Source: Woodsholea maritima DSM 17123 (GTDB taxonomy: Bacteria > Pseudomonadota > Alphaproteobacteria > Caulobacterales > Maricaulaceae). Taken from it: a stretch of DNA of 64,000 nt. Of this stretch, positions 1-64,000 are shown piece by piece. The number at the start of each line of letters is the position of its first letter. The first letter of the stretch is position 1. The notes under the pieces were generated by a model. It was not told the origin of the DNA, searched no databases, and saw only the letters and a program-made list of their open reading frames with translations. Both the position numbers and the translations under genes were made by a program. The stretch spans positions 1 through 64,000 of the forward strand of contig NZ_KB908059.1 in assembly GCF_000382325.1 (NCBI RefSeq), read 5' to 3'.

Positions 1-1201
1 CCTTTCGGCGTTTGTAGATAGCCTTGCCCCAGGGCGTCAGGCGATGGGCATCGGTCCGCTCGCGGGCGTCCTGCCAGACATGGCGGGTCAGGGTCCGTTC
101 CGCTTTCGCATTGGAGGTACAAGAGGCCAGAAGCGGGCAGGTTCTGCAAATGGCCGGATCGGAGCGGTAGTGCTTGTAGCCGTTGCGATCCGTAGTAGCA
201 TAGGTCAGCAACTGGCCTTGCGGGCAGCGATAGCCGTCGGCCTGCTCCTCATAGGTGAAGGTTGACTTGCGCATCATGCCAGACTTCGGCGGGGCTGGCC
301 TGCGGTAACCGGTCACCCCCAGAATGTCCCGCTCCTCCAGCCCCTTGGCGATGCCCGCTGTGGCGTAGCCCGCATCAAGCCCAACCGCCTTCACGTTGAA
401 GTCGAAGCGCTGGCGCTGGCGATCCAGCCGGGAGAGATAAACGATGCTGTCATGCACATTGGCCGGTGTGGCAAAGGTGTCCGTGACGATCCCCAGCCGA
501 CCGTCCACCGTGCGGTGATCGAGATAGAAGAAGCCCTTGGGCTTGCCCTCGCGCACCATGTAGCCGCTGTCGGGATCGGTGCAGCTGACCTTGGTCTCCT
601 TCACTTGCGGCTCCCGGACCTTCTCCTTCAGCGGCTTCTGGCCGTGCAGATTGCGCTCCGCCTCGATGGCCTTGTCCAGATCCGCCCAATAGTCGACACG
701 GGACTTCTCGATCTGGGCCAGATCGTATTTGCCCTTGTTGGCATTCGCCTTCAGATGCGTGGAATCCGTATAGAGCACCGTGCCGTCGACAAGCTTGTGG
801 GTGATCGCCTGGCTCACGATATGGTCGAAGATGTCCTGGGCCACGCTCGCGTCGTTGTAACGCCGCCGCCGGTTCTGGCTCAGCGTCGAGGCATCGAACA
901 CCTTGTCGCTCAGATTCAGCCGCAGGAACCACCGATAAGCCACGTTGACTTCTATCTCTCGAACCAGCTGGCGCTCCGAGCGGATGCCAAACAGATAACC
1001 GATGAACAAAGCCTTGAACATCAGCGTCGGATCCAGCGGCGGACGGCCATTGTCGGGGCAGTAAAGTCCCGCAACGCGATCATGGATGAACGAAAAGTCG
1101 ATCACCGCGTCGATCTTGCGAAGCAAGTGATCGCTGGGAACCAAACTCTCGAGACTGACCAGCTCAAAAGCGGTCTGCTGGGGGGAGGGTTTCTTCAACA
1201 T
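1..1201 (-). CDS. IS1182 family transposase, partial at its C-terminus
   Basis: The reading frame is open from an ATG at 1201 to the left edge (about 400 codons) with no internal stop. The N-terminus, with the phrases ALFIGYLFGIRSERQLV and DASTLSQNRRR, is typical of the DUF772-type N-terminal domain of IS1182/IS5-related transposases. DSTHLKANANKGK and VGLDAGYAT carry the first two acidic residues expected of the DDE catalytic core. The C-terminal part contains a Cys-rich stretch (CRTCPLLASC). The product would cut and paste its own element. It is intact as far as visible, so it may still be active. It lies about 100 bp downstream of the autotransporter gene and in the same direction. Confidence 0.88.
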   Translation of the reverse strand, partial: MLKKPSPQQTAFELVSLESLVPSDHLLRKIDAVIDFSFIHDRVAGLYCPDNGRPPLDPTLMFKALFIGYLFGIRSERQLVREIEVNVAYRWFLRLNLSDKVFDASTLSQNRRRRYNDASVAQDIFDHIVSQAITHKLVDGTVLYTDSTHLKANANKGKYDLAQIEKSRVDYWADLDKAIEAERNLHGQKPLKEKVREPQVKETKVSCTDPDSGYMVREGKPKGFFYLDHRTVDGRLGIVTDTFATPANVHDSIVYLSRLDRQRQRFDFNVKAVGLDAGYATAGIAKGLEERDILGVTGYRRPAPPKSGMMRKSTFTYEEQADGYRCPQGQLLTYATTDRNGYKHYRSDPAICRTCPLLASCTSNAKAERTLTRHVWQDARERTDAHRLTPWGKAIYKRRK

Positions 1202-1212
1202 GAAACCAATGA

Positions 1213-1243
1213 ATCAAAAACCCCCGGCAAAGGCCAGGGGTTT
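1213..1243 (-). terminator. Rho-independent terminator-like hairpin
   Basis: On the minus strand an AAACCCC arm pairs with GGGGTTT around an inner GGC/GCC stem and a 4-base loop, followed directly by a T run. It would stop transcription of the autotransporter gene. It may instead be part of the IS end, since the transposase start codon is only about 12 bp further on. Confidence 0.6.
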
Positions 1244-1300
1244 GTCAGCAGTCTGAGCCGGGCCTCTAGACCCGGCTTCTTTCATTTAAAGGCGTATCCC

Positions 1301-4300
1301 TTAGAAGGTCATGCGCAGAACAAAGCGTGCGACGTGACGGATGAAGTCTTCGCGCACATCCGCGTCATAGCCCAAGGTGAAGGTGGTGTAGTCAGAGCCC
1401 GCCGACAGGCCCAGGCCGATCAGCAAGCCGCTGCCCGGCAATTGTTCCGACTTCAGGCTAAACGGATTACCGTCTTTACCAAAGCGCGCCGTCGTTTCCA
1501 TGACTTCATCGCCAAACTCATGACGATATCCTACGCGCAAGCTTGGCATCCACCAGCTATTGGCGTTCTCAAACTTACGCGCGAGGGTAAAGCTGGCCCC
1601 ACCGGTGAAGCTGGTGGACTCGCGATCATCAACGATCAAGCCAATACCGGAGTTTTTGTCATTCTCGGTAAAGCCACTTTCGAACAGGGTCAGGTAAGTT
1701 ACACCCAATTCTGGACGTAAAACCCATTTACCCCAATTGTAATCACGCCCGGCTTGCAAGGCAGCAACACCATGCCAGCCCGTCCAATCGGCGGTGGCGC
1801 GTTGATCGAAATTGCCGATTTTGATCCGGCGCTCTGATTCAAAGCTATCAAAGCCGATCCCGGCATAGCCGGATACATCAAATCCAGCGACGTCAGCTGC
1901 GGCATAGGCCCCAACCTGACCTGTGATGGTCACGAAAGGCTCATCTACGCCGTTGACTTCTTGAACTTCGCTGGCCGCACCGACCAGATTAACACCGGCC
2001 GCATAGAAAGGCCCGATGGGGCGGTCAAAGCCGATCGCCAGACCCACGCCATGACCGCGATAGCCTTCCGCCAGGGCAGAGCCGGAACGGTCCGCATAAT
2101 AACCAAACTGCTCAACCCACAGACCCGCCATTGCATCAGGGGCCAGGCGTGCATTACGCAGGCGCGATTGCAAAGCCCCTGCAGAGGCATCATTAGAGGC
2201 CAAAGCAAATTGGATGCCGCTGGCGGCATATTCTGGCAGCAATTGGTTATAGGCTTCGAAGAAGGCATTGGCTTCTTTGATCGCGGCAAAAGCAGAGCTG
2301 AGGGTTTCTGAGGCGCTCATCGCGGTGAAGGCAGCATCATAGGCCGCCGCCTGGTTCGTGCTCATCCCCATATTTTCTGCGCTACGACGGCTAAGGGTCA
2401 AGCGGATGGAGTTGGCATTGTCGGGATTGCGCTCAAGCTTAACATCATAGAGGTAAGGGGTTTCGGTGGCGATGAAGACAGTCTCTTCATTCTCTACCGT
2501 CAAAGTCCCCGCAGTGATGATGTCATAAGTGCCGTTGGACCCGATCAAATCGTCCAAGCTGACAGCCAGGTCAGACCCGTTTTGGAACGTCACATTGCCA
2601 GAGGCATTAACGAAGGCCGTTGCGCCGGCGTCACCCACGCGTGCCGTGTCTTTATTCAGCGTAACATCCAAGACTGCCTGATCTTGGAAGGTGGCGTTGG
2701 ACAGTTCAAGATTGTCGCGACCGCTGAGGGTCAAAGTGGCATCACCAACCGTGACATCCAACTGCCCATCGCTATCGTCGATATCACCCTTCAGCGCCGC
2801 GCCGCCCGATAACAGGAGCTGGTCGTGGCCGTCACCGAATTGAATATCGCCGGTGATGGAACCTGCGCGTATATCTAGAATGTCATCGCCTGAACCCAAG
2901 CGAATATCGCCGACAATCGCAGGAACTTTTGTGTCGGTCGTGACTGCATCATTTTGGGTGATCGTCAGGCCGGTGGTTTGCGCTGAGGCGTCAATGGCAA
3001 CACGGGTATAATTCTCGACCTTGGCATCAGGGTGGATTTCGTTGGTAATGCCATCGCCGTCTGCGTCATAAAGGTCCAGAGGAAGCGCTGTCACGCCTGC
3101 GCTGATGGTACCGGTATTCGTCAACTCACTGAGTGAGTTGCTTTCAACCACAATCGCACGGGCCGATCCTGCGCGCGCAATAGTGGCCGCGATCGTCCCG
3201 TCATTCAATATACGTTCAATATCAGATCCAGCACGAATAACGATGGCGTTGGCTTCGTTGGCCATGCGCTCGTCCCAACCGGGAAGGCCGGGGGCCATTT
3301 TGTTATCTGTTTTATTGACCGAATTGTCGACATCGTTGAAGCCGTCATTGGCATAGCCCAGGCTGGTCGTCGCTCGAATTGTGCCTGAGTTATTGAGTGA
3401 GGCGACTTGAGCGTGTTCGCCAATCACAACCGCTTGCGCATCACCTTCATAAGATGTTGCCAGGACCGTTCCTGTGTTCTGGAAGCCACCTTGAACGATA
3501 ACGGCGCGTACTTCAGTGGTCGTTGGGCCCGTTACGGTGCGCCCCATAATTAAGACGGCAGTGGTGTTTTTACCGTCAAACAGGCCCTCGCTTTGAATAA
3601 GGCCATCATTGACCACGCCATAATCCAGCGTTGCACCGGCATAATGATTGCGATCAAATTCAGCTTCGAGATTGACCTGGCCGATAACAACATCACCGGT
3701 GGCATCTTCACCCGGACGAATTTCTAGCGCAGGCGCTTCACCACGCGCGGTGATCGAGGCCCCATTTTGCGCTTCATTAATATCTGCCGTGTCTTTGTCG
3801 TCAGCATGTGAGCCAATGACGAAGACACCATTTTGAATGCTGCCTTGGATAAGCACGGCCGTGCCACCATTGATGTCATCATCGTTTTTATCCAGCAAAC
3901 GCATGCTGGCTTCAAGCGAACGTTGCGAAATGCGATAACCAGAAACGGCGACATTCCCGGTAAAGCGCAAACCACCGCCGATATCCCCATCAACATAGAC
4001 GCCTTCACCGCGTTGAGCCCCGGTCTCACCCGCATTACGTGGCGAGGTTACGCGCAAGGTACCCCCTACGGAGACATTGCCTGAAACGCTATTTTCAATC
4101 GAAAGCCCGCGCGAGTCTTCACCCACAATGGTGTTGCCGCCGGCCAAAGTGATATTGCCTGTAACAGGGGCTTGAACGCGAATGCCGTACGAATCTTGGC
4201 CCTCAACCGAAATGCGAGAGGATGAATCCTGTGTGATGTTACCAACAAAGGGAGTCGTGCCAGATACCAAGATCGCGGTTTTGTTACGTTCCTCAGAGAA

Positions 4301-4756
4301 GACGCCATCAACTTCGGTGTCAAATTTATCATCCGTATTGATGACACCATCGCGATTGGAATCATAGCGATCACCTTCACCAGGGGCACCATCATCGGCG
4401 GAGGCTTTAGCGACATAATCATCATTGAGATTAATTGCACCGCTTTGGTCAAAATTACCGGTATTTCCGCCTTGAAGCTCAACGCCAATCGCATTGCTTT
4501 GGTTGTTCACATTGATCTGTGAATTGGCTTCCATTTTGACGGTGTTGTTTGAATTTAAAACAACTGCCGGGCCGGTATTGTTTTCCAGGGTCACCCGGCC
4601 AGAGCCATTGATGACGATATTGTCGGCATTGTTATTGCCGTCAGCATTCGCCGTTGTTATTGGAGAATTGCGTGTGTCACCAACGGTTTGATCCGCAAGA
4701 GCAGGTGAAGCCAATAAGGCAGCCAAGGATGCGGCGGCAAAAAGGCGTTGGCGCAT
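1301..4756 (-). CDS. Autotransporter with C-terminal beta-barrel and Ca-binding-like loops
   Basis: An 1151-residue protein. The start was set at the ATG at 4756 because it is preceded by a strong GGAGGGG and begins a clear signal peptide (MRQRLFAAASLAALLASPALA). The passenger (about residues 25-860) is Asn/Gly/Thr-rich with many short repeats of the GNI/GNV..G type expected of a beta-helix. The last 280 or so residues form an autotransporter beta-barrel, starting near GLWVEQFGYYADRSG and ending in RMTF with the usual terminal Phe. Unusually, the passenger contains EF-hand/dockerin-like loops: DSNRDGVINTDD at about 132-143 and DADGDGITNE near 560, plus a poorer one near 289. It is likely surface-exposed or released; its target is unknown. 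Confidence 0.85.
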   Translation of the reverse strand: MRQRLFAAASLAALLASPALADQTVGDTRNSPITTANADGNNNADNIVINGSGRVTLENNTGPAVVLNSNNTVKMEANSQINVNNQSNAIGVELQGGNTGNFDQSGAINLNDDYVAKASADDGAPGEGDRYDSNRDGVINTDDKFDTEVDGVFSEERNKTAILVSGTTPFVGNITQDSSSRISVEGQDSYGIRVQAPVTGNITLAGGNTIVGEDSRGLSIENSVSGNVSVGGTLRVTSPRNAGETGAQRGEGVYVDGDIGGGLRFTGNVAVSGYRISQRSLEASMRLLDKNDDDINGGTAVLIQGSIQNGVFVIGSHADDKDTADINEAQNGASITARGEAPALEIRPGEDATGDVVIGQVNLEAEFDRNHYAGATLDYGVVNDGLIQSEGLFDGKNTTAVLIMGRTVTGPTTTEVRAVIVQGGFQNTGTVLATSYEGDAQAVVIGEHAQVASLNNSGTIRATTSLGYANDGFNDVDNSVNKTDNKMAPGLPGWDERMANEANAIVIRAGSDIERILNDGTIAATIARAGSARAIVVESNSLSELTNTGTISAGVTALPLDLYDADGDGITNEIHPDAKVENYTRVAIDASAQTTGLTITQNDAVTTDTKVPAIVGDIRLGSGDDILDIRAGSITGDIQFGDGHDQLLLSGGAALKGDIDDSDGQLDVTVGDATLTLSGRDNLELSNATFQDQAVLDVTLNKDTARVGDAGATAFVNASGNVTFQNGSDLAVSLDDLIGSNGTYDIITAGTLTVENEETVFIATETPYLYDVKLERNPDNANSIRLTLSRRSAENMGMSTNQAAAYDAAFTAMSASETLSSAFAAIKEANAFFEAYNQLLPEYAASGIQFALASNDASAGALQSRLRNARLAPDAMAGLWVEQFGYYADRSGSALAEGYRGHGVGLAIGFDRPIGPFYAAGVNLVGAASEVQEVNGVDEPFVTITGQVGAYAAADVAGFDVSGYAGIGFDSFESERRIKIGNFDQRATADWTGWHGVAALQAGRDYNWGKWVLRPELGVTYLTLFESGFTENDKNSGIGLIVDDRESTSFTGGASFTLARKFENANSWWMPSLRVGYRHEFGDEVMETTARFGKDGNPFSLKSEQLPGSGLLIGLGLSAGSDYTTFTLGYDADVREDFIRHVARFVLRMTF

Positions 4757-4779
4757 GAAGTCCCCTCCGAACACTGGGC

Positions 4780-4796
4780 TCCGGTTAATAACCGGA
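4780..4796. promoter_or_regulatory. 17-nt perfect palindrome upstream of the autotransporter gene
   Basis: TCCGGTTA and TAACCGGA flank a single A, 24-40 bases upstream of the autotransporter start codon and just before its ribosome-binding site. It could be an operator or a small mRNA hairpin near the 5' end. Function is inferred from position only. Confidence 0.45.
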
Positions 4797-4866
4797 CTCG
4801 TATCGGCTCGTTTTAACGAATGGAACCAGCCGCGTCGAGCGCAGAAACCGCCTTTGGACTGTAAAA

Positions 4867-4904
4867 CATCGAAAATTAAAGAAAAGGCCGGGTCTTGGCC
4901 CGGC
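4867..4904 (-). terminator. Probable terminator of the MATE/glyoxalase operon
   Basis: On the minus strand a GCCGGG...CCCGGC hairpin with a 6-base loop is followed by a T-rich tract (CTTTTCTTTAATTTT). It lies about 100 bases past the glyoxalase-family stop at 5001. A further hairpin (AGGTTCG/CGAACCT, 4965-4994) lies between. Confidence 0.55.
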
Positions 4905-5000
4905 TTTGGCCATGTTTGCGCCATATTCTGAGCCGGCCACCAGGGCCTTTGGCCACAATTGAAGAGGTTCGAGAGGAAAGTCCCTCCCGAACCTTATGCA

Positions 5001-5429
5001 TTAGAGCCGAACCAGGGTGAGGACGGGTTTGCCATTCGAGGTATGGGATTTAGAATGTCCTTTGGGTCCGATTAAGCCTTGAACGCGCTTTCGAAACGCA
5101 GAAAAGCTCTCAAACGTCACGACATCGACGGCCTGGTCTAAATCCAAGGCGATTTGATACCAGCCGGGTTCAACCTCTATGGCCGTGTGGATCGTCGCGA
5201 TAAAGTCTTGGCCCAGATATTGACCTTTGACCCGATCACCCTTGGCCCAGGCACGCTCTTGCGCTTTTAAGGCGGCGCAATAGGTGTTCCAGTCGGCAAA
5301 GCCGTGGTTTTTGGCCAATACTTCCAAAGCCTGACTGTGGCTGATGGTTGTGCCAGCATCCGATAAGGCTTGGCGCAAATCACGGGCGGCCTGCTTGGCT
5401 GCGTCGAGCGGGGAAAGTGACGTATTCAT
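5001..5429 (-). CDS. Glyoxalase-superfamily (Glyoxalase_8-like) protein
   Basis: A 142-residue soluble protein. The N-terminal half, with HSQALEVLAKNHGFADWNTY, matches the helical segment typical of the uncharacterised Glyoxalase-related family (Glyoxalase_8), in which a short helix-turn-helix-like region precedes a small beta domain. The C-terminal half holds KGDRVKGQYLGQDFIATIH, a beta-rich segment. No metal-binding or catalytic set can be assigned, so an enzyme activity should not be assumed. Its start codon overlaps the stop codon of the upstream MATE gene (ATGA at 5426-5429 region), implying translational coupling with the exporter. Confidence 0.75.
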   Translation of the reverse strand: MNTSLSPLDAAKQAARDLRQALSDAGTTISHSQALEVLAKNHGFADWNTYCAALKAQERAWAKGDRVKGQYLGQDFIATIHTAIEVEPGWYQIALDLDQAVDVVTFESFSAFRKRVQGLIGPKGHSKSHTSNGKPVLTLVRL

Positions 5430-6814
5430 CAGCGGCCCCCCTTCATTGTGATCCAGTGTTTGACATCAAATCCTGGCGGGGCGGTTTTCCAAAGCACATA
5501 GAGGGTGATGAGCAAAAGGCCGGCATTACTGGCTGGGCCTGACCACCAAATGCCGATCTCGCCCATCAAGGCCATCAAGAGGAAGACCAAAGGCAAGGCC
5601 AAAGCGTAGGGCTTGATCAAGAGGAGGAGGGCGGCATAGCCAGCCTTACCGATGGCTTGGTAATGCATGCCCACCATCACCAGTGGGCCATTAAGGCAGA
5701 AGAGCGCGATCATCACCGGCAAGATGCGGGCGACTTCCTGGATGACGGCGCGGTCACTTACGAAGAGCGCGCCGATAGGCTCGGCAAAAAGGGTCAAAAC
5801 GCCTTGAGCCAGGGTCGAGAAGACCAAGGCACTGAGAAGGGCTGTCCTTAAGCTGGCGCGAGAGCGCTCATAGAACCCAGCCCCATAATTATGCCCCGTA
5901 ATGGTTTGCATCGCCTGGGAAAGGCCGAGCAAAGGTAGATAGAGGAAGGTGGTGATGCGGGTAATCACCCCATAGGCCGCAACACTGGCCGCATAATGGG
6001 GTGTCTGGCTCCATTGCAATGCCAGCATAATCGCCATGGAATTGAGCGCGAGGCCAATGAAGTTGAGGCTTTGCGGGGCCCCTAAAGCCAGAATACGGCC
6101 CCAGTGGTCACGCCAATCGGCGCTGAGTGTTGTGGGAAGCTTCAGCACGCTGCCCGCGCGCAGCCGGTAAAAAATCACCAGAGCGAAGGCGAGCGCCTGG
6201 GCGAGAAGGGTGCCATAGGCTGATCCCGCCACGCCCAGCTTCAGCGCGCTAATCAATATCCAGTTAAAACCAATATTGGCGAGCGAGACCAGAACCGACA
6301 GCCCGGCCATCAAGGCGACACGGCCTTCATTGCGCAGGCCATCGCCATGTAGGCTGAGCATGAACATCAAGGGGGAGCCCAAGATCATAATGCGCAGATA
6401 GGTCAGGGCCATTTCGCCTAATTCATCTGCGCCATGGGCGGCGAAGCGCACAAAGGGCGCACCGGCGATCACAAAGACCACGATCAGGCTAAGGCATAAG
6501 GTCAGCGCCAAGGCGTGGGCACTGGCAAAGGTGGTGTTGGCACCTTCAAAGTCTCTTGCGCCTAGCTGGCGCGCGATCAGGCTCGACATCCCGCTGGATG
6601 TCAGGGTTGAAAGCGCGATGACGCCCATATGGATGGGAAAGATTAAAGTTACGGCGCTGAGCGCGTCAGCGCCGACAAAATGACCTAAGAACAGCGCATC
6701 GGCGAGCGATAGCATACCATTCAGGCTCATCACCAAGATGATGGGTAAGGCTGTGCGTATGTATACCGGACCCAAAGGGCCATGGGTAAATCGAGATTCC
6801 GGGTGGGTCGTCAT
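5429..6814 (-). CDS. MATE family multidrug/cation efflux transporter
   Basis: A 461-residue polytopic inner-membrane protein with about 12 hydrophobic segments arranged as two homologous halves, the length usual for MATE (NorM/DinF-type) antiporters. Typical phrases include LSLADALFLGHFVGADALSAV near the N-terminus, SSLIARQLGARDFEGAN in the first half and GLSQAMQTITGHNYGAG in the second. It is expected to export cationic or other small molecules using a sodium or proton gradient; the substrate cannot be read from sequence. AGAGGATATGGGAC precedes the ATG. It is the first gene of a two-gene operon with the glyoxalase-family gene. A second, clearly different MATE gene lies at 12661. Confidence 0.9.
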   Translation of the reverse strand: MTTHPESRFTHGPLGPVYIRTALPIILVMSLNGMLSLADALFLGHFVGADALSAVTLIFPIHMGVIALSTLTSSGMSSLIARQLGARDFEGANTTFASAHALALTLCLSLIVVFVIAGAPFVRFAAHGADELGEMALTYLRIMILGSPLMFMLSLHGDGLRNEGRVALMAGLSVLVSLANIGFNWILISALKLGVAGSAYGTLLAQALAFALVIFYRLRAGSVLKLPTTLSADWRDHWGRILALGAPQSLNFIGLALNSMAIMLALQWSQTPHYAASVAAYGVITRITTFLYLPLLGLSQAMQTITGHNYGAGFYERSRASLRTALLSALVFSTLAQGVLTLFAEPIGALFVSDRAVIQEVARILPVMIALFCLNGPLVMVGMHYQAIGKAGYAALLLLIKPYALALPLVFLLMALMGEIGIWWSGPASNAGLLLITLYVLWKTAPPGFDVKHWITMKGGR

Positions 6815-7021
6815 GTCCCATATCCTCTAGCGTATCGCATCAAGGGATAGTCACCCGCATTACCATCCACGCGATCATCGCGAAGACAAAAGACATGTTC
6901 AAAAGACAGAACTTCACCAAGACCGAAGGTCCGCGGGCGGCGGGCGTCTGTAGCCTGGCCCAGCTCCTAAGCCAGGCGGGATGGGACGTCAAGGTGCGCT
7001 GTGCAAGGATTATTCTAAATA
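6815..7021. other. Gene-free spacer between the glnA terminator and the MATE gene
   Basis: No credible gene is seen here. It must hold the promoter of the minus-strand MATE operon. A GCCTGG/CCAGGC inverted repeat with a 13-base loop lies near 6953-6980; it has no T tract and its role is unknown. Confidence 0.5.
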
Positions 7022-7060
7022 TTCAAATGAAAACGGCCCGCGATTCGGGATCGCGAGCCG
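7022..7060 (-). terminator. glnA terminator
   Basis: Read on the minus strand, a long GC-rich stem (CGGCTCGCGAT against ATCGCGGGCCG) is followed by TTTTCATTT. It lies about 55 bases past the glnA stop codon. Confidence 0.85.
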
Positions 7061-7116
7061 TATCCATGGAGCGTTCGAAAGGACGAAGATCCATCCTTCT
7101 CACGCCATAAAGTCTA

Positions 7117-8520
7117 TTAGCAAGAATAGTAGAGGTCAAACTCAACAGGATGCGGATGCATCTCGTAACGCAGAACCTCTTTCATTTTCAGCTCGATGTA
7201 AGAATCGATCTGATCATCATCCATGACATTGCCTTTTTTCAGGAAGTCACGATCACGGTCGAGCGATTCCATGGCTTCACGCAGCGAACGGCAAACCGTT
7301 GGGATGTCTTTCAGCTCAGCCGGTGGCAGATCATAAAGATCCTTATCCATCGCTTCGCCGGGATGAATGCGGTTTTCAATCCCATCCAGACCGGCCATCA
7401 ACAGCGCGGCAAAGGTCAGATATGGATTGCCCGCTGGGTCCGGGAAGCGGGTTTCGATCCGCTTGGCCTTAGGTGAGCTGACATGGGGAATACGGATCGA
7501 GGCTGAACGGTTGCGGGCCGAATAGGCGAGCAGGACCGGCGCTTCGAAGCCTGGAACCAGGCGCTTATACGAATTGGTGGCCGGGTTGGCGAAGGCGTTG
7601 ATGGCGCGCGCGTGCTTAATGATACCGCCGATATAGTGCAGGCAGGTTTCAGACAGGCCTGCATATTGATCACCCGCAAATAAAGGCTTGCCGTCTTTCC
7701 AAATTGACTGGTGAACATGCATGCCAGATCCGTTATCGCCAAACATCGGCTTGGGCATGAAGGTTGCGGTCTTGCCATAGGCCGCCGCCACCATATGCAC
7801 GGTGTATTTATAAAGCTGCATGCGGTCAGCCATGGTGGTGAGGCTGGAGAATTTCATACCCAATTCATGCTGAGCCGGAGCCACTTCATGGTGATGCTTT
7901 TCAGGTTCCAGACCCAGCTCGGTCATCACAGAGAGCATTTCAGAGCGCATGTCCTGACCCGAATCGACCGGACCAACAGGGAAATACCCGCCTTTAACGC
8001 CCGGACGGTGGCCCAGATTGCCACCTTCCATTTCGGTCCAGGAATTGTGTGGCATTTCTTCTGAATCAATGGCGTAGCCCGTATGTTCGCCCTTGGTTGT
8101 CCAGCGTGCATCGTCAAACACAAAGAACTCGGCTTCTGGGCCGAAATAGGCCGTATCGCCAATGCCAGAGGCGGCCATGAACAGCTCAGCCTTTTTCGCG
8201 GTCGAGCGGGGATCGCGGTTGTAATCCTCACCCGTTGAAGGATCGAGGATGTCACACATGATGGCGAGCGTATTTTGCTGGCAGAAGGGGTCAAGCACGG
8301 CCGTTTTCGGATCGGGCTTCATGACCATGTCAGACTCGTTGATGGCTTTCCATCCGGCGATGGATGAGCCGTCAAACATCTGACCTTCTTCAAAGAAGTC
8401 TTCATCCACCATCGACTTGTCAAAGGTCACATGGTGCATTTTCCCGCGCGGATCGGTAAAGCGCAGGTCCACATAATCAATGTCTTCATCATGAATGCGT
8501 TTGAGAAGGTCGTCGGACAT
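7117..8520 (-). CDS. glnA: Type I glutamine synthetase
   Basis: A 467-residue cytosolic enzyme that makes glutamine from glutamate, ammonia and ATP; the length is right for bacterial GSI-beta. Visible motifs are the N-terminal DGSSIAGW loop (50-57), [10 protein letters not shown] (128-137), [16 protein letters not shown] (257-272) and NRSASIRIP (337-345). [10 protein letters not shown] carries Tyr396, the usual adenylylation site, so control by GlnE-type adenylylation is expected. The start at 8520 was preferred to an in-frame ATG 24 bases upstream because it gives the family N-terminus (MSDDLLKRI) and is preceded by AGAGGAA. The PII gene, usually immediately upstream in alphaproteobacteria, is here separated by a gene on the opposite strand. 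Confidence 0.97.
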
Positions 8521-8760
8521 GGGGCTATTCCTCTGGTTCAGCAAGATGCGCGATCAAGCGCGTGTGACGATACGAAAACAGGTTTCAAACACACTGGGTT
8601 CCGCGCGCAAGGTGCACGCGGGGCGAGGGGAGAGGTTTCAGGCAGTTTGCCCGTCTGGGCAGCATGAATGCCTGAATGATGGGCAAGTGCGGAGTAAAAT
8701 GAACATGGTTAGCGAATGCGTAACCAAGTTCGGTGAAGATGCAATCTGATGGTAGCTGGG

Positions 8761-8778
8761 GCGGACAAAATTGTCCGC
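8761..8778. promoter_or_regulatory. 18-nt inverted repeat upstream of the TorF-type gene
   Basis: GCGGACAA and TTGTCCGC flank AA, a perfect 8-bp inverted repeat lying 22-40 bases upstream of the TorF-type start. It is in the glnA/TorF divergent intergenic region, so it could be a nitrogen-responsive operator or a 5'-UTR hairpin. It does not match the NtrC consensus (TGCACC-N5-GGTGCA). Confidence 0.45.
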
Positions 8779-8800
8779 AAAAAATATGCAGGAGGCATAG

Positions 8801-9502
8801 ATGCGGGCTGGTTTTGGTCAAGTTTCCCTTATGGGTATGAGTGTATGTGTTCTGGCGCTGGGCATCAGTGCACAAGTGCGCGCACAAGAGGTGTCCGGCA
8901 ATGTCGGATTGGTCAGCGATTATCGCTTCCGCGGTGTGTCCCTTAGCGATGAGATTTTCGCCATTCAAGGCGGGCTGGACGCTGATTTCGGCAATGGCTT
9001 TGCCGTTGGCACCTGGGCGTCCAGCATTGACCAGATCGATAATTCCGAAGTCGAGCTGGATCTTTATGCCAATTATAGCGGTGAAGCCCAAGGGTTCAGC
9101 TATGGTGTCGGCGCGATCCTTTATCTTTATCCCGGCAGTGAAGATACCTCATACTATGAGTTTCTGGCCCATGTCGGCATGAATACCGGTATGCTTGCCA
9201 ATACGGTTGGGATCGCTTGGGCACCTGAGCAAGACAATCTCAACGATGAAGATAATTTTTATGTGTACTACTCGGCTGAAGCGCCGCTGGGTGAAAGCGG
9301 CTTTAGCTTGCTTGGCGGGGTCGGGTATGAAAGTGGTGCCTTTGGTGACATCGACAGTGATGGCGATGACAAGATTGACTGGCACCTGGGTGTGGGCGCG
9401 GCGGCCTTTGGTGTGGATTGGTCTTTGACCTATATCGACACCAGTGAAGATGATGATTTGTCAGACGAAACCATCGTGGTGAGCCTGAAGAAAAGTCTCT
9501 AA
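8801..9502 (+). CDS. TorF family putative outer-membrane porin
   Basis: A 233-residue exported protein with a signal peptide ending near VRAQE. The mature start, with GNVGLVSDYRFRGVSLSD, followed by alternating amphipathic strands (GGLDADFGNGFAVGTWASS, VELDLYANYSGE), is characteristic of the TIGR02001/TorF family of predicted small beta-barrels. These are often found beside glnK/amtB and glnA, so a role in passage of nitrogen compounds across the outer membrane is plausible but unproven. A good GGAGG lies 6 bases before the ATG. It sits on the plus strand between glnA and the PII gene, sharing a bidirectional terminator with PII. No amtB is in the window. Confidence 0.85.
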   Translation: MRAGFGQVSLMGMSVCVLALGISAQVRAQEVSGNVGLVSDYRFRGVSLSDEIFAIQGGLDADFGNGFAVGTWASSIDQIDNSEVELDLYANYSGEAQGFSYGVGAILYLYPGSEDTSYYEFLAHVGMNTGMLANTVGIAWAPEQDNLNDEDNFYVYYSAEAPLGESGFSLLGGVGYESGAFGDIDSDGDDKIDWHLGVGAAAFGVDWSLTYIDTSEDDDLSDETIVVSLKKSL

Positions 9503-9512
9503 TTCAGGATAT

Positions 9513-9543
9513 AAAAAAGCCCCGGTCTGGCCGGGGCTTTTTT
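9513..9543. terminator. Bidirectional terminator between the TorF-type gene and PII
   Basis: AAAAAAGCCCCGG and CCGGGGCTTTTTT arms around a short loop serve both converging genes. Confidence 0.95.
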
Positions 9544-9557
9544 GTGTCTTTGAAGGT

Positions 9558-9929
<372 letters not shown>

Positions 9930-10189
9930 CTAGGCGTATTTGGCCCCAATCGCCTAGCGTCTTGTCTGTATCCGATAAGGGAAAAATCACTTATGTCGCG
10001 ATGGGGGGCGTTCATGCACAAATATGACGCATTCTTCGCCAAATGGGACTATGCAAGGGTTAGCTGCGCAATCCAAGCTGCATCACAGCCAAAGATTTTG
10101 ATCAGATCTCCCCACAAAGCGCTTAAGATCGGTTATAGCCCTCTGAAGTCCGCTTTTATCTTTCTACCCTGTTCCGAGCCGATACCCTC

Positions 10190-12487
10190 ATGAGCGATAC
10201 CCCCACCGAGCGTCCCAAACTCAGCCAAACCGATCTAGATGCGTTGGAGCTGCACCGCGCTGAACCTGCGGGCAAGCTGGCGCTGCACCCGACCAAGCCG
10301 ATGGCGACCCAGCGCGATTTGGCGCTGGCCTATTCACCCGGTGTGGCGGCACCGGTGCGCGCGATCGCTGAAGACCCCGATGCGGTCTATGATTATACCT
10401 CCAAGGGGAATATGGTTGGGGTGGTCTCTAACGGGACGGCCATTCTGGGGCTAGGTAATCTGGGCGCGGCGGCCTCTAAGCCGGTGATGGAGGGTAAGTC
10501 CGTCCTCTTCAAGCGCTTTGCCGATATTGATTCTTTCGATCTGGAGATCACTTACACCGATCCCGAAGCCTTCATCGCCTGCGTCAAAGGCTTTGGTGAC
10601 AGCTTTGGCGGCATCAATCTGGAAGATATCAAATCTCCAGAATGCTTTGAAATTGAACGCCGCCTGCGTGAAGAGCTGGATATTCCGGTTTTTCATGATG
10701 ATCAGCACGGCACCGCGATCATTGCGGCGGCGGGCCTGATCAATGCCTGTCATCTAACGAACCGTAAGTTTGAGGACATCAAGCTGGTTCTGGTCGGGGC
10801 CGGGGCGGCTGGGCTTTCGGTTCTGGAGCTGGTCAAATCCATGGGCGTGCGCGATGAGCATGTCACGGTGGTCGATATCGAAGGCGTGGTGCATACGGGC
10901 CGTAATGATCTGCATGATCGCCTGCGCAAGCATGCGCGCGAGACCGAGCTTCGTACGTTGGACGAGGCGGTTGTTGATGCTGACGTCCTGCTGGGCCTGT
11001 CTGCGGCGGGGGTTGTGAAGCCCTCAATGGTGAAATCCATGGCCGCTGATCCGATCATTTTCGCCATGGCCAATCCGACGCCGGAAATTATGCCCGATGA
11101 AATCAAGGCCGTGCGCTCTGATGCCATCATCGCGACCGGGCGTTCTGATTTCCCCAACCAAGTCAATAACGTCCTGGGCTTTCCTTATATCTTTCGCGGG
11201 GCCTTGGATGTGCGTGCGCGCACCATTAATGAAGAAATGAAGCTGGCCGCAGCGCGCGCTCTGGCCGAACTCGCCCGTCAAGATGTGCCCGATGAGGTCA
11301 ATAATGCGTACAAAGGTAAGCAGCTGAAATTTGGGCGCGATTACATCATTCCGGCGCCGTTTGATCCGCGCCTGATTTCTTGGGTGCCGCCCTATGTGGC
11401 CAAGGCCGCGATTGAAACCGGCGTCGCGCGCAAGCCCATCGTTGATGAAGAGGCCTATCGCCATCGCTTGGCGAGCCGTCTTGATCCGACGGCGGCGATG
11501 CAGCAGCGTATCTCCAACATTATCCGGCCTGAGCAAAAACGCATCGTCTTTGCTGAAGGTGAGGAATTGAGCGTTATTCGCGCTGCCCACGCCTTCCAAA
11601 GTCAGGGCCTGGGCAAGGCCGTTCTGGTGGCGCGCGAAGAAGTGGCCCGCGCCAATATGAAAGATCTGGGCCTTGAAGATTGCGGGCTTGAAATCTGGAA
11701 TGCGCGTCTGTCCGATCGCAATCCTGATTATGTCGATTTCCTCTACAAGCGCTTGCAACGCAAAGGCTTTCTGCGCCGCGACGTGCAGCGTCTGGTTAAT
11801 CAGGATCGTAACGTCTTCTCCGCCTGTATGGTGAAATTTGGCGATGCCGATGGCATGGTCACCGGGGTGACGCGCCATGTCACCACCGTGTTGAAAGACA
11901 TTCGCCATGTTCTGGATGAAGCCCAACATACCCGCCTGATGGGGGTCTCTGTGGCCATGGCGCGCGCGCGCACCTTGGTCATTGGTGATACCAATGTGAC
12001 CGAGTTTCCTGATTCTGAGGCCTTGGCCGATATCGCCATGGGTGCGGCAGAGGTGGCGCAAAAGCTGGGCCTGATCCCTCGGGTCGCCTTCCTCTCATAC
12101 TCCTCCTTCGGCAACCCACCGGGTGTGCGAACCGAGAAAATCCAGCGCGCGGTCGATATCTTGGATACGCGCGGCGTGGCCTTCGAATATGAGGGCGAGA
12201 TGGCTGCGGACCTGGCCTTAAACCCTAATCACCGTGAGATTTATCCCTTTTCGCGCTTGACCGATGCGGCCAATGTCCTGGTGATGCCGGCGGTGCACTC
12301 GGCCTCGATCGCGACGCGTCTTTTAAAGGCCGCAGGGGGAGCCACTGTGATCGAAGGCCTGTTGATGGGGCTGGAATGCTCGGTGCAGGTTGCGCGTTTG
12401 GGGGCCAGTGTCTCTGATATTGTCAATCTGGCCAGCATGGCGGCCTTTGACCTGACCCATCGTAAAGTTTCGGTTTCGAAATCATAA
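10190..12487 (+). CDS. maeB: NADP-type malic enzyme with C-terminal phosphotransacetylase-like domain
   Basis: A 765-residue protein. Residues about 1-430 form the malic enzyme part, with [12 protein letters not shown], the NAD(P)-binding region [18 protein letters not shown] and [11 protein letters not shown]. Residues about 430-765 form a phosphate acetyl/butyryltransferase-like domain ending in DLTHRKVSV. This fused architecture and length are standard for proteobacterial MaeB, which oxidatively decarboxylates malate to pyruvate; the C-terminal domain is usually regulatory (acetyl-CoA sensing) rather than catalytic. Acts in the cytosol, linking the TCA cycle to pyruvate and NADPH supply. 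It is a single-gene unit; the ribosome-binding site is weak. Confidence 0.96.
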
Positions 12488-12493
12488 AGCTTT

Positions 12494-12530
12494 GGCCCCT
12501 CTATCAATTGAATGAGGGGGCCCCTACTTT
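12494..12530 (+). terminator. Possible terminator of maeB
   Basis: A GGCCCCTC/GAGGGGGCC inverted repeat with a 12-base loop starts 7 bases after the maeB stop. The following tract (CCTACTTTG) is only weakly T-rich. Confidence 0.45.
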
Positions 12531-12660
12531 GTCCGGTTCAAGACGCACCATCACGCCAAGGGCGACTATTGTCACGACTACGTTAGGCGCAGTGTGATGG
12601 TCTGGCGCGGCGCTTCGACGCGGCGTAAGGTGCCAGAACGATTAAGGACGGGGACGAGAC

Positions 12661-14064
12661 ATGGCGAATGCAAGAACTAGTGATATGACCCAGGGGCCGG
12701 TGTTCGGCCATATGCTGCGCCTGTTCGTTCCGATGAGTTTCGCCATTCTGGCCTTTATGGCAGTCGGGGTAATTGATACCTATTGGATGGGGAAGCTGGG
12801 CGTGGCCCAACAGGCCGCCGGGCAAATGGCCTGGCCGGTCATCATGTTCATTATGAGCTTTTCCATCGGCCTGGGGGCGGGGACCGTTTCTGTCGTCTCA
12901 CGCGCGGCGGGGCGTAAAGATGGCGCGTCCATTCCGCGCCTGTGCACCGATGCGATGATTTTGGCCTTTCTGGTGGTGGCTGTTGTCTCCGTTCTTGGGG
13001 TCTTGCTGATTGATCCGGTGTTCCGCCTGATGGGGGCCTCCGACGTGGTCATGCCGCATGTGCGCGATTTCATGCAGATCTATTTCGCCGGAACCTTATT
13101 TGCCGTAGTGCCTATGATTGCGTCGAATGTATTGCGCGCCCAGGGCCATTCGTTCTGGCCCAGCATGCTGATGCTGGTCGCGGCCTTTGTAAATATGGCG
13201 CTTGATCCCCTTTTGATCTTTGGCTGGGGACCGTTTCCGGAAATGGGGGTACAAGGGGCTGCCTTGGCGACCGTCATTTCCAACATGATCACGGCAAGCT
13301 TGATGTTTGGCTTGTTGGTCAAGGAAAAACTGGTCTCGCTTGCTCTGCCCAAGCTCGCACCTATGCTGGAGCACTGGGCCGAGGTCACCCATGTCGGCAT
13401 CCCGGCGGCAGCCTCCAACATGATCAATCCGATGGCGCTGTTCTTGACCACGGCCGCCGCCGCGATGTTTGGCGATGCCGCCATTGCGGGCTTTGGCGCT
13501 GCGCGCGGGGTAGAGATGTTCACCATCGTGCCCTTCTTTGCGCTCTCTGCGGTCATTGGCATTCTGACAGGCCAAAATGGCGGGGCCGGGATTACCGATC
13601 GGGTACGCGAATCCTTTCGCAAGGCTTTCCTTTTTTGTGCGGCCTGGTCAGGGGCGATGGCGGCCTTGCTGTGGGTTTTCAGCCCCTATATTGCGCGCTT
13701 GATGTTGCCTGCTGTCGAAGCGCAAGACGTGGCTCGTACCTATTGGGCGATCGTGCCCATTACTGTGGGCGGCTATGGAATCGCCATGGCGGCAAGCGCG
13801 GGCTTCAATGGCCTGGGGCGTCCGATCAATGGTATTGCGATCAATTTCGTGCGCTGCCTGGTATTGGTCGCGCCGCTGGCTTGGCTGGGCGCGTTTCTGA
13901 CGGGTATTGACGGCGTGATTTATGGCGTAGCGGCGGGGAATGCCCTGACCGGTATTGGTGCATCCATCTATGTGCTGCGCTTTGCGCCCATGAGTGCCAC
14001 GCAAAGAAAGCGCAAGGCCGCAGCGCCCACGGCCCCCAGTGAAGGCGAAAGCGTTGAGGCTTAA
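12661..14064 (+). CDS. MATE family efflux transporter
   Basis: A 467-residue inner-membrane protein with about 12 hydrophobic segments in two repeats. The N-terminal phrase AVGVIDTYWMGKLGVAQQAA and the second-half GFGAARGVEMFTIVPFFALSAVIG place it in the MATE superfamily, in a branch different from the MATE at 5429. It is expected to be a drug/metabolite antiporter with unknown substrate. The C-terminal tail (TQRKRKAAAPTAPSEGESVEA) is hydrophilic and probably cytosolic. Its TAA stop shares the tetranucleotide TTAA with the stop of the convergent methyltransferase gene. Confidence 0.9.
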   Translation: MANARTSDMTQGPVFGHMLRLFVPMSFAILAFMAVGVIDTYWMGKLGVAQQAAGQMAWPVIMFIMSFSIGLGAGTVSVVSRAAGRKDGASIPRLCTDAMILAFLVVAVVSVLGVLLIDPVFRLMGASDVVMPHVRDFMQIYFAGTLFAVVPMIASNVLRAQGHSFWPSMLMLVAAFVNMALDPLLIFGWGPFPEMGVQGAALATVISNMITASLMFGLLVKEKLVSLALPKLAPMLEHWAEVTHVGIPAAASNMINPMALFLTTAAAAMFGDAAIAGFGAARGVEMFTIVPFFALSAVIGILTGQNGGAGITDRVRESFRKAFLFCAAWSGAMAALLWVFSPYIARLMLPAVEAQDVARTYWAIVPITVGGYGIAMAASAGFNGLGRPINGIAINFVRCLVLVAPLAWLGAFLTGIDGVIYGVAAGNALTGIGASIYVLRFAPMSATQRKRKAAAPTAPSEGESVEA

Positions 14065-14702
14065 CGCCGGATCACAACGCCCGCTAACTCGATTTTGTCA
14101 TTCAGTCCCGGATGGGGGTAGGGGCGCAGCGCCGCCTCCTCTGGGAAACACCAATATTGATCTGAGAAAAGGTCACGCATGGCCGCGATGTCACAGCCAT
14201 AGGGCGGCCCGCCGCGCTCTTCCTTTTGCATGAACAGCGCCAATAATTGCCCGCCCGGGCGCAGCCAATCTCTCACAGCACGTTCATAATCTTGGCGTTG
14301 ATGGGGGTGCAGCGCACACAGGAAAGTCTGCTCATAGACATGATCGAAGGGGCTATCTGAGCGCCAGGTCAGACCATCGCCTTCGACAAAGTGCGCGCTC
14401 ACTCCGCCCTGCGTGAATGTATCGCGCTGCCAGGCCATCGCGCTCGGGGCCATGTCCAGCACAGTCACATCAAGCCCCGCCTGCGCGGCGGCCAAAGGCT
14501 CCAAACTGCGTCCGCACCCGGGAAAGAGTATGCGCTCAGTGGGCTTCAATATGCCATGCTTGAGCCCATCCATTAAGGCCGGATGCACACTTTTGCGCTC
14601 CCATGGTGTGGCATCCGCTTGAAAGCGTGCCTCCCAATCCACGGCCGAACGCACGCGGTTGTCATCATCAAAATCCGGGGCGGGGGGAACTGTATCTGAC
14701 AT
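14061..14702 (-). CDS. Thiopurine S-methyltransferase-like SAM-dependent methyltransferase
   Basis: A 213-residue cytosolic protein. WEARFQADATPWERKSVHPAL is close to the TPMT N-terminal signature, LFPGCGRSLEPLAAAQAG is the SAM-binding motif I (FPGCGxS..), and VYEQTFLCALHPHQRQDY matches the family phrase after motif II. TPMT-family bacterial enzymes methylate thiols, or tellurite and selenite; the true substrate here is unknown. It ends convergently with the MATE gene, with 4 bases shared, and starts 52 bases from the divergent tRNA gene. Confidence 0.9.
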   Translation of the reverse strand: MSDTVPPAPDFDDDNRVRSAVDWEARFQADATPWERKSVHPALMDGLKHGILKPTERILFPGCGRSLEPLAAAQAGLDVTVLDMAPSAMAWQRDTFTQGGVSAHFVEGDGLTWRSDSPFDHVYEQTFLCALHPHQRQDYERAVRDWLRPGGQLLALFMQKEERGGPPYGCDIAAMRDLFSDQYWCFPEEAALRPYPHPGLNDKIELAGVVIRR

Positions 14703-14754
14703 GCGGGTCCATCTTGCCTTTCATGCGAAGATTGATAGGAAAGATAAACCACAT

Positions 14755-14839
14755 GCGGATGTGGCGAAATTGGTAGACGCACTAGATTTAGGTTCTAGCG
14801 GGGCGACCCGTGGGGGTTCAAGTCCCTCCATCCGCACCA
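14755..14839 (+). tRNA. tRNA-Leu (anticodon UAG)
   Basis: The 7-bp acceptor stem (GCGGATG with CATCCGC), D-loop (TGGTAGACGC), anticodon stem CTAGA/TCTAG around TTTAGGT, a short variable arm typical of class II tRNA and GGTTCAAGTCC T-loop are all visible. The CCA end is encoded. Anticodon TAG reads CUA and other CUN Leu codons. Confidence 0.95.
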
Positions 14840-15018
14840 CTCTTTCCTTATTTCCCGCTGCGCTCGACCCGCATTTGTCGCCGATCTCGGCGTTGGGGTC
14901 GATGCTCACATGGGACGCGCTCAAGGCTGAGGGCGTCGAGCCTAGCCGTAAGATGAGTGCCAATTTTTCTCTTAAAAATTAAGATCCCCGCTAAAGCTGC
15001 GGGCGCGATCTATTTTAA

Positions 15019-15087
15019 GCCCTACCGGCTATCGCCGACTTGAGGGCGCTTTCTCTTTGCCCTACCGGCTATCGGCTACTTGAGGGC
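15019..15087. repeat. Two tandem copies of a palindromic module
   Basis: Two near-identical units of about 28 bp begin GCCCTACCGGCTATCG and end ACTTGAGGGC, at 15020-15047 and 15060-15087. Each can fold as GCCCT/AGGGC around an inner GGC/GCC stem. Further copies of the same module are at 15627-15656 and 51662-51691. The 14.84-15.84 kb stretch contains no credible gene; it consists largely of such modules. Confidence 0.8.
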
Positions 15088-15140
15088 AGCGCTTGCGGCC
15101 CAATGGCCGAAATTGATCATTTCTCTAATAAAAAAGAATT

Positions 15141-15225
15141 GTCATCCCGGACGAACGCAGTGAGATCCGGGACCTATGAAGTTTGCCAGTAAAGCGCATA
15201 GATCCCCGATCAAGTCGGGGATGAC
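15141..15225. repeat. Pair of GATCC-type intergenic palindromes
   Basis: A GTCATCCCGGA...GATCCGGGAC palindrome at 15141-15173 and a GATCCCCGATCAAGTCGGGGATGAC palindrome core at 15201-15225. This class of short repeat, with variable GC arms around TCAAG, recurs in all three repeat regions of the window. Confidence 0.75.
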
Positions 15226-15240
15226 CGTTTTTATATATAT

Positions 15241-15322
15241 CCTCGCTTTGCTGCGGGCCGTTGGCCCGATATGTCCTCCCCTGCAAAGCGGGGGAGGTGG
15301 TCCGTTAGGACCGGAGGGGGCG
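15241..15322. repeat. CCTCGCT.../CCTCCCC palindromic module, copy 1
   Basis: The stretch begins CCTCGCTTTGCTGCGGGC and runs into a CTCCCC/GGGGGAG hairpin followed by a GGTCC/GGACC hairpin and GGAGGGGGCG. A second copy is at about 15667-15735, with a trimmed version at 51847-51896. Confidence 0.75.
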
Positions 15323-15364
15323 ATTTTTGTGAAGTCTCAGCGCACCGCATAGACAGCAAAAAAG

Positions 15365-15455
15365 ATCTGTCATCCCGTAGAAGCGTTAGCGCACATTCGG
15401 GATTTATAAACATGGCCATCACGCTCAATAGATCCCGGCTCAAGGCCGGGATGAC
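15365..15455. repeat. Further short intergenic palindromes
   Basis: An imperfect GTCATCCCG...CGGGAT palindrome lies near 15371-15402 and a GATCCCGGCTCAAGGCCGGG hairpin at 15431-15455, both of the same family as 15141-15225. Confidence 0.65.
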
Positions 15456-15470
15456 TGGTTTAGAGGTTTT

Positions 15471-15582
15471 GTCATGCCAGACTTGATCTGGCATCCCTGG
15501 CGTAAGTGTGCATCACATTCTGATTGACCAGAACTAAGCTCAACCCGTCCAGCATGGACCCCGGATCACGTCCGGGGTGAGA
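15471..15582 (+). repeat. Composite palindromic element of about 110 bp, copy 1
   Basis: An outer palindrome (CCAGACTTGATCTGG core) at the left and another (CCCCGGATCACGTCCGGGG) at the right flank a conserved interior of about 60 bp. The interior aligns along its whole length with 51723-51835 and, reversed, with 48781-48889. In this copy the inner TGAGCTTG arm has decayed. Confidence 0.75.
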
Positions 15583-15594
15583 GTATTTTTCAAT

Positions 15595-15735
15595 CCTCGC
15601 TTCACTGCGGGCGGACACCCTTAGAATGCCCTATCGGCGATCGCCTACTTGAGGGCGCTCGTCCTTGCGGGCTGTCGTCCGATATGTCCTCCCCTGCAAA
15701 GCGGGGGAGGTGGTCCGACAGGACCGGAGGGGGCG
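15595..15735 (+). repeat. Mosaic of palindromic modules
   Basis: CCTCGCTTCACTGCGGGC, then the GCCCTA...TTGAGGGC module (15627-15656), then the CTCCCC/GGGGGAG plus GGTCC/GGACC module. The first half matches 51630-51703 in the same module order. Confidence 0.7.
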
Positions 15736-15841
15736 TGTTATTGTTTGTCATCCTCGCTTCGCGGTGGCAGGCTCTGATTGTCTAATGGCTTGTAAGGGAT
15801 GTCCAACCTTCCTAAAGTGCGTGAGCCTAGAGGGGAACGCT

Positions 15842-16486
15842 ATGAGTGAAGATGTCATCGCGCGCTTTGATGCCGCGTGGACAGCGCTGGCCCGCGATCT
15901 CGCCTTAGAGGCTGACTTGGCAACGGCCTGCGCCCAAAGTGTGCGCACCCATTATGCTGAACCGCACCGCCATTATCATACGCTTCGCCATATCGTCAGC
16001 CTGCTTGAGGGCGCGCGTGATTTGCGGGATCACTTTGAAAATTGGGATGCAGTGCGTTTGGCCATCGTCTTTCATGATGTGATCTATGATGTAGCCAAGT
16101 TTGATAATGAGCATCAGAGCGCGCTTTTGTTGGCTGAAATGCTGGGCGAATATATAGATGGGGAGGTATTGATCCAGGCCCAGCGCACGATCGAAGCCAC
16201 CCAGCGCCATGTCGCGACACCCTGGAGCGATACCAATCTGGTCATCGATCTTGATATGGCCATTATGGGCCAGCCTTGGCCGGTCTATGCGCGTTACCTT
16301 GAAGCCGTGCGCGCCGAATATGTCCCCATCTATGGCGAGGAGATGTATCGCCAAGGCCGTATGGCTCTGTTTTTAGAACCGACCTTGCAAAAGCCCTCCA
16401 TTTTTCTGACCGCACCCTTTACCGCTTTGGATGATCAGGCCCACGCGAATATCCTGCGAGAATTGTCGCTTCTAAACACCGTTTAG
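15842..16486 (+). CDS. HD-superfamily (COG4339-type) predicted metal-dependent phosphohydrolase
   Basis: A 214-residue cytosolic protein when started at the ATG at 15842, which has AGAGGGGAACGCT in front. An upstream in-frame start would read through repeat sequence and is less likely. HRHYHTLRHI near residue 40, FHDVIYD near 77 and FDNEHQSALL near 88 give the His and Asp residues of an HD-type metal site. Proteins of this family are predicted nucleotide phosphohydrolases; no specific substrate is established. It follows the repeat-rich region and stands alone before mgtE. Confidence 0.85.
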   Translation: MSEDVIARFDAAWTALARDLALEADLATACAQSVRTHYAEPHRHYHTLRHIVSLLEGARDLRDHFENWDAVRLAIVFHDVIYDVAKFDNEHQSALLLAEMLGEYIDGEVLIQAQRTIEATQRHVATPWSDTNLVIDLDMAIMGQPWPVYARYLEAVRAEYVPIYGEEMYRQGRMALFLEPTLQKPSIFLTAPFTALDDQAHANILRELSLLNTV

Positions 16487-16519
16487 GCGAGGGACGGCTT
16501 TACCCTGGATCTTTAAATA

Positions 16520-16556
16520 ATGTTGGAACCTATCGGATTTTTATGGGTTTCAACAT
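16520..16556 (+). promoter_or_regulatory. Inverted repeat upstream of mgtE
   Basis: ATGTTGGAACC (16520-16530) and GGTTTCAACAT (16546-16556) form an 11-bp stem with one G-T pair around a 15-base loop, about 95 bases upstream of the mgtE start and after the HD-domain gene. There is no T tract, so it may be an operator or a leader structure rather than a terminator. Confidence 0.4.
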
Positions 16557-16650
16557 ATCATCGCATAATGTTATCTCGCTTTTTTGACGCACTCGCATTA
16601 GGGTAAAGCGTCATCACCCATCCCCGTCTCATCGTTCACAAGGAGCCCAC

Positions 16651-18054
16651 ATGGAGCATCTGGCCAGCGCCCCTGAAGCCCAAGAAGAAGAGACGAATGC
16701 CGGTGATGTCTCGATGAAGCTGGTGGCTGAGGTTGCGGGTGCTGTGGCGGATCGCGATGGGCCGCTTATTCGCCATTTATTTGCCGATTTGCACCCGGCC
16801 GATGCGGCGGACTTGCTTGAGCAGCTCTCTTATGAGCAACAAGAACTGATCGCGGCTCTGGCCCCGGATGTTCTGACCGGTGAGGTTCTGGCCGAACTGG
16901 CCGAAGATACTCGCGCTGACTTTATCGAAGTGCTTGACCCGGCTCATATCGCTGAAGCGATCATGGAGCTGGATTCCGATGACATGACCATGATGGTCGA
17001 GGAGTTGGAACCGGATGTGCGCGAGCAGGTTCTGGCCGGCGTGCCAGACGCTGAGCGTGAGCGCCTGGAAAGCTCGCTCGCCTTTGATGAGGAAACCGCC
17101 GGGCGCTTGATGCAGCGCGAATTCGTCGCCGCGCCATTGTTCTGGACCGTGGGCGATGTCATCGACCATATGCGCAGTAAAGCCGAAGATCTGCCCGATC
17201 TCTTTTTTGAAATTTTCGTGGTCGATGAAAGCTTCCGCCCTATTGGTGTGATCGCCATCAGCCATCTGTTACGGGCCGCACGCTCAACGCGTTTGGAGGT
17301 CTTGATGGAAGCGCCTCATGTGGTGATCCGTCCGGAAGATGATCAGGAAGAGGCGGCCTATCTCTTTGAAAAATATCACTTGATCTCGGCCCCGGTGGTG
17401 GATGATGCGGGGCGGTTGACCGGTATGTTGACCGTGGATGACATGGTCGATGTTATCCAGGAAGAAAACAAAGAAGACTTGCTGGCTCTGGCCGGGGTGA
17501 ATGATGCCGGTCTGGCCGATACGGTGTTAAGCTCGGTGCGTTCGCGCGCGCCGTGGCTGTTTGTCAATTTGCTGACGGCCGTGGTGGCGTCAGGCGTTAT
17601 TGCGCTGTTTGATCAGGCGATCAGCCAATTGGTGGCTTTGGCGGTTTTGATGCCGATTGTCGCCTCGATGGGGGGGAATGCCGGTACGCAATCGCTGACC
17701 GTTGCGGTGCGGGCGCTGGCCTCGCGCGATCTAACCTCCAGCAATACCCGCCGTGTGATCTGGCGCGAGGTGGCCACAGGAATTTTGAACGGCCTTATCT
17801 TCGCCATCGTTATGGCGATAGTGGCCGTGATCTGGTTTCAAAGCTTTGACTTGGCTTGGGTTATTGCTGTGTCGATGGTGGTTAATCTCTCCTGTGCAGG
17901 CCTGGCGGGCATTGCCATCCCGGTGGCCTTGAAACATTTTGGCGCTGACCCGGCGGTGGCGTCTTCGGTATTTGTGACGACCGTAACCGATGTGGTCGGA
18001 TTTTTTGTTTTCCTGGGGCTTGGGGCCTGGGTCTTACTACCCAATATAGGGTAG
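16651..18054 (+). CDS. mgtE: MgtE-type magnesium transporter
   Basis: A 467-residue inner-membrane protein in the usual MgtE order: N-terminal superhelical MgtE_N domain (about 20-145, with LHPADAADLLEQL), two CBS domains (about 150-275, with HLISAPVVDDAGRLTGMLTVDDMVDVI), a plug helix, and a C-terminal membrane domain of about five helices. The latter contains LMPIVASMGGNAGTQSLTVAVRAL, the signature of the Mg2+ pore. It forms a homodimeric, magnesium-gated channel. AAGGAGCCCAC precedes the ATG. The kelch gene follows after 25 bases. Confidence 0.95.
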   Translation: MEHLASAPEAQEEETNAGDVSMKLVAEVAGAVADRDGPLIRHLFADLHPADAADLLEQLSYEQQELIAALAPDVLTGEVLAELAEDTRADFIEVLDPAHIAEAIMELDSDDMTMMVEELEPDVREQVLAGVPDAERERLESSLAFDEETAGRLMQREFVAAPLFWTVGDVIDHMRSKAEDLPDLFFEIFVVDESFRPIGVIAISHLLRAARSTRLEVLMEAPHVVIRPEDDQEEAAYLFEKYHLISAPVVDDAGRLTGMLTVDDMVDVIQEENKEDLLALAGVNDAGLADTVLSSVRSRAPWLFVNLLTAVVASGVIALFDQAISQLVALAVLMPIVASMGGNAGTQSLTVAVRALASRDLTSSNTRRVIWREVATGILNGLIFAIVMAIVAVIWFQSFDLAWVIAVSMVVNLSCAGLAGIAIPVALKHFGADPAVASSVFVTTVTDVVGFFVFLGLGAWVLLPNIG

Positions 18055-18079
18055 AGCCTTAGCGATCAGGGGGGGCATA

Positions 18080-19123
18080 ATGAAAACGATTATGGGTATG
18101 CTTGTGGCCCTGATCTTAGTGGCCGGTGCCGTTTTTGGTGTTGGTCACGCGCAAGATAGCGATGATCCCTTTGCGAATTTAGGCCCTGCAGGTCAGCTCA
18201 GTCTCACCTCAGGCCCGTGGCAAATGGGTGAGCCCCTACCTGAAGCGCGCGCGGGTCTGAATGCGGTGAGCCTTGATGGGCTGATTTATGCTGCGGGGGG
18301 TGCCGGCCTGGTTGCCCCACGCGATGAATTCACCGTCTTCGATCCTGAACTGGGGCGCTGGCGCAATCTTGATTCCTTGCCTGAGGGGCTGGAGCGCTTT
18401 GGCATGGCGGTCTTTATGGGGCGTATCTATATCGCCGGGGGCTTTCACACCCAAGAGGTAGAAGAAAGCTCGAACCCCTTCGCTCAAGAGCAAGCCGCAG
18501 GCACCGAGCCGACCCGCGCCATGTGGTCCTATGGGCCTGAAGAGGGTAAATGGCGCAGCGAAGCCGATATGCCAGGGCCAAAGACCGCCTTTTCGCTGTT
18601 GGCGGTCAATGACAAGCTCTATGCCATCGGGGCCGGTCAGGCGGGTGTTTATGAATTTGATGCAGATGCAGAGCTGTGGGATGCCATCGAAGCCCCTCAA
18701 GAGGTGAACCGACCCGGTGCGGGCGGTATTGTCTGGCAGGATAAGATTTATATCCTGGGCGGGGTATTGAACGGCAAAGCGACATCCAGGGTTGATGTTT
18801 ACGATCCGCAAACGCGCCAATGGTCTTTGGGCACTGCATTACCTCAGGCCCGTGCCGGGCATGCAATCGCGCTTTATAACAATGCCTTGCATGTGATGGG
18901 GGGGCGCAATGAAGATTTATCTATCACGCTAAATGATCATCTCATACTGGCCCCCGGCGCAGATCACTGGCAAAGTGCGCCTGGCCTGATCACGCCGCGC
19001 ACGGATGCCGCTGCGGTGAGTGTGGGGGAGGCTCTATATCTTATAGGCGGGGGAGCAGGCTCAGGCTTCTTTGCACCCTTCACGGCGATGCGATCTGTGG
19101 ATATTTTCACCGCAAATCGTTAA
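18080..19123 (+). CDS. Exported kelch-repeat beta-propeller protein
   Basis: A 347-residue protein with an N-terminal signal peptide (MKTIMGMLVALILVAGAVFG, cleavage after GHAQ). It then holds about six kelch-type blades, each with a double Gly and spaced aromatic residues, for example LIYAAGGAG, GRIYIAGGF, DKIYILGG, ALHVMGGRN and ALYLIGGG. It is predicted to be a periplasmic or secreted propeller; the ligand is unknown. It starts 25 bases after mgtE and ends 64 bases before the SpmX-like gene, so it may be co-transcribed with either. No catalytic residues are recognised. Confidence 0.85.
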   Translation: MKTIMGMLVALILVAGAVFGVGHAQDSDDPFANLGPAGQLSLTSGPWQMGEPLPEARAGLNAVSLDGLIYAAGGAGLVAPRDEFTVFDPELGRWRNLDSLPEGLERFGMAVFMGRIYIAGGFHTQEVEESSNPFAQEQAAGTEPTRAMWSYGPEEGKWRSEADMPGPKTAFSLLAVNDKLYAIGAGQAGVYEFDADAELWDAIEAPQEVNRPGAGGIVWQDKIYILGGVLNGKATSRVDVYDPQTRQWSLGTALPQARAGHAIALYNNALHVMGGRNEDLSITLNDHLILAPGADHWQSAPGLITPRTDAAAVSVGEALYLIGGGAGSGFFAPFTAMRSVDIFTANR

Positions 19124-19187
19124 ACCGGCGTCGGGCTTGCATCGTCGGCTTTAAGATTTTGTCAATCTGTGCCGGAACGGGACACAC

Positions 19188-21749
19188 ATGAAGCCGCGTT
19201 TGAAATCAAGTCGAGCCGCCCGCGAACTCATTAAAACTCATGAGGAGTTTTTGGGCACTGCCCAGAAACGGGGGAAGCGTTGGGTCGTGGGTTTTGGCCA
19301 TACAGCTGCCGCACGTGAGGGCGTTAGCGTTACCCGCGATGATGCTGAGCTGTTATTGCTTTATGATGTGTTACAGGCCGAGCAGGCGATTGATAGCGCG
19401 GTCGGTGAAAGCCTGGCCCCTGAGATCCGCGATGCTTTGGTCTCCTTTGCCTGCTCGATCCGTCCAGGCGCGTTTAAAGTCTCGGATGTGGCGCGTTTGG
19501 CCCGCGATGAGAAGCACCGCGAAGCCGCAGCAGCCTTAGAAACTTGGGTCCGGGTGGAGCAAGATGGCCGTCTGGTCGTGTCTGAGCGCTTGACCCGGCG
19601 CCGGGCTGCAGAAAAAGCGCTTTATCTCAAAGGTTTGAAGTCCTCGACCGCTTTGGCGTCTGCGCCCGTTCCTGCGCCGAATTCCGCACCCGTTGTGGCT
19701 GCGCCGGTCGTGGCACCGGTAGAAGCCACGCCTGCGGTTCAAACCGAGACACCTCAAGGCGTTGAGGCTCAAACTGAAGCGCCGATCGCCAATGATGATC
19801 TGGTCGCGGCCAATGATGTGGCTGACGACATCCTTGAAGCTGATGCTACACCTGCCCGTGAAGGCGTTGAAGCGGCGGCCAATGACACGGCGGTCAAGGA
19901 TGAGCCGCGCCTGGGCCAGCTGGTCGATCTCGATATCGCGTTCGAAGATAGCCCAGACCAAGAGGATGGCCTCGCAGAAGACGTGCTTATCGCTGAAGCA
20001 GCCATTGATGCTGAAGACACGGTTGTCGAGGCTGGGCCTGTTGAAGAGACTGATGAAGCTCCCCTCGAGGCTCCTGCTCAAGTCACTGACTATGACCCCT
20101 CGAGCCTGTGGGGTCGGGAAAACACACCCAGCCTCGATCAACAAGCGCTCAAAGTCTATCAGACCCAGGCGCAAGCTGAACGGGCCGCGATTGATTATTA
20201 TAAAGGTCAGGGCGAAGGCGAAGATCAGATCACGCGCGATGAAGATCGCTTAACGGGCGCGGAAACATCGCCTTTCCTGGGCGGTGAAAATACCCCCAGC
20301 TTGCACCCGAAAATGGCCGAGCAGATGATGGCCTTCGCCCAGGCGCAGACCGCTTTGGTGCGCTTCCAAGTTGAAGATGAAGATCTTGCTGAAGCCCTCG
20401 TGCACGCGGACGCTGAAGACGTGACCGCCGGTGAAGAGCAAGCCGACGAGGCTGAGCCTGAAGCCGCTGTGGCTGTAGAGCACGCGGCCGAAGTCAGCCC
20501 CGTTCAAGAGGCGGTTGAAACGCCAGCCCCGGCGCTGAGTGATGTCGTGGCGGACGAAGGGGTTGAGATCGAAGCCCATATCGAAGAGCTCGAGCCTGCG
20601 CGTCATGATGATGATGCCGAGCGTGAAGCGATTGAGGCCTCTCTTGCGCAATTGGAAGCCGATCTGGCAGGCCGCGAGGGGCATGCCCTTAGCGTTGAAA
20701 GCCATGATAGCCCGGATATCGCGTTAGAGCGTGATGCGTTTGTTGATGTGGAAGCGGTCGAGACGACTGCGCCCGTTACAATCGCGCCAGAGGCTGAAAC
20801 CAAAACCGAGAGCGAAACTGAGGCGGCACCTCTCGCCGTGGAGGCTGAGGCTGAAGCCGAGCTTCACACGTCTTCGCCTGAAGACGCAGAAGCGCGCCAC
20901 CGCCAACAAAACGAAGCCGTTCAGGCCGTGATCGCGCGCATGGCGGCGCAGATTGCGACCAGCGTCGATCTGTCAGCGCTAACGCCCAACGCAGAGACCG
21001 CTCAAGACGGCAGTGAGGCTGCGCCCGAAACCCATAGCCAGCTGGGCTATTCCTTCCTCGATACCACGACGCATGGCGTTAATCTGGACGTTGAGGCGCT
21101 GAACATTCAGGCACCGGCAGAAACGCGTGTGGCTGATGTGGATGCTGAGGCGCAAGTCCAGAGCCCTGAAGAGCGCGTAGAACCGGCAGAAGACGAGGCT
21201 CTTGAGCGGGGGGATCAAATCGCCCAAGGCCCTGGCCCGATAGCCGAACCTGCGGCGCGTAAAATTCATGAGCCGATTGTCATCTCATTAGATGAGGATC
21301 GTCCCAAACCGCCCCAGCACATCACCGGTCCCGCACAAGCGGCAGGTTTCAGTGGGGAGGTGGCCGCGAGCACCCGCCCTTTAGCTGAAGCGACCGCCCT
21401 GGCGGCGGACGAAATGGCGGCCATCGTCCAAGAGGATGAAGAGGATTTGCACCCTGAATTGATCAGTGGTGCGGATAAAGCCCATGCGTTCTTGGAAGAT
21501 GAAGTGATCGAAGCGGCCTCAGCCCATGATGGTCCAGACTGGATCTTTGGGGTGACTTTGTTGGCCGGGGCGGGCTTTGCCGCGCTGGGGGCCTGGGATG
21601 TCATGTCCAATTGGGATTATTACACCCAAGAGGGCTTTATGATGGTGGGGCCAACCGCCTTGGTTTTGGGCCTTATTTTGGTGGTGTCTTCGGCCTGGTT
21701 CCTGCTGTCACGCATAACCGACCGCAAGGGTAATCGCGAAAATACCTAA
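19188..21749 (+). CDS. spmX: SpmX-like polarity protein: muramidase-like domain, long acidic linker, two C-terminal TM helices
   Basis: An 853-residue protein. Residues about 8-145 resemble the GH24 (T4-type) lysozyme fold: ELIKTHEEFL, WVVGFGHT, RRRAAEKALYL. Glu19 aligns with the catalytic Glu, but the usual Asp position is Lys27/Arg28 and the Thr position is Val33, so hydrolase activity is doubtful. Residues about 150-780 are a disordered linker rich in Ala, Glu, Asp, Pro and Val, with two ENTPSL motifs near 308 and 365. Two TM helices follow (about 784-805 and 817-840). This order is that of Caulobacter SpmX, which places the kinase DivJ at the stalked pole, but the linker is far longer (C. 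crescentus SpmX is about 430 residues, from memory). Orthology is inferred from architecture. Confidence 0.8.
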   Translation: MKPRLKSSRAARELIKTHEEFLGTAQKRGKRWVVGFGHTAAAREGVSVTRDDAELLLLYDVLQAEQAIDSAVGESLAPEIRDALVSFACSIRPGAFKVSDVARLARDEKHREAAAALETWVRVEQDGRLVVSERLTRRRAAEKALYLKGLKSSTALASAPVPAPNSAPVVAAPVVAPVEATPAVQTETPQGVEAQTEAPIANDDLVAANDVADDILEADATPAREGVEAAANDTAVKDEPRLGQLVDLDIAFEDSPDQEDGLAEDVLIAEAAIDAEDTVVEAGPVEETDEAPLEAPAQVTDYDPSSLWGRENTPSLDQQALKVYQTQAQAERAAIDYYKGQGEGEDQITRDEDRLTGAETSPFLGGENTPSLHPKMAEQMMAFAQAQTALVRFQVEDEDLAEALVHADAEDVTAGEEQADEAEPEAAVAVEHAAEVSPVQEAVETPAPALSDVVADEGVEIEAHIEELEPARHDDDAEREAIEASLAQLEADLAGREGHALSVESHDSPDIALERDAFVDVEAVETTAPVTIAPEAETKTESETEAAPLAVEAEAEAELHTSSPEDAEARHRQQNEAVQAVIARMAAQIATSVDLSALTPNAETAQDGSEAAPETHSQLGYSFLDTTTHGVNLDVEALNIQAPAETRVADVDAEAQVQSPEERVEPAEDEALERGDQIAQGPGPIAEPAARKIHEPIVISLDEDRPKPPQHITGPAQAAGFSGEVAASTRPLAEATALAADEMAAIVQEDEEDLHPELISGADKAHAFLEDEVIEAASAHDGPDWIFGVTLLAGAGFAALGAWDVMSNWDYYTQEGFMMVGPTALVLGLILVVSSAWFLLSRITDRKGNRENT

Positions 21750-21864
21750 GCGAAATTTGCACTATCAAGTGTGCTTTACACACAAAGTTGAAGACATGTA
21801 ACTTGCGTTGAGCCTGACTTGACGGTCAATTCGTCTTTCAAAGTTGATTGAGGGGGAAATTATT

Positions 21865-22971
21865 ATGCAGAGCGTTTTGAGATTGAGATTTCTATGCGCG
21901 TTTCTGGCGATTACAGCCATCGGGCTCACCTATATCCCAGATGCCTTTGCACAAAGTGAAGACCCGCGATCCCTCGCATTGGCTGAGACGGGGGCGACTT
22001 ATGCCCGCGATCATGAATTTGATGGCGTTGTGTTGGTCGCTGAACATGGCAGTGTTCTTTATGAAGGCGCATATGGTGAGGCTGACCGTAATTGGTCTAT
22101 TGCCCATACGCCCCAGTCTAAATTCTTGATCGCCTCGATGACCAAGTCGCAAACCGCAATTTTGGTCATGCAATTGGTTGAGACCGGGGAGCTGTCTTTG
22201 GAGGGGGTAATAGGGGATTATCTGCCTGATTATCCTGCGTCCTATAAAGACCGCATTACCTTGCATCAGTTATTGTCGCATCGCTCGGGTATTCCCCATT
22301 ACCCTCAAGTCGAGGGCTGGATGGAGGGGCGTTTTCGCACCCCCATCCGTGATGATGACTTTCTTGCCATTATTGCGGGTATGGCGTTGAATTTCGAACC
22401 GGGTAGCGAAAGTCGCTATTCAAATTCTAACTATTTTATTCTGGGTAAGATCATCGAAGCGGTCACTGGTGAACGCTATGAAGATGTCTTACAAACGCGC
22501 CTTTATGATGTGTTGGGCATGGACGCGTCTGGTACCCGAGTGAATGGAGAGATCCTTCCTCAATTGGCTCAATCCTATGTCCGTGGAGAAGACGGTGAGT
22601 GGGTGCAGTCGGGCTATATCAATATGGATCTCTTCGTGGCAACTGCATCAGTATACTCGACCGCGCACGATCTTTTAAAGTTAGACCAGGCGCTTTACGG
22701 GACTCAATTGGTCAGTGAAGCCAGCAAGGCGCGATTGTTTGATCGCGAGACGCCCTATGGGTGGTTTGTTGGTGATGTGCCCTTGTGTAATGGCGCGCGA
22801 AACACCCCTGTTATCGCTTATAATGGGGGATTAGAAGGCTTCGTCAGTTTTATGATGCGTCTTCCTGAAGAGCACCGCAGTGTAATCGTATTGAGTAATT
22901 CAGGACCAGATTACGACACGATGGTGGGTTTCGCTGCTGAGATGGCAGAAGAGCTATATTGTGGAGGCTGA
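21865..22971 (+). CDS. Exported serine hydrolase of the beta-lactamase/DD-peptidase (class C-like) family
   Basis: A 368-residue protein starting at the ATG at 21865, preceded by GAGGGGG; an in-frame TTG 21 bases upstream is less likely. The signal peptide ends near PDAFAQ. The catalytic SxxK is S91-M-T-K94 and the second motif is Y185-S-N187, as in class C beta-lactamases, esterases and DD-peptidases of Pfam Beta-lactamase. The third motif (usually KTG or HxG) is not clear; YNGGLEGF near the end occupies that place. Likely a periplasmic peptidase or esterase; antibiotic resistance should not be inferred. Codon use looks a little more AT-rich than that of its neighbours. Confidence 0.85.
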   Translation: MQSVLRLRFLCAFLAITAIGLTYIPDAFAQSEDPRSLALAETGATYARDHEFDGVVLVAEHGSVLYEGAYGEADRNWSIAHTPQSKFLIASMTKSQTAILVMQLVETGELSLEGVIGDYLPDYPASYKDRITLHQLLSHRSGIPHYPQVEGWMEGRFRTPIRDDDFLAIIAGMALNFEPGSESRYSNSNYFILGKIIEAVTGERYEDVLQTRLYDVLGMDASGTRVNGEILPQLAQSYVRGEDGEWVQSGYINMDLFVATASVYSTAHDLLKLDQALYGTQLVSEASKARLFDRETPYGWFVGDVPLCNGARNTPVIAYNGGLEGFVSFMMRLPEEHRSVIVLSNSGPDYDTMVGFAAEMAEELYCGG

Positions 22972-23047
22972 GTTCGTGTCTTTACGATGAAATCAGGGCC
23001 GTGTGATCTCTTGACGAAAGCCGAGGGCGTGGCTATTGCCCTAGGCT

Positions 23048-24220
23048 ATGATCTCGAACCATTATCCCACCCTTGATTTCGCGCTGGGCGATACTGCGGA
23101 TATGATCCGCGATACCGTAGCCAGCTTCGCTGCCGACAAAATCGCGCCTCGCGCGGCTGAGATTGACGCAAAGGATGAATTCCCGAGCGATCTGTGGCCT
23201 CAGCTCGGTGAATTGGGCCTTTTGGGCCTTACCGTGGAAGAAGAGCTGGGCGGAACGGGCCTTGGCTATCTTGAACATTGTATCGCGATGGAAGAAATCA
23301 GCCGCGCTTCGGCCTCGGTGGGTTTGTCCTATGGCGCACACTCCAATCTGTGTGTGAACCAGCTGCGCCTCAACGGGAATGACGAACAGCGCGCGAAATA
23401 TCTGCCCAAATTGATGAGCGGGGCGCACATTGGTGCCCTGGCGATGTCAGAACCCGGTGCCGGGTCTGATGTCGTCTCCATGCGCTTGAAGGCCGAGAAA
23501 CAGGGTGATCGCTACATCCTGAACGGTTCGAAAATGTGGATCACCAATGGTCCCAGTGCCGACGTGTTGGTGGTCTATGCGAAAACCGATCCTGAGGCGG
23601 GCTCGAAAGGCATTACCGCTTTCATCATCGAAAAGGGCATGAAGGGCTTCTCCGTCGCGCAAAAACTCGACAAATTGGGTATGCGCGGTTCTGAAACCGG
23701 TGAGTTGGTTTTTGAAGACTGCGAAGTGCCTGAAGAGAATATTCTGGGCCATATCGGCGGCGGTGTTCGCGTTTTGATGTCGGGCCTGGATTATGAGCGC
23801 GCTGTGCTGGCGGCCGGTCCCATCGGGATTATGCAGGCCTGTATGGATGTGGTGATGCCGTACATCCATGAGCGCAAGCAATTTGGCCAAGCCATTGGTG
23901 AGTTTCAGCTGATCCAGGGTAAGGTCGCGGATATGTATACGCGCCTGAACGCCACGCGCGCCTATGTCTATGCCGTGGCTCAAGCGTGTGATCGCAAACA
24001 AACCACCCGCAAAGATGCTGCGGGCGCGATTTTGTTCGCCGCCGAAGCCGCCACGCAATCGGCGCTGGATGCGATCCAGATCCTGGGCGGCAATGGCTAT
24101 ATCAATGAATATCCCACGGGGCGTTTATTGCGCGATGCCAAGCTTTATGAAATCGGTGCGGGCACTAGCGAGATCCGGCGCTGGTTGATCGGGCGTGAAT
24201 TATTTGCCGAGAGCAAATAA
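23048..24220 (+). CDS. ivd: Isovaleryl-CoA dehydrogenase
   Basis: A 390-residue FAD-dependent acyl-CoA dehydrogenase that oxidises isovaleryl-CoA to 3-methylcrotonyl-CoA in leucine breakdown (also called liuA). Family phrases include [50 protein letters not shown] and [33 protein letters not shown] (shown here only as location: residues about 345-378). [13 protein letters not shown] near 245-257 carries the Glu that acts as base in isovaleryl-CoA dehydrogenases, the main reason for this call over short-chain relatives. The next pathway genes are at 27998, 32571 and 34299, all on the same strand. Confidence 0.95.
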
Positions 24221-24238
24221 GCACGATGAAGCTTTGAT

Positions 24239-24276
24239 TTAAAAAAGCCGCTCTCATTTCAGGGCGGCTTTTTTAT
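24239..24276. terminator. Bidirectional terminator after ivd
   Basis: AAAAAAGCCGC and GCGGCTTTTTT arms around a 13-base loop lie 19 bases after the ivd stop; the structure also ends the convergent gene, whose stop codon it overlaps. Confidence 0.9.
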
Positions 24277-25073
24277 TTGCAGAGTATCAGCGCAAACCCC
24301 GCCCAGCCGTTGAGGTTGAGCCCATGGGCGGTTTGCGTTTTGAGATCATAGGTGAGGGGGTCAATATTGCGTTCGCCCCAGCTATGATCATTGCGCCCAT
24401 CCTGGGGGTCATAAAGCGATAATCCCTTATTATGCAGCAGCCACCAATGGTGGGGTGGGCTGCTGGTTTTGCGATGATCTGCGAGGGTCCAGAGCAGGGC
24501 TAGGCTATCTTCCCCGCGTACCCAAGCATCATCATGGCGCTGGGGGATGTGGTGCGCGTTGAAATAATGGCGTTCCCCGGCCCAGAGATCTTGCGCGCCT
24601 AGGCCATGGAGATGCGCGCCAAAATCATCGCTGACAAAATAGCTCGCGCGCGCTTTGGGCCTGAAAGCGCTAAACAGGGCATGAAGGCTTGAGGGCATCT
24701 CATGGCCCTGACGCGGTACATTGCGATGAGGATCATATTCGGCACTGGCCGCGTTATACTGAAACATCCCATAACCGGTTGTGGCGATTGGGCTGACCTT
24801 GGCCTGATCATAGGGTGCGCGTGTGATAAGACCTGTTGCACCATAAAAGATATGGGCTTGTTCAGACGCATTCGCTGCGTCTTGATCCGTGCTGGGATTA
24901 TAGCTGAAGGGCACATCATGCAGATCAGCCCCTGTGATATGGGGTAAGCGATAGCGCACATGCTTAGGTTTGATCGTAGAGGGTTTACCCCAGGCCAATA
25001 AGCCCGCCAGTATGCAATAGGCCCCACTACACACGGTTCGCGCCGGTTGGCGCGCGCTGATATCGACTTTCAT
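24273..25073 (-). CDS. Unrecognised protein, paralog of the upstream gene, with papain/C39-like residue pattern
   Basis: A 266-residue protein; the start at 25073 was chosen for the GGGGGAAGAG just upstream. No signal peptide or TM segment is seen. It shares a layout with its upstream neighbour: CSGAYC (15-20), a YGATG segment near 77, HHWWLL (208-213) then YDP (221-223), and a similar C-terminal hydrophobic end (GWAGFALIL). The Cys-then-His-then-Asp order suits a papain/C39-like fold. In an ungapped alignment Ser16 rather than Cys15 faces the neighbour's Cys17, so catalysis is uncertain. It follows the upstream gene after 95 bases. I do not recognise the family; function unknown. Confidence 0.7.
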   Translation of the reverse strand: MKVDISARQPARTVCSGAYCILAGLLAWGKPSTIKPKHVRYRLPHITGADLHDVPFSYNPSTDQDAANASEQAHIFYGATGLITRAPYDQAKVSPIATTGYGMFQYNAASAEYDPHRNVPRQGHEMPSSLHALFSAFRPKARASYFVSDDFGAHLHGLGAQDLWAGERHYFNAHHIPQRHDDAWVRGEDSLALLWTLADHRKTSSPPHHWWLLHNKGLSLYDPQDGRNDHSWGERNIDPLTYDLKTQTAHGLNLNGWAGFALILCK

Positions 25074-25168
25074 CTCTTCCCCCAAGGTTTGGAAAAAAAG
25101 GGGCAGGTTCGGCGAGGATGGATGTGAGGGCCGACCCGCCCCAGTGTGTACGCGGTGTCGAAGCGGTC

Positions 25169-25957
25169 TTATGCCACTTCGATCCACAGCCCCATCCAGG
25201 TGTAAACCCCGATATTGGCGGCAGGGAAGGGATTGAGCGGGGTGTCGACATTAGGCCCGGCAAATGCCCAGGCATTACCTGGATTGCCCGACGCCGGGTC
25301 ATACCACAGATCGTTAGAGCCGCGGGCCAGCCAGTGCGAAGGCATGCCGCCTTGACCGACCAGAACGATTTGAACGGTGTTGGTGCCGATATAGCTGCTG
25401 GGCAGATAGTAGCTATTTTCTTGCAGATTAAGGGAGGTATTGGCCAGCGTGCGGATCAAACCGGCTTCGCTGTCAAACAGACCCGGCACGCCATTGGCGT
25501 TGAAGTAATCGGTCAAAAAGCGCTGACACTGGGTCGTGACATTGACGGTGACCGTGGTGCCGGGCGCGGTTTGTTGAATGGCCGAGCAAATAGAATAAGG
25601 CGTTGAAAGCTTTTGGTTGGCATTGATCACCACGCCGGGGCCATTTGCAGGCTGGTATTGGGTGGCCGGGGTGGAGTTGACCGGCGTTACAGGCAAAGGT
25701 GAGGGCAAAATACCGGTGATGCCATAGAGCATATCGGCAAAGGGTGAGACCGCGCCCGCATGGACAGGGTTCACGACCACAGCCCCAGGGGTCAACAGAC
25801 CATAGGTATCGCTGCCGAAATGGGGCGTTGGAGTGAACATCTCATAATTGACGGGGTTCATGGCATTGTTCAAAGCGTGAAGTGCAGCCGTGGTGGCATA
25901 GGCCCCACACGCATTGGAACCGGCGAGCTGAGCGCCTTGGAAGGTAATATTGGGCAT
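25169..25957 (-). CDS. Unrecognised protein with papain/C39-like Cys-His-Asp pattern
   Basis: A 262-residue protein, ATG at 25957 preceded by GAAGGATGGG. It starts directly with GSNACGAYATTAALHAL, where Cys17 at the head of a helix resembles the nucleophile region of papain-fold peptidases. SHWLARG (207-213) and WYDPASG (218-224) supply His208 and Asp220, the usual His-Asp pair of C39/papain-type enzymes. The middle (about 80-140) is Pro/Thr/Asn-rich. No signal peptide is visible. The downstream gene is a diverged paralog. Peptidase, transglutaminase or a non-enzymatic relative are all possible; the call rests on motif order only. Confidence 0.7.
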   Translation of the reverse strand: MPNITFQGAQLAGSNACGAYATTAALHALNNAMNPVNYEMFTPTPHFGSDTYGLLTPGAVVVNPVHAGAVSPFADMLYGITGILPSPLPVTPVNSTPATQYQPANGPGVVINANQKLSTPYSICSAIQQTAPGTTVTVNVTTQCQRFLTDYFNANGVPGLFDSEAGLIRTLANTSLNLQENSYYLPSSYIGTNTVQIVLVGQGGMPSHWLARGSNDLWYDPASGNPGNAWAFAGPNVDTPLNPFPAANIGVYTWMGLWIEVA

Positions 25958-26075
25958 AGTGCACCCATCCTTCTTTTATGGCGAGTTTGATCTCGCCGAA
26001 GTGATGCACCACCCGGCCTCTAAAATATGCAATTACAGGTTGTCGTCAAGCCGCTTTTTGCGCGCTTTTCGCTTT

Positions 26076-27818
26076 TTAAAGCTGTTTCAAGGTCTTGCTG
26101 GCCTGACGTGCCAGGCTTGGATGCGCGTCCAGGGCTTCACTGGCGGCGCGATAGCCCGCCTCAACGGCATCGTCGAAACGCTTCCACTCGCGTAAATCCA
26201 TGTCGATTTGCGGTAAGATCAACAGGTCGGCGGCTTCTTGGGTCTGGGAATGTTCTTCAGCTGTGCCCACGGTCGCGGCGCGAATCAACAAAGAGGCGAT
26301 GGGGGGCGGATCGGACAGGCCATGCTTGGCGGCCCAATTCCAAAAACTGGGCGGATTGATGAAATCCTCGACTGAGATGCCGCGTGCGCGGGTCACATCG
26401 CAGCCGATGGTGGCCCCGCGGTGAAAGGCGCGCATTTCGCGGGCGGGAAAATTGTTGAACACCGCGCCATCAACCAGAACGTCCTGGCCTTCGATAACGG
26501 GCGGTAGCAGGCCGGGGATCGCGATGGAGGCGCGCAGGGCCTCGCGTAGTTTGCCCGAGCGATGAACACGCACCTCACCATTGGTGAGGTTGGAGGAGAT
26601 ACAGAAAAATGGCCGCGGCAGGTCGCAGATATCATCCTCACCAAAGTGATGCTTCAAGCGCTTATCGACTTTATGGCCTTTGGTCATGGCGATGACGGGC
26701 AAGGTCCAGTCACTTAAAGGATTGGTCTCAACGAAAGCTTCACGCACGCGCGCTTCCAGCTCCTGATTATCCCAGCCTTTAGCGACCCCGGCGGCGATGA
26801 TTGCGCCCATGGAGACCCCGCCGAGGAAGTCAAAACTCAGCCCCGCCTGGCGTAGCGCCTTGATGGCCCCGATATGGGCATAGGCGCGCGATCCGCCGCC
26901 CGAGAGCACCAGACCCAAGGAGCGTCCTGTGATCGTGCGCGCGAGATGATCGACATCCTCGTGATTATCCTGGCGCCAATGGAAGACCCGCGCGGCCCCG
27001 GCGGCCTTGGCCCATTCGGCTGGATTACAGGCCGGGCGCGTGCCATTGAAATGGAGAAGAACGACATCAATCAGCTTGAGTTTTGCGCTCGGGGCCGGGC
27101 TTTCGGGCATTAAGGGGTTGGAGGGCATGGCATCATCGCGCGCCAGGATCCAGACCCGATCAGCCCGGTTCATGGCGCGTTTCGACCATTTAGTTTGCGC
27201 CAGGGTGGCACAAATCAAAGTAATATCGTGATTGGCGTCCATGCGGTCGAGCTTGGCCGGGGCTTCATCGACCAGGCTTTCATCCATGACCAGCACATTA
27301 AGGCCAAATTCTTCGAGCGCCTGACACAGCCGTGCCGTGCGAAAACGCAGATCAATACTGGGCGAGGTCGCGATCAGGGCAAAGACTTTGGGTTCATTGC
27401 GCGCGCTGGGGCTGTTTCCGCGCAGGCGATGCAGCATCATGCGCGCCAGTTCACGCATCAACGAGCCATGTTTGCGCGTCAGGGTGTCAAAGGCGCGCTT
27501 GGGCAGGCGCATAATCTCACTATCGCGAAGCGCATAGACGCTGGCCGAATGGGGGCGGTCTTCAACGAGCGCCATTTCACCGACCGGTTCACCGGCGCGA
27601 ATATGGCCGACCAAATTGGGTCGTCCGTCAGCCCCCTTATGAAAGGCGGCTAAGGCCCCAGAGCGCACCAGATAGAAGGCATCACCTGGATCGCCTTCTT
27701 CAAACAGGATTTGACCCGCAGGCAGGCAGAACCATTCAACCTCGTCCTCGACGGCGTTGAGCGCGGCGCGTTCAACGCGGCGCAGAAAGGGCATGCGATC
27801 TAAAGGAATCAGCGGCAT
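26076..27818 (-). CDS. Patatin-like phospholipase with N-terminal cyclic-nucleotide-binding domain (NTE/RssA type)
   Basis: A 580-residue protein. Residues about 8-130 form a cNMP-binding (Crp-like) fold with AGQILFEEGDPGDAFYLVRSG and EPVGEMALVEDRPHSASV. A linker of unknown fold follows. The patatin domain begins near 300 with LVLSGGGSRAYAHIG (oxyanion hole), then GGVSMGAIIAAG with nucleophile Ser336, and VDGAVFNNFPA with the catalytic Asp near 459. These are lysophospholipases or esterases at the inner membrane, like yeast/animal neuropathy target esterase. It is a single-gene unit divergent from mccB. There is no nucleotide cyclase of the CBASS kind nearby, so a defence role is not supported. 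Confidence 0.92.
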   Translation of the reverse strand: MPLIPLDRMPFLRRVERAALNAVEDEVEWFCLPAGQILFEEGDPGDAFYLVRSGALAAFHKGADGRPNLVGHIRAGEPVGEMALVEDRPHSASVYALRDSEIMRLPKRAFDTLTRKHGSLMRELARMMLHRLRGNSPSARNEPKVFALIATSPSIDLRFRTARLCQALEEFGLNVLVMDESLVDEAPAKLDRMDANHDITLICATLAQTKWSKRAMNRADRVWILARDDAMPSNPLMPESPAPSAKLKLIDVVLLHFNGTRPACNPAEWAKAAGAARVFHWRQDNHEDVDHLARTITGRSLGLVLSGGGSRAYAHIGAIKALRQAGLSFDFLGGVSMGAIIAAGVAKGWDNQELEARVREAFVETNPLSDWTLPVIAMTKGHKVDKRLKHHFGEDDICDLPRPFFCISSNLTNGEVRVHRSGKLREALRASIAIPGLLPPVIEGQDVLVDGAVFNNFPAREMRAFHRGATIGCDVTRARGISVEDFINPPSFWNWAAKHGLSDPPPIASLLIRAATVGTAEEHSQTQEAADLLILPQIDMDLREWKRFDDAVEAGYRAASEALDAHPSLARQASKTLKQL

Positions 27819-27997
27819 AGAGACAATTCAACGCGCACAAGGTTAAGATCTAATCTTACCAGCTTTGCGGGGCCAGCCAAGCCTTTGTGCGGGGTTGTCC
27901 CCAGCGCGATATGTGTCGCCACGCCATTGCCAGGGCCACGCTTTCCACGCTAAGCCATGGTTTCAAACGTCTCGCCTGATCCTGATGAGGGGGTAAT

Positions 27998-29605
27998 ATG
28001 TCTCAGATCCAATCCCAGCTGGACCCGAATGCGCAAAGTTTCAAAGACAATGCCGCCCATATGGAAAGACTGGTTGAGGACTTGACGCAAAAGACCGCGA
28101 CGGCCGGATTGGGCGGTTCAGAGCGCGCGCGTGAAAAGCATCTTTCCCGTGGTAAACTTTTGCCGCGCGATCGTGTTGAACGCCTGCTCGATCCTGGTGC
28201 GCCTTTCTTGGAAATCGGGGCCTTGGCCGCCAATGGCATGTATGAAGGCGATGTCCATGGCGCGGGCATGATTACCGGGATTGGCCGGGTATCCGGGCGC
28301 GAGGTAATGGTCGTATGTAATGACCCGACCATTAAGGGCGGGGCCTATTATCCCATGACCGTGAAGAAGCATTTGCGGGCCCAGGACATCGCGCGCGAAA
28401 ACCGTTTGCCCTGTGTCTATCTGGTCGATTCGGGCGGTGCGAACCTGCCCCATCAGGCTGAAGTTTTTCCAGACCGCGACCATTTTGGCCGCATCTTCTA
28501 TAATCAGGCGACCCTGTCGTCTGAAGGTATTCCCCAGATCGCGGTGGTGATGGGCTCGTGTACCGCAGGCGGGGCCTATGTGCCGGCCATGTCGGATGAA
28601 ACTATTATTGTGCGCAAACAGGGCACGATTTTCCTGGGCGGGCCGCCTTTGGTGAAGGCCGCAACGGGTGAAGTGATTTCTGCTGAAGATCTGGGCGGGG
28701 CCGATGTCCATGCGCGCCGCTCTGGCGTGGCCGATCACTATGCGGCCAATGATGATCATGCGCTGCAACTGGCCCGCCAGGTGGTGAGCCATCTCAATCG
28801 CAAAAAAGATATTCCGCTCGATCTTAAAACGCCCCAAGCCCCCGCCTATGATCCTAAAGAGCTGGGCGGGGTTGTGCCCCAGGATGTACGCACGCCCTAT
28901 GATGTGCGCGAGGTCATTGCGCGCATCGTGGATGGCTCGAAATTTGATGAATTCAAAAAGCTCTATGGCGAGACTTTGGTGACGGGCTTTGCCCATATCC
29001 ATGGTATGCCGGTGGGCATTATCGCGAATAATGGCGTGTTGTTCTCCGAATCTGCGCTTAAGGGCGCACATTTTATTGAGCTGTGTTCACAACGCGGTAT
29101 CCCGCTGGTCTTCTTGCAGAACATTACCGGCTTCATGGTGGGCTCGAAATACGAATCCGGCGGCATCGCCAAGGACGGGGCCAAGCTGGTGACGGCGGTG
29201 TCCTGTGCCAAAGTGCCGAAAATCACCATCCTGATCGGGGGCTCTTACGGGGCGGGCAATTATGGCATGTGTGGGCGCGCGTTCAGCCCGCGCTTCCTCT
29301 TCATGTGGCCCAATGCGCGCATTTCCGTGATGGGCGGCGAGCAGGCGGCCAGCGTACTGGCCACCGTCAAGCGTGACGGGATGGAAGCGCGCGGCGAAAG
29401 CTGGAGCGCTGAGGAGGAAGAGCGCTTCAAGGCTCCGATCCGGGAGACCTATGAGAAAGAGGGCTCGCCCTATTACTCCACCGCGCGCCTGTGGGATGAT
29501 GGCATTATCGCCCCGCATCAAACCCGTGATGTGATTGCGCTCTCGCTTTCGGCGGCGCTCAACGCCCCGATCGAGCCGACAAAATTCGGCGTTTTCCGAA
29601 TGTAA
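27998..29605 (+). CDS. mccB: Methylcrotonyl-CoA carboxylase, carboxyltransferase (beta) subunit
   Basis: A 535-residue carboxyltransferase subunit (liuB). Family phrases are [54 protein letters not shown] and [15 protein letters not shown], the last typical of MccB rather than of propionyl-CoA carboxylase. It pairs with the biotin-bearing alpha subunit encoded at 34299 to carboxylate 3-methylcrotonyl-CoA to 3-methylglutaconyl-CoA in leucine catabolism. The two subunit genes are about 4.7 kb apart, whereas in typical liu operons they are near neighbours. A strong terminator follows, so the gene is likely its own transcript. Confidence 0.95.
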
Positions 29606-29608
29606 GAT

Positions 29609-29648
29609 CAAAAAGCCCCCCGCCGCCGCGAGGGGCTTTTTTTTTTAT
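29609..29648. terminator. Bidirectional terminator after mccB
   Basis: AAAAAGCCCC/GGGGCTTTTTTTTTT arms around a GC-rich loop. It serves mccB and the convergent gene, whose stop codon lies in the T tract. Confidence 0.95.
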
Positions 29649-30832
29649 TCCGCGGCCGCAATCCAGGTCAGGCTTTGCGCTTTAAGGCCTTGATGGAACT
29701 CCTGCTCAGAGCCAAAGCGAATAAAGCCGTCAATAATCAGCGCGGCAAAGATCGCCAACACGCCAACCACGACGGAAATCAGCGCTAAGGCGGCGCAGAA
29801 GAAGGACACCACCGCCATGATGGCAGCGATGGGCGCACCGGCACCCGTGGCGGCCACGGCCAGGGCGAGGGCGAGTAAGATCCCACAGACCAGCGCGAAG
29901 GCGGTCGCTGATAGCCCGGCAATCCCGGCAACGCCCATCAGGCAATCTTTGACGTATTCCAGGATTTGTTTCTTTTTATCGTCGGCTTTCAGCCCTGTAT
30001 CGACGGCACTGACATTGACTTTGCGCTGGGGCACGCGCGCCAAAGTTTCTTGGGAAAAGGTGAAGCGGCCACGAAGATTAGGCAGAAGGGTCAAGATCCG
30101 CTCATCGTGAACAACGCTGGCCAGGGCCAACTCGATATCATGGGGTTTGAGATAGCTGATCGTGCGCAGATCTTGCGGGTTGGCCCGATCACAGGCGCTG
30201 TTGATGGCGCGCACCATATCGGGCTGGGTGCGCATGGTTTCATAGACCTCATGCTCTGGGCAGCCACAATGCTCGGCAGTATTGAGCACGGCATGTTTGA
30301 GCGTGTTCACATTGTCGAAATTAAAGCCGGTGGAGATGATTTCCGGCAGATATTTAACCACACCGGCCAGATCAATTCCGGCCGTGATCAAACCAAAGGC
30401 AAAGGGCGGCAGCAGCGGCACGCGGATGTCCACGCGATCACCCACCCCGGCAATGCTCCAGCGTGCATGGGCGTAAATATCCCCACTGCGATCATCAATG
30501 CCTAGCGTGATGCTGGCACTGGCGCTGGTGAAGAACAGATTGACGCTGTCTCCGACGGTAATCTCGGGATTGGTATAGCTCAGGGAGACATTCCAGGTCT
30601 TTGATAAAATATCAGAGATGCCCAGGCGGATCGTGAAGTCGATATGGCTATCACGGACCGTCCAATTAAGGGCAAACACACCGGCATCAAAGCCACCTTC
30701 AGTACGACCCGCGCGCGCAATCGCCATCGCGCGCAGAATGTCCGGCTCCGGGTGATCATCAGGCGCATTGTGCGCGATATGTGGGGGGATGTCGCTACGC
30801 GGGGCGGGGGAGACAAGGGAAAGTTGAGACAT
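29645..30832 (-). CDS. Unrecognised protein with long hydrophobic C-terminus
   Basis: A 395-residue protein; the ATG at 30832 has GGAGGT 8 bases upstream. No signal peptide. Residues about 50-180 look beta-rich (WTVRDSHIDFTIRLGIS, ASASITLGIDDRSGD); about 180-285 is mixed and contains HCGCPEHEV; about 300-375 is almost wholly hydrophobic, Ala/Gly/Val-rich (VCGILLALALAVAATGAGA and beyond), enough for two or three membrane helices. The tail is polar. A soluble head with a late hydrophobic hairpin recalls colicin-like or effector proteins, but no family match is recognised and this is only an analogy. It is alone and convergent with mccB; its upstream region is AT-rich. Confidence 0.65.
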   Translation of the reverse strand: MSQLSLVSPAPRSDIPPHIAHNAPDDHPEPDILRAMAIARAGRTEGGFDAGVFALNWTVRDSHIDFTIRLGISDILSKTWNVSLSYTNPEITVGDSVNLFFTSASASITLGIDDRSGDIYAHARWSIAGVGDRVDIRVPLLPPFAFGLITAGIDLAGVVKYLPEIISTGFNFDNVNTLKHAVLNTAEHCGCPEHEVYETMRTQPDMVRAINSACDRANPQDLRTISYLKPHDIELALASVVHDERILTLLPNLRGRFTFSQETLARVPQRKVNVSAVDTGLKADDKKKQILEYVKDCLMGVAGIAGLSATAFALVCGILLALALAVAATGAGAPIAAIMAVVSFFCAALALISVVVGVLAIFAALIIDGFIRFGSEQEFHQGLKAQSLTWIAAAE

Positions 30833-31049
30833 GGGAATAACCTCCAAGCAGGGGATCTGCTTATGTCTTGAGTGAAGGCAGGGTATCGAATTTAATATTT
30901 GAAATAAATGCTGCTTTATTTAATTTGGGAAGGGTTTTGACTTCAGTGTAACTTAAATCATAATCATTGTGATATTAATTTATTACGACATTGATTGCGT
31001 GGGCGGGTTTTCGCGTCAGCGCTCACTCATCGCTTGAAGAGTGTTCAGA
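30833..31049. other. AT-rich intergenic stretch upstream of the gene at 29645
   Basis: About 30880-30995 is markedly AT-rich compared with the rest of the window (runs such as TTTAATATTTGAAATAAATG). No gene is seen. It probably holds promoters for the minus-strand gene and perhaps for the short plus-strand open frame. Confidence 0.5.
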
Positions 31050-31361
31050 ATGCTGAAAGTCTCTGGCCATAACGCCAAGGGCAGTGAGGTGGAGCTGGCG
31101 GCCTATATCACCGGTGTGGCGCAGATTAACGCAAGCACTGGGCAGTTCACGCGCGTGCGCTTTACCGGCGATGATGTCAAACCCCATCCCGCCGCACGCT
31201 TTAGCCATTTTGACTTTGATGTTCATATGGATACGCCCTGGCCGGGCGGGCCACAGCTGATCACCGATCAAAAGCTCCATATCCAGGGCCGCGCCATGTT
31301 TCAGGGCTTTGATGGCCTGCAAGAAGGGCTCAATCGTGATTTCGTTTCCGCAAACCGGTGA
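31050..31361 (+). CDS. Possible small hypothetical protein
   Basis: An open frame of 103 codons from an ATG at 31050, translating to a polar protein (begins MLKVSGHNAKGSEVELAAYI, contains FDFDVHMDTPWPGGPQ). Codon use on this strand resembles real genes of the window better than the overlapping antisense frame does. There is no strong ribosome-binding site and no family is recognised, so it may be spurious. Confidence 0.4.
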   Translation: MLKVSGHNAKGSEVELAAYITGVAQINASTGQFTRVRFTGDDVKPHPAARFSHFDFDVHMDTPWPGGPQLITDQKLHIQGRAMFQGFDGLQEGLNRDFVSANR

Positions 31362-31463
31362 GATAGTCCTGTGGAACACACTGGATTAGCCCGTTAATTT
31401 AAAAACTTGCCCGAAACTCATGATGCGATTATAAAAGTCTTAACCATGGGCAGGGGAAGTCAA

Positions 31464-31781
31464 ATGGATATCTTGAACGACGTATTGGATTTTGCGCGTG
31501 CGGGCTTTGCTGAAGTCAACGCGTTACAGGGCTTGGTTATCGCGCTGATCACCGCGCTGGTGATGACGGAATGGAAACGCTTACCCTTCTTCGTGTTGGG
31601 CGCGGTTGTGGTGCATATCCTGGTGGATGTCTTGGCACCGGTGTTTGCCAATGGCGCGGCGTTCCGCCTGCCTGATTTTCTGGAGCTTTATTTCTGGAAA
31701 CAGGTCGGCCTATTGCTGGTCGGCTATCTGGTGATCATTTCGATCCTGGTATTGATCCGCCGCCTGGTGCTGAAACGCTAA
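31464..31781 (+). CDS. Small membrane protein, first of a tandem paralogous pair
   Basis: A 105-residue protein; ATG at 31464 with GGGGAAG 5 bases before it. Three hydrophobic segments are visible: about 20-35, 42-58 and 75-98. It contains EWKRLPFF, VVHILVDVLAPVFANGAAFRLPDFLELYFWKQ and a C-terminal RRLVLKR (the longer phrase given as residues about 48-79). The core aligns with the product of 31982. No known family is recognised; a small inner-membrane protein conserved as a duplicated pair is all that can be said. A UUCG-loop terminator follows, so the paralogs are separate transcripts. Confidence 0.75.
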   Translation: MDILNDVLDFARAGFAEVNALQGLVIALITALVMTEWKRLPFFVLGAVVVHILVDVLAPVFANGAAFRLPDFLELYFWKQVGLLLVGYLVIISILVLIRRLVLKR

Positions 31782-31785
31782 TCCT

Positions 31786-31808
31786 AAAAGGCCCTTCGGG
31801 GCCTTTTT
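31786..31808 (+). terminator. UUCG-loop terminator
   Basis: AAAAGGCC and GGCCTTTTT arms around C-TTCG-G, 4 bases after the stop of the first small membrane protein gene. Confidence 0.95.
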
Positions 31809-31981
31809 CATAGCGCCGAGATCTCGGTTTCGTGGAGATTTCGTGATAATTCCGCGATGGATGAAGCTTTTTGGTTGATATTTCTTAACGATTTGTCACT
31901 CTAGGCCATCAAATCGCCTGAATTCGCGCCGGTGAGGGTCATGGCGCGGCGAAGGGTGGGGTATCAGATGAGGGGATCATC

Positions 31982-32365
31982 ATGGAAGAATATTTGAACT
32001 TGGCGATGAGCTATATTCAACCGGTCATGGATTGGTTGATGAATGGCGTTGCCGCCCACGGTCCGCAAACCGCTGCTGGGGATATCGCCTGGATCCATCT
32101 GGGCATCCAGATGGGTGTGATCGCGTTGATCATGGCTCTATTGATGCAGGAATATGCTGCGATCTTGATCATGACCGTTGTTGGCTTGATCGTTCACGTC
32201 ATTGTTGACATCGCCTTCCCGATGATCCGCGAAGGCGCAGAGTTTGCCGTACCACCGGTGAGCGAGATGGCCTATTGGCAATATATGGCCTTTGGCGCTT
32301 TGGTCTATTTTGTCGGCATCACTGTGTTGTATCTGGTCAAGAGCCTGATCTTGCCGCGCGAATAG
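31982..32365 (+). CDS. Small membrane protein, second of the tandem paralogous pair
   Basis: A 127-residue protein, ATG at 31982 with GAGGGG upstream. Three hydrophobic stretches as in the 31464 product. Shared positions include VIALIxALxMxE, VHxxVDxxxP, GAxFxxP, Y/W-W-x-Q and a basic C-terminal end (LILPRE against LVLKR). The N-terminus is longer and amphipathic. The pair looks like an old tandem duplication. Family and function are unrecognised. Confidence 0.75.
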   Translation: MEEYLNLAMSYIQPVMDWLMNGVAAHGPQTAAGDIAWIHLGIQMGVIALIMALLMQEYAAILIMTVVGLIVHVIVDIAFPMIREGAEFAVPPVSEMAYWQYMAFGALVYFVGITVLYLVKSLILPRE

Positions 32366-32386
32366 ATCCTGGAGCTTGTCTGACAT

Positions 32387-32420
32387 TTAAAGGGGTCGTG
32401 CTGTGGCGCGGCCCTTTTTC
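32387..32420 (+). terminator. Probable terminator
   Basis: AAAGGGGTCG and CGCGGCCCTTTTT arms with one mismatch/bulge, 20 bases after the second small membrane protein gene. Confidence 0.6.
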
Positions 32421-32423
32421 TTT

Positions 32424-32465
32424 GGGGGACTGTTTGTTTTGGGGGGGACGGGTTGCTTTGGGGGG
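32424..32465 (+). other. G-run cluster (possible G-quadruplex)
   Basis: Runs of 5, 7, 3 and 6 G within 42 bases on the plus strand, in the spacer upstream of liuC. This satisfies a loose four-tract G-quadruplex pattern with one long (12-base) loop. Confidence 0.4.
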
Positions 32466-32570
32466 CGAGAGGTATGCCAATGTCATGATGTTGCCCCGCC
32501 TTGGCCACGGCCTCGCCCTGGCTTAGAAAGAGTTTGACTTCTCTTTTTCCTCTCCAAAAGGATCCCCGTC

Positions 32571-33401
32571 ATGAGCGAGCCCATCGAAACCCCAATGGCT
32601 GACCCTGTAGACGAGATTGTTACCTTAAACGTCACCCCGGGCGGCGTCGCTATCGTGACGCTTAATCGCCCGGATCGTCATAATGCCTTTAATGCTGATG
32701 TTATTGCGCGTCTGTCGGATATTTTTGAAACCCTGCGTGCCAATACCGATGAAGTGCGCGTGGTGTTCTTGCGCGGGGCGGGGCGCAGCTTTTCCGCCGG
32801 TGCGGATCTGGAATGGATGAAGGCTGCGGCCGATTGGACCCACGCCGATAATGTGGAGGATGCCAAAGGCCTCGCCCATATGTTGAAGCGCCTGTATGAC
32901 TTACCGCAATTGACCTGTGCTCTGGTGCACGGCGCGGCGATGGGCGGCGGGGCCGGCCTGATGGCGGCGTGTGATATCGCGATTGCCACTCAAGATGCCA
33001 AGATCCGCTTTTCTGAGGTTCGCTTGGGTTTAACTCCGGCGACGATCTCACCCTTCGTGGTGCGTGCCATTGGGCCGCGTTGGGCGCGGGCCTTGTTCGC
33101 AACCGGTGAGGGCTTTGACGGCAAGTTCGCCCATCAGATCGGCTTAGCGCAATATATCGTTGAGGATGAAGCCGGTTTAGAAACCATGATGGACCATATC
33201 GCCAAGCTCGCCTTTGATGCCGCACCGGGCGCAGTCAAAGACGCCAAGGATTTGGTGGATCTGGTCTATGGTGAGGAGATCACCGACAGCGTGTTATCCA
33301 AAACCGCCCACGCGATCTCCGATCGGCGCACCAGCGCCGAAGGCAAGGAAGGCCTGGATGCCTTCTTGAATAAGCGCAAACCGTCTTGGATTGTCGAATA
33401 G
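32571..33401 (+). CDS. liuC: Methylglutaconyl-CoA hydratase (enoyl-CoA hydratase family)
   Basis: A 276-residue crotonase-fold enzyme. VAIVTLNRPDRHNAFN, FLRGAGRSFSAGADLEWMK (oxyanion-hole strand) and VHGAAMGGGAGLMAACDIAIA are the family motifs. The SAGADLEWMK form is typical of LiuC/AUH-like hydratases of leucine and acyclic terpene catabolism, which agrees with the carboxylase genes on either side. The product would hydrate 3-methylglutaconyl-CoA to HMG-CoA. HMG-CoA lyase is not in the window. The DUF817 gene starts 16 bases downstream. Confidence 0.9.
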   Translation: MSEPIETPMADPVDEIVTLNVTPGGVAIVTLNRPDRHNAFNADVIARLSDIFETLRANTDEVRVVFLRGAGRSFSAGADLEWMKAAADWTHADNVEDAKGLAHMLKRLYDLPQLTCALVHGAAMGGGAGLMAACDIAIATQDAKIRFSEVRLGLTPATISPFVVRAIGPRWARALFATGEGFDGKFAHQIGLAQYIVEDEAGLETMMDHIAKLAFDAAPGAVKDAKDLVDLVYGEEITDSVLSKTAHAISDRRTSAEGKEGLDAFLNKRKPSWIVE

Positions 33402-33417
33402 CGCGCGTGTGAAAATC

Positions 33418-34302
33418 ATGAGCCTGGCCGCGCTGGAGGCGCGCCTCTCAGCCTATAAGCGTTTATGGCGGCGGGCCTTTGTTAAAGGTCCGCTGACCCG
33501 CTTCGTGTTTGAATTTATCGCGTTCGGCATCAAGCAGGGCTGGGCGTGTCTCTTCGGGGCGTTGATGCTGCTCCTCCTTTTGGGGAGTTTTTTAGTCTAC
33601 CCCGCTGATGCGCCCCTGGCGCGCTATGATTTTATCACCGTGTGTGCGCTGGCCATTCAGATCGCCATGCTGGGCTTGAAGCTGGAAACCTGGGAGGAGG
33701 CGGGCGTCATCCTGGCCTTCCATCTGGTGGGCACGGTGATGGAGCTGTATAAGACCCATATGGGCTCTTGGATTTATCCAGAGGCGAGCGTCTTGCGTAT
33801 AGGTGATGTGCCGCTGTTTTCTGGCTTCATGTATGCCTGCGTGGGCAGTTATATTGCGCGGGTCTGGCGGCTTTTCCATTTTGAGTTCGACCGCTTCCCC
33901 CCGCTCTGGGCGCAAGGCCTGTTGGCGCTGGGCGTTTATATCAATTTCTTCACCCATCACTTTATGCTGGACGTGCGATGGGGGCTGTTTTTTGTGTCCG
34001 CTTTGCTTTACCTCCCGTGTGTGATTTGGTTTCGCCCCGATCAGGCGCGCCGCTGCATGCCCTTGGGAATTGGCTTGTTTCTGGTTGCGCTTTTTATCTG
34101 GTTCGCCGAAAACATCGCCACCTATGCCAATGCCTGGCGTTATCCAGGCCAAGACCAGACCTGGCATTGGGTGTCCCTCAATAAATTGGGGGCGTGGTAT
34201 TTGTTGATGATCATCAGCTTCGTTCTGGTGGCCGCCATCCATGACACCCGCCTTCGCCTGTCGCTAAAGACCCGCCATAACGATAAGAGACGCCAGCCAT
34301 GA
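33418..34302 (+). CDS. DUF817 family integral membrane protein
   Basis: A 294-residue protein from the ATG at 33418; starts 9 and 27 bases upstream (GTG, TTG) are possible because the ribosome-binding site is poor. About seven to eight hydrophobic segments. The conserved DUF817 centre is visible: LVGTVMELYKTHMGSWIYPE followed by VPLFSGFMYACVGSYIARVWRLF. The family (including B. subtilis YoaT) has no known function. Its stop overlaps the mccA start (ATGA, 34299-34302), so translation is coupled to the carboxylase alpha subunit, with liuC just upstream; this suggests a liuC-DUF817-mccA operon. Confidence 0.88.
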   Translation: MSLAALEARLSAYKRLWRRAFVKGPLTRFVFEFIAFGIKQGWACLFGALMLLLLLGSFLVYPADAPLARYDFITVCALAIQIAMLGLKLETWEEAGVILAFHLVGTVMELYKTHMGSWIYPEASVLRIGDVPLFSGFMYACVGSYIARVWRLFHFEFDRFPPLWAQGLLALGVYINFFTHHFMLDVRWGLFFVSALLYLPCVIWFRPDQARRCMPLGIGLFLVALFIWFAENIATYANAWRYPGQDQTWHWVSLNKLGAWYLLMIISFVLVAAIHDTRLRLSLKTRHNDKRRQP

Positions 34303-36290
34303 AAAAGCTTTTGATCGCGAACCGGGGTGAGATTGCTCGCCGTGTAATGCGCAGCGCCAAAAAAATGGGGATCGCCACCGTTGCGGTCTATTCCGATGCC
34401 GATGCGAAAAGCCCCCATGTGCGCGATGCTGATGAAGCGATCCATATTGGTCCGGCCCCGGCGCGCGAAAGCTATCTGATCGCGGAACGGATCTTGGCGG
34501 CCGCCAAAGCGACGGGTGCGGATGCCATCCATCCAGGCTATGGCTTCCTGTCTGAGAATGCCGACTTTGCCCGTGCTTGTGCCCGTGAAGGGATTATTTT
34601 TGTCGGCCCCAGCCCGAAAAGCATTGAGGCGATGGGTTTAAAAGACCGCGCCAAAGCGCTGATGGAAAAGGCGAATGTGCCTGTAACGCCGGGCTATCAT
34701 GGTGAGGCCCAGGATGAGGCCACTTTGTTGGCACAGGCCGGACGCATTGGCTATCCGGTCCTGATCAAGGCGGTTGCCGGCGGCGGGGGTAAAGGCATGC
34801 GCAAGGTTGAGCGTGGGGAAGATTTCCTCTCCGCCTTGGCGTCTTGTAAGCGTGAAGCGGCGTCCAGCTTTGGTGATGATAAGGTGCTGATCGAGAAATT
34901 CATCACCAATCCGCGCCATATCGAGGTTCAGGTCTTTGGCGATAGCCGGGGCCGGGTGGTCCATATGTTTGAGCGCGATTGCTCGCTGCAACGTCGCCAC
35001 CAGAAAGTCATTGAAGAGGCCCCCGCGCCGGGGATGAGCCCCAATGTGCGCGCCGCAATCTGTTCGGCGGCCGTGCAGGCGGCCAAGGCAGTGCACTATG
35101 TCGGTGCCGGTACGGTGGAGTTTATCGCGGATGGCTCCGGGGCATTGCGTGAAGACGGCTTCTTCTTTATGGAGATGAATACCCGTTTGCAGGTTGAGCA
35201 TCCGGTGACCGAGATGGTCACGGGTCTGGATCTGGTAGAATTGCAATTGCGGGTCGCGCAAGGCGGCTCTGTTCCTGCGCAAGAGGACATCCATCTTAAA
35301 GGCCATGCCATCGAAGCGCGCCTCTACGCTGAAGACCCTGCGACGGGCTTTTTGCCCTCTATCGGGACGCTGGAGCGTTTGAGCCTGCCTGAGGGTGAGG
35401 GCGTGCGCGTTGATACCGGTGTGGAAGAGGGCGGTGAGGTAAGCCTGCATTACGATCCCATGATCGCCAAGCTGATCGTCCATGCGCCCCATCGCAGCCA
35501 AGCGATTGATCAGCTGATCGCCGCAATTGATGAAGACTTGATAGTCTATCCGGTGAAAACCAATGCGGGCTTCATCCGCCGTGCCCTGGATCACGCCGTG
35601 TTCCGTTCGGGCGAGGTGAGTACGCATTTCATTGATGGCCATTTGGCGGCTTTGACGCCCGCCATTCCCACACCCCTTCATACGGCCATGGCCGGTGCGG
35701 CGAAGATTTTATTTGATGCGGCCGGGCGCGGTGAAGCCGACCCGTGGAACAATCCCACGGGTTTACGTCTGAACGCGCAACCGCGTATCGCCTTGGGCTT
35801 TGATCATGAGGGCGAGCGTTTGGGTGTGCATCTGACCCCGCATGAGGAGGGTTATCACGTCACGCTCGATAAGGCTGAGCTGACCCTTAACGGCGTGACG
35901 GGCAGCTGGGATGGCTTTGGCGGTGCATTGTCTGCGGATGTGGAGGGTGAAACGATCACCGCCCATGTTGAACCCTATCAGGGTCATCTTCTGGTCAGTG
36001 TACGCGGCGATACTCATCTCTTCCGGCCCTACAGCCCTGAAGCGGCGGCCGATGGCTTGGTCGCGGGCGGCGCGATCAAAGCCCCGATGCCGGGCAAGGT
36101 GCTCTCTGTGTCTGTTGAAGCGGGCCAAACCGTCACCAAGGGCCAGACTTTGGTGGTCCTTGAAGCCATGAAGATGGAGCATGCCTTAGGTGCGCCGCGC
36201 GATGGCGTAGTTGAGGCGGTGCATGTTGAGCCTGGGGCTCAGGTCGCCGATGGTGACGCTCTGGTCGTGCTGGTTGATGACGAGGCCTAG
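34299..36290 (+). CDS. mccA: Methylcrotonyl-CoA carboxylase, biotin carboxylase/BCCP (alpha) subunit
   Basis: A 663-residue protein (liuD). It begins MKKLLIANRGEIARRVMRSA, the biotin carboxylase N-terminal signature. The ATP-grasp part has VAGGGGKGMRKV, and MEMNTRLQVEHPVTEMVTG is the active-site signature. A C-terminal biotinyl domain contains VLEAMKMEHAL with the biotin-accepting Lys at about 623. The length and the mccB and liuC genes on the same strand support methylcrotonyl-CoA rather than propionyl- or geranyl-CoA as substrate. It is the last gene of the inferred liuC operon. Confidence 0.94.
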   Translation: MKKLLIANRGEIARRVMRSAKKMGIATVAVYSDADAKSPHVRDADEAIHIGPAPARESYLIAERILAAAKATGADAIHPGYGFLSENADFARACAREGIIFVGPSPKSIEAMGLKDRAKALMEKANVPVTPGYHGEAQDEATLLAQAGRIGYPVLIKAVAGGGGKGMRKVERGEDFLSALASCKREAASSFGDDKVLIEKFITNPRHIEVQVFGDSRGRVVHMFERDCSLQRRHQKVIEEAPAPGMSPNVRAAICSAAVQAAKAVHYVGAGTVEFIADGSGALREDGFFFMEMNTRLQVEHPVTEMVTGLDLVELQLRVAQGGSVPAQEDIHLKGHAIEARLYAEDPATGFLPSIGTLERLSLPEGEGVRVDTGVEEGGEVSLHYDPMIAKLIVHAPHRSQAIDQLIAAIDEDLIVYPVKTNAGFIRRALDHAVFRSGEVSTHFIDGHLAALTPAIPTPLHTAMAGAAKILFDAAGRGEADPWNNPTGLRLNAQPRIALGFDHEGERLGVHLTPHEEGYHVTLDKAELTLNGVTGSWDGFGGALSADVEGETITAHVEPYQGHLLVSVRGDTHLFRPYSPEAAADGLVAGGAIKAPMPGKVLSVSVEAGQTVTKGQTLVVLEAMKMEHALGAPRDGVVEAVHVEPGAQVADGDALVVLVDDEA

Positions 36291-36316
36291 GCCGATCTCC
36301 TGCCTTGAGGACATAA

Positions 36317-36347
36317 GAAACCCCGCTGCTGGCCAGCGGGGTTTTAT
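36317..36347 (+). terminator. Terminator after mccA
   Basis: AAACCCCGCTG and CAGCGGGGTTTT arms with a 4-base loop, 26 bases after the mccA stop. Confidence 0.95.
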
Positions 36348-36478
36348 TGTCTCACGCTAAAACAAGTTAGGGACCACCGGCGCGCAAAATCTCATAAGGG
36401 GCTGTGTCAATCTGAGGGCAGGGTGGGCCATGTTAACTTTTATTGTCGCCTGGCCTAAACCAAAGGCTTTGATGTAAG

Positions 36479-36504
36479 GCGCTTTTTGAACTTGTTCAAA
36501 GCGC
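36479..36504. promoter_or_regulatory. Bulged palindrome upstream of the cupin-like gene
   Basis: GCGCTTT-TT-GAAC and GTTCAAAGCGC flank TT; the core TTGAAC-TT-GTTCAA is perfect. It lies about 95-120 bases before the start codon. Confidence 0.4.
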
Positions 36505-36549
36505 ATAGTTAAAACGAAGCTTCGGCATAATTCCTGCTTCTATCTCCTC

Positions 36550-36566
36550 ATTGGTATCAAACCAAT
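36550..36566. promoter_or_regulatory. Inverted repeat close to the cupin-like gene start
   Basis: ATTGGT and ACCAAT flank ATCAA; perfect 6-bp arms, 33-50 bases before the start codon. It may be an operator; no regulator gene is adjacent. Confidence 0.4.
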
Positions 36567-36599
36567 CACAGACTGTATAACTCTGACACGGGGATGATG

Positions 36600-37538
36600 A
36601 TGCGAGAGCCAGTGATTACCGAATGGAATGATGATCAACGCGGCGAATTTCGCAAAAGCGTGGTCTCGGCCCGCCATCGTCTCCACCGTGATGAGGCCTT
36701 CAGCGATGATGCGTTGGCCGAGCTGATTGATCGCCATCCGCGTGAGCTTTGTGATTTTTGCACCATGGGCGATGACCCGACAGACCGCGAGAGCTGGCGC
36801 GCGGGTGATCCGGGCGCGCTCGATGGCCATACCCTGTTAGACGCGGTCAAAGCGGGTAAGCTGTGGATCAATCTGCGCGAAGCGATGACGATCGATCCGG
36901 TTTATGCGCTATTGCATAAGCGCTTATTTTCCCAGTTAAAAGCCCTCAATCCGGGCTATGATCCGTTGCGCACCTATGGTGGAATTTTGATTTCTTCACC
37001 AAAAGCGCAGGTCTTCTATCATGCCGACGTTTCAGAAACTCTTTTACTTCATGTACGCGGACATAAACGCATCCGGATCTATCCCCCGCATCAACCCTGG
37101 CTGAAAGCGCAGTCGATGGAATCAATCCTCCATCATCGCCAGACCGAGGACATGCCCTTTCAGACGGGCTGGGACCAGGACGCGGCGACCTTCGATCTAA
37201 AGCCCGGCGATATGGTGGCTTGGCCGTTGCATGCCCCGCATCGGGTGGAAAATATCGACGGATTGAATGTCTCCGTCACCTGTGAAGTCGTGACCCAAGA
37301 TTCGCTCCTTAAAAATGCCGTACTTCACGCCAATGGTGCGCTTCGTCAAATGGGGTGGGTGCCGCGTTCAACGTCTACACAAGGGTTGCAAGTTTACACA
37401 AAGCTTATGATTTCAAAAATATGGAAGGTCTGGACTCGGTATATGGTTGCGCAAAGCAAAGCTATGCCGAAAAGCGAAAGAACCTTCGATATTGATCCAA
37501 ATGAAGTCGAAGGCTTTAAGAATAGAGAACTTGCATAA
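36600..37538 (+). CDS. Cupin/JmjC-like protein (predicted Fe(II)/2-oxoglutarate dioxygenase fold)
   Basis: About 312 residues. Three ATGs in a row (36594, 36597, 36600) share one G-rich ribosome-binding site; the last has the best spacing. FYHADVSETLLLHVRGHKRI (residues about 139-158) and PGDMVAWPLHAPHRVEN (about 200-216) resemble the HxD...H metal-binding strands and the flanking beta-strands of cupin-8/JmjC-type hydroxylases. The N-terminal half is helical and charged. It could hydroxylate a protein or a small molecule; no target is evident. The C-terminal 60 residues are basic and overlap the upstream leader of the next gene. Confidence 0.7.
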   Translation: MREPVITEWNDDQRGEFRKSVVSARHRLHRDEAFSDDALAELIDRHPRELCDFCTMGDDPTDRESWRAGDPGALDGHTLLDAVKAGKLWINLREAMTIDPVYALLHKRLFSQLKALNPGYDPLRTYGGILISSPKAQVFYHADVSETLLLHVRGHKRIRIYPPHQPWLKAQSMESILHHRQTEDMPFQTGWDQDAATFDLKPGDMVAWPLHAPHRVENIDGLNVSVTCEVVTQDSLLKNAVLHANGALRQMGWVPRSTSTQGLQVYTKLMISKIWKVWTRYMVAQSKAMPKSERTFDIDPNEVEGFKNRELA

Positions 37539-37608
37539 AGCGCTGGCCACCCACCGTAACTTGTATTATTCGCTCAAATCTGGGGATTTGGGGACATGGA
37601 GCATTAGA

Positions 37609-38331
37609 ATGTTACGGACAGGAACCACTATAATCGCTGGCCTTGCTTCAGCATTAGTTTTGAGCGTATCCGCTTATGCGCAATTACCTGCGCCTTTAGA
37701 AGCCGCAATTTCGCGCACCGCGCCTGCAGGCGTACGCTCTGTTGCCGCCAATGTTGAAATGGCAACCAGTGGCGAGCGTATCGTGGCGCGTGTTACTGAG
37801 TATGAAGTCGGCCAGAGTGAATATCAGTTGCTTCATCCGATGAGCGAAGCTCAACTGAGTGATGTCCAGCGTGAATTGTGGGACGAGCTGCGCACGGATG
37901 AGGAAGAGGACAAAGACGAGGATTCAGACACGCTATTGATGTCTGAAAACGAAATGCGGGAATTGATTGGCACTCGCGCAGATCTGGTTCGCCAAGACGG
38001 TGGTTTGGATGTTTATGCTTTCCGTCCTCAAAGCTTAGGCGATGACGAAGATGACGCCGCCATTGTGGCTTTCTTACATGGAGAGATCGCGCTCTCAGGT
38101 GACAACGTCGCTTGGATGCGTCTTTATGCCCCTGAATCCTTCAAACCCAATTTCCTGACCCGTATCAACCGCTTTGATATTCATTATCGCTATGAACCGG
38201 TTGATAATTTTAACACGGTGCGTCTTGCTGGGTTGACCCAGCATGTTGTGGCCTCGGCCATGGGGCAAAATGTCGATACGCAAATCGAGATGGCTTTCTC
38301 TGATGTGGAATATGCTGACGCTGGACGTTGA
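37609..38331 (+). CDS. Exported hypothetical protein
   Basis: A 240-residue protein from the ATG at 37609, with GGAG upstream; the longer upstream frame overlaps the previous gene and would hide the signal peptide. The signal peptide MLRTGTTIIAGLASALVLSVSAYAQ (positions 1-25) ends in a good AYA-Q site. The mature part has a very acidic stretch near 100-120 (DEEEDKDEDSD) and otherwise mixed alpha/beta character, ending in NVDTQIEMAFSDVEYADAGR. No family recognised. Likely periplasmic. Confidence 0.7.
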   Translation: MLRTGTTIIAGLASALVLSVSAYAQLPAPLEAAISRTAPAGVRSVAANVEMATSGERIVARVTEYEVGQSEYQLLHPMSEAQLSDVQRELWDELRTDEEEDKDEDSDTLLMSENEMRELIGTRADLVRQDGGLDVYAFRPQSLGDDEDDAAIVAFLHGEIALSGDNVAWMRLYAPESFKPNFLTRINRFDIHYRYEPVDNFNTVRLAGLTQHVVASAMGQNVDTQIEMAFSDVEYADAGR

Positions 38332-38361
38332 TTGAGGCCTGTCATGGCCTAGATATAGCCC

Positions 38362-38778
38362 ATGACGATTCATCTCATCAAATTGTGTGTCGGGGTGGAC
38401 CGGATCGAAGATCTGGAAAGCTATCGTGATCAAACGGTGAAGGCTGGGGCTTTACCCTTCATCACAACACGCAACACGCCCAAAGATAAGGGCGAGCTCC
38501 TAAAAGGGGGCTCGCTCTATTGGGTCATCAAGCGGGTGATCCAATGCCGACAAAAAATTCTCGATATTGAGACGATTGAGGATGCGGGCCAGAAAATGTG
38601 TTTGATCACGCTGGACCCGGAGATTGTGCGCACCGCCCCACAACCGCGTAAAGCCTTTCAGGGCTGGCGCTATCTCAAACAGGGTGACGCCCCCGCCGAT
38701 ATTACTCAGCTGAGCGCGGGCGGGGAAAATCTGCCCGATGATCTACGCCATCAATTGATTGAGCTGGGGGCCTGGTAG
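38362..38778 (+). CDS. DUF1489 family protein
   Basis: A 138-residue cytosolic protein. MTIHLIKLCVGVDRIEDLESY, RNTPKDKGELLKGGSLYWVIKR (given as residues about 37-58) and CRQKILDIE are typical of the alphaproteobacterial DUF1489 family, whose function is unknown. It is complete in length. It ends 1 base before the convergent panC gene. Confidence 0.9.
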   Translation: MTIHLIKLCVGVDRIEDLESYRDQTVKAGALPFITTRNTPKDKGELLKGGSLYWVIKRVIQCRQKILDIETIEDAGQKMCLITLDPEIVRTAPQPRKAFQGWRYLKQGDAPADITQLSAGGENLPDDLRHQLIELGAW

Positions 38779-38779
38779 C

Positions 38780-39652
38780 TTACCCTTGATTCAGCCCATG
38801 GACGGGGAGGTTATCAATCAAGCGGGTTCTACCCAGCTTGACCGCGCCCAGAGCTCGCGCCGGACGCGCGCCATGGGCCTCGATCGCGCTTAAGGTGGCC
38901 TCATCGCGCACGGCGATATAATCCACGCTATCAAAGACACTTTGAGCTTTTTCGCGCGCTTGGAACAGGCACTCGCTTAAAGGCTTACCCGCTTCCAGGC
39001 GGTCTTTCAGCTCGTTGAGGATCGCATAAAGCTGGGCGGCGGTTTGGCGTTCTTGCGCGCTGAGATAGGCATTTCGCGAGGACAGGGCGAGGCCATCATC
39101 TTCGCGCAAAGTCGGCGCGCCCATAATCTCGATATCCAGATCAAGATCCAAGGTCATGCGTTCAATCACGCGTAATTGCTGAAAGTCTTTTTGGCCAAAG
39201 ACCGCGACATCAGGGCGAACACGCTGAAACAGCTTGCTGACCACCGTGGCCACCCCGGCAAAGAAATGCGGGCGAAACTCTGTCTCCAGTTCCAGCGCGG
39301 GGCCATCCAAGCTCACCGTTGTGGCAAAGCCTTGCGGGTACATATCCGAAGCCAGAGGCGCGTAGAGAAGGTGGCATCCCGCTTCAACCAATTTCTGCGC
39401 ATCGGCCTCTAAGGTTCTGGGGTAGCTGTCAAAATCTTCACCCGGCGCGAATTGTGTCGGGTTGACAAAGATGCTCGCCACTACACGGTCGGCATGGCGC
39501 AGCGCCGTTTCGATCAGCGATATATGCCCAGCATGCAAAGCGCCCATGGTCGGCACAAAACCCACGCGCAGGCCTTCACTTTTCCATTGCGCGATATGGG
39601 CGCGCAGGGCCTGTGTGTCTGAAAGGGCGCTCAGCGGTAAATGGGTCAGCAT
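38780..39652 (-). CDS. panC: Pantothenate synthetase
   Basis: A 290-residue cytosolic enzyme joining pantoate and beta-alanine with ATP to make pantothenate for coenzyme A. GFVPTMGALHAGHISLI contains the two His-rich nucleotidyltransferase motifs, VSIFVNPTQFAPGEDFDSYPR is the substrate loop, and VFGQKDFQQL plus LALSSRNAYLS (KMSKS-like) complete the set. The ATG at 39652 has GGAG 8 bases before it and is preferred to a GTG two codons upstream. No panB is adjacent. Divergent from the SPOR lipoprotein gene. Confidence 0.96.
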   Translation of the reverse strand: MLTHLPLSALSDTQALRAHIAQWKSEGLRVGFVPTMGALHAGHISLIETALRHADRVVASIFVNPTQFAPGEDFDSYPRTLEADAQKLVEAGCHLLYAPLASDMYPQGFATTVSLDGPALELETEFRPHFFAGVATVVSKLFQRVRPDVAVFGQKDFQQLRVIERMTLDLDLDIEIMGAPTLREDDGLALSSRNAYLSAQERQTAAQLYAILNELKDRLEAGKPLSECLFQAREKAQSVFDSVDYIAVRDEATLSAIEAHGARPARALGAVKLGRTRLIDNLPVHGLNQG

Positions 39653-39732
39653 CGACACACTCCGTGGATAAAGGCGTGGGGCCAGTGGTGAAGTCTTGTG
39701 CCCAAGGGGGCGACTCGTCCTACATCGTTTTC

Positions 39733-40536
39733 ATGATGCGAGCTATTTGGATTATCATTCTCGCCAGCGTCTTAGGCGGGTGTAGCGTAACCACAGGGCG
39801 GCCCCCAAGCCAAGCCCCGGGGACGCCTTTGGGTGCTGTGGCCCAAACCTTGGCGTCGCGCCTGGATGATTGGGCGCAGAATGAGCCTTTGCGACTGGAG
39901 CATGTTAAGGCGCAGATCGAGGCGCTCAATTGGGCGATGGATCAGGCTGAAACCTTGCCCTTGCCTCAATATGCCAGCGGCCTTGATAGCCTCAATCCTG
40001 AGTGGTTGGGCGAGGGCTCGACCTTGTTGGAGCCTGATAACCCTCAGCAAACAAGCGCAGGCCTTCCTAATGCCAATGGCTTAACCCCGTTACAGCCCTT
40101 GGGCAGTTTAAGCGCAAGCGCGTCTACGCCTTCATCCACTCCGACGCCGACACCTCCCTCGTCACAGGATGACACGCCACCCCCATCATCGCCTGTGCCG
40201 ATCATGGACCAAGAGAGCCCGATAAGCGTAGGGACGGCGCAAGGCATCTTCTCGGCCTTGTCGCAGACGAAAAGCGTATTGTACGCGCTGCATCTGGCGA
40301 GTTATCGCAATGTTGCTACGACCCAGGAGGGCTGGCGTGAAGTCCAAGCCGCCCATCCGGAGCTTTCGCGCTATCATGCGCGCATGGATCAGGTTAATTT
40401 GGCTGAACGCGGCACATTCTTGCGTTTGAAAATTGGCCCGTTCGAGACCCGCCAGGCTGCATTGGGCACATGCACGGCTTTACGGGAATCAGGGTTATAC
40501 TGTGCCTTGGAATCTTATGATGGCGATCCCTTATAG
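39733..40536 (+). CDS. Lipoprotein with C-terminal SPOR domain
   Basis: A 267-residue protein from the ATG at 39733 (second ATG at 39736). The N-terminus MMRAIWIIILASVLGGCS gives a lipobox (LGGC), so lipidation at Cys17 is expected. A Ser/Thr/Pro-rich linker (about 140-175, TPSSTPTPTPPSS) follows. The C-terminal 75 residues (YALHLASYRNVATTQEGW, FLRLKIGPFETRQAAL) look like a SPOR domain, which binds denuded peptidoglycan at division sites. The envelope location fits with the division ATPase MipZ encoded next. Confidence 0.8.
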   Translation: MMRAIWIIILASVLGGCSVTTGRPPSQAPGTPLGAVAQTLASRLDDWAQNEPLRLEHVKAQIEALNWAMDQAETLPLPQYASGLDSLNPEWLGEGSTLLEPDNPQQTSAGLPNANGLTPLQPLGSLSASASTPSSTPTPTPPSSQDDTPPPSSPVPIMDQESPISVGTAQGIFSALSQTKSVLYALHLASYRNVATTQEGWREVQAAHPELSRYHARMDQVNLAERGTFLRLKIGPFETRQAALGTCTALRESGLYCALESYDGDPL

Positions 40537-40661
40537 GGATAGGGCCAGGATTAAGGGTTGGGATTAGCTTTTGGGCCACCAAAAGCGTTTAGGACCGCGA
40601 CGCGCTTTGTCCTTGCGAGCAAGTCGTAATGGCGGGGCTCCGCGGTGCGGGTGATGTGAGC

Positions 40662-41555
40662 ATGAGCGACGTAACCAGTCTGACTGCGCCTGAAGAGGCC
40701 AAAAAGGTTGAAGAGCGCGCCCGAAATACCACGGCCCATGTTATAATCGTGGGTAATGAAAAGGGCGGCGCGGGTAAATCGACCGTGGCCATCCATTTGG
40801 CGGTGGCCTTGACCCGGATGGGGAAGAAGGTCGGCATGGTCGATCTTGACCTGCGCCAAGGGACATTGAGCAAATATCTCAATAACCGCAAGAAGTGGTG
40901 CGAGAAGTTCAATGTGACTTTACCTAATCCGCTGGTTCATAAGATAGAGCCGTCTGTGGCGCGTCATTTGGATGAGATTGAAGCCGATGAATCCGCGCGC
41001 TGGGCCCATGCGGTCGATACCCTGACAGAGGCGGGGTGTGATTTCATCATCGCCGACAGCCCGGGTTCGGATAATTATCTCGCCCGGACCGCCCACGGCT
41101 ATGCCGATACGATTATTACGCCGGTCAATGACAGCTTTGTCGATTTCGCCCTATTGGGTGAGGTGGATCCGGATACGTTCGAGGTCAGCCGGCCCAGCCA
41201 GTATTCTGAAATGGTTTGGGAATGTCGCAAACGTAAAGCGATTTTCCAGAAGAAAACCCTCGATTGGGTGGTGATGCGCAATCGCGTGGCCATGCTCGAT
41301 TCGCGCAATAAGCGCCGCGTGGGCGATGGCTTGAAAAAGCTGTCAGAGCGTGTCGGCTTCCGTCTCGCCCCCGGTTTTGCCGAACGGGTGATCTATCGCG
41401 AGCTTTTCCCGCTGGGCCTGACCTTGCTGGATCTCACCGAGCATGGCTCGACCGTGCAATTCACCATGAGCCATGTCGCGGCCCGTCAAGAATTGCGCGA
41501 TCTGATCATGCTGTTGAAATTCCCAAGCTTAGCCGGTCAGAAGATCCAGTTCTAA
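40662..41555 (+). CDS. mipZ: MipZ division-site selection ATPase (ParA/MinD superfamily)
   Basis: A 297-residue protein from the ATG at 40662; an in-frame ATG at 40629 is also possible. HVIIVGNEKGGAGKST is the deviant Walker A motif, VDLDLRQGTLSKYL the Walker A' region with the DLDLRQ form characteristic of MipZ, and FIIADSPGSDN the Walker B. TPVNDSFVDFALLGEVDP and RVIYRELFPLGLTLLDL are further MipZ hallmarks. MipZ forms a gradient from the ParB-bound poles and inhibits FtsZ assembly away from mid-cell. Found in most alphaproteobacteria. The N-terminus is about 30 residues longer than in C. crescentus MipZ as I recall it, and is polar. Confidence 0.94.
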   Translation: MSDVTSLTAPEEAKKVEERARNTTAHVIIVGNEKGGAGKSTVAIHLAVALTRMGKKVGMVDLDLRQGTLSKYLNNRKKWCEKFNVTLPNPLVHKIEPSVARHLDEIEADESARWAHAVDTLTEAGCDFIIADSPGSDNYLARTAHGYADTIITPVNDSFVDFALLGEVDPDTFEVSRPSQYSEMVWECRKRKAIFQKKTLDWVVMRNRVAMLDSRNKRRVGDGLKKLSERVGFRLAPGFAERVIYRELFPLGLTLLDLTEHGSTVQFTMSHVAARQELRDLIMLLKFPSLAGQKIQF

Positions 41556-41584
41556 GGGTTTAGGCCCGCCAGAGGGGTGACGTC

Positions 41585-42028
41585 ATGATAATCATGGGGG
41601 CCTTGGCGGTTCTGGCTGCGGTGTTGGGCTTTGGGATCGCGCTCTATCGCGGTGATCGCTATATCGCGGGTCAAAGCCTGCGCGCCGGGCTGGGGCTGGG
41701 CGTGATGATCTTGGGCGGGCTCTTGGCCTTGCGCGGGATGAGCGTGATTGGCGTGCCTTTGTTTGCCACGGGATTGGGCCTGTTGGGCGCAATCGGCAAG
41801 ACGCACAAACGCCAACACTCCGCTGGCACATCCCGCCAAAGCACGCAGATGACCCGCGTAGAGGCGGCTGCGATTTTGGGGGTGAGGGCGGACGCAGACC
41901 CCGAGGCGGTGCGGGCGGCGTATTTGAAACTCATCAAAAAAGTCCATCCCGATCAGGGCGGCAGTGATGTGCTGGCCCGCCAAGTACAAAGCGCCTATGA
42001 AGTGCTAAAGGATCAGGTGAAGGATTAA
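41585..42028 (+). CDS. Membrane-anchored J-domain (DnaJ-like) protein
   Basis: A 147-residue protein: two hydrophobic segments (about 1-20 and 35-70) separated by a short polar loop, a basic linker, then a C-terminal J domain (about 90-145) with the HPD motif in KLIKKVHPDQGGS. It would present a J domain to the cytosolic Hsp70 DnaK at the membrane; the layout recalls TIM14/Pam18-like bacterial proteins. It lies 29 bases after mipZ, a linkage known in alphaproteobacteria, and is convergent with the carboxypeptidase gene 4 bases away. Confidence 0.88.
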   Translation: MIIMGALAVLAAVLGFGIALYRGDRYIAGQSLRAGLGLGVMILGGLLALRGMSVIGVPLFATGLGLLGAIGKTHKRQHSAGTSRQSTQMTRVEAAAILGVRADADPEAVRAAYLKLIKKVHPDQGGSDVLARQVQSAYEVLKDQVKD

Positions 42029-42031
42029 CGC

Positions 42032-43291
42032 TTAAGGTGCGACAGCAAAACAGGATTCGCCGCGAGCCGCCAATTGTGTGCAGATGACGCGCGCCTGATC
42101 CCCAGCGAGATTTGTAAAGCGCGCACGCCACAGCGTACGGCCATTTTGCTGAAGGCTTTCGGTTTCAAACCCGGCCGTGGTGAGGGGCGTTCCTACTTGA
42201 TGGCGAACCGTTTCCAGACGCGCCTGGGCGGCGGCTTGGGTGCCAAAGGCACCGACCTGTAAAGACCAGGCATAGCGCGGATCAAAGCTAGGTGGGGGCA
42301 CTTCGGTATAGAGTGTAGGGGCCACACTTTCGATGGTCACGGCTGGTGCTCCCCCGGCCGCAGAGCCCATTTCGCGCGGCGCGCTGACTTGGGTCAGTTC
42401 TGCGGTCAAAATCCGCTCTTCGCGGATCGGATTGAGGCGCGGCACATTGAGGCTCGCCAGGCGAAGGCTTTGGGCCTGACCTTCCAGGGCGGTAAAGGCG
42501 CTTTCAATCAGGCTTTGCGCGTGCGCATCACGGGTCGCAGAGGTGCGCCCGCCCATCACCACCGCGATCAGGCTGTGATCCTGACGCTCGGCGGAGACAG
42601 CGACATTAAAACCCGAGGCGCGGATATAGCCGGTTTTAAGACCATCCACGCCCTCAACCCGGCCCAACAGGCCATGATGGGTATGATAGCGTCGACCCTG
42701 CCAGGTAAAGTCCTCGGTGGCAAAATAATGATAATATTGGGGGAAATCGCGGTGCAGCGCATAAGCCAGGCGCGCCAGATCGCGCGCCGTGGTCACTTGC
42801 CCCGGATCAGGCAGGCCCGAGGCGTTTTTGAACATGGTTTGGGAGAGGCCGAGTTCGTGGGCTTTCTCGGTCATGGCGCCGGCAAAGCGGGCTTCATCGC
42901 CGCTGAGATGTTCAGCCACCACGACCGCGACATCATTCGCGCTTTTGACGATCAGGGCCAAAATAGCCTCTTCGGCGCGGATGCGATCACCGGCCTCTAA
43001 ACCCAGATGCGAGGCGGGGCGCGAGGCGGCTTCCGGGGAAACCAGAAGTTGATCATCCAGGCTGACATCACCGGCGTCTAAAGCCGAAAACAGCATGTAG
43101 AGCGTCATCATTTTGGTGAGCGAGGCGGGATAGCGCGGTGCATCGGCATTGCGCGCATGCAGCACTTCCTGGGTCTGGGCATCAACGACGAAGGCTGCAT
43201 AGCGCTCGTTCGCGCTTGCCCCACTGGCCAGCGCGCACCACAGCCCAACACAGACGATCACTCTTTGCCAATACCGCATGCGCGCGAGCAT
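42032..43291 (-). CDS. D-alanyl-D-alanine carboxypeptidase (S11) with C-terminal SPOR domain
   Basis: About 419 residues from the ATG at 43291, which gives a clean signal peptide (VIVCVGLWCALASGASA); the frame extends 15 codons further upstream. S11 motifs are S57-LT-K60, S117-A-N119 and K219-T-G221. The last 75 or so residues (YAWSLQVGAFGTQAAAQARL... VICTQLAARGESC, read as two separate strands) form a SPOR domain. It trims the terminal D-Ala from peptidoglycan stem peptides in the periplasm, targeted to septal glycan by SPOR. Same architecture as other alphaproteobacterial DacA-like enzymes; its neighbours mipZ and the SPOR lipoprotein also concern division. Confidence 0.92.
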   Translation of the reverse strand: MLARMRYWQRVIVCVGLWCALASGASANERYAAFVVDAQTQEVLHARNADAPRYPASLTKMMTLYMLFSALDAGDVSLDDQLLVSPEAASRPASHLGLEAGDRIRAEEAILALIVKSANDVAVVVAEHLSGDEARFAGAMTEKAHELGLSQTMFKNASGLPDPGQVTTARDLARLAYALHRDFPQYYHYFATEDFTWQGRRYHTHHGLLGRVEGVDGLKTGYIRASGFNVAVSAERQDHSLIAVVMGGRTSATRDAHAQSLIESAFTALEGQAQSLRLASLNVPRLNPIREERILTAELTQVSAPREMGSAAGGAPAVTIESVAPTLYTEVPPPSFDPRYAWSLQVGAFGTQAAAQARLETVRHQVGTPLTTAGFETESLQQNGRTLWRARFTNLAGDQARVICTQLAARGESCFAVAP

Positions 43292-43456
43292 GCCGAAACT
43301 TACTTGATACACAGTTAATGGATCATGTTCGGACATAAATCATCTTAAAAGATTTTTGCGCCGCAAGAATGCCTTAAAGAATCCCTTGACGTTGTTTACC
43401 GAAACCTCCATATTATGCTGCGACTGCGAACAAGCGGTCAGCAAAAGGAAGAAGCC

Positions 43457-44173
43457 ATGACGACTGAACATCAAAGCACGGCACCGGTCGAGGCTCAGCA
43501 GGGTTCTGCTAAGGCCTCCACCGATCAAGCCTCAGCGTCTAAACCAGCAGCCACTGTTGAGACTAAAACTGTTGAAACTCAAACGACTGAGCCTTCAGCC
43601 GTTACACCAAAAACAGCCACTCAAGCTAAATCCACGAAGTCGGGGACGCCGGCCAAGTCGACCCGTAAAAAAGCGGCGACAAGAGCCCCCTCAGCCCCGC
43701 GACCCATTACCGGAGCAAACACCATGACGACTTCTACTGCGGCTAAAAAAGAGACTGTTAAAGACACGATCCAGACGGTCACCCACGCCCAAAACGAAGC
43801 TTTGAAAGAAGGTTTCGACAAGTCTTTGAACGCGATGAACGAAATCAACGCGTTCCAGAAAGACACCGTTGATGCGGTGATCGCATCTGCGACCTCTGCG
43901 GGTAAATCTATCGAAGAACTGAACGCCAATGTTCTGGGCTATGCGAAAAAAGCCATGGAAGATGGCGTCAGCGCAGCGAAAAACATGGCGTCTGCCAAGT
44001 CTGTTCAAGAGCTGGTCGAAATCCACGCGGATTACACCAAATCTGCTCTGGACGCTTACCTGGCCGAAGTCAACAAGACCTCTGACCTGATGTCTGGCAT
44101 GTTCAAAGAAACCTTCAAGCCTTTGAACGACCGCATCTCGTCTGCCATCGAAATGATGCAGTCTCAGCGCTAA
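43457..44173 (+). CDS. Phasin family protein
   Basis: A 238-residue protein from the ATG at 43457, with AGGAAG upstream. The N-terminal 90 residues are a low-complexity Thr/Ala/Lys/Pro-rich stretch resembling PhaF-like basic tails. The C-terminal helical domain (about 100-238), with AFQKDTVDAVIASATSAGKS and SVQELVEIHADYTKSALDAY, is a TIGR01841-type phasin. It coats polyhydroxyalkanoate granules and may help link them to DNA. An internal ATG (43724) would give the phasin domain alone. No PHA synthase gene is in the window. Confidence 0.9.
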   Translation: MTTEHQSTAPVEAQQGSAKASTDQASASKPAATVETKTVETQTTEPSAVTPKTATQAKSTKSGTPAKSTRKKAATRAPSAPRPITGANTMTTSTAAKKETVKDTIQTVTHAQNEALKEGFDKSLNAMNEINAFQKDTVDAVIASATSAGKSIEELNANVLGYAKKAMEDGVSAAKNMASAKSVQELVEIHADYTKSALDAYLAEVNKTSDLMSGMFKETFKPLNDRISSAIEMMQSQR

Positions 44174-44196
44174 TCAAAAGCGCGAGACCAAGTTTG

Positions 44197-44275
44197 GGGC
44201 AGCGTGTGTGAAACGCGCTGCCCTTAGACTTTCCTCCCTGACTGGCCCAGTGGTGAACCGCTGGGTCATTTTTTT
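44197..44275 (+). terminator. Two hairpins after the phasin gene
   Basis: GGGCAGCG/CGCTGCCC hairpin at 44197-44224 without a clear T run, then CCCAGTGG-TGAA-CCGCTGGG at 44246-44265 followed by ATTTTTTT. The second is a good rho-independent terminator. Confidence 0.8.
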
Positions 44276-44497
44276 ATGGAAAACTCCCGATTGTCGGCAT
44301 GGATGTGTACTGAAGGGTCACAGCTATGGGTTAGACTGTAAGCAATTGCGGGGATGACAGAGGCTAGGCCTTCCCAGGCGTGCCGACTTACCTAAATATG
44401 GTAGGCGAGAAAAAAAGATTCTTCCGGTGTCCTGATATTGGGTCGGTCAATCTTTATATAACCGCAAAGCGGCCTTAAAATCGGGCCATGAAGACTG
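44276..44497. other. Intergenic spacer upstream of clpS
   Basis: No gene seen. It must hold the promoter of the clpS-clpA operon; no operator could be identified with confidence. Confidence 0.4.
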
Positions 44498-44848
44498 ATG
44501 ATGGGTGTGGTGACAATTACAATGAGCGAGCGCAAAGACCCGAATGATCCGGATCTTGGCCATGGTCTGGCGGTGAAAACCCAGACCCGGACCAAACGCC
44601 CATCCATGTATAAAGTCCTTCTTTTGAACGATGACTACACGCCGATGGAGTTCGTCATCGAGATTTTAATAAATATCTTTCATAAATCTCCTGAGGATGC
44701 CACACGCATCATGTTGCACGTGCATCAAAATGGAGTGGGGGTGTGTGGAGTCTTCACTTACGAAGTGGCTGAAACCAAGGTCGCTCAGGTGATGGAAGCT
44801 GCACGCCGCTCGCAACACCCTTTGCAATGTACAATGGAGAAGGAATAG
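44498..44848 (+). CDS. clpS: ATP-dependent Clp protease adaptor ClpS
   Basis: A 116-residue adaptor that delivers N-degron substrates to ClpAP. The core [20 protein letters not shown] holds the DDYTPM hydrophobic-pocket motif, and [20 protein letters not shown] is the second conserved strand. The start is ambiguous: ATGs at 44498, 44501 and 44522 are in frame, and the last begins [10 protein letters not shown], like many alphaproteobacterial ClpS. It is followed after 3 bases by clpA. Confidence 0.95.
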
Positions 44849-44851
44849 GTC

Positions 44852-47179
44852 TTGCCCTCATTCTCACCGGCTCTCGAAGAGACACTGCACCGCGCGTTGG
44901 CCATGGCCAGCGAGAGAAAGCATGAATTTGCCACGCTGGAACACTTGCTGCTTGCGCTCGTGGATGACAGCGATGCGGCAGCGGTCATGCGCGCCTGCGA
45001 TGTAGATGTCGAGGAGCTTCGAGGTACCCTCATTGAATATGTCGATGAGGAATTGGCAAGCCTGATCGTTGAAAGCGATGATGACACCAAGCCCACGGCG
45101 GGCTTCCAGAGGGTCATTCAGCGCGCGGTGATCCATGTGCAAAATTCCGGTCGTGAGGAAGTCACCGGGGCCAATGTCCTGGTCGCGCTCTTTGCGGAGC
45201 GTGAAAGCCATGCGGCATACTTCCTGGCTGAACGCGATATGACGCGCTATGACGCGGTGAATTTCATCTCGCACGGCATTTCCAAGCGTCCCGGCGATGC
45301 GCCGGAAGCGCGTGTTGCGCGCGGTGTCGATGAGGAAGAAGAGACTAAAGCCACGGACAAAGACGAGGCGCTGAGCGCCTATTGCGTCAACCTCAATGAT
45401 AAGGCACGCCAGGGCGGGGTTGATCCGCTGATCGGGCGCGAATCCGAAGTTGAGCGCTGCATTCAGATCCTATGCCGTCGACGCAAGAATAATCCGCTTC
45501 TGGTCGGTGATCCGGGCGTGGGTAAAACTGCCATCGCCGAAGGTTTGGCGCGTAAAATTGTTGAGGATGAAGTCCCTGAGGTTCTCGCCGACAATGTGAT
45601 CTATTCGCTCGATATGGGATCGCTGTTGGCCGGGACGCGCTATCGCGGTGATTTCGAAGAACGTGTCAAGCAAGTGGTCAAGGCGCTCGAAGCGCGCCCG
45701 AACGCCATTCTCTTCATTGATGAGATTCACACCGTGATCGGGGCGGGGGCGACATCGGGCGGGGCGATGGATGCCTCTAACCTTTTAAAACCGGCCTTGC
45801 AAAATGGTGGCCTGCGCTGCATGGGCTCCACCACGTATAAAGAATATCGCCAGCACTTTGAAAAAGATCGCGCACTGGCGCGTCGCTTCCAGAAAATTGA
45901 TGTCTCTGAGCCGTCTGTGCCCGATAGCATCAAGATTTTGCAAGGGCTGAAGCCTTATTTTGAAGACTTCCATGATGTGCGCTTTACCGCTGAAGCTTTG
46001 CGCGCCGCTGTTGAGCTGTCGGATCGCTATCTGGGGGATCGCAAATTGCCCGATAAGGCGATTGATGTGATTGACGAGGCCGGGGCATCGATGCGTCTGG
46101 TGGCGCCGTCCAAGCGCAAGAAAACCATTGGCGTCAAAGAAGTTGAGACCGTGATTGCCAAAATGGCCCGCATTCCGGCCAAATCGGTCTCGAAATCGGA
46201 TGAACGCCAGCTTAAAGACCTCGATAAGTCCTTGAAGCGCGTGGTCTTTGGTCAAGATGGGGCGATTGATAAGCTCGCCTCTGCGATCAAGTTGTCGCGC
46301 GCGGGCCTTCGTGAACCCAATAAGCCGATTGGCTGCTATCTCTTCTCCGGCCCGACGGGCGTGGGTAAAACCGAGGTTGCGCGCCAGCTGGCCTCCACCC
46401 TGGGCGTTGAGCTGTTACGCTTTGATATGTCTGAATATATGGAGCGTCATACGGTGAGCCGTCTTCTGGGCGCGCCTCCGGGTTATGTCGGCTATGATCA
46501 GGGCGGGCAATTGACCGATGCGGTCGATCAGCATCCGCACTCGGTCTTGCTGCTTGATGAGATCGAGAAGGCCCATACCGATATCTATAACATCTTGCTG
46601 CAGGTGATGGATAATGGGGCGCTGACCGATTCCAACGGCAAGAAGGTCGACTTCCGCAATGTGGTCTTGATCATGACCACGAATGCCGGGGCCGCTGATG
46701 CCGCCAAAGAATCCATTGGCTTTGGCCGTGGTAAACGCGAAGGCGAGGACATGGCCGCGATTGAGCGTCTGTTCACGCCGGAATTCCGCAACCGTCTGGA
46801 TGCGATCATTCCCTTCTCTGGTCTGGCCAGTGACGTTGTGGGCCGCGTGGTTGAGAAATTCGTCCTGCAATTGGAAGCGCAACTGGCCGATCGCGGCGTC
46901 ACGTTTGAGCTGACCGACGCGGCGACGCAATGGCTGTCGAAAAAGGGCTATGATGCCAATTATGGCGCGCGTCCGCTATCGCGGGTCATTCAAGAGCATA
47001 TCAAGAAGCCTTTGGCGGAAGAAATTCTGTTTGGCCAATTGAAAAAGGGCGGCATCGTGAAAGTCGATGTGGACCCGGCCGATGAGGAGCGTCTGGACTT
47101 TGAAATCATTCCGGGCGATCGTATTAAGGACGAAGTGACGCGCAAGCGGGGATCTAAATCGAAAGAACCTGTGCGTTAG
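44852..47179 (+). CDS. clpA: ATP-dependent Clp protease ATP-binding subunit ClpA (TTG start)
   Basis: A 775-residue AAA+ unfoldase. The N-domain (1-145) binds ClpS. The first ATPase module has [18 protein letters not shown] (Walker A) and [15 protein letters not shown] (Walker B); the second has [19 protein letters not shown] and [13 protein letters not shown]. An I/L-G-F-G loop for ClpP docking appears at ESIGFGRGK. The start is TTG at 44852: AAGGA lies 8 bases before it and the product then begins [16 protein letters not shown], as in relatives. It is in an operon with clpS. clpP is not in the window. Confidence 0.96.
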
Positions 47180-47210
47180 ATCTTATACGCCAAGCAGGGA
47201 TAATGCAGTG

Positions 47211-48458
47211 ATGATCATGGGGAAAACGGGTGCGCTCTTAGCGATGATGGGCGCACTCATGGGGACGTACGCACACGCGCAAGACGATATCAATTATCAA
47301 GGTGATGCCGAAGCGCTGTTAGAATTGATTGATACGCATTACGCCTACAAAGACCGGTTTGGCGGTGTTAATCCGGCGCGCCATGCCCAGGGCGTTGATG
47401 TTGAAAGCGTAAGCGATAGCGCGTCACTGCTCGATTTTGCCGAATGCGCGCTTTATGCCCTGCAAGATCACCATGCGATTATGGGCATTTCCTCGCCGCG
47501 CTCTCTGGCGCTGACGCCCAGCTATAATGATCTATGGATTGAGGGGCGTGAGGGCCAACTCTATGTCAGCGATGTGCGCGATGCTTCGCCTGCGCAACAG
47601 GCCGGGGTTCAAATCGGCTGGCAAGTCCTGCGCATAGGCGATCAGGACATTGACACGGCCATTGATGGCCTATGTGGCGGTCCGTGGACGGATGATACGG
47701 CGCGCGGCTTTGCCGCGCGGGTGTTGGTGGCAGGCCATCGTCATCAGATGCGCAATCTACAATTTCGCGATCTGAACGGTGACATTCATACGGTGTCTTT
47801 GACCAGCCTTTATGATCTGCCGCGCGAGGAGACCCCGCCGATCAGTGTCACGACCCTAGAGGGTGATATCCGGGTTTTGCGGTTTAATGATTCCCTGGGC
47901 CAAGATGACATGGTGGCGGCCATTGATGAGGCTCTGGCTGGGCCTCACCCCAAAGGGATCATTATTGATCTGCGCGATACGGCCAGTGGGGGGAATACCT
48001 TGGTCGCACGCGCTTTGATGGGGCGTTTGATTGATGAGACACAGTTTTATCAACGCCATAGCTTGCCCCAGATGGAATGGTATTACGGTGTTGCGCGCCA
48101 ATGGGCCGAAGAAGTTACCCCGCGTGGGCAAAGCCTGGCGGGTATTCCTGTGGTGGTGCTGGCCGGGCGTTGGACCGGCTCCATGGGTGAGGGGTTGACC
48201 ATGGGGCTCGATCAGGTCGCGGATGCGACGATCATTGGCGCGCCGATGGCGGGCCTTTTGGGCGCGATCACGGATAATCCCTTGGCCAATACCGGCTGGA
48301 TTGTGAAATTGCCGACGGAGAAGCTCTTCCATGTCGATGGCACGCCGCGTGAGGATTTTGTCGCCGATATTGTGTTGACCAGCGCAGATGAACGTAATGA
48401 TGCGGGCGAAGATTTGGCTTTGGCGCAGGCCTTGGCTTGGTTTGTAAACCAAGACTAA
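47211..48458 (+). CDS. Exported S41 (tail-specific/CtpA-like) peptidase
   Basis: A 415-residue protein. The start at 47211 is one of several closely spaced candidates (GTG 47208, ATG 47211, ATG 47217). A signal peptide ends near YAHAQ. A PDZ-like region (about 115-165, SDVRDASPAQQAGVQIGWQVLRI) precedes the S41 domain, where GIIIDLRDTASGGN and WTGSMGEG supply the expected core strand and the catalytic Ser in the GSxGE motif. It is expected to cleave proteins in the periplasm. It follows clpA after 31 bases, but functional linkage to Clp is not implied. Confidence 0.85.
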   Translation: MIMGKTGALLAMMGALMGTYAHAQDDINYQGDAEALLELIDTHYAYKDRFGGVNPARHAQGVDVESVSDSASLLDFAECALYALQDHHAIMGISSPRSLALTPSYNDLWIEGREGQLYVSDVRDASPAQQAGVQIGWQVLRIGDQDIDTAIDGLCGGPWTDDTARGFAARVLVAGHRHQMRNLQFRDLNGDIHTVSLTSLYDLPREETPPISVTTLEGDIRVLRFNDSLGQDDMVAAIDEALAGPHPKGIIIDLRDTASGGNTLVARALMGRLIDETQFYQRHSLPQMEWYYGVARQWAEEVTPRGQSLAGIPVVVLAGRWTGSMGEGLTMGLDQVADATIIGAPMAGLLGAITDNPLANTGWIVKLPTEKLFHVDGTPREDFVADIVLTSADERNDAGEDLALAQALAWFVNQD

Positions 48459-48478
48459 TCTGGATTGAGTGTTTAAGT

Positions 48479-48583
48479 CCTACCAGATTTGATCTGGCCT
48501 CCATCGCGTGAGCTTTGCGTTTGAGTGTGCCCTGTCAGGCCCAAGCGCGATTTGTTTGTATAGACCCCGGATCAAGTCCGGGG
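48479..48583 (+). repeat. Decayed copy of the composite palindromic element
   Basis: CCAGATTTGATCTGG at the left and CCCCGGATCAAGTCCGGGG at the right are spaced as in the 15471, 48781 and 51723 elements, with GCGTGAGCTTTGCG and GGCCCAAGC remnants of the interior. The 48.46-49.0 kb stretch is gene-free and made of such modules. Confidence 0.5.
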
Positions 48584-48600
48584 CCGCCCGTGTAGTTTTT

Positions 48601-48645
48601 ACGCCAAGCGCGTTCCCGGCCAAGCGTGAGCGAAGAGCCGGGATC
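48601..48645 (+). repeat. 45-bp direct repeat, first copy
   Basis: Begins ACGCCAAGCGCGTTCCCGGC and ends AGCCGGGATC. It is identical over 45 bp to 48904-48948 and contains a CCCGGC/GCCGGG palindrome. Confidence 0.9.
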
Positions 48646-48672
48646 TATTGCGTGTGTCCCTTTAGGGAGATA

Positions 48673-48699
48673 GATCCCGGCTCAAGGCCGGGATGACAG
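48673..48699. repeat. GATCCCGG-type palindrome
   Basis: GATCCCGGCTCAAGGCCGGG followed by ATGACAG; the same sequence as at 15431-15455. Confidence 0.75.
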
Positions 48700-48780
48700 T
48701 ATTTGATATGACGCACTTAGGGTTAGCCCCTCAGGCCTTTCAGACCTCCCGCTTCGCAGGAGAGGACAAGTCTCACCCCT

Positions 48781-48889
48781 GTCACCCCAAACTTGATTTG
48801 GGGTCCATGCCGGACAGGCTGAGCTTGGTTGTGATCGAGCAGAATGTGATGCAAGCTCACGCCATGGACCCCGGATCAAGCCCGGGGTC
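48781..48889 (-). repeat. Composite palindromic element of about 110 bp, reversed copy
   Basis: On the minus strand it reads left to right as the elements at 15471 and 51723: a GACCCCGG-type outer palindrome, GGCGTGAGCTTGCATCAC, then ACCAAGCTCA, GTCCGGCATGGACC and a CCCCAAATCAAGTTTGGGG outer palindrome. The inner arms TGAGCTTG and CAAGCTCA are intact. Confidence 0.8.
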
Positions 48890-48903
48890 GCGGTGTTATC
48901 TAT

Positions 48904-48948
48904 ACGCCAAGCGCGTTCCCGGCCAAGCGTGAGCGAAGAGCCGGGATC
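48904..48948 (+). repeat. 45-bp direct repeat, second copy
   Basis: Identical to 48601-48645 at a distance of 303 bp; the reversed composite element lies between the two copies. Confidence 0.9.
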
Positions 48949-49002
48949 CATGTCTTATTGCCTCGCTTTGTTTGCCGTCCTTCAGGCTTGGGGCTCTAGC
49001 GA

Positions 49003-49431
49003 CTAGAGCTTGGCTTTGATTTGCTCAGCCAAAGCTTTGAGGTCATCCAGATCCGCTTGCCCGCCGCCATGACGGCCCAGGGGTTGATCGGCCCAACGCG
49101 GGATGATGTGGAAGTGGACATGGAAAATCGTCTGACCGGCCACTTCGCCATTAAATTGCGTGAAGATGATGCCTTCAGGCTCCAACGCGGCTTTGACGGC
49201 GCGGGTGATATGCTGGGCGCGAATAATCGCGTTTTGCAGGTCTTCGGGCTCCATCTCGATCATATTGATCGCGCCTGCCTTGGGCACCACCAGCGTATGG
49301 CCTTTGGATTGGGGATAGATGTCCATGAAGGAGAGGACGTGGTCATCCTCAAACACTTTTACGCATGGGATCTCACCGGCGATGATTTTGGCGAAGATGT
49401 TGTGTGGGTCATAGGTCAGATGCATGGACAT
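49003..49431 (-). CDS. HIT family hydrolase
   Basis: A 142-residue protein; the ATG at 49431 has GGGGAG 8 bases upstream. NIFAKIIAGEIPCVKVFED is the standard N-terminus and HVHFHIIPRW carries the HxHxHxx catalytic triad. Histidine-triad proteins hydrolyse nucleoside phosphoramidates or dinucleotides in the cytosol. It lies 63 bases after the GNAT-like gene and is probably co-transcribed with it. Confidence 0.94.
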   Translation of the reverse strand: MSMHLTYDPHNIFAKIIAGEIPCVKVFEDDHVLSFMDIYPQSKGHTLVVPKAGAINMIEMEPEDLQNAIIRAQHITRAVKAALEPEGIIFTQFNGEVAGQTIFHVHFHIIPRWADQPLGRHGGGQADLDDLKALAEQIKAKL

Positions 49432-49494
49432 GGGCGAACTCCCCTGATGGTTGGTCATCTCGTCCTAGCGTGAAGTGCGCCTTTGGCCAAGGCC

Positions 49495-50637
49495 CTAACA
49501 GCCCGCCTTGAAGGGGCTCTCTTCAGTCTCGCACGCAATATCATGGAGGACGGCGTCGCGCTCGCGGCGCAGATACCGCTCCAGCGGAGCATGCAGTGCG
49601 GGCTCTGCGATATAGTGCGCCGAATACACGGGCATGGGGCGATAGCCACGCGCCAGCTTATGTTCGCCTTGGGCTCCGGCCTCCACCCGGCTGAGGCCTT
49701 TGGCGATGGCATAGTCAATCGCCTGATGATAGCACAGCTCAAAATGTAAAAACGGATGGTCGTCCAGCCGACCCCAATAGCGCCCATAAAGCGCCTCAGA
49801 GCCGATAAAATTCAGCGCGCAGGCGATCCAGCGCCCGTCCTTCTTGGCCATGACCATGAGGATGTCTTCAGGGCGGCGCTCCTGGATCAGGCTAAAAAAT
49901 TCTCGCGTCAAATAGGGATGGCCCCATTTGCGCGATCCAGTGTCCTGATAGCATTCAAAGAAGATATCCCAATGGGTCTGAGAAAGCTCCGCCCCGCCCA
50001 AGGCCTGGATCTCAAGCCCCGCCTGCGCGGCTTGGCGTTCTTTTTTCAGGGCTTTGCGCTTGCGTGAGGAAAGATCGCCCAGGAAATCCTCATAACTGTC
50101 ATAGCCTTTATTGAGCCAGATATATTGGCGATCTATGCGCGGCAAAAGATTGGCGCTCTGCGCCTCATGCCACTGGGCTTCATCGGGGAAGGTGATATGC
50201 CAGCTGGAAAGCTTCCAGGTCTGCGTCAGATACAGACCGGCTTGGATGAGGGAGGCTCGGATCTGCGGGTCTGGGCTTAAAAAGCGCCGTCCTGTAGCCG
50301 GGGTGAAGGGCACAGCCGTCAACAGTTTGGGATAATACTGCCCGCCCGCACGTTCCAAGGCATCGGCCCAGGCATGGTCGAAGACATATTCGCCATAGGA
50401 ATGGCCTTTGAGATAGAGCGGCATGACGCCTACGACCTCGCCATGGGTCTCGGCAATGACATGATGACTGGCCCAACCGGTTTCCGGGCAGGCACTGGCC
50501 GAGCGCTCTAAGGCCTCTAAAAAATCCCAGCTTAAAAACGGATCATAAGGCGCACCCGACGGATTGGCGAGCGCGTCCCAAGCCTCGCGCGCAATATCAC
50601 TCAGGCTGGCGATTGTGCGGATGGTCAGCTCACTCAT
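49495..50637 (-). CDS. COG3146 (DUF482) GNAT-like protein
   Basis: A 380-residue cytosolic protein. SSWHITFPDEAQW, SSRKRKALKKERQAAQ and SRVEAGAQGEHKLARGYRPMPVYSAHY (given as residues about 320-345) are characteristic of COG3146, predicted peptidogalycan/FemAB-like N-acyltransferases with a doubled GNAT fold. The acceptor substrate is unknown. It is the first gene of a pair with the HIT gene. Confidence 0.87.
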   Translation of the reverse strand: MSELTIRTIASLSDIAREAWDALANPSGAPYDPFLSWDFLEALERSASACPETGWASHHVIAETHGEVVGVMPLYLKGHSYGEYVFDHAWADALERAGGQYYPKLLTAVPFTPATGRRFLSPDPQIRASLIQAGLYLTQTWKLSSWHITFPDEAQWHEAQSANLLPRIDRQYIWLNKGYDSYEDFLGDLSSRKRKALKKERQAAQAGLEIQALGGAELSQTHWDIFFECYQDTGSRKWGHPYLTREFFSLIQERRPEDILMVMAKKDGRWIACALNFIGSEALYGRYWGRLDDHPFLHFELCYHQAIDYAIAKGLSRVEAGAQGEHKLARGYRPMPVYSAHYIAEPALHAPLERYLRRERDAVLHDIACETEESPFKAGC

Positions 50638-50754
50638 AATCGGGCCTAAAGTTCGAGAGGGTCAGATAATCAGGACTTGTCAGGGCGTGCGCGGCAGGCT
50701 TTGCTAAGCGTATAAACAATATAGGGGCCTAGCCCTAAAGTGGGAGGAGACACA

Positions 50755-51498
50755 ATGACAAAAGATCTAAGCGGGAAAATCGCGATTGTCACCGGCGCGG
50801 CGCGCGGCATCGGCGCAGCCACCGCGAAAACTCTGGCCGGTGCGGGCGCGCATGTCGTGATCAGCTATGGTCACTCTAAGGACGCCGCAGAAGGGATTCT
50901 GCGCGAGATTGAAAGCGAAGGCGGATCGGGCGAGGTCGTTCATTGCGATGCCGCCCAGGCCGGGGCCACGACGGCAATGGTGGAGGGCGTACATGATCGC
51001 CATGGCCCTTTTCACATCCTTATCAATAATGCCGGGGTGTATCCTCAGGCGAGCTTGGGTAAAACCAGCGATGCGCAATGGACTGAAACCCTCGCCGTCA
51101 ATATGACCGCCCCGTTTGAGGCGATCCGCGCCTGCTATCGCCTGATGGCCCCGGGTGGGGCTATCGTTACCATTGGGTCTATTCTGGGCGAAAGCTCACC
51201 CACGCCGGGTGTCGGGGCCTATTGTGCCAGTAAGGGCGGGGCCGCGATGTTGACACGTGCTGCAGCGCGTGAGCTAGGCCGGAAAAATATTCGCGCCAAT
51301 GTGATCCAGCCCGGCCCGATTGATACCGCGATGAACCCGGCCGATGGCGAAACGGCTGATTTACAGCGTTTGATGGTGGCGCTGGGGCGGTATGGTCAAG
51401 CCGACGAGGTGGCGCAGCTGGCTTATTTTCTGGCCAGTGACCGGGCGAGCTATCTAACGGGGTGCGTTATCAATGTGGATGGGGGCCTGCGGGCTTAG
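50755..51498 (+). CDS. Short-chain dehydrogenase/reductase
   Basis: A 247-residue SDR; the ATG at 50755 has GGGAGGAG upstream. AIVTGAARGIGAATAKTL is the NAD(P)-binding TGxxxGxG motif, NNAGVY the NAG motif, and Ser146-ish in IGSILGESS with YCASKGG (YxxxK) form the catalytic set. Ends TGCVINVDGGLRA as classical FabG-like SDRs do. Substrate unknown; probably an NADPH-dependent reductase. It stands alone. Confidence 0.92.
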   Translation: MTKDLSGKIAIVTGAARGIGAATAKTLAGAGAHVVISYGHSKDAAEGILREIESEGGSGEVVHCDAAQAGATTAMVEGVHDRHGPFHILINNAGVYPQASLGKTSDAQWTETLAVNMTAPFEAIRACYRLMAPGGAIVTIGSILGESSPTPGVGAYCASKGGAAMLTRAAARELGRKNIRANVIQPGPIDTAMNPADGETADLQRLMVALGRYGQADEVAQLAYFLASDRASYLTGCVINVDGGLRA

Positions 51499-51529
51499 AG
51501 TTTTTATAACAATGACTTATCAGATGACT

Positions 51530-51615
51530 GTCATCCCCGACTTGATCGGGGATCTATGTCCCTAAAAGGCAATCTCAATAGATCCCGGATGTGCGCTTCG
51601 CTTCTCCGGGATGAC
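51530..51615. repeat. Two intergenic palindromes
   Basis: GTCATCCCCGACTTGATCGG and continuation at 51530-51553, and GATCCCGGATGTGCGC...TCCGGGATGAC at 51581-51615; same families as in the 15 kb region. The 51.50-51.90 kb stretch holds no gene. Confidence 0.75.
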
Positions 51616-51629
51616 ATGTTTTTTTACTT

Positions 51630-51703
51630 CCTCGCTGACGCTGCGGGCGGCACTTCTTCAATGCCCTAACGGCTGTCGCCTACTTGAGGGCGTTCGCGTT
51701 TGC
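51630..51703 (+). repeat. Mosaic of palindromic modules, as at 15595
   Basis: CCTCGCTGACGCTGCGGGC followed by AATGCCCTAACGGCTGTCGC and TACTTGAGGGCG, matching 15595-15670 in content and order. Confidence 0.75.
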
Positions 51704-51722
51704 GACCCTGCGGGTCGACCCT

Positions 51723-51835
51723 GTCATGCCAGACTTGATCTGGCATCCATGCCGTGAGCTTGCACTATAGTCTGATCGCACAGAACCAAGCTCACTCCGT
51801 CCGGTATGGACCCCACATCAAGTTTGGGGTGACAG
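51723..51835 (+). repeat. Composite palindromic element of about 110 bp, copy 2
   Basis: The best preserved copy: left outer palindrome (GCCAGACTTGATCTGGC), inner arms TGAGCTTG (51755-51762) and CAAGCTCA (51787-51794), GTCCGGTATGGACC, and right outer palindrome (CCCCACATCAAGTTTGGGG). Confidence 0.82.
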
Positions 51836-51846
51836 GTGTGAGGCTT

Positions 51847-51896
51847 GTCCTCCCTTCGCGAAGCGGGGGAGGTGGCCGGAGGGACCGGAGGGGGCT
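51847..51896. repeat. CCTCCC/GGGGAGG palindromic module
   Basis: CCTCCCTTCGCGAAGCGGGG then AGGTGG, GGACCGGAGGGGGC; a trimmed version of the modules at 15281-15322 and 15693-15735. Confidence 0.65.
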
Positions 51897-51898
51897 AA

Positions 51899-51931
51899 CA
51901 AAAAACCCGCTGCGGTGCAGCGGGTTTTTAT
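51899..51931. terminator. typA terminator (bidirectional)
   Basis: AAAAACCCGCTGC and GCAGCGGGTTTTT arms with a short loop, just after the typA stop codon. Confidence 0.95.
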
Positions 51932-51936
51932 GGGGC

Positions 51937-53766
51937 TTAGTTACCGGAAGAGCGAGAGGCTTTTTTGCGCTCATGCTCCAGAAGGAGTTTTTTGCGCACC
52001 CGGATGCTTTGCGGGGTGACCTCAACCAATTCATCATTGTCGATGAATTCCAGCGCATATTCCAACGTCAAACGGACCGGCGGGGTCAGAACGATGTTTT
52101 CATCGGTCCCGGCGGCGCGCATATTGGTCAGCTTCTTACCTTTGAGCGGGTTGACGATCATGTCTTCTTCACGGGCATTGATCCCGATCACCATGCCTTC
52201 ATAAACTTCAGCCGCGTGCCCGATGAAGAGCTTACCGCGTTCTTGCAGGTTGAAGAGCGAGAAGCCGAGCGCCTTACCCGTATCCATGGACACCATGGCC
52301 CCGTTATGGCGTTGGCCCAGCTCACCGCCAGATCTCGGCGCATAGTGAGAGAAGGTGTGGAACATCAAGCCGGTCCCTGAAGTCAGGGTCAGGAATTCAG
52401 AACGGAAACCGATCAGGCCGCGCGTTGGAACGACATATTCCAAGCGGGTACGGCCATTGCCATCAGATTCCATGTTTTTGAGCTCGGCTTTACGCGTGCC
52501 CAGGCGTTCCATAACGCCGCCCTGATGGCCTTCTTCCAAGTCGATGGTCAGGCTTTCGAACGGCTCGCAAATCTGGCCATCAATCTCTTTCAAGACCACT
52601 TCTGGACGCGCCACGGCCAGCTCAAAACCTTCACGGCGCATGGTCTCGATCAGGATGGAGAGGTGAAGCTCACCGCGCCCAGAGACTTTGAACTTATCCG
52701 CATCATCAAGCTGTTGCACGCGCAATGCCACATTGTGGATCAGCTCGCGGTCAAGACGCTCTTTAATCTGACGACTGGTGACGAATTTACCTTCGCGGCC
52801 CGCAAAGGGGGAATCGTTCACTTGGAAGGTCATAGAGATGGTGGGCTCATCCACGACCAAAGGCGCCAGAGCCTCGACATTTTCCGGGTCACACAAGGTG
52901 TCAGAAATGCTCAAAGGATCAATGCCGGTGAAGGTGATGATGTCCCCGGCGCTGGCACCTTCCATTTCCACGCGTTGCAGCCCATGGAAGCCAAACACTT
53001 GCAGGACTTTACCCCGGCGGGTCGCGCCTTCACGGTCAATGATTGAGACGTTCTGGTTGCGCTTCAGCGCGCCGCGGCGAATACGGCCAATCCCGATAAC
53101 ACCGGTATAGCTGGAATAATCCAGCGCAGAAACCTGCAACTGGAAGGGGGCATTCGGATCCACATCAGGAGGTGAAACGTGAGAGACAATGGTCTCAAAC
53201 AGCGGATCCATCGTGTCGCTGGTCGCTTCGGCGTCATGCATCGCAAAGCCGTTAAGCGCTGAAGCATAAACAACCGGGAAGTCGAGCTGGTCTTCAGTGG
53301 CCCCCAAACGGTCGAACAGATCAAAGGTCTGATCGACGACCCATTCAGGACGCGCACTGGGGCGGTCGATTTTATTGATCACGACGATGGGCTTTAGGCC
53401 CAGGGCCAGCGCCTTTTTGGTCACGAAAGTGGTTTGGGGCATGGGCCCGTCCACGGCATCCACCAACAGCACAACCGAATCAACCATCGACAATACGCGC
53501 TCAACCTCACCGCCGAAATCGGCGTGGCCGGGAGTGTCGACGATATTGATGCGGTAATCACGCCATTTCACAGCCGTGTTTTTCGCCAGAATGGTAATGC
53601 CGCGTTCTTTTTCCAAGTCATTGGAATCCATAACCCGGTCTGGATCATCGGCGCGATCGCCCAAAGTGCCTGATTGCTTCAGGAGTTGGTCAACGAGCGT
53701 GGTTTTACCATGGTCAACGTGAGCCACGATTGCGACATTGCGCAGGTTTTCCACCGAAGCGGTCAT
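51937..53766 (-). CDS. typA: Ribosome-associated GTPase TypA/BipA
   Basis: A 609-residue translational GTPase from the ATG at 53766 (AAGGA upstream; the 13 codons further upstream are not conserved). [20 protein letters not shown] is the G1 loop, [13 protein letters not shown] the G2 region, [16 protein letters not shown]3 and [13 protein letters not shown]4. [20 protein letters not shown] and [16 protein letters not shown] are in the EF-G-like and C-terminal domains. It assists 50S subunit assembly, mainly in the cold or under stress. Confidence 0.97.
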
Positions 53767-53997
53767 GAAGATGTCCTTGTTTGGGCCTATGCGGCTGTGC
53801 GTCATTTTGCGGCCCTCTTACAGGGCTGGGCTCGCTCTGGCTAGCGCTCAAGGGCAGAAGGGCCAAGATAAAGCATCGTTAATGCGGCTGGCTTTGCGCG
53901 ATTAAGGGCTTTGAAACGCCTGTCCCTCTAGGCATAGTGGGTATAAGCGCCGCGGCGCGTAGGTGTATGAGCAGATATATATAATGAGGGGATGATC

Positions 53998-54789
53998 ATG
54001 GCCCAGGCGCATGAAATCGACTACCGCATCGAAGGCGGGGATATTCAATATGTCGAGATTGAGCTCGACCCGCAAGAAAGCGTCATCGCCGAAGCGGGCT
54101 CGATGATGTATAAATCTCCGTCAATCAATATGGATACGATTTTTGGCGATGGCTCCGGCCAGACCAAGGGTGTGCTGGGCGCTCTGATGGGCGCAGGCAA
54201 GCGGATTTTGACCGGGGAAAGCCTGTTCATGACCGTCTACACCCATCAAGGCCAGAATAAAGCCCATGTCGCCTTCGCTGCGCCCTATCCCGGTACGATT
54301 ATTCCGGTGCACTTACCCGATTTCAGCGGCGAGCTGATCTGTCAGAAAGACAGCTTCCTGGCCGCCGCCAAGGGCGTTGCCGTGGGGATCGCCCTGCAAA
54401 AACGTATCATGACGGGGTTGTTCGGCGGTGAAGGTTTCATCATGCAACGCCTGACGGGTGATGGCTGGGCCTTCATCCATGCCGGTGGCACTTTGGTGCA
54501 GCGTGAATTGGCACCGGGCGAAGAGCTGCACGTCGATACAGGCTGCGTCGTGGCCTATACCGCCGGGGTGGATTTCCAGATTGAACGCGCAGGCAATATC
54601 AAATCCATGATTTTCGGCGGGGAAGGGATTTTCTTCGCCAAGATGCGCGGGCCGGGCCATGTCTGGCTGCAATCCATGCCATTCTCACGATTGGCCGGAC
54701 GCATCCTCGCCAATGTGCCGCGCACGGGCTCGGGGCAGGGGGAAGGCTCCGTCCTAGGTCCGCTCGGCGATATTATGCGCGGGAATTAA
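53998..54789 (+). CDS. AIM24 family protein (TIGR00266)
   Basis: A 263-residue protein; the ATG at 53998 has GAGGGG at good spacing. IEGGDIQYVEIELDPQESVI, AEAGSMMYKSPSINMDTIFG and FMTVYTHQGQNKAHVAFAAPYPG (given by location, residues about 76-98) are characteristic of the TIGR00266/AIM24 beta-barrel trimer family, related to the tryptophan RNA-binding attenuator fold. Its biochemical role is not known. It ends convergently with the flavoprotein gene, sharing TTAA. Confidence 0.9.
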   Translation: MAQAHEIDYRIEGGDIQYVEIELDPQESVIAEAGSMMYKSPSINMDTIFGDGSGQTKGVLGALMGAGKRILTGESLFMTVYTHQGQNKAHVAFAAPYPGTIIPVHLPDFSGELICQKDSFLAAAKGVAVGIALQKRIMTGLFGGEGFIMQRLTGDGWAFIHAGGTLVQRELAPGEELHVDTGCVVAYTAGVDFQIERAGNIKSMIFGGEGIFFAKMRGPGHVWLQSMPFSRLAGRILANVPRTGSGQGEGSVLGPLGDIMRGN

Positions 54790-56003
54790 ACGCGCATTGA
54801 AATGTATTTCAAGCATCCCTTCGCTGCGGCTATGGCCGTGGCGAAGGTTGCTTGGAGAAGATAGCCGCCCGTTGGGGCGTCCCAATCGAGCATTTCACCG
54901 GCGACAAAGACGCCTTTTTGTTCGCGCAGCATGAAATCAGGGGTGAGGGCATCAAAGCTGATCCCGCCCGCGGTCGAAATGGCACGCTCAAAGCCTTGAA
55001 AGCCTTCGATTGTAAAGCGCGCAGACTTGATGCGGGTGGCGAGGGCCTCTGGCGCGCTCACCAGCGGGCCGCCCTGACTTTCGCGCAGCAAGGCGGCCTG
55101 AACCGGGGTCAGGCGCGCGGCTTTGCGAAGACTATTGGAGAGGCTCTGGCCCTTTTTAACCTGGCTCAAGCGACTGGCGAGGGCCGCGCGATCGAGGTCA
55201 GGGGCAAGGTCTAGGCTGAGCTGAGCCGAGCCTGATGCGAGGGCTTTTCGTACCGCTTGGCTGAGGGCGTAAATGGCACCGCCTTCCAGGCCATAAGCGG
55301 TCAATACCGCTTCCCCCCTGACGGCGCGTTCGCCAACGCTAAACCGGGTGGCTTTGATGGGGCTGCCTTGGAAGGTCTCAATCAGATAATCCGACCATGG
55401 TAGAACCAGGCCGCAATTGGAGGGTGTAGGCGTATTCACTTTGACGCCGGTGTTTTCTAACACGGCGAGCGCCTGACCATCTGAGCCCAGGCGCGGCCAG
55501 CTCAAGCCCCCGGTCGCGATGATAACCGCACGCGCCTCGCGTTTGAGTTCACCGTGAGGCGTATCAAAACATAGGTATTTATCCGCATCCCATCCCACCC
55601 AGCTATGGCGGGTGTGAAGGCGTACACCCCGGCCAGACAGGCGATGGAGCCAGGCGCGCAGCAAGGGGGAGGCTTTCATCGCGGTTGGAAAGACGCGCCC
55701 AGAGGAGCCGATGAAGGTCTCTTGGCCCAGATCTTCGCACCATTGACGCAAATCCTGGGCGCGAAAGGCGTCAAGCGCGCGCTCCAGGGCGGGCGGTAAG
55801 GGATCATAACGCTTGAGGAAATCACTCCAGTCCTCGCTGTGGGTGAGATTGAGCCCGCCGCGCCCGGCCATCAGAAATTTACGCCCGACACTGGGCATGC
55901 GTTCGTAAATGTCCACGCTTTGTCCCTGCGCTGACAGATAATCAGCCGCCATCAGACCGCCAGGGCCTGCGCCAATAATCACAATCGAAGAAGCGTCGCT
56001 CAT
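54786..56003 (-). CDS. NAD(P)/FAD-dependent flavoprotein (TIGR03862, BaiN/RdsA-like)
   Basis: A 405-residue protein. IVIIGAGPGGLMAADYLSAQ is the FAD-binding GxGxxG motif, VGRKFLMAGRGGLNLTHSED the family signature (GRKxxxSGxGxxNxT type), and GVFVAGEMLDWDAPTGGYLLQ the C-terminal FAD contact. TIGR03862 members are related to HI0933 and BaiN; the substrate is not known. Starts divergently from the spanin-like pair, about 110 bases away. Confidence 0.92.
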   Translation of the reverse strand: MSDASSIVIIGAGPGGLMAADYLSAQGQSVDIYERMPSVGRKFLMAGRGGLNLTHSEDWSDFLKRYDPLPPALERALDAFRAQDLRQWCEDLGQETFIGSSGRVFPTAMKASPLLRAWLHRLSGRGVRLHTRHSWVGWDADKYLCFDTPHGELKREARAVIIATGGLSWPRLGSDGQALAVLENTGVKVNTPTPSNCGLVLPWSDYLIETFQGSPIKATRFSVGERAVRGEAVLTAYGLEGGAIYALSQAVRKALASGSAQLSLDLAPDLDRAALASRLSQVKKGQSLSNSLRKAARLTPVQAALLRESQGGPLVSAPEALATRIKSARFTIEGFQGFERAISTAGGISFDALTPDFMLREQKGVFVAGEMLDWDAPTGGYLLQATFATAIAAAKGCLKYISMRV

Positions 56004-56111
56004 GGCGTGGGTGTCCTAGAAGAAAGCTCAGCGCAGAAGGCCAAAAGGGCGGGCTTGTCCCGCATCGCTTCGCGCCGGTCATGCTGTGGGGGTGAGGGCA
56101 AGGAGGATATT

Positions 56112-56519
56112 ATGTTCACAGTTTGGCCGAATTTTAAAGTCTTGGGCGCGGCCCTAGGGGCGGGGGGCTTGATCCTGATCGGGGGGTATGGGGGCCAAAC
56201 ATGGGAGCGCGCGCGAGCGCGGGCGCAGTCAGAAACCCTGCTGCTGGCGCTGCATGAGTGTCAGGCACAAACGGCGCGCTCCTTACAAGATTTAGGCGCG
56301 CGTGAAGCGGCGCTGCGTGAGCATATCACGCAAGAGGTGCGTGAGCGTGCGCGCCGTGAGGTAAACCGTCAAACCGCACAAAATCAGTATCAAGAGGATA
56401 TACGCCATGACCCGTTGGTATGCCCCATGGATGGCGCTCGTATTGAGCGCTTGCATGCACTCGCCCAGGCTGCCAGAGGCCGTGATTTGGCAGGCCCCAA
56501 AACCGCTGACACCCCTTGA
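56112..56519 (+). CDS. Rz-like inner-membrane spanin candidate
   Basis: A 135-residue protein; the ATG at 56112 has AGGAGGA upstream. One N-terminal TM segment (about 9-27, VLGAALGAGGLILIGGYGG) is followed by a long charged helical/coiled-coil region (30-95, Arg/Glu/Gln-rich) and a C-terminal part with LVCPMDGARIERLHALAQ. This is the layout of phage Rz (i-spanin), which spans the periplasm. The call depends strongly on the overlapping downstream lipoprotein frame. No endolysin, holin or structural phage gene is near. An unrelated single-TM coiled-coil protein is the main alternative. Confidence 0.65.
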   Translation: MFTVWPNFKVLGAALGAGGLILIGGYGGQTWERARARAQSETLLLALHECQAQTARSLQDLGAREAALREHITQEVRERARREVNRQTAQNQYQEDIRHDPLVCPMDGARIERLHALAQAARGRDLAGPKTADTP

Positions 56520-56676
56520 CATCGAGCCTATGCCTCTGCCTGAAAACTACGACAGTTTAGACGCTTACACCGGGGCGTGTCTGGTGTGGGGGTTGGGCCT
56601 GGAGGCGCAGATCTATGACCTGCAAAAGCGCACTGACATCCTCCTGTCGGGAACCGCATCGCATGATGGCCGTTGA
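56407..56676 (+). CDS. Rz1-like lipoprotein (o-spanin candidate) overlapping the Rz-like gene
   Basis: An 89-residue protein in another frame, starting 113 bases before the Rz-like stop. GAGG precedes the ATG at 56407. The N-terminus MTRWYAPWMALVLSAC is a lipoprotein signal with lipobox LSAC (Cys16). A Pro-rich stretch follows (APKPLTPLDIEPMPLPEN). Overlap of a short Pro-rich lipoprotein with the end of a TM-coiled-coil gene is the hallmark of Rz/Rz1 spanin pairs, which fuse inner and outer membranes at lysis. It might serve a gene-transfer-agent or a domesticated phage remnant. Confidence 0.68.
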   Translation: MTRWYAPWMALVLSACMHSPRLPEAVIWQAPKPLTPLDIEPMPLPENYDSLDAYTGACLVWGLGLEAQIYDLQKRTDILLSGTASHDGR

Positions 56677-56703
56677 TAAGGGGTAGTCACCCCTGGAGAT
56701 GAT

Positions 56704-57135
56704 ATGAATATCTATCAACGCCTTAAGGATGATCACGGCAAGCATCGCGGCCTGTGTGCGGCGCTTTTAAAGACCGAAGGTCATAGTGAAGAGCGTGAAC
56801 GTCTGTTTGCGGCCCTAAAGGGCGATGTCGAGGCGCATGTCGCCGCGGAAGAGCAAGTTTTTTATTCTGAGTTGATGGCGCACGAAAAAGGTCAAGACCA
56901 GGCCCAGCACAGCGTTGCTGAGCATAAAGAGGCCCATGATCTGATCGAAGAGCTTTCTGACATGGATATGTCCAGCCCAGCCTGGCTACAAAAGTTCAAG
57001 ACCTTGAAAGAGGAGCTTGAGCATCACGAAAATGAAGAGGAGGAAGAGGTCTTCCCCCTCATGCGTAAAATCATTTCCGAGGCCCGCGCCAAGGAAATGG
57101 TCGCAGAATTTGATCAGGTCAAAGACAAGGCCTAA
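56704..57135 (+). CDS. Hemerythrin (HHE) domain protein
   Basis: A 143-residue helical protein. DDHGKHRGL (residues 9-17), EAHVAAEEQVFYSEL (about 43-57), AEHKEAHDLIEEL (about 72-84) and EELEHHENEEEEEVFPLMRK (about 104-123) give the His and Glu ligands of a di-iron site. Such proteins bind oxygen, NO or protect iron-sulfur centres, and are often stress-induced. It is followed after 12 bases by yqaE, most likely in one transcript. Confidence 0.9.
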   Translation: MNIYQRLKDDHGKHRGLCAALLKTEGHSEERERLFAALKGDVEAHVAAEEQVFYSELMAHEKGQDQAQHSVAEHKEAHDLIEELSDMDMSSPAWLQKFKTLKEELEHHENEEEEEVFPLMRKIISEARAKEMVAEFDQVKDKA

Positions 57136-57147
57136 CGGGAGGTTGTC

Positions 57148-57306
57148 ATGGATTTAGTACGCGTTATTCTCGCCATTCTTTTGCCGCCATTGGGCGTGTT
57201 TCTACAAGTCGGCTTTGGCCTGCAATTTTGGATCAACATTCTTTTGACCCTGTTGGGCTATATCCCCGGCATCGTGCATGCCATTTGGATCATCGCGCGT
57301 CGCTAA
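57148..57306 (+). CDS. YqaE/Pmp3 family small membrane protein
   Basis: A 52-residue protein with two hydrophobic segments, beginning MDLVRVILAILLPPLGVFLQ and ending GYIPGIVHAIWIIARR. LPPLGV and the C-terminal YIPGIxHAxW are the signature of the YqaE/Pmp3 (UPF0057) family, stress-inducible membrane proteins that affect membrane potential. GGGAGGTTGTC precedes the ATG. Its stop lies 3 bases from the end of the convergent TonB-dependent receptor gene. Confidence 0.92.
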   Translation: MDLVRVILAILLPPLGVFLQVGFGLQFWINILLTLLGYIPGIVHAIWIIARR

Positions 57307-57309
57307 GGC

Positions 57310-59391
57310 TTAAAACCGTAGCGCCAATGTCGCCCAGACCCGACGATCAGCACTGGTTGTCGGGTCAACGCTTTCATGATGGAAATCATCAAAGACATTT
57401 TCCCCGGTTAGGGTGACATCGACATGGTCATTGACCTCATAGCCTAAGGTCAGATTGGCGATTGTCACATCATCCACACGGGTGGCAGCGGGATTGTTCG
57501 GGAAGTCGAGAGAACCGTAATAGCTGTCAAACCCGGATTTGAATTGAACCAGGCCATCGACCCAGAATTTATTGCGCACCCAGGTGCCTTGCGCGGTTAC
57601 GATATGTTGTGAACTGCGATTATCCAAGAACTCCTCGGTGAAGAAGATAGCATCGCTGACCTTTTCAAATCCACCGGGCCGGGCCAGTAAGTCATCATCG
57701 GTGTCTGAATAGGCATAGTTGAGCCGCCAGCTGAAGTTCGATGCGGTTTCACCATAGAGTTGAGCCTCAAAGCCATAGGTGTCGGCATCGCCGATATTCG
57801 CAGAGCTTAAATGATACTTATTGGCCGGGTTCAGGCGCATGACATAGCTGCGCCGGATAATGTCGGTGTCTTTGCGCAGATAGGCCGACAGATTGAAGCC
57901 GCCATTCAGGCTGGGGATTTGACGTTCCCAGGCGGCTTCGAATTGTTGGGAATATTCCGGATCAATATCGGGGTGGCCACCCACCGCATCTGTGACGCCG
58001 GGCACCAATAGATAGGCATGGATGTTATTTCCGCCCAGATTGAAGAGATTGGGTGCATTAAAGCCGCGGCTATAGGTGAAGCGATAAAGATTGTTCGCGT
58101 CTGGCGTCCAGATCAGCGCCATATTCAGGCTAAGCGCGGTATAGTCTTTAAAGTCGGTGTTTTTGAAGGCGAAAATATCGAGGTCAATGGCATCGCGTTT
58201 GGTGTCGACATAATCGACGCGGGCTGAGGCCATAAAGCTGACCGTGGGCGATACCGTATAGTCCGCCAGGCCCGAGGCGAACAGGGTGGTATAGGACACA
58301 TCCCCAGTATTATCGGCCGCCGAGACACCAAATTGCGGCACGGCGTCTTTTTGATATCCAGCTGAGAAACGCAGGCCCAGATCTGAACGGGGTTTGGAAA
58401 CCCGGCTCACGGTGATATTGGTACTTTTGGCCTCAATGGAGCTTAACAAGACAACTTCCTGTCCGCCGGGAATAACAACCACAGTATTTCGCGTTTCGGC
58501 TTGATCATTGTGATTGGCGCTCAGCGTCCAAACGGCCCCATCAGCGCGATAGGACAGGAAGCCGCCATAAGAGCGGTCTTCAATCTCGGTATAGGCATTA
58601 TCGCCGGTATTAAGTTGGATACGGCCTGGCCCTTCGAACAAGCTGGCGTTAAACCCGCCTGCAAAGCGCTCGCTCAGCTGGAAGGCGGCTTCAATATTGG
58701 CGCGCTCATAATCGGGTTCACCTTTGGCGATGCGTTCGCCGGGGGTGAGATCGGCGTCATAGTGATCCATTTCACCACGCCCATAGGACAGGCGTACACC
58801 GCCTTTGTTATTGGGCAGCTGGAAGGTATAAAGGGCGGCCCCTTCATACTGATCTTCACTGCCGATGCGCGCGCTAAACGCGCTTAAATCTTCAAACATC
58901 GGCTTATAGGTGATGATATTGATCACCCCGGTGACGGCATTGGCTCCATAAAGCGCGGTAGATGGCCCGCGCACAACCTCGATCTGACGGATCTCTTCCA
59001 TATTCACGGGCAGGGAGGCCCAAATGGTTACGCCTTCATAATTGCGGAAGGTGTCACGACCATTGATCAAAACCCGTAGACGACCGCTGTCGATATTCAT
59101 GCCGCGAATACCGATGGTGGCCGAGCTTTGCTCGGTGCGTTGAACATCGACCCCGGCAACCCGGCGCAGGATCTCAATGACATCGCGCGCGCCAGAGCGG
59201 CGGATTTCATCGGCGGTGATGATGGTCATATTCGCGGGCGTTTCCGAAGCGCGCTTGGGTGTGCCGGTGGCCCCGATGGTGATGGGCTCATCAAACAACA
59301 TTTCATAGTCGGCATAGTTCAGCTCTTGGCCGTGGGCTAAGCCGGTCAGGGTCACCAGTGTGGAACTCGTAAGGAGGATGGAGCGGATCAT
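57310..59391 (-). CDS. TonB-dependent outer-membrane receptor
   Basis: A 693-residue protein with a signal peptide (MIRSILLTSSTLVTLTGLAHG), a plug domain (about 35-150; TPANMTIITADEIRRSGARD, IRGMNIDSGRLRVLINGRD, VRGPSTALYGANAVTGVIN) and a C-terminal 22-strand barrel ending in RVWATLALRF. The N-terminal form resembles receptors found beside YfiR-type periplasmic proteins, and one is encoded just upstream. It imports an unknown ligand using TonB/ExbBD energy. No siderophore synthesis or ABC transporter genes are near. Confidence 0.93.
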   Translation of the reverse strand: MIRSILLTSSTLVTLTGLAHGQELNYADYEMLFDEPITIGATGTPKRASETPANMTIITADEIRRSGARDVIEILRRVAGVDVQRTEQSSATIGIRGMNIDSGRLRVLINGRDTFRNYEGVTIWASLPVNMEEIRQIEVVRGPSTALYGANAVTGVINIITYKPMFEDLSAFSARIGSEDQYEGAALYTFQLPNNKGGVRLSYGRGEMDHYDADLTPGERIAKGEPDYERANIEAAFQLSERFAGGFNASLFEGPGRIQLNTGDNAYTEIEDRSYGGFLSYRADGAVWTLSANHNDQAETRNTVVVIPGGQEVVLLSSIEAKSTNITVSRVSKPRSDLGLRFSAGYQKDAVPQFGVSAADNTGDVSYTTLFASGLADYTVSPTVSFMASARVDYVDTKRDAIDLDIFAFKNTDFKDYTALSLNMALIWTPDANNLYRFTYSRGFNAPNLFNLGGNNIHAYLLVPGVTDAVGGHPDIDPEYSQQFEAAWERQIPSLNGGFNLSAYLRKDTDIIRRSYVMRLNPANKYHLSSANIGDADTYGFEAQLYGETASNFSWRLNYAYSDTDDDLLARPGGFEKVSDAIFFTEEFLDNRSSQHIVTAQGTWVRNKFWVDGLVQFKSGFDSYYGSLDFPNNPAATRVDDVTIANLTLGYEVNDHVDVTLTGENVFDDFHHESVDPTTSADRRVWATLALRF

Positions 59392-59421
59392 GAGTATCTT
59401 CCCTTTCCTGAGGGCTGCGGC

Positions 59422-59934
59422 CTAAATTTCTTCAACAAGCATCACGAAGGCGGGTTCAAAACGGATCCCGGCTTCAGCAAGGCTGGCGCGATTGGCAAGG
59501 ATGCGCACATTGGGCGCGCTTTGAACGCCGAGCATGCAGATATGCGCGGTGACACAGGCGAGATCGGTGGAAATCGTAACAATGCCTTGGCTTTGCGCGG
59601 CGGCGATCAGGGCTGAATTATTTTTGGCATTACCCACAAGGAAGACCGCATTGGCCCCGCTTAAGGCCCCGACATCTTCACCGATGGCGCGCCCGGTTAA
59701 ACGAATCGAACCGGCTTGAACGCCGCCACTAAGAAGGCCCGCGATATTGGCCGCTTCGCCGGCTCCGTCACCATCATGGGCGATGACCATAACCCTTTCG
59801 CTGCCGCCCGCGCCTTCTAAGAATTTTAAGGCGCGTGCGACCACTTCCAGATCGCGTTGGGTGGTTTGGGCGAAGGTGAGCGATGCCGGACCCATAAAGG
59901 TCAGGCATGCGGCTAATATGACTTTGCGCAACAT
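59422..59934 (-). CDS. Exported YfiR-like (DUF4154) periplasmic protein
   Basis: A 170-residue protein from the ATG at 59934, which gives a signal peptide (MLRKVILAACLTFMGPASLTFAQ by position 1-23). It then shows alternating strands and helices, with SIRLTGRAIGEDVGAL, ANAVFLVGN and a C-terminal NVRILANRASLAEAGIRFEP, similar to the end of YfiR/DUF4154 proteins (ExNLxxAxxAGLxF). The match is partial and rests also on co-transcription with the receptor 30 bases downstream, an arrangement known for YfiR-like proteins. It may sense envelope state, but that is inference. Confidence 0.6.
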   Translation of the reverse strand: MLRKVILAACLTFMGPASLTFAQTTQRDLEVVARALKFLEGAGGSERVMVIAHDGDGAGEAANIAGLLSGGVQAGSIRLTGRAIGEDVGALSGANAVFLVGNAKNNSALIAAAQSQGIVTISTDLACVTAHICMLGVQSAPNVRILANRASLAEAGIRFEPAFVMLVEEI

Positions 59935-59951
59935 CAATCCAAGCCTTTGTT

Positions 59952-59988
59952 TGCATTCGAGCGATTGTGCGCACATTCGCTGAATGCA
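59952..59988. promoter_or_regulatory. 37-nt imperfect palindrome upstream of the receptor operon
   Basis: Arms TGCATTC-G-AGCGA and TCGCTGAATGCA enclose TTGTGCGCACAT. The stem has one mismatch and one bulged G, centred between 59970 and 59971. It ends 18 bases before the start codon of the exported gene, so it may be an operator or mask the ribosome-binding site. Confidence 0.5.
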
Positions 59989-59995
59989 TTTTATG

Positions 59996-60025
59996 AGGCG
60001 TTAATCATGAGGGTGATTAACGCCT
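59996..60025. promoter_or_regulatory. 11-bp perfect hairpin
   Basis: AGGCGTTAATC and GATTAACGCCT flank an 8-base loop, 12 bases after the end of the 60038 gene. It has no T run on either strand, so it is an unusual terminator or an additional operator of the receptor operon. Confidence 0.45.
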
Positions 60026-60037
60026 CGGTAAGGCTGG

Positions 60038-60661
60038 CTAAAGGTCTTTAGGGGTGGGGCGATAGGGTTCCTCACGCACCGCATGACCCAATATAAGTTT
60101 TAAAAAGAGACAAGGAATAAACCAGCTAAGCCCTGGGCCTAGGGGTAGAAAACTGTGAGCGATGATAATGGCAAACAGGCATAGCCCCGCTGCCAAAGGC
60201 CGACGCAGATAAAGCGGAACGGCCAATACACTCAAACACGCCAGTTGAAGCGCGACATACCAGATAAGGCCGACTTGCCATCCGGCCCCCAATAGGCCAG
60301 CCGCGATAATCGGATGGATATGGCACAAGGTGAAGACGAAGGAATGTTTAAAGGCGCGGCCGATGCGGCCTTCACCAGGTTGGGCCGGGGCGTGATAATA
60401 ACGCTTACACGAGTTTAAAAAATTCGCGATCACGCCGCCGCACAGATCAAAGGCGAGAAAGAGAATGAGCGCGCCTTGCCACAGGCCATGATGAGGGCTG
60501 TCCCGCCACCAGATATAACACACGAGCCCAGTGAGAAGAGCGGCGCTGATCATTGTTAGCGCCTGTTCAGCGCGCGTCGCGCCATTGCCCATCAGGGGGT
60601 CGTTTTTCCCCGTGAGCGCCCAATCAATATGGCAGGTTGGCTTTGAAGATGTATCGCTCAT
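60038..60661 (-). CDS. Multi-pass membrane protein, family not recognised
   Basis: A 207-residue protein with about five or six hydrophobic segments. The N-terminal 30 residues are polar and cytosolic. FDLCGGVIANFLNSCKRYYHAP and HSFVFTLCHIHPIIAAGLLG contain conserved-looking His, Cys and Asn residues near membrane surfaces. It starts 9 bases after the preceding gene (60671), so the two form an operon, downstream of TetR-type operator sequences. Function unknown. Confidence 0.75.
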   Translation of the reverse strand: MSDTSSKPTCHIDWALTGKNDPLMGNGATRAEQALTMISAALLTGLVCYIWWRDSPHHGLWQGALILFLAFDLCGGVIANFLNSCKRYYHAPAQPGEGRIGRAFKHSFVFTLCHIHPIIAAGLLGAGWQVGLIWYVALQLACLSVLAVPLYLRRPLAAGLCLFAIIIAHSFLPLGPGLSWFIPCLFLKLILGHAVREEPYRPTPKDL

Positions 60662-60670
60662 GATGGCACC

Positions 60671-61105
60671 TTAAATATGGCCTAGCGCGCGATGGCACAG
60701 CACCATCACATAGGCGGCAAGGATCCCATCCAGGATTTCGATTATACCGAGGAGGAGGGGGATGGGATCTGGCGAGAGCGGGAAGACATGGCCCAAATCT
60801 AGCGCGACCACGAAGATATACCCCCAGGATACACCAATCGCGATCCAGGCCGCGAGGTTATAGCCAAAGCGCAGCATTACCGCGCTGGCGATCGCGATCA
60901 GGCCCAGGCTGATCAAGAAGGCATTAAAGCCCCAAAACACCGGCCCACCGAGATGGGAGAAATCGCGCGTTTCAATGGGGCCGCCGGGGACGAGCGTAAT
61001 GAAGGTCATCACCAGGATCAGAAGACAGGTCGAAGCCATTTTCATAGTGTCACGCTTTTTCTGGGCGCAGAGGTGGGGCACATCATAGGGAGGTTCGTGG
61101 GTCAT
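60671..61105 (-). CDS. Four-helix membrane protein, family not recognised
   Basis: A protein of up to 144 residues. Two starts are plausible: ATG at 61105 (AAAGGA upstream) and ATG at 61045, which begins directly at the first hydrophobic segment (MKMASTCLLILVMTFI). Four TM segments are visible, with FSHLGGPVFWGFNAFLISLG and VVALDLGHVFPLSPDP between them. First gene of an operon with 60038. The TetR-like palindrome at 61127-61140 lies directly upstream, so repression by the divergent regulator is likely. Confidence 0.72.
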   Translation of the reverse strand: MTHEPPYDVPHLCAQKKRDTMKMASTCLLILVMTFITLVPGGPIETRDFSHLGGPVFWGFNAFLISLGLIAIASAVMLRFGYNLAAWIAIGVSWGYIFVVALDLGHVFPLSPDPIPLLLGIIEILDGILAAYVMVLCHRALGHI

Positions 61106-61126
61106 GCGGGGCATCCTTTATTTATT

Positions 61127-61140
61127 CCGACCGGTCGGTC
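61127..61140. promoter_or_regulatory. TetR-type operator palindrome 1
   Basis: CCGACCGGTCGG is a perfect 12-bp palindrome (61127-61138) extended by TC. The GACCG/CGGTC half-sites are typical of TetR-family operators. It lies 22 bases upstream of the 61105 start and about 170 bases from the tetR start. Confidence 0.65.
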
Positions 61141-61182
61141 ATAATAAATTTTGCACTCTTGGAAAAGCGCAAAATGGTAATA

Positions 61183-61200
61183 ATCGACCCATCGGTCGAT
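61183..61200. promoter_or_regulatory. TetR-type operator palindrome 2
   Basis: ATCGACC-CATC-GGTCGAT; perfect 7-bp arms around CATC, in the divergent region between the membrane-protein operon and tetR. Confidence 0.65.
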
Positions 61201-61307
61201 AATATCGCATATAGATCGGTGAGCGCTGAAGCAGATGGGCCGCGGCTTGGCCGTGTGTCGTGTGCAAAAAGCCGGGCTGAAACAAAGATAAAGGTGAGGG
61301 GGGCAGG

Positions 61308-61898
61308 ATGCCGAAAATCGTCGATAAGGACGCCGTTAAAGCGCAAATTTTAAGCGCAGCCTTGAGCGTCTATAGTCAAAAGGGCGTACATTCGGCCTCG
61401 ATGAGTGATGTGGCCAAGGCTGCCGATATGGGCAAGGGCACGCTGTACCACTATTTTGCAAGTAAAGAGGCTTTGGCCCTGGGCTTGGTGGAGGCCCATT
61501 TTTCTGGTTTGAAAGCGGCGCTGGACGCCCAGCCGCTTGCCACGACACGCGATGTGTTTCTCGATCAGCTAGACGCCATGCTCGATCTACCGCCCGAGGC
61601 TGAGCATATGACGCGGGTCATGATTGAAGTGTTCTCGCCCAGTTTTGGCTCCGGCGCGATCCGTGAGTATGCCGCGCGGTTTTTTGAGGATGTTTCTGTA
61701 GGGATTGCGGCGCGTATGAAAGCTTTAGAGCTAGGGCGCGAACATGCGCTCAGCGCTGATCCTAAAGCCTTGGCGCGGTTTCTGGTCTGCATGCTGGACG
61801 GGATGAGCCTTCATTTCTCGCTTTTTCATATGCCGGGCGAAGCGCGCTCTGCCATGCGTATGGTCTGGCGCACGATGATTGAAAAGGCGCTGGATTAA
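61308..61898 (+). CDS. TetR family transcriptional regulator
   Basis: A 196-residue repressor. The N-terminal helix-turn-helix (about 10-55) has ILSAALSVYSQKGVHSASMS and MGKGTLYHYFASKEALALGL, the TetR recognition signature. The C-terminal ligand domain is unlike characterised subfamilies. It likely controls the divergent 61105-60038 operon through the palindromes at 61127 and 61183. Its stop shares TTAA with the stop of a second, convergent TetR gene. Confidence 0.92.
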   Translation: MPKIVDKDAVKAQILSAALSVYSQKGVHSASMSDVAKAADMGKGTLYHYFASKEALALGLVEAHFSGLKAALDAQPLATTRDVFLDQLDAMLDLPPEAEHMTRVMIEVFSPSFGSGAIREYAARFFEDVSVGIAARMKALELGREHALSADPKALARFLVCMLDGMSLHFSLFHMPGEARSAMRMVWRTMIEKALD

Positions 61899-62533
61899 AG
61901 CGCGTCCGGTTTGAGAAGACCCTGACGGATCAGGTGAATATGATCATTCATGAAGGCGTCAGTATCCATAGCATCTTCACCGGCAAAGACGCTTTGCCAG
62001 ATCGCGGCCATGATGGCGGGCGCGATAATCAGACGCGCATCCAGATCGCTCATGCCGTCGCGTAATTCCCCGCGAGCTTGCGCGCGCTTTACGATGAAGC
62101 CTATGGCGGCCATGCCAGTTTCAATTGCCACTTCGCGATAGAGCTTTACCAGGTCCGGAAAGTGATGACCTTCGCCGATTAAAACTTTCAACAAAGTCAC
62201 AGCATCGGTTTTCAGCAGGCGCGCATACACGGTGTTTAAGAACAGCGTCAACAATTCAGCGCTAGACCCTTCAAAACTTTGGGAGAGGCCTTGGTGTTCG
62301 CGCATCACGCTCACTAAGCGATCTTGGATGGCGGCTTCGAACAGCGCTTCTTTGGACGCGTAATAAAGATAGACCGTGCCTTTGGCGATGCCTGCAGCCT
62401 TGGCGACATCGTCCAGACGTGTCGCGGCAAAACCGCGTTCTGCCCATAAAACCATTGCCGCATCAAGGATTTCCTGGGGGCGTGCGTCTTTGCGACGTTG
62501 GCGTTTTTTACCCGGTTCTGCGTCTCTCGTCAT
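61895..62533 (-). CDS. TetR family transcriptional regulator
   Basis: A 212-residue repressor from the ATG at 62533; the longer frame would begin inside the operator and is unlikely. The helix-turn-helix is in ILDAAMVLWAERGFAATRLD and GIAKGTVYLYYASKEALFEA. The N-terminal 20 residues are basic (KKRQRRKDARP). It is divergent from the DevB-like exporter gene, with the palindrome at 62570 between them, so it probably represses the exporter and itself. Confidence 0.92.
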   Translation of the reverse strand: MTRDAEPGKKRQRRKDARPQEILDAAMVLWAERGFAATRLDDVAKAAGIAKGTVYLYYASKEALFEAAIQDRLVSVMREHQGLSQSFEGSSAELLTLFLNTVYARLLKTDAVTLLKVLIGEGHHFPDLVKLYREVAIETGMAAIGFIVKRAQARGELRDGMSDLDARLIIAPAIMAAIWQSVFAGEDAMDTDAFMNDHIHLIRQGLLKPDAL

Positions 62534-62569
62534 TATTCTCTCTTGTGCGTTTCTGCGTTCTATGCAATT

Positions 62570-62589
62570 TAATGACCCATCGGTCATTA
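62570..62589. promoter_or_regulatory. TetR-type operator palindrome between tetR and the exporter
   Basis: TAATGACC-CATC-GGTCATTA; perfect 8-bp arms around CATC. The core GACC-CATC-GGTC is identical to that at 61183-61200. It lies 20 bases before the exporter start and 37 before the tetR start. Confidence 0.7.
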
Positions 62590-62608
62590 GTCAAATGGAA
62601 GCCCCGCT

Positions 62609-63835
62609 ATGCAGGACACGACCCCAGATCCCACCCGCACGGGTCTACCTTTGAGCGAGAATGGTAAGGGAAAGGGCCCCACCCGACCTCACCTATCGTT
62701 CAAGCGACTATGGCCGATACCGGTTATCATCGCCTTGCTGTTTACCGGGGCGGTGATTGGCATGTATTTTCAACCCCCCGGACTGAAGGCGTTTTTCCAT
62801 TTCACTGGGCTAAAACCCGGCGCGGGTACGTCGCGGCCCATCGCTGTGCCTTTGACCCGTTCTGAGGCGCGCGGTGAGGGCGAAGTGATCGCGTCTTCAG
62901 TGACGGCGCTGGGGCGGCTCATTCCCGAAGGTGAAACCATCGCCCTTGCCATGCCCAATGGCGCAGGGGATGCGCGCATTGCCCGCCTGTTTGTCGATGA
63001 AGGTGATAGTGTCGCGGCAGGCGATGTCATCGCCGAGCTTGATAGTCTGCCGCAATTAGAGGCCGCCTTGGCAAGTACGCAGGCCAATGTCCAAACGCGG
63101 GAGGCGGCCCTGGCCCAGACCCGGATCAATGTCGCGGCTAGCCTGGCGGAAACTCGTGCGGCGCGTGATCGCGCAGCGGCGGCGGCGGATCTGGCGCAGC
63201 GCGAATTGGCGCGGGTACAAGATCTGGCCCAGCGCGGGGTGATGCCCCAATCGCGCCTAGATAGTGCCGAAGCCCATGCGATAGAAACCGCGCGTGAACT
63301 GGACCGCCTGACCGCGACCCTCAGCCGGTGGCAGGGCGGTGAGGCGCAAGGCGATATTACGTTGGCCGAACGCCAGTTGGATCAAGCGCGCGCTGAGCTG
63401 GAGCGGGCCCGGCGTGATATGGCGCGTGGGCGGGTGATTGCGCCCCAGGCCGGGGCCATTTTGGATCTGCATGCGCGCGCCGGGGAGCGCCCCGATCAGC
63501 GCGGTGTCGCGACTTTGGGCTCCATCACCCATATGCAGGCCGAGCTGGAGGTCTATCAAGATGATATCGCGCGTGTGCATGTGGGACAGCGTGTGCGTCT
63601 TACCGCACCTGCGCTTGATACCCCCTTAGAGGGCGAGGTGGTACGTATCGGTCTGGAGGTTGAACGCCAGAGCGTGCTCTCCTCCGATCCTGTCGCCCAT
63701 ACCGATGCGCGCATTATCCGGGTGTTAGTCAGCTTGGATCCCGCCTCTTCCCAGCGGGCACGCGCGTTGAGCGGGTTGGAAGTGGTCGCAAGCCTAGGGG
63801 CGAATTTGGGCGGGGCCGCATCTGATGGCCAGTAA
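62609..63835 (+). CDS. HlyD/DevB-type membrane fusion protein of an ABC exporter
   Basis: A 408-residue periplasmic adaptor. One N-terminal TM segment (about 36-52) is followed by a lipoyl-like half (VTALGRLIPEGETIAL, LFVDEGDSVAAGDVIAELDS), a long coiled-coil hairpin (about 150-280, rich in Ala, Arg, Gln) and the second lipoyl/barrel part (GRVIAPQAGAILDLHARAGE). The VxALGRLxPxGE and GxSVxAGDVIAxLDS forms are typical of the DevB branch. It overlaps the devC-like gene. Together with a TolC-like pore it would export a glycolipid, lipid or drug. Confidence 0.92.
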   Translation: MQDTTPDPTRTGLPLSENGKGKGPTRPHLSFKRLWPIPVIIALLFTGAVIGMYFQPPGLKAFFHFTGLKPGAGTSRPIAVPLTRSEARGEGEVIASSVTALGRLIPEGETIALAMPNGAGDARIARLFVDEGDSVAAGDVIAELDSLPQLEAALASTQANVQTREAALAQTRINVAASLAETRAARDRAAAAADLAQRELARVQDLAQRGVMPQSRLDSAEAHAIETARELDRLTATLSRWQGGEAQGDITLAERQLDQARAELERARRDMARGRVIAPQAGAILDLHARAGERPDQRGVATLGSITHMQAELEVYQDDIARVHVGQRVRLTAPALDTPLEGEVVRIGLEVERQSVLSSDPVAHTDARIIRVLVSLDPASSQRARALSGLEVVASLGANLGGAASDGQ

Positions 63836-64000
63836 TGCGCTGCGCGATACGATCACGCGGGCACTGACCCAAGTTTTGGGCCGGATGCCCATAGGGTGGT
63901 TACAGCTGACCCATAGCCGGATGCGCATGATCGTTGCGGTCGCGGGGGTGGTGTTTGCCAATATTCTGGTCTTTGTCCAGCTGGGTATTCTGGGCGCGCT
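63825..64000 (+). CDS. DevC-type ABC exporter permease, partial (right edge)
   Basis: The ATG at 63825 overlaps the end of the membrane fusion gene by 11 bases. 58 codons are visible. They read through MPIGWLQLTHSRMRMIVAVA and a first TM segment (GVVFANILVFVQLGILGA), as in DevC permeases of the MacB/FtsX superfamily. The C-terminus and the expected DevA ATPase gene lie beyond the window. Confidence 0.85.
   Translation, partial: MASNALRDTITRALTQVLGRMPIGWLQLTHSRMRMIVAVAGVVFANILVFVQLGILGA

Follow-up and report, generated by a model that had tools for sequence, protein, structure and literature searches.

Within the window, by which we mean the whole stretch of 64,000 nucleotides that was analysed, two overlapping genes, here called A and B, probably constitute a phage-type overlapped two-component spanin that now resides, as a unit standing alone, on the chromosome of this Maricaulis-family bacterium. 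It is very likely that A and B are a spanin-type pair, and their sequences place them, putatively, among the 'overlapped' two-component spanins with the architecture of P2 LysB/LysC. What is unusual is the solitary chromosomal setting of the pair, the proteins themselves being of a known spanin type. Spanins are modelled as an envelope bridge that, after loss of the wall, fuses the inner membrane with the outer (PMC9636201, PMC6139136). As members of this class, A would reside in the inner membrane and B, lipidated at Cys16, in the outer membrane; in the periplasm the helices of the two would join as a bridge through the peptidoglycan mesh. An intact wall would hold this bridge apart, and degradation of the wall would allow it to collapse, fusing the inner and outer membranes and completing lysis. 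Since the pair could act only after another agent has broken the wall, it would most likely be the terminal effector of a lysis begun elsewhere; candidate starters are phage infection, some wall-degrading enzyme, or the release of the genome's own gene transfer agent (GTA).

Table 1. Positions of the gene pair, its signals and the comparison loci (window coordinates, except for L062 and L068, which are numbered within their own loci).
Feature	Coordinates	Strand	Basis
Gene A, i-spanin-like (Rz-type)	56112..56519	+	profile match, coding signal, controls, helices, own profile
Gene B, o-spanin-like (Rz1-type)	56407..56676	+	lipobox LSAC, coding signal including the non-overlapping tail, low-confidence model
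Shine-Dalgarno AAGGAGG of gene A	56100..56106	+	sequence; 5 nt 5' of the A start
Shine-Dalgarno AAGAGGA of gene B, within gene A	56392..56398	+	sequence; 8 nt 5' of the B start
Intergenic stretch common to the pair and the divergent flavoprotein gene	56004..56111	+	sequence
EcfG-type stress promoter GGAAC-N16-CGTT of the hemerythrin gene	56650..56674	+	pattern match; kept in relatives
Spanin pair, L062 (genome G078)	1468-2050		
Flagellin gene, L062 (genome G078)	2280-3113		
Spanin pair, L068 (genome G038)	1941-1338	-	
Flagellin gene, L068 (genome G038)	1128-298	-	

Coding signal in the two overlapping frames

Gene A encodes 135 aa and gene B 89 aa in the +1 frame relative to A, with an overlap of 113 nt and a further 157 nt of B beyond the end of A. 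Both frames were assessed with a phase-specific Markov model trained on 901 long ORFs from 2.41 Mb of the same genome, which is the portion scanned out of 3.11 Mb. The scores were +0.079 bits/nt for A outside the overlap and +0.080 bits/nt for the 153-nt stretch of B beyond it. Among true in-frame pieces of genes these stand at the 21st and 28th percentile, and both lay above every out-of-frame gene piece of their size. Across the 108 nt of the overlap that were scored, the values were 0.01 bits/nt for the A frame, -0.055 for the B frame and -0.471 for the third frame, which is the pattern of two frames carrying the load jointly. An earlier note on this DNA had described a gene for a transmembrane and coiled-coil protein overlapped out of frame by a gene for a Pro-rich LSAC lipoprotein; its coordinates proved exact and both of these frames are coding.

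The geometry of the overlap is by itself weak evidence, because in synonymous resampling with protein A held fixed the B frame stayed open throughout the overlap in 64% of the cases; an ATG-lipobox start reaching the same stop arose in 3.5%. A loose scan of the 2.41 Mb for lipoprotein ORFs that overlap the gene of a membrane-anchored, charged protein returned 16 look-alike pairs, 15 of which had at least one non-coding frame, so that A/B was the sole pair coding in both. The codon usage of the pair is native and its G+C content of 59.8% is ordinary (84th percentile), which counts against a fresh insertion, and the intact state of both frames counts against decay. Intact frames and native codon usage would make a retained gene more plausible than a relic, and we regard a resident, functional pair as somewhat probable. 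A promoter of its own, if there is one, must lie in the intergenic stretch shared with the flavoprotein gene; no strong sigma-70 match was found on its + strand.

Resemblance to known spanins

Protein A begins with MFTVWPNFKVLGAALGAGGLILIGGYGG, followed by a charged helix. The N-terminal hydrophobic segment (approximately residues 10-26) is its single predicted membrane anchor, and AlphaFold2, run without an alignment, modelled helices at residues 27-99 and 108-122 with a break at HDPLVCPMD between them; pLDDT was above 90 over much of the first helix, while the anchor was modelled at low confidence. Read from its sequence, B carries an N-terminal lipoprotein signal, MTRWYAPWMALVLSAC, with the lipobox LSAC and Cys16, and its +2 residue is Met and hence not the inner-membrane Asp, which predicts sorting to the outer membrane. 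This signal is followed by a Pro-rich linker (8 Pro within the 31 residues after +2) and by a C-terminal helix at residues 51-84 in a structure model of low confidence. Cysteines lie in the predicted periplasmic parts of both proteins, at Cys50 and Cys104 in A and, besides the lipid Cys16, at Cys58 in B. Periplasmic cysteines able to link the subunits by disulfide have been described as universal in two-component spanins (PMC6139136). The overlapped gene arrangement, with coding in both frames, likewise has its counterpart in P2 LysB/LysC, where the o-spanin gene follows the i-spanin gene in the +1 frame, starting inside it and ending past it, and where a membrane-anchored coiled coil is paired with a Pro-rich lipoprotein, each with Cys in its predicted periplasmic part (PMC6139136). 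A/B differ from overlapped spanins such as LysB/LysC in lying in a chromosomal, cellular setting, with neither an endolysin nor a holin adjacent and with no relative at BLAST level in the collections that were searched.

The profile evidence concerns protein A. Against the PHROG 214 family 'Rz-like spanin', A scored 27.6 bits (E 4.6e-6), with residues 10-133 aligned to profile positions 10-130, and a cassette-linked i-spanin of a related genome, scanned identically, scored 28.7 bits. We also built our own i-spanin profile from 16 phage and prophage sequences, excluding A; 14 of these came from IMG/VR contigs, where they had been located through an adjacent endolysin, and 2 from related genomes. 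When 9,123 ORFs of the genome (60-260 aa) were scored with it, A ranked second with a modest 13.8 bits (E 0.03). The first rank went to an antisense ORF of 63 aa, which lies opposite a gene for an efflux-adaptor-like protein and matched the anchor only, and A is thus the best plausible gene in this set. Its match spans not just the anchor but the coiled coil and the C-terminal motif (pldpdRvaRLr in the profile, pMDGARIERLH in A).

The possibility has to be weighed that A is an ordinary cellular membrane-anchored coiled coil, similar to FtsL or FtsB, that B is an unrelated lipoprotein and that their overlap is coincidental. Coiled coils do give spurious spanin matches, and B belongs to no family; seven cellular controls from this genome, all membrane-anchored and either charged or coiled-coil, had spanin-family scores as high as 18.9 bits. 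However, the top cellular control aligned to the anchor and first coil only, whereas A scored 8.7 bits above it with a near-full-length match that includes the C-terminal motif. Furthermore, a Pfam scan of A returned no family at its cut-off, and no second pair of such geometry coding in both frames was found in 2.41 Mb, so we consider a coincidental overlap very unlikely. The spanin reading is favoured even though PHROG 214 has a background of its own: in a scan of 150 genomes the matches were mostly long coiled coils, with a 495-aa coiled-coil frame reaching 26.8 bits, a background count that is a lower bound because the scan missed A in its own genome. The same scan led to genuine spanin pairs in four genomes. 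A fold search with the model of A found nothing among viral structures at E <= 0.001, a result that says little for a single helix.

B had no match in PHROG and ranked 217 of about 9,120 in our own o-spanin profile, and it is assigned as a putative o-spanin by its anatomy and its partner. O-spanins are short, not every genuine one is expected to match a profile, and a profile match is not a defining feature of the class in the literature that we used. The Rz/Rz1 identity put forward in the earlier note, which had also suggested a search of the pair against spanin profiles, is thereby supported: two profiles, checked against controls, recognise A, and the pair has the expected gene architecture with coding in both frames. 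At the level of sequence B remained unmatched.

Related genomes have overlapping pairs with the gene order and domain layout of A/B immediately behind an endolysin gene, and viral contigs have such pairs in the vicinity of endolysins. Two of these pairs, in genomes G078 and G038, share with A/B and with the PHROG 214 Rz-like spanins the near-full-length profile match, the C-terminal motif and the pair layout, and their i-spanins are 30-36% identical to A in gapped alignment. They differ from A/B in their location directly after an endolysin (phrog_465 in L068) within a lysis cassette. In both genomes, which belong to one Caulobacterales genus, the spanin pair and the endolysin lie directly beside a flagellin gene, together with a tail-fibre-like ORF rich in Gly and a membrane ORF resembling a holin, all in the same order, which suggests that the end of a resident phage or tailocin adjoins flagellin there.

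At BLAST level, A had no relative in 60 genomes of the same order, GTDB contigs, IMG/VR, phages or plasmids, and B had none in the 60 order relatives, IMG/VR or phages; none of the order relatives compared is congeneric. Similarly, 24 relatives and 80 GTDB loci had no comparable pair beside their flavoprotein gene. The pair may be of young or orphan origin.

Chromosomal setting and the hemerythrin promoter

To the left of the pair lie typA/bipA, the gene of an AIM24 protein and the divergent gene of an HI0933-type flavoprotein, and to the right the genes of a hemerythrin, a Pmp3/YqaE protein and a TonB-type receptor, the last named from its sequence. No phage structural or lysis family was detected in the ten neighbours within about 12 kb, and no holin or endolysin cassette was found among them; location in a lysis cassette is usual in phages and is not part of the spanin definition. 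The cellular nature of the flavoprotein, hemerythrin and Pmp3/YqaE neighbours, as first proposed from the letters alone, was thus supported. The accompanying statement that the window holds no endolysin, holin or phage structural gene was accurate near the pair and needs correction further away, where a PF00959 domain is present at 19266-19613, though in an SpmX-like protein. Beside the TonB-type receptor gene, three consecutive genes (59422-61114, - strand; 184, 207 and 147 aa) had no match in PHROGs, and the first two had none in Pfam either.

This setting bears on the alternative that the pair has no role today and derives from a prophage, either as its remnant after excision or erosion or as its cargo. 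Protein A is clearly of phage type, and the absence of orthologs at the same place in relatives fits a lineage-specific arrival. Nonetheless, no other phage gene, integrase or tRNA adjoins the pair (the window has one tRNA, at a distance of 41 kb), both frames, the Shine-Dalgarno sites and the lipobox are intact, and the codon usage is native, which makes a functionless remnant unlikely in our view. The genome contains four genes of phage-integrase type, two of which are XerC/D-sized (309-aa frames). The other two are tyrosine integrases in an island on contig C1 at 1.10-1.13 Mb (1095000-1135000), where ParB-like, TraG/VirD4-like and DNA-invertase-like ORFs were recognised by eye; we rejected this island as a prophage and read it as a conjugative, plasmid or ICE-like element.

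A stress operon formed by the pair, hemerythrin and yqaE, with an envelope task, was also considered, as these genes lie on the same strand and only 27 nt separate the stop of B from the start of hemerythrin. An EcfG-type promoter nevertheless sits in the last codons of B, 29 nt before the hemerythrin ATG, and an identical pattern search found that 16 of 18 relatives have such an element 5' of hemerythrin; the pair, yqaE and the flavoprotein gene were not found in the 1.5-kb hemerythrin flanks of those 16. The sequence GGAAC-N16-CGTT is the alphaproteobacterial EcfG pattern (PMC6599016). It was found twice in the window against 1.57 occurrences expected, which is not above chance, and the promoter is convincing because it is kept across relatives rather than by this count. 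As hemerythrin has its own EcfG-type promoter, its adjacency implies no common function with the pair. The operon was rejected on the conservation of this promoter and is highly improbable; the pair was apparently placed, or left, 5' of a stress gene by rearrangement.

Spanins outside phages have a precedent in the type 10 secretion systems (T10SS; Serratia chiWXYZ and the Yersinia entomophaga system), which like A/B are chromosomal and lie among cellular genes; the T10SS spanins adjoin their own holin and endolysin, whereas A/B adjoin neither (PMC10847048). If the resident reading of A/B holds, stand-alone spanins exist outside phages and also outside complete T10SS cassettes. More such pairs may be missed in bacterial chromosomes, as overlapping o-spanin genes often go unannotated in phage genomes, according to a survey of 196 systems (PMC6139136).

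Wall-degrading partners and the gene transfer agent

We searched the genome for lysis partners of the pair. The GH108 endolysin family PF05838 had no match in the genome, and three endolysins and three holin-like ORFs from the related cassettes, used as phmmer queries, had none in 78% of it. The GTA holin family PF11351 was not matched here, but it was not matched in any control genome either. The GH24 family PF00959 had a single match, within a protein at window positions 19188-21749 that at 853 aa is presumably unusually long for the SpmX family. The protein has the lysozyme domain at its N-terminus, hydrophobic segments at its C-terminus and a long acidic region between them. This is the layout of SpmX, a repurposed lysozyme-like protein (PMC5347347), and the candidate was rejected as an endolysin on its domain layout, that of the SpmX cell-polarity protein.

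The genome also encodes an intact-looking GTA cluster (PF13547) on contig C3 at 238.7-252.7 kb, in which no lysis gene was recognised by reading. Known lysis modules of GTAs are lineage-specific and encoded away from the cluster, as for the holin-endolysin of Rhodobacter capsulatus and lypABC of C. crescentus (PMC13236601). A/B share with these alphaproteobacterial release modules the encoding of a lysis function apart from the GTA cluster, although the proteins are different. The pair could accordingly be the release module of this lineage's GTA, or its terminal part, with the spanin finishing lysis after another factor has opened the wall, and both the lack of a recognisable lysis gene in the cluster and the external position of the known modules are consistent with this. 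On the other hand, the pair and the cluster are on different contigs, no promoter element was demonstrated as common to both, and the ghost cells of C. crescentus, which keep their shape, point to a non-classical route of release (PMC13236601). The earlier note had proposed a check of whether the presence of the pair correlates with GTA clusters, and no such correlation emerged: the GTA marker was present in 50 of 61 genomes and the pair detectable in none of the 60 others, a comparison limited by the fast divergence of spanins. A GTA role is therefore doubtful in our estimation; it is a special case of the resident reading, and the likelihoods that we attach to the two overlap.

More speculatively, a domesticated orphan spanin might fuse the membranes as the last step of GTA release or of another programmed lysis, uncoupled from holin and endolysin and in need of a wall-opening trigger from the host. 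For the exit of GTAs from Caulobacterales cells a single hub is known, LypABC; its distribution is patchy, with the full set present in just 4 of the 11 Caulobacter species that bear a GTA, and no lytic effector downstream of it is known (PMC13236601). As a putative spanin of a Caulobacterales genome that has a GTA and in which no lysis cassette was recognised, the pair would offer a concrete, deletable candidate for release. Within the GTA cluster itself, a small ORF for a membrane-anchored coiled coil (locus L153, C3:241420-241713) lies between a portal-like and a protease-like gene and weakly matches phrog_19911, a family of unknown function.
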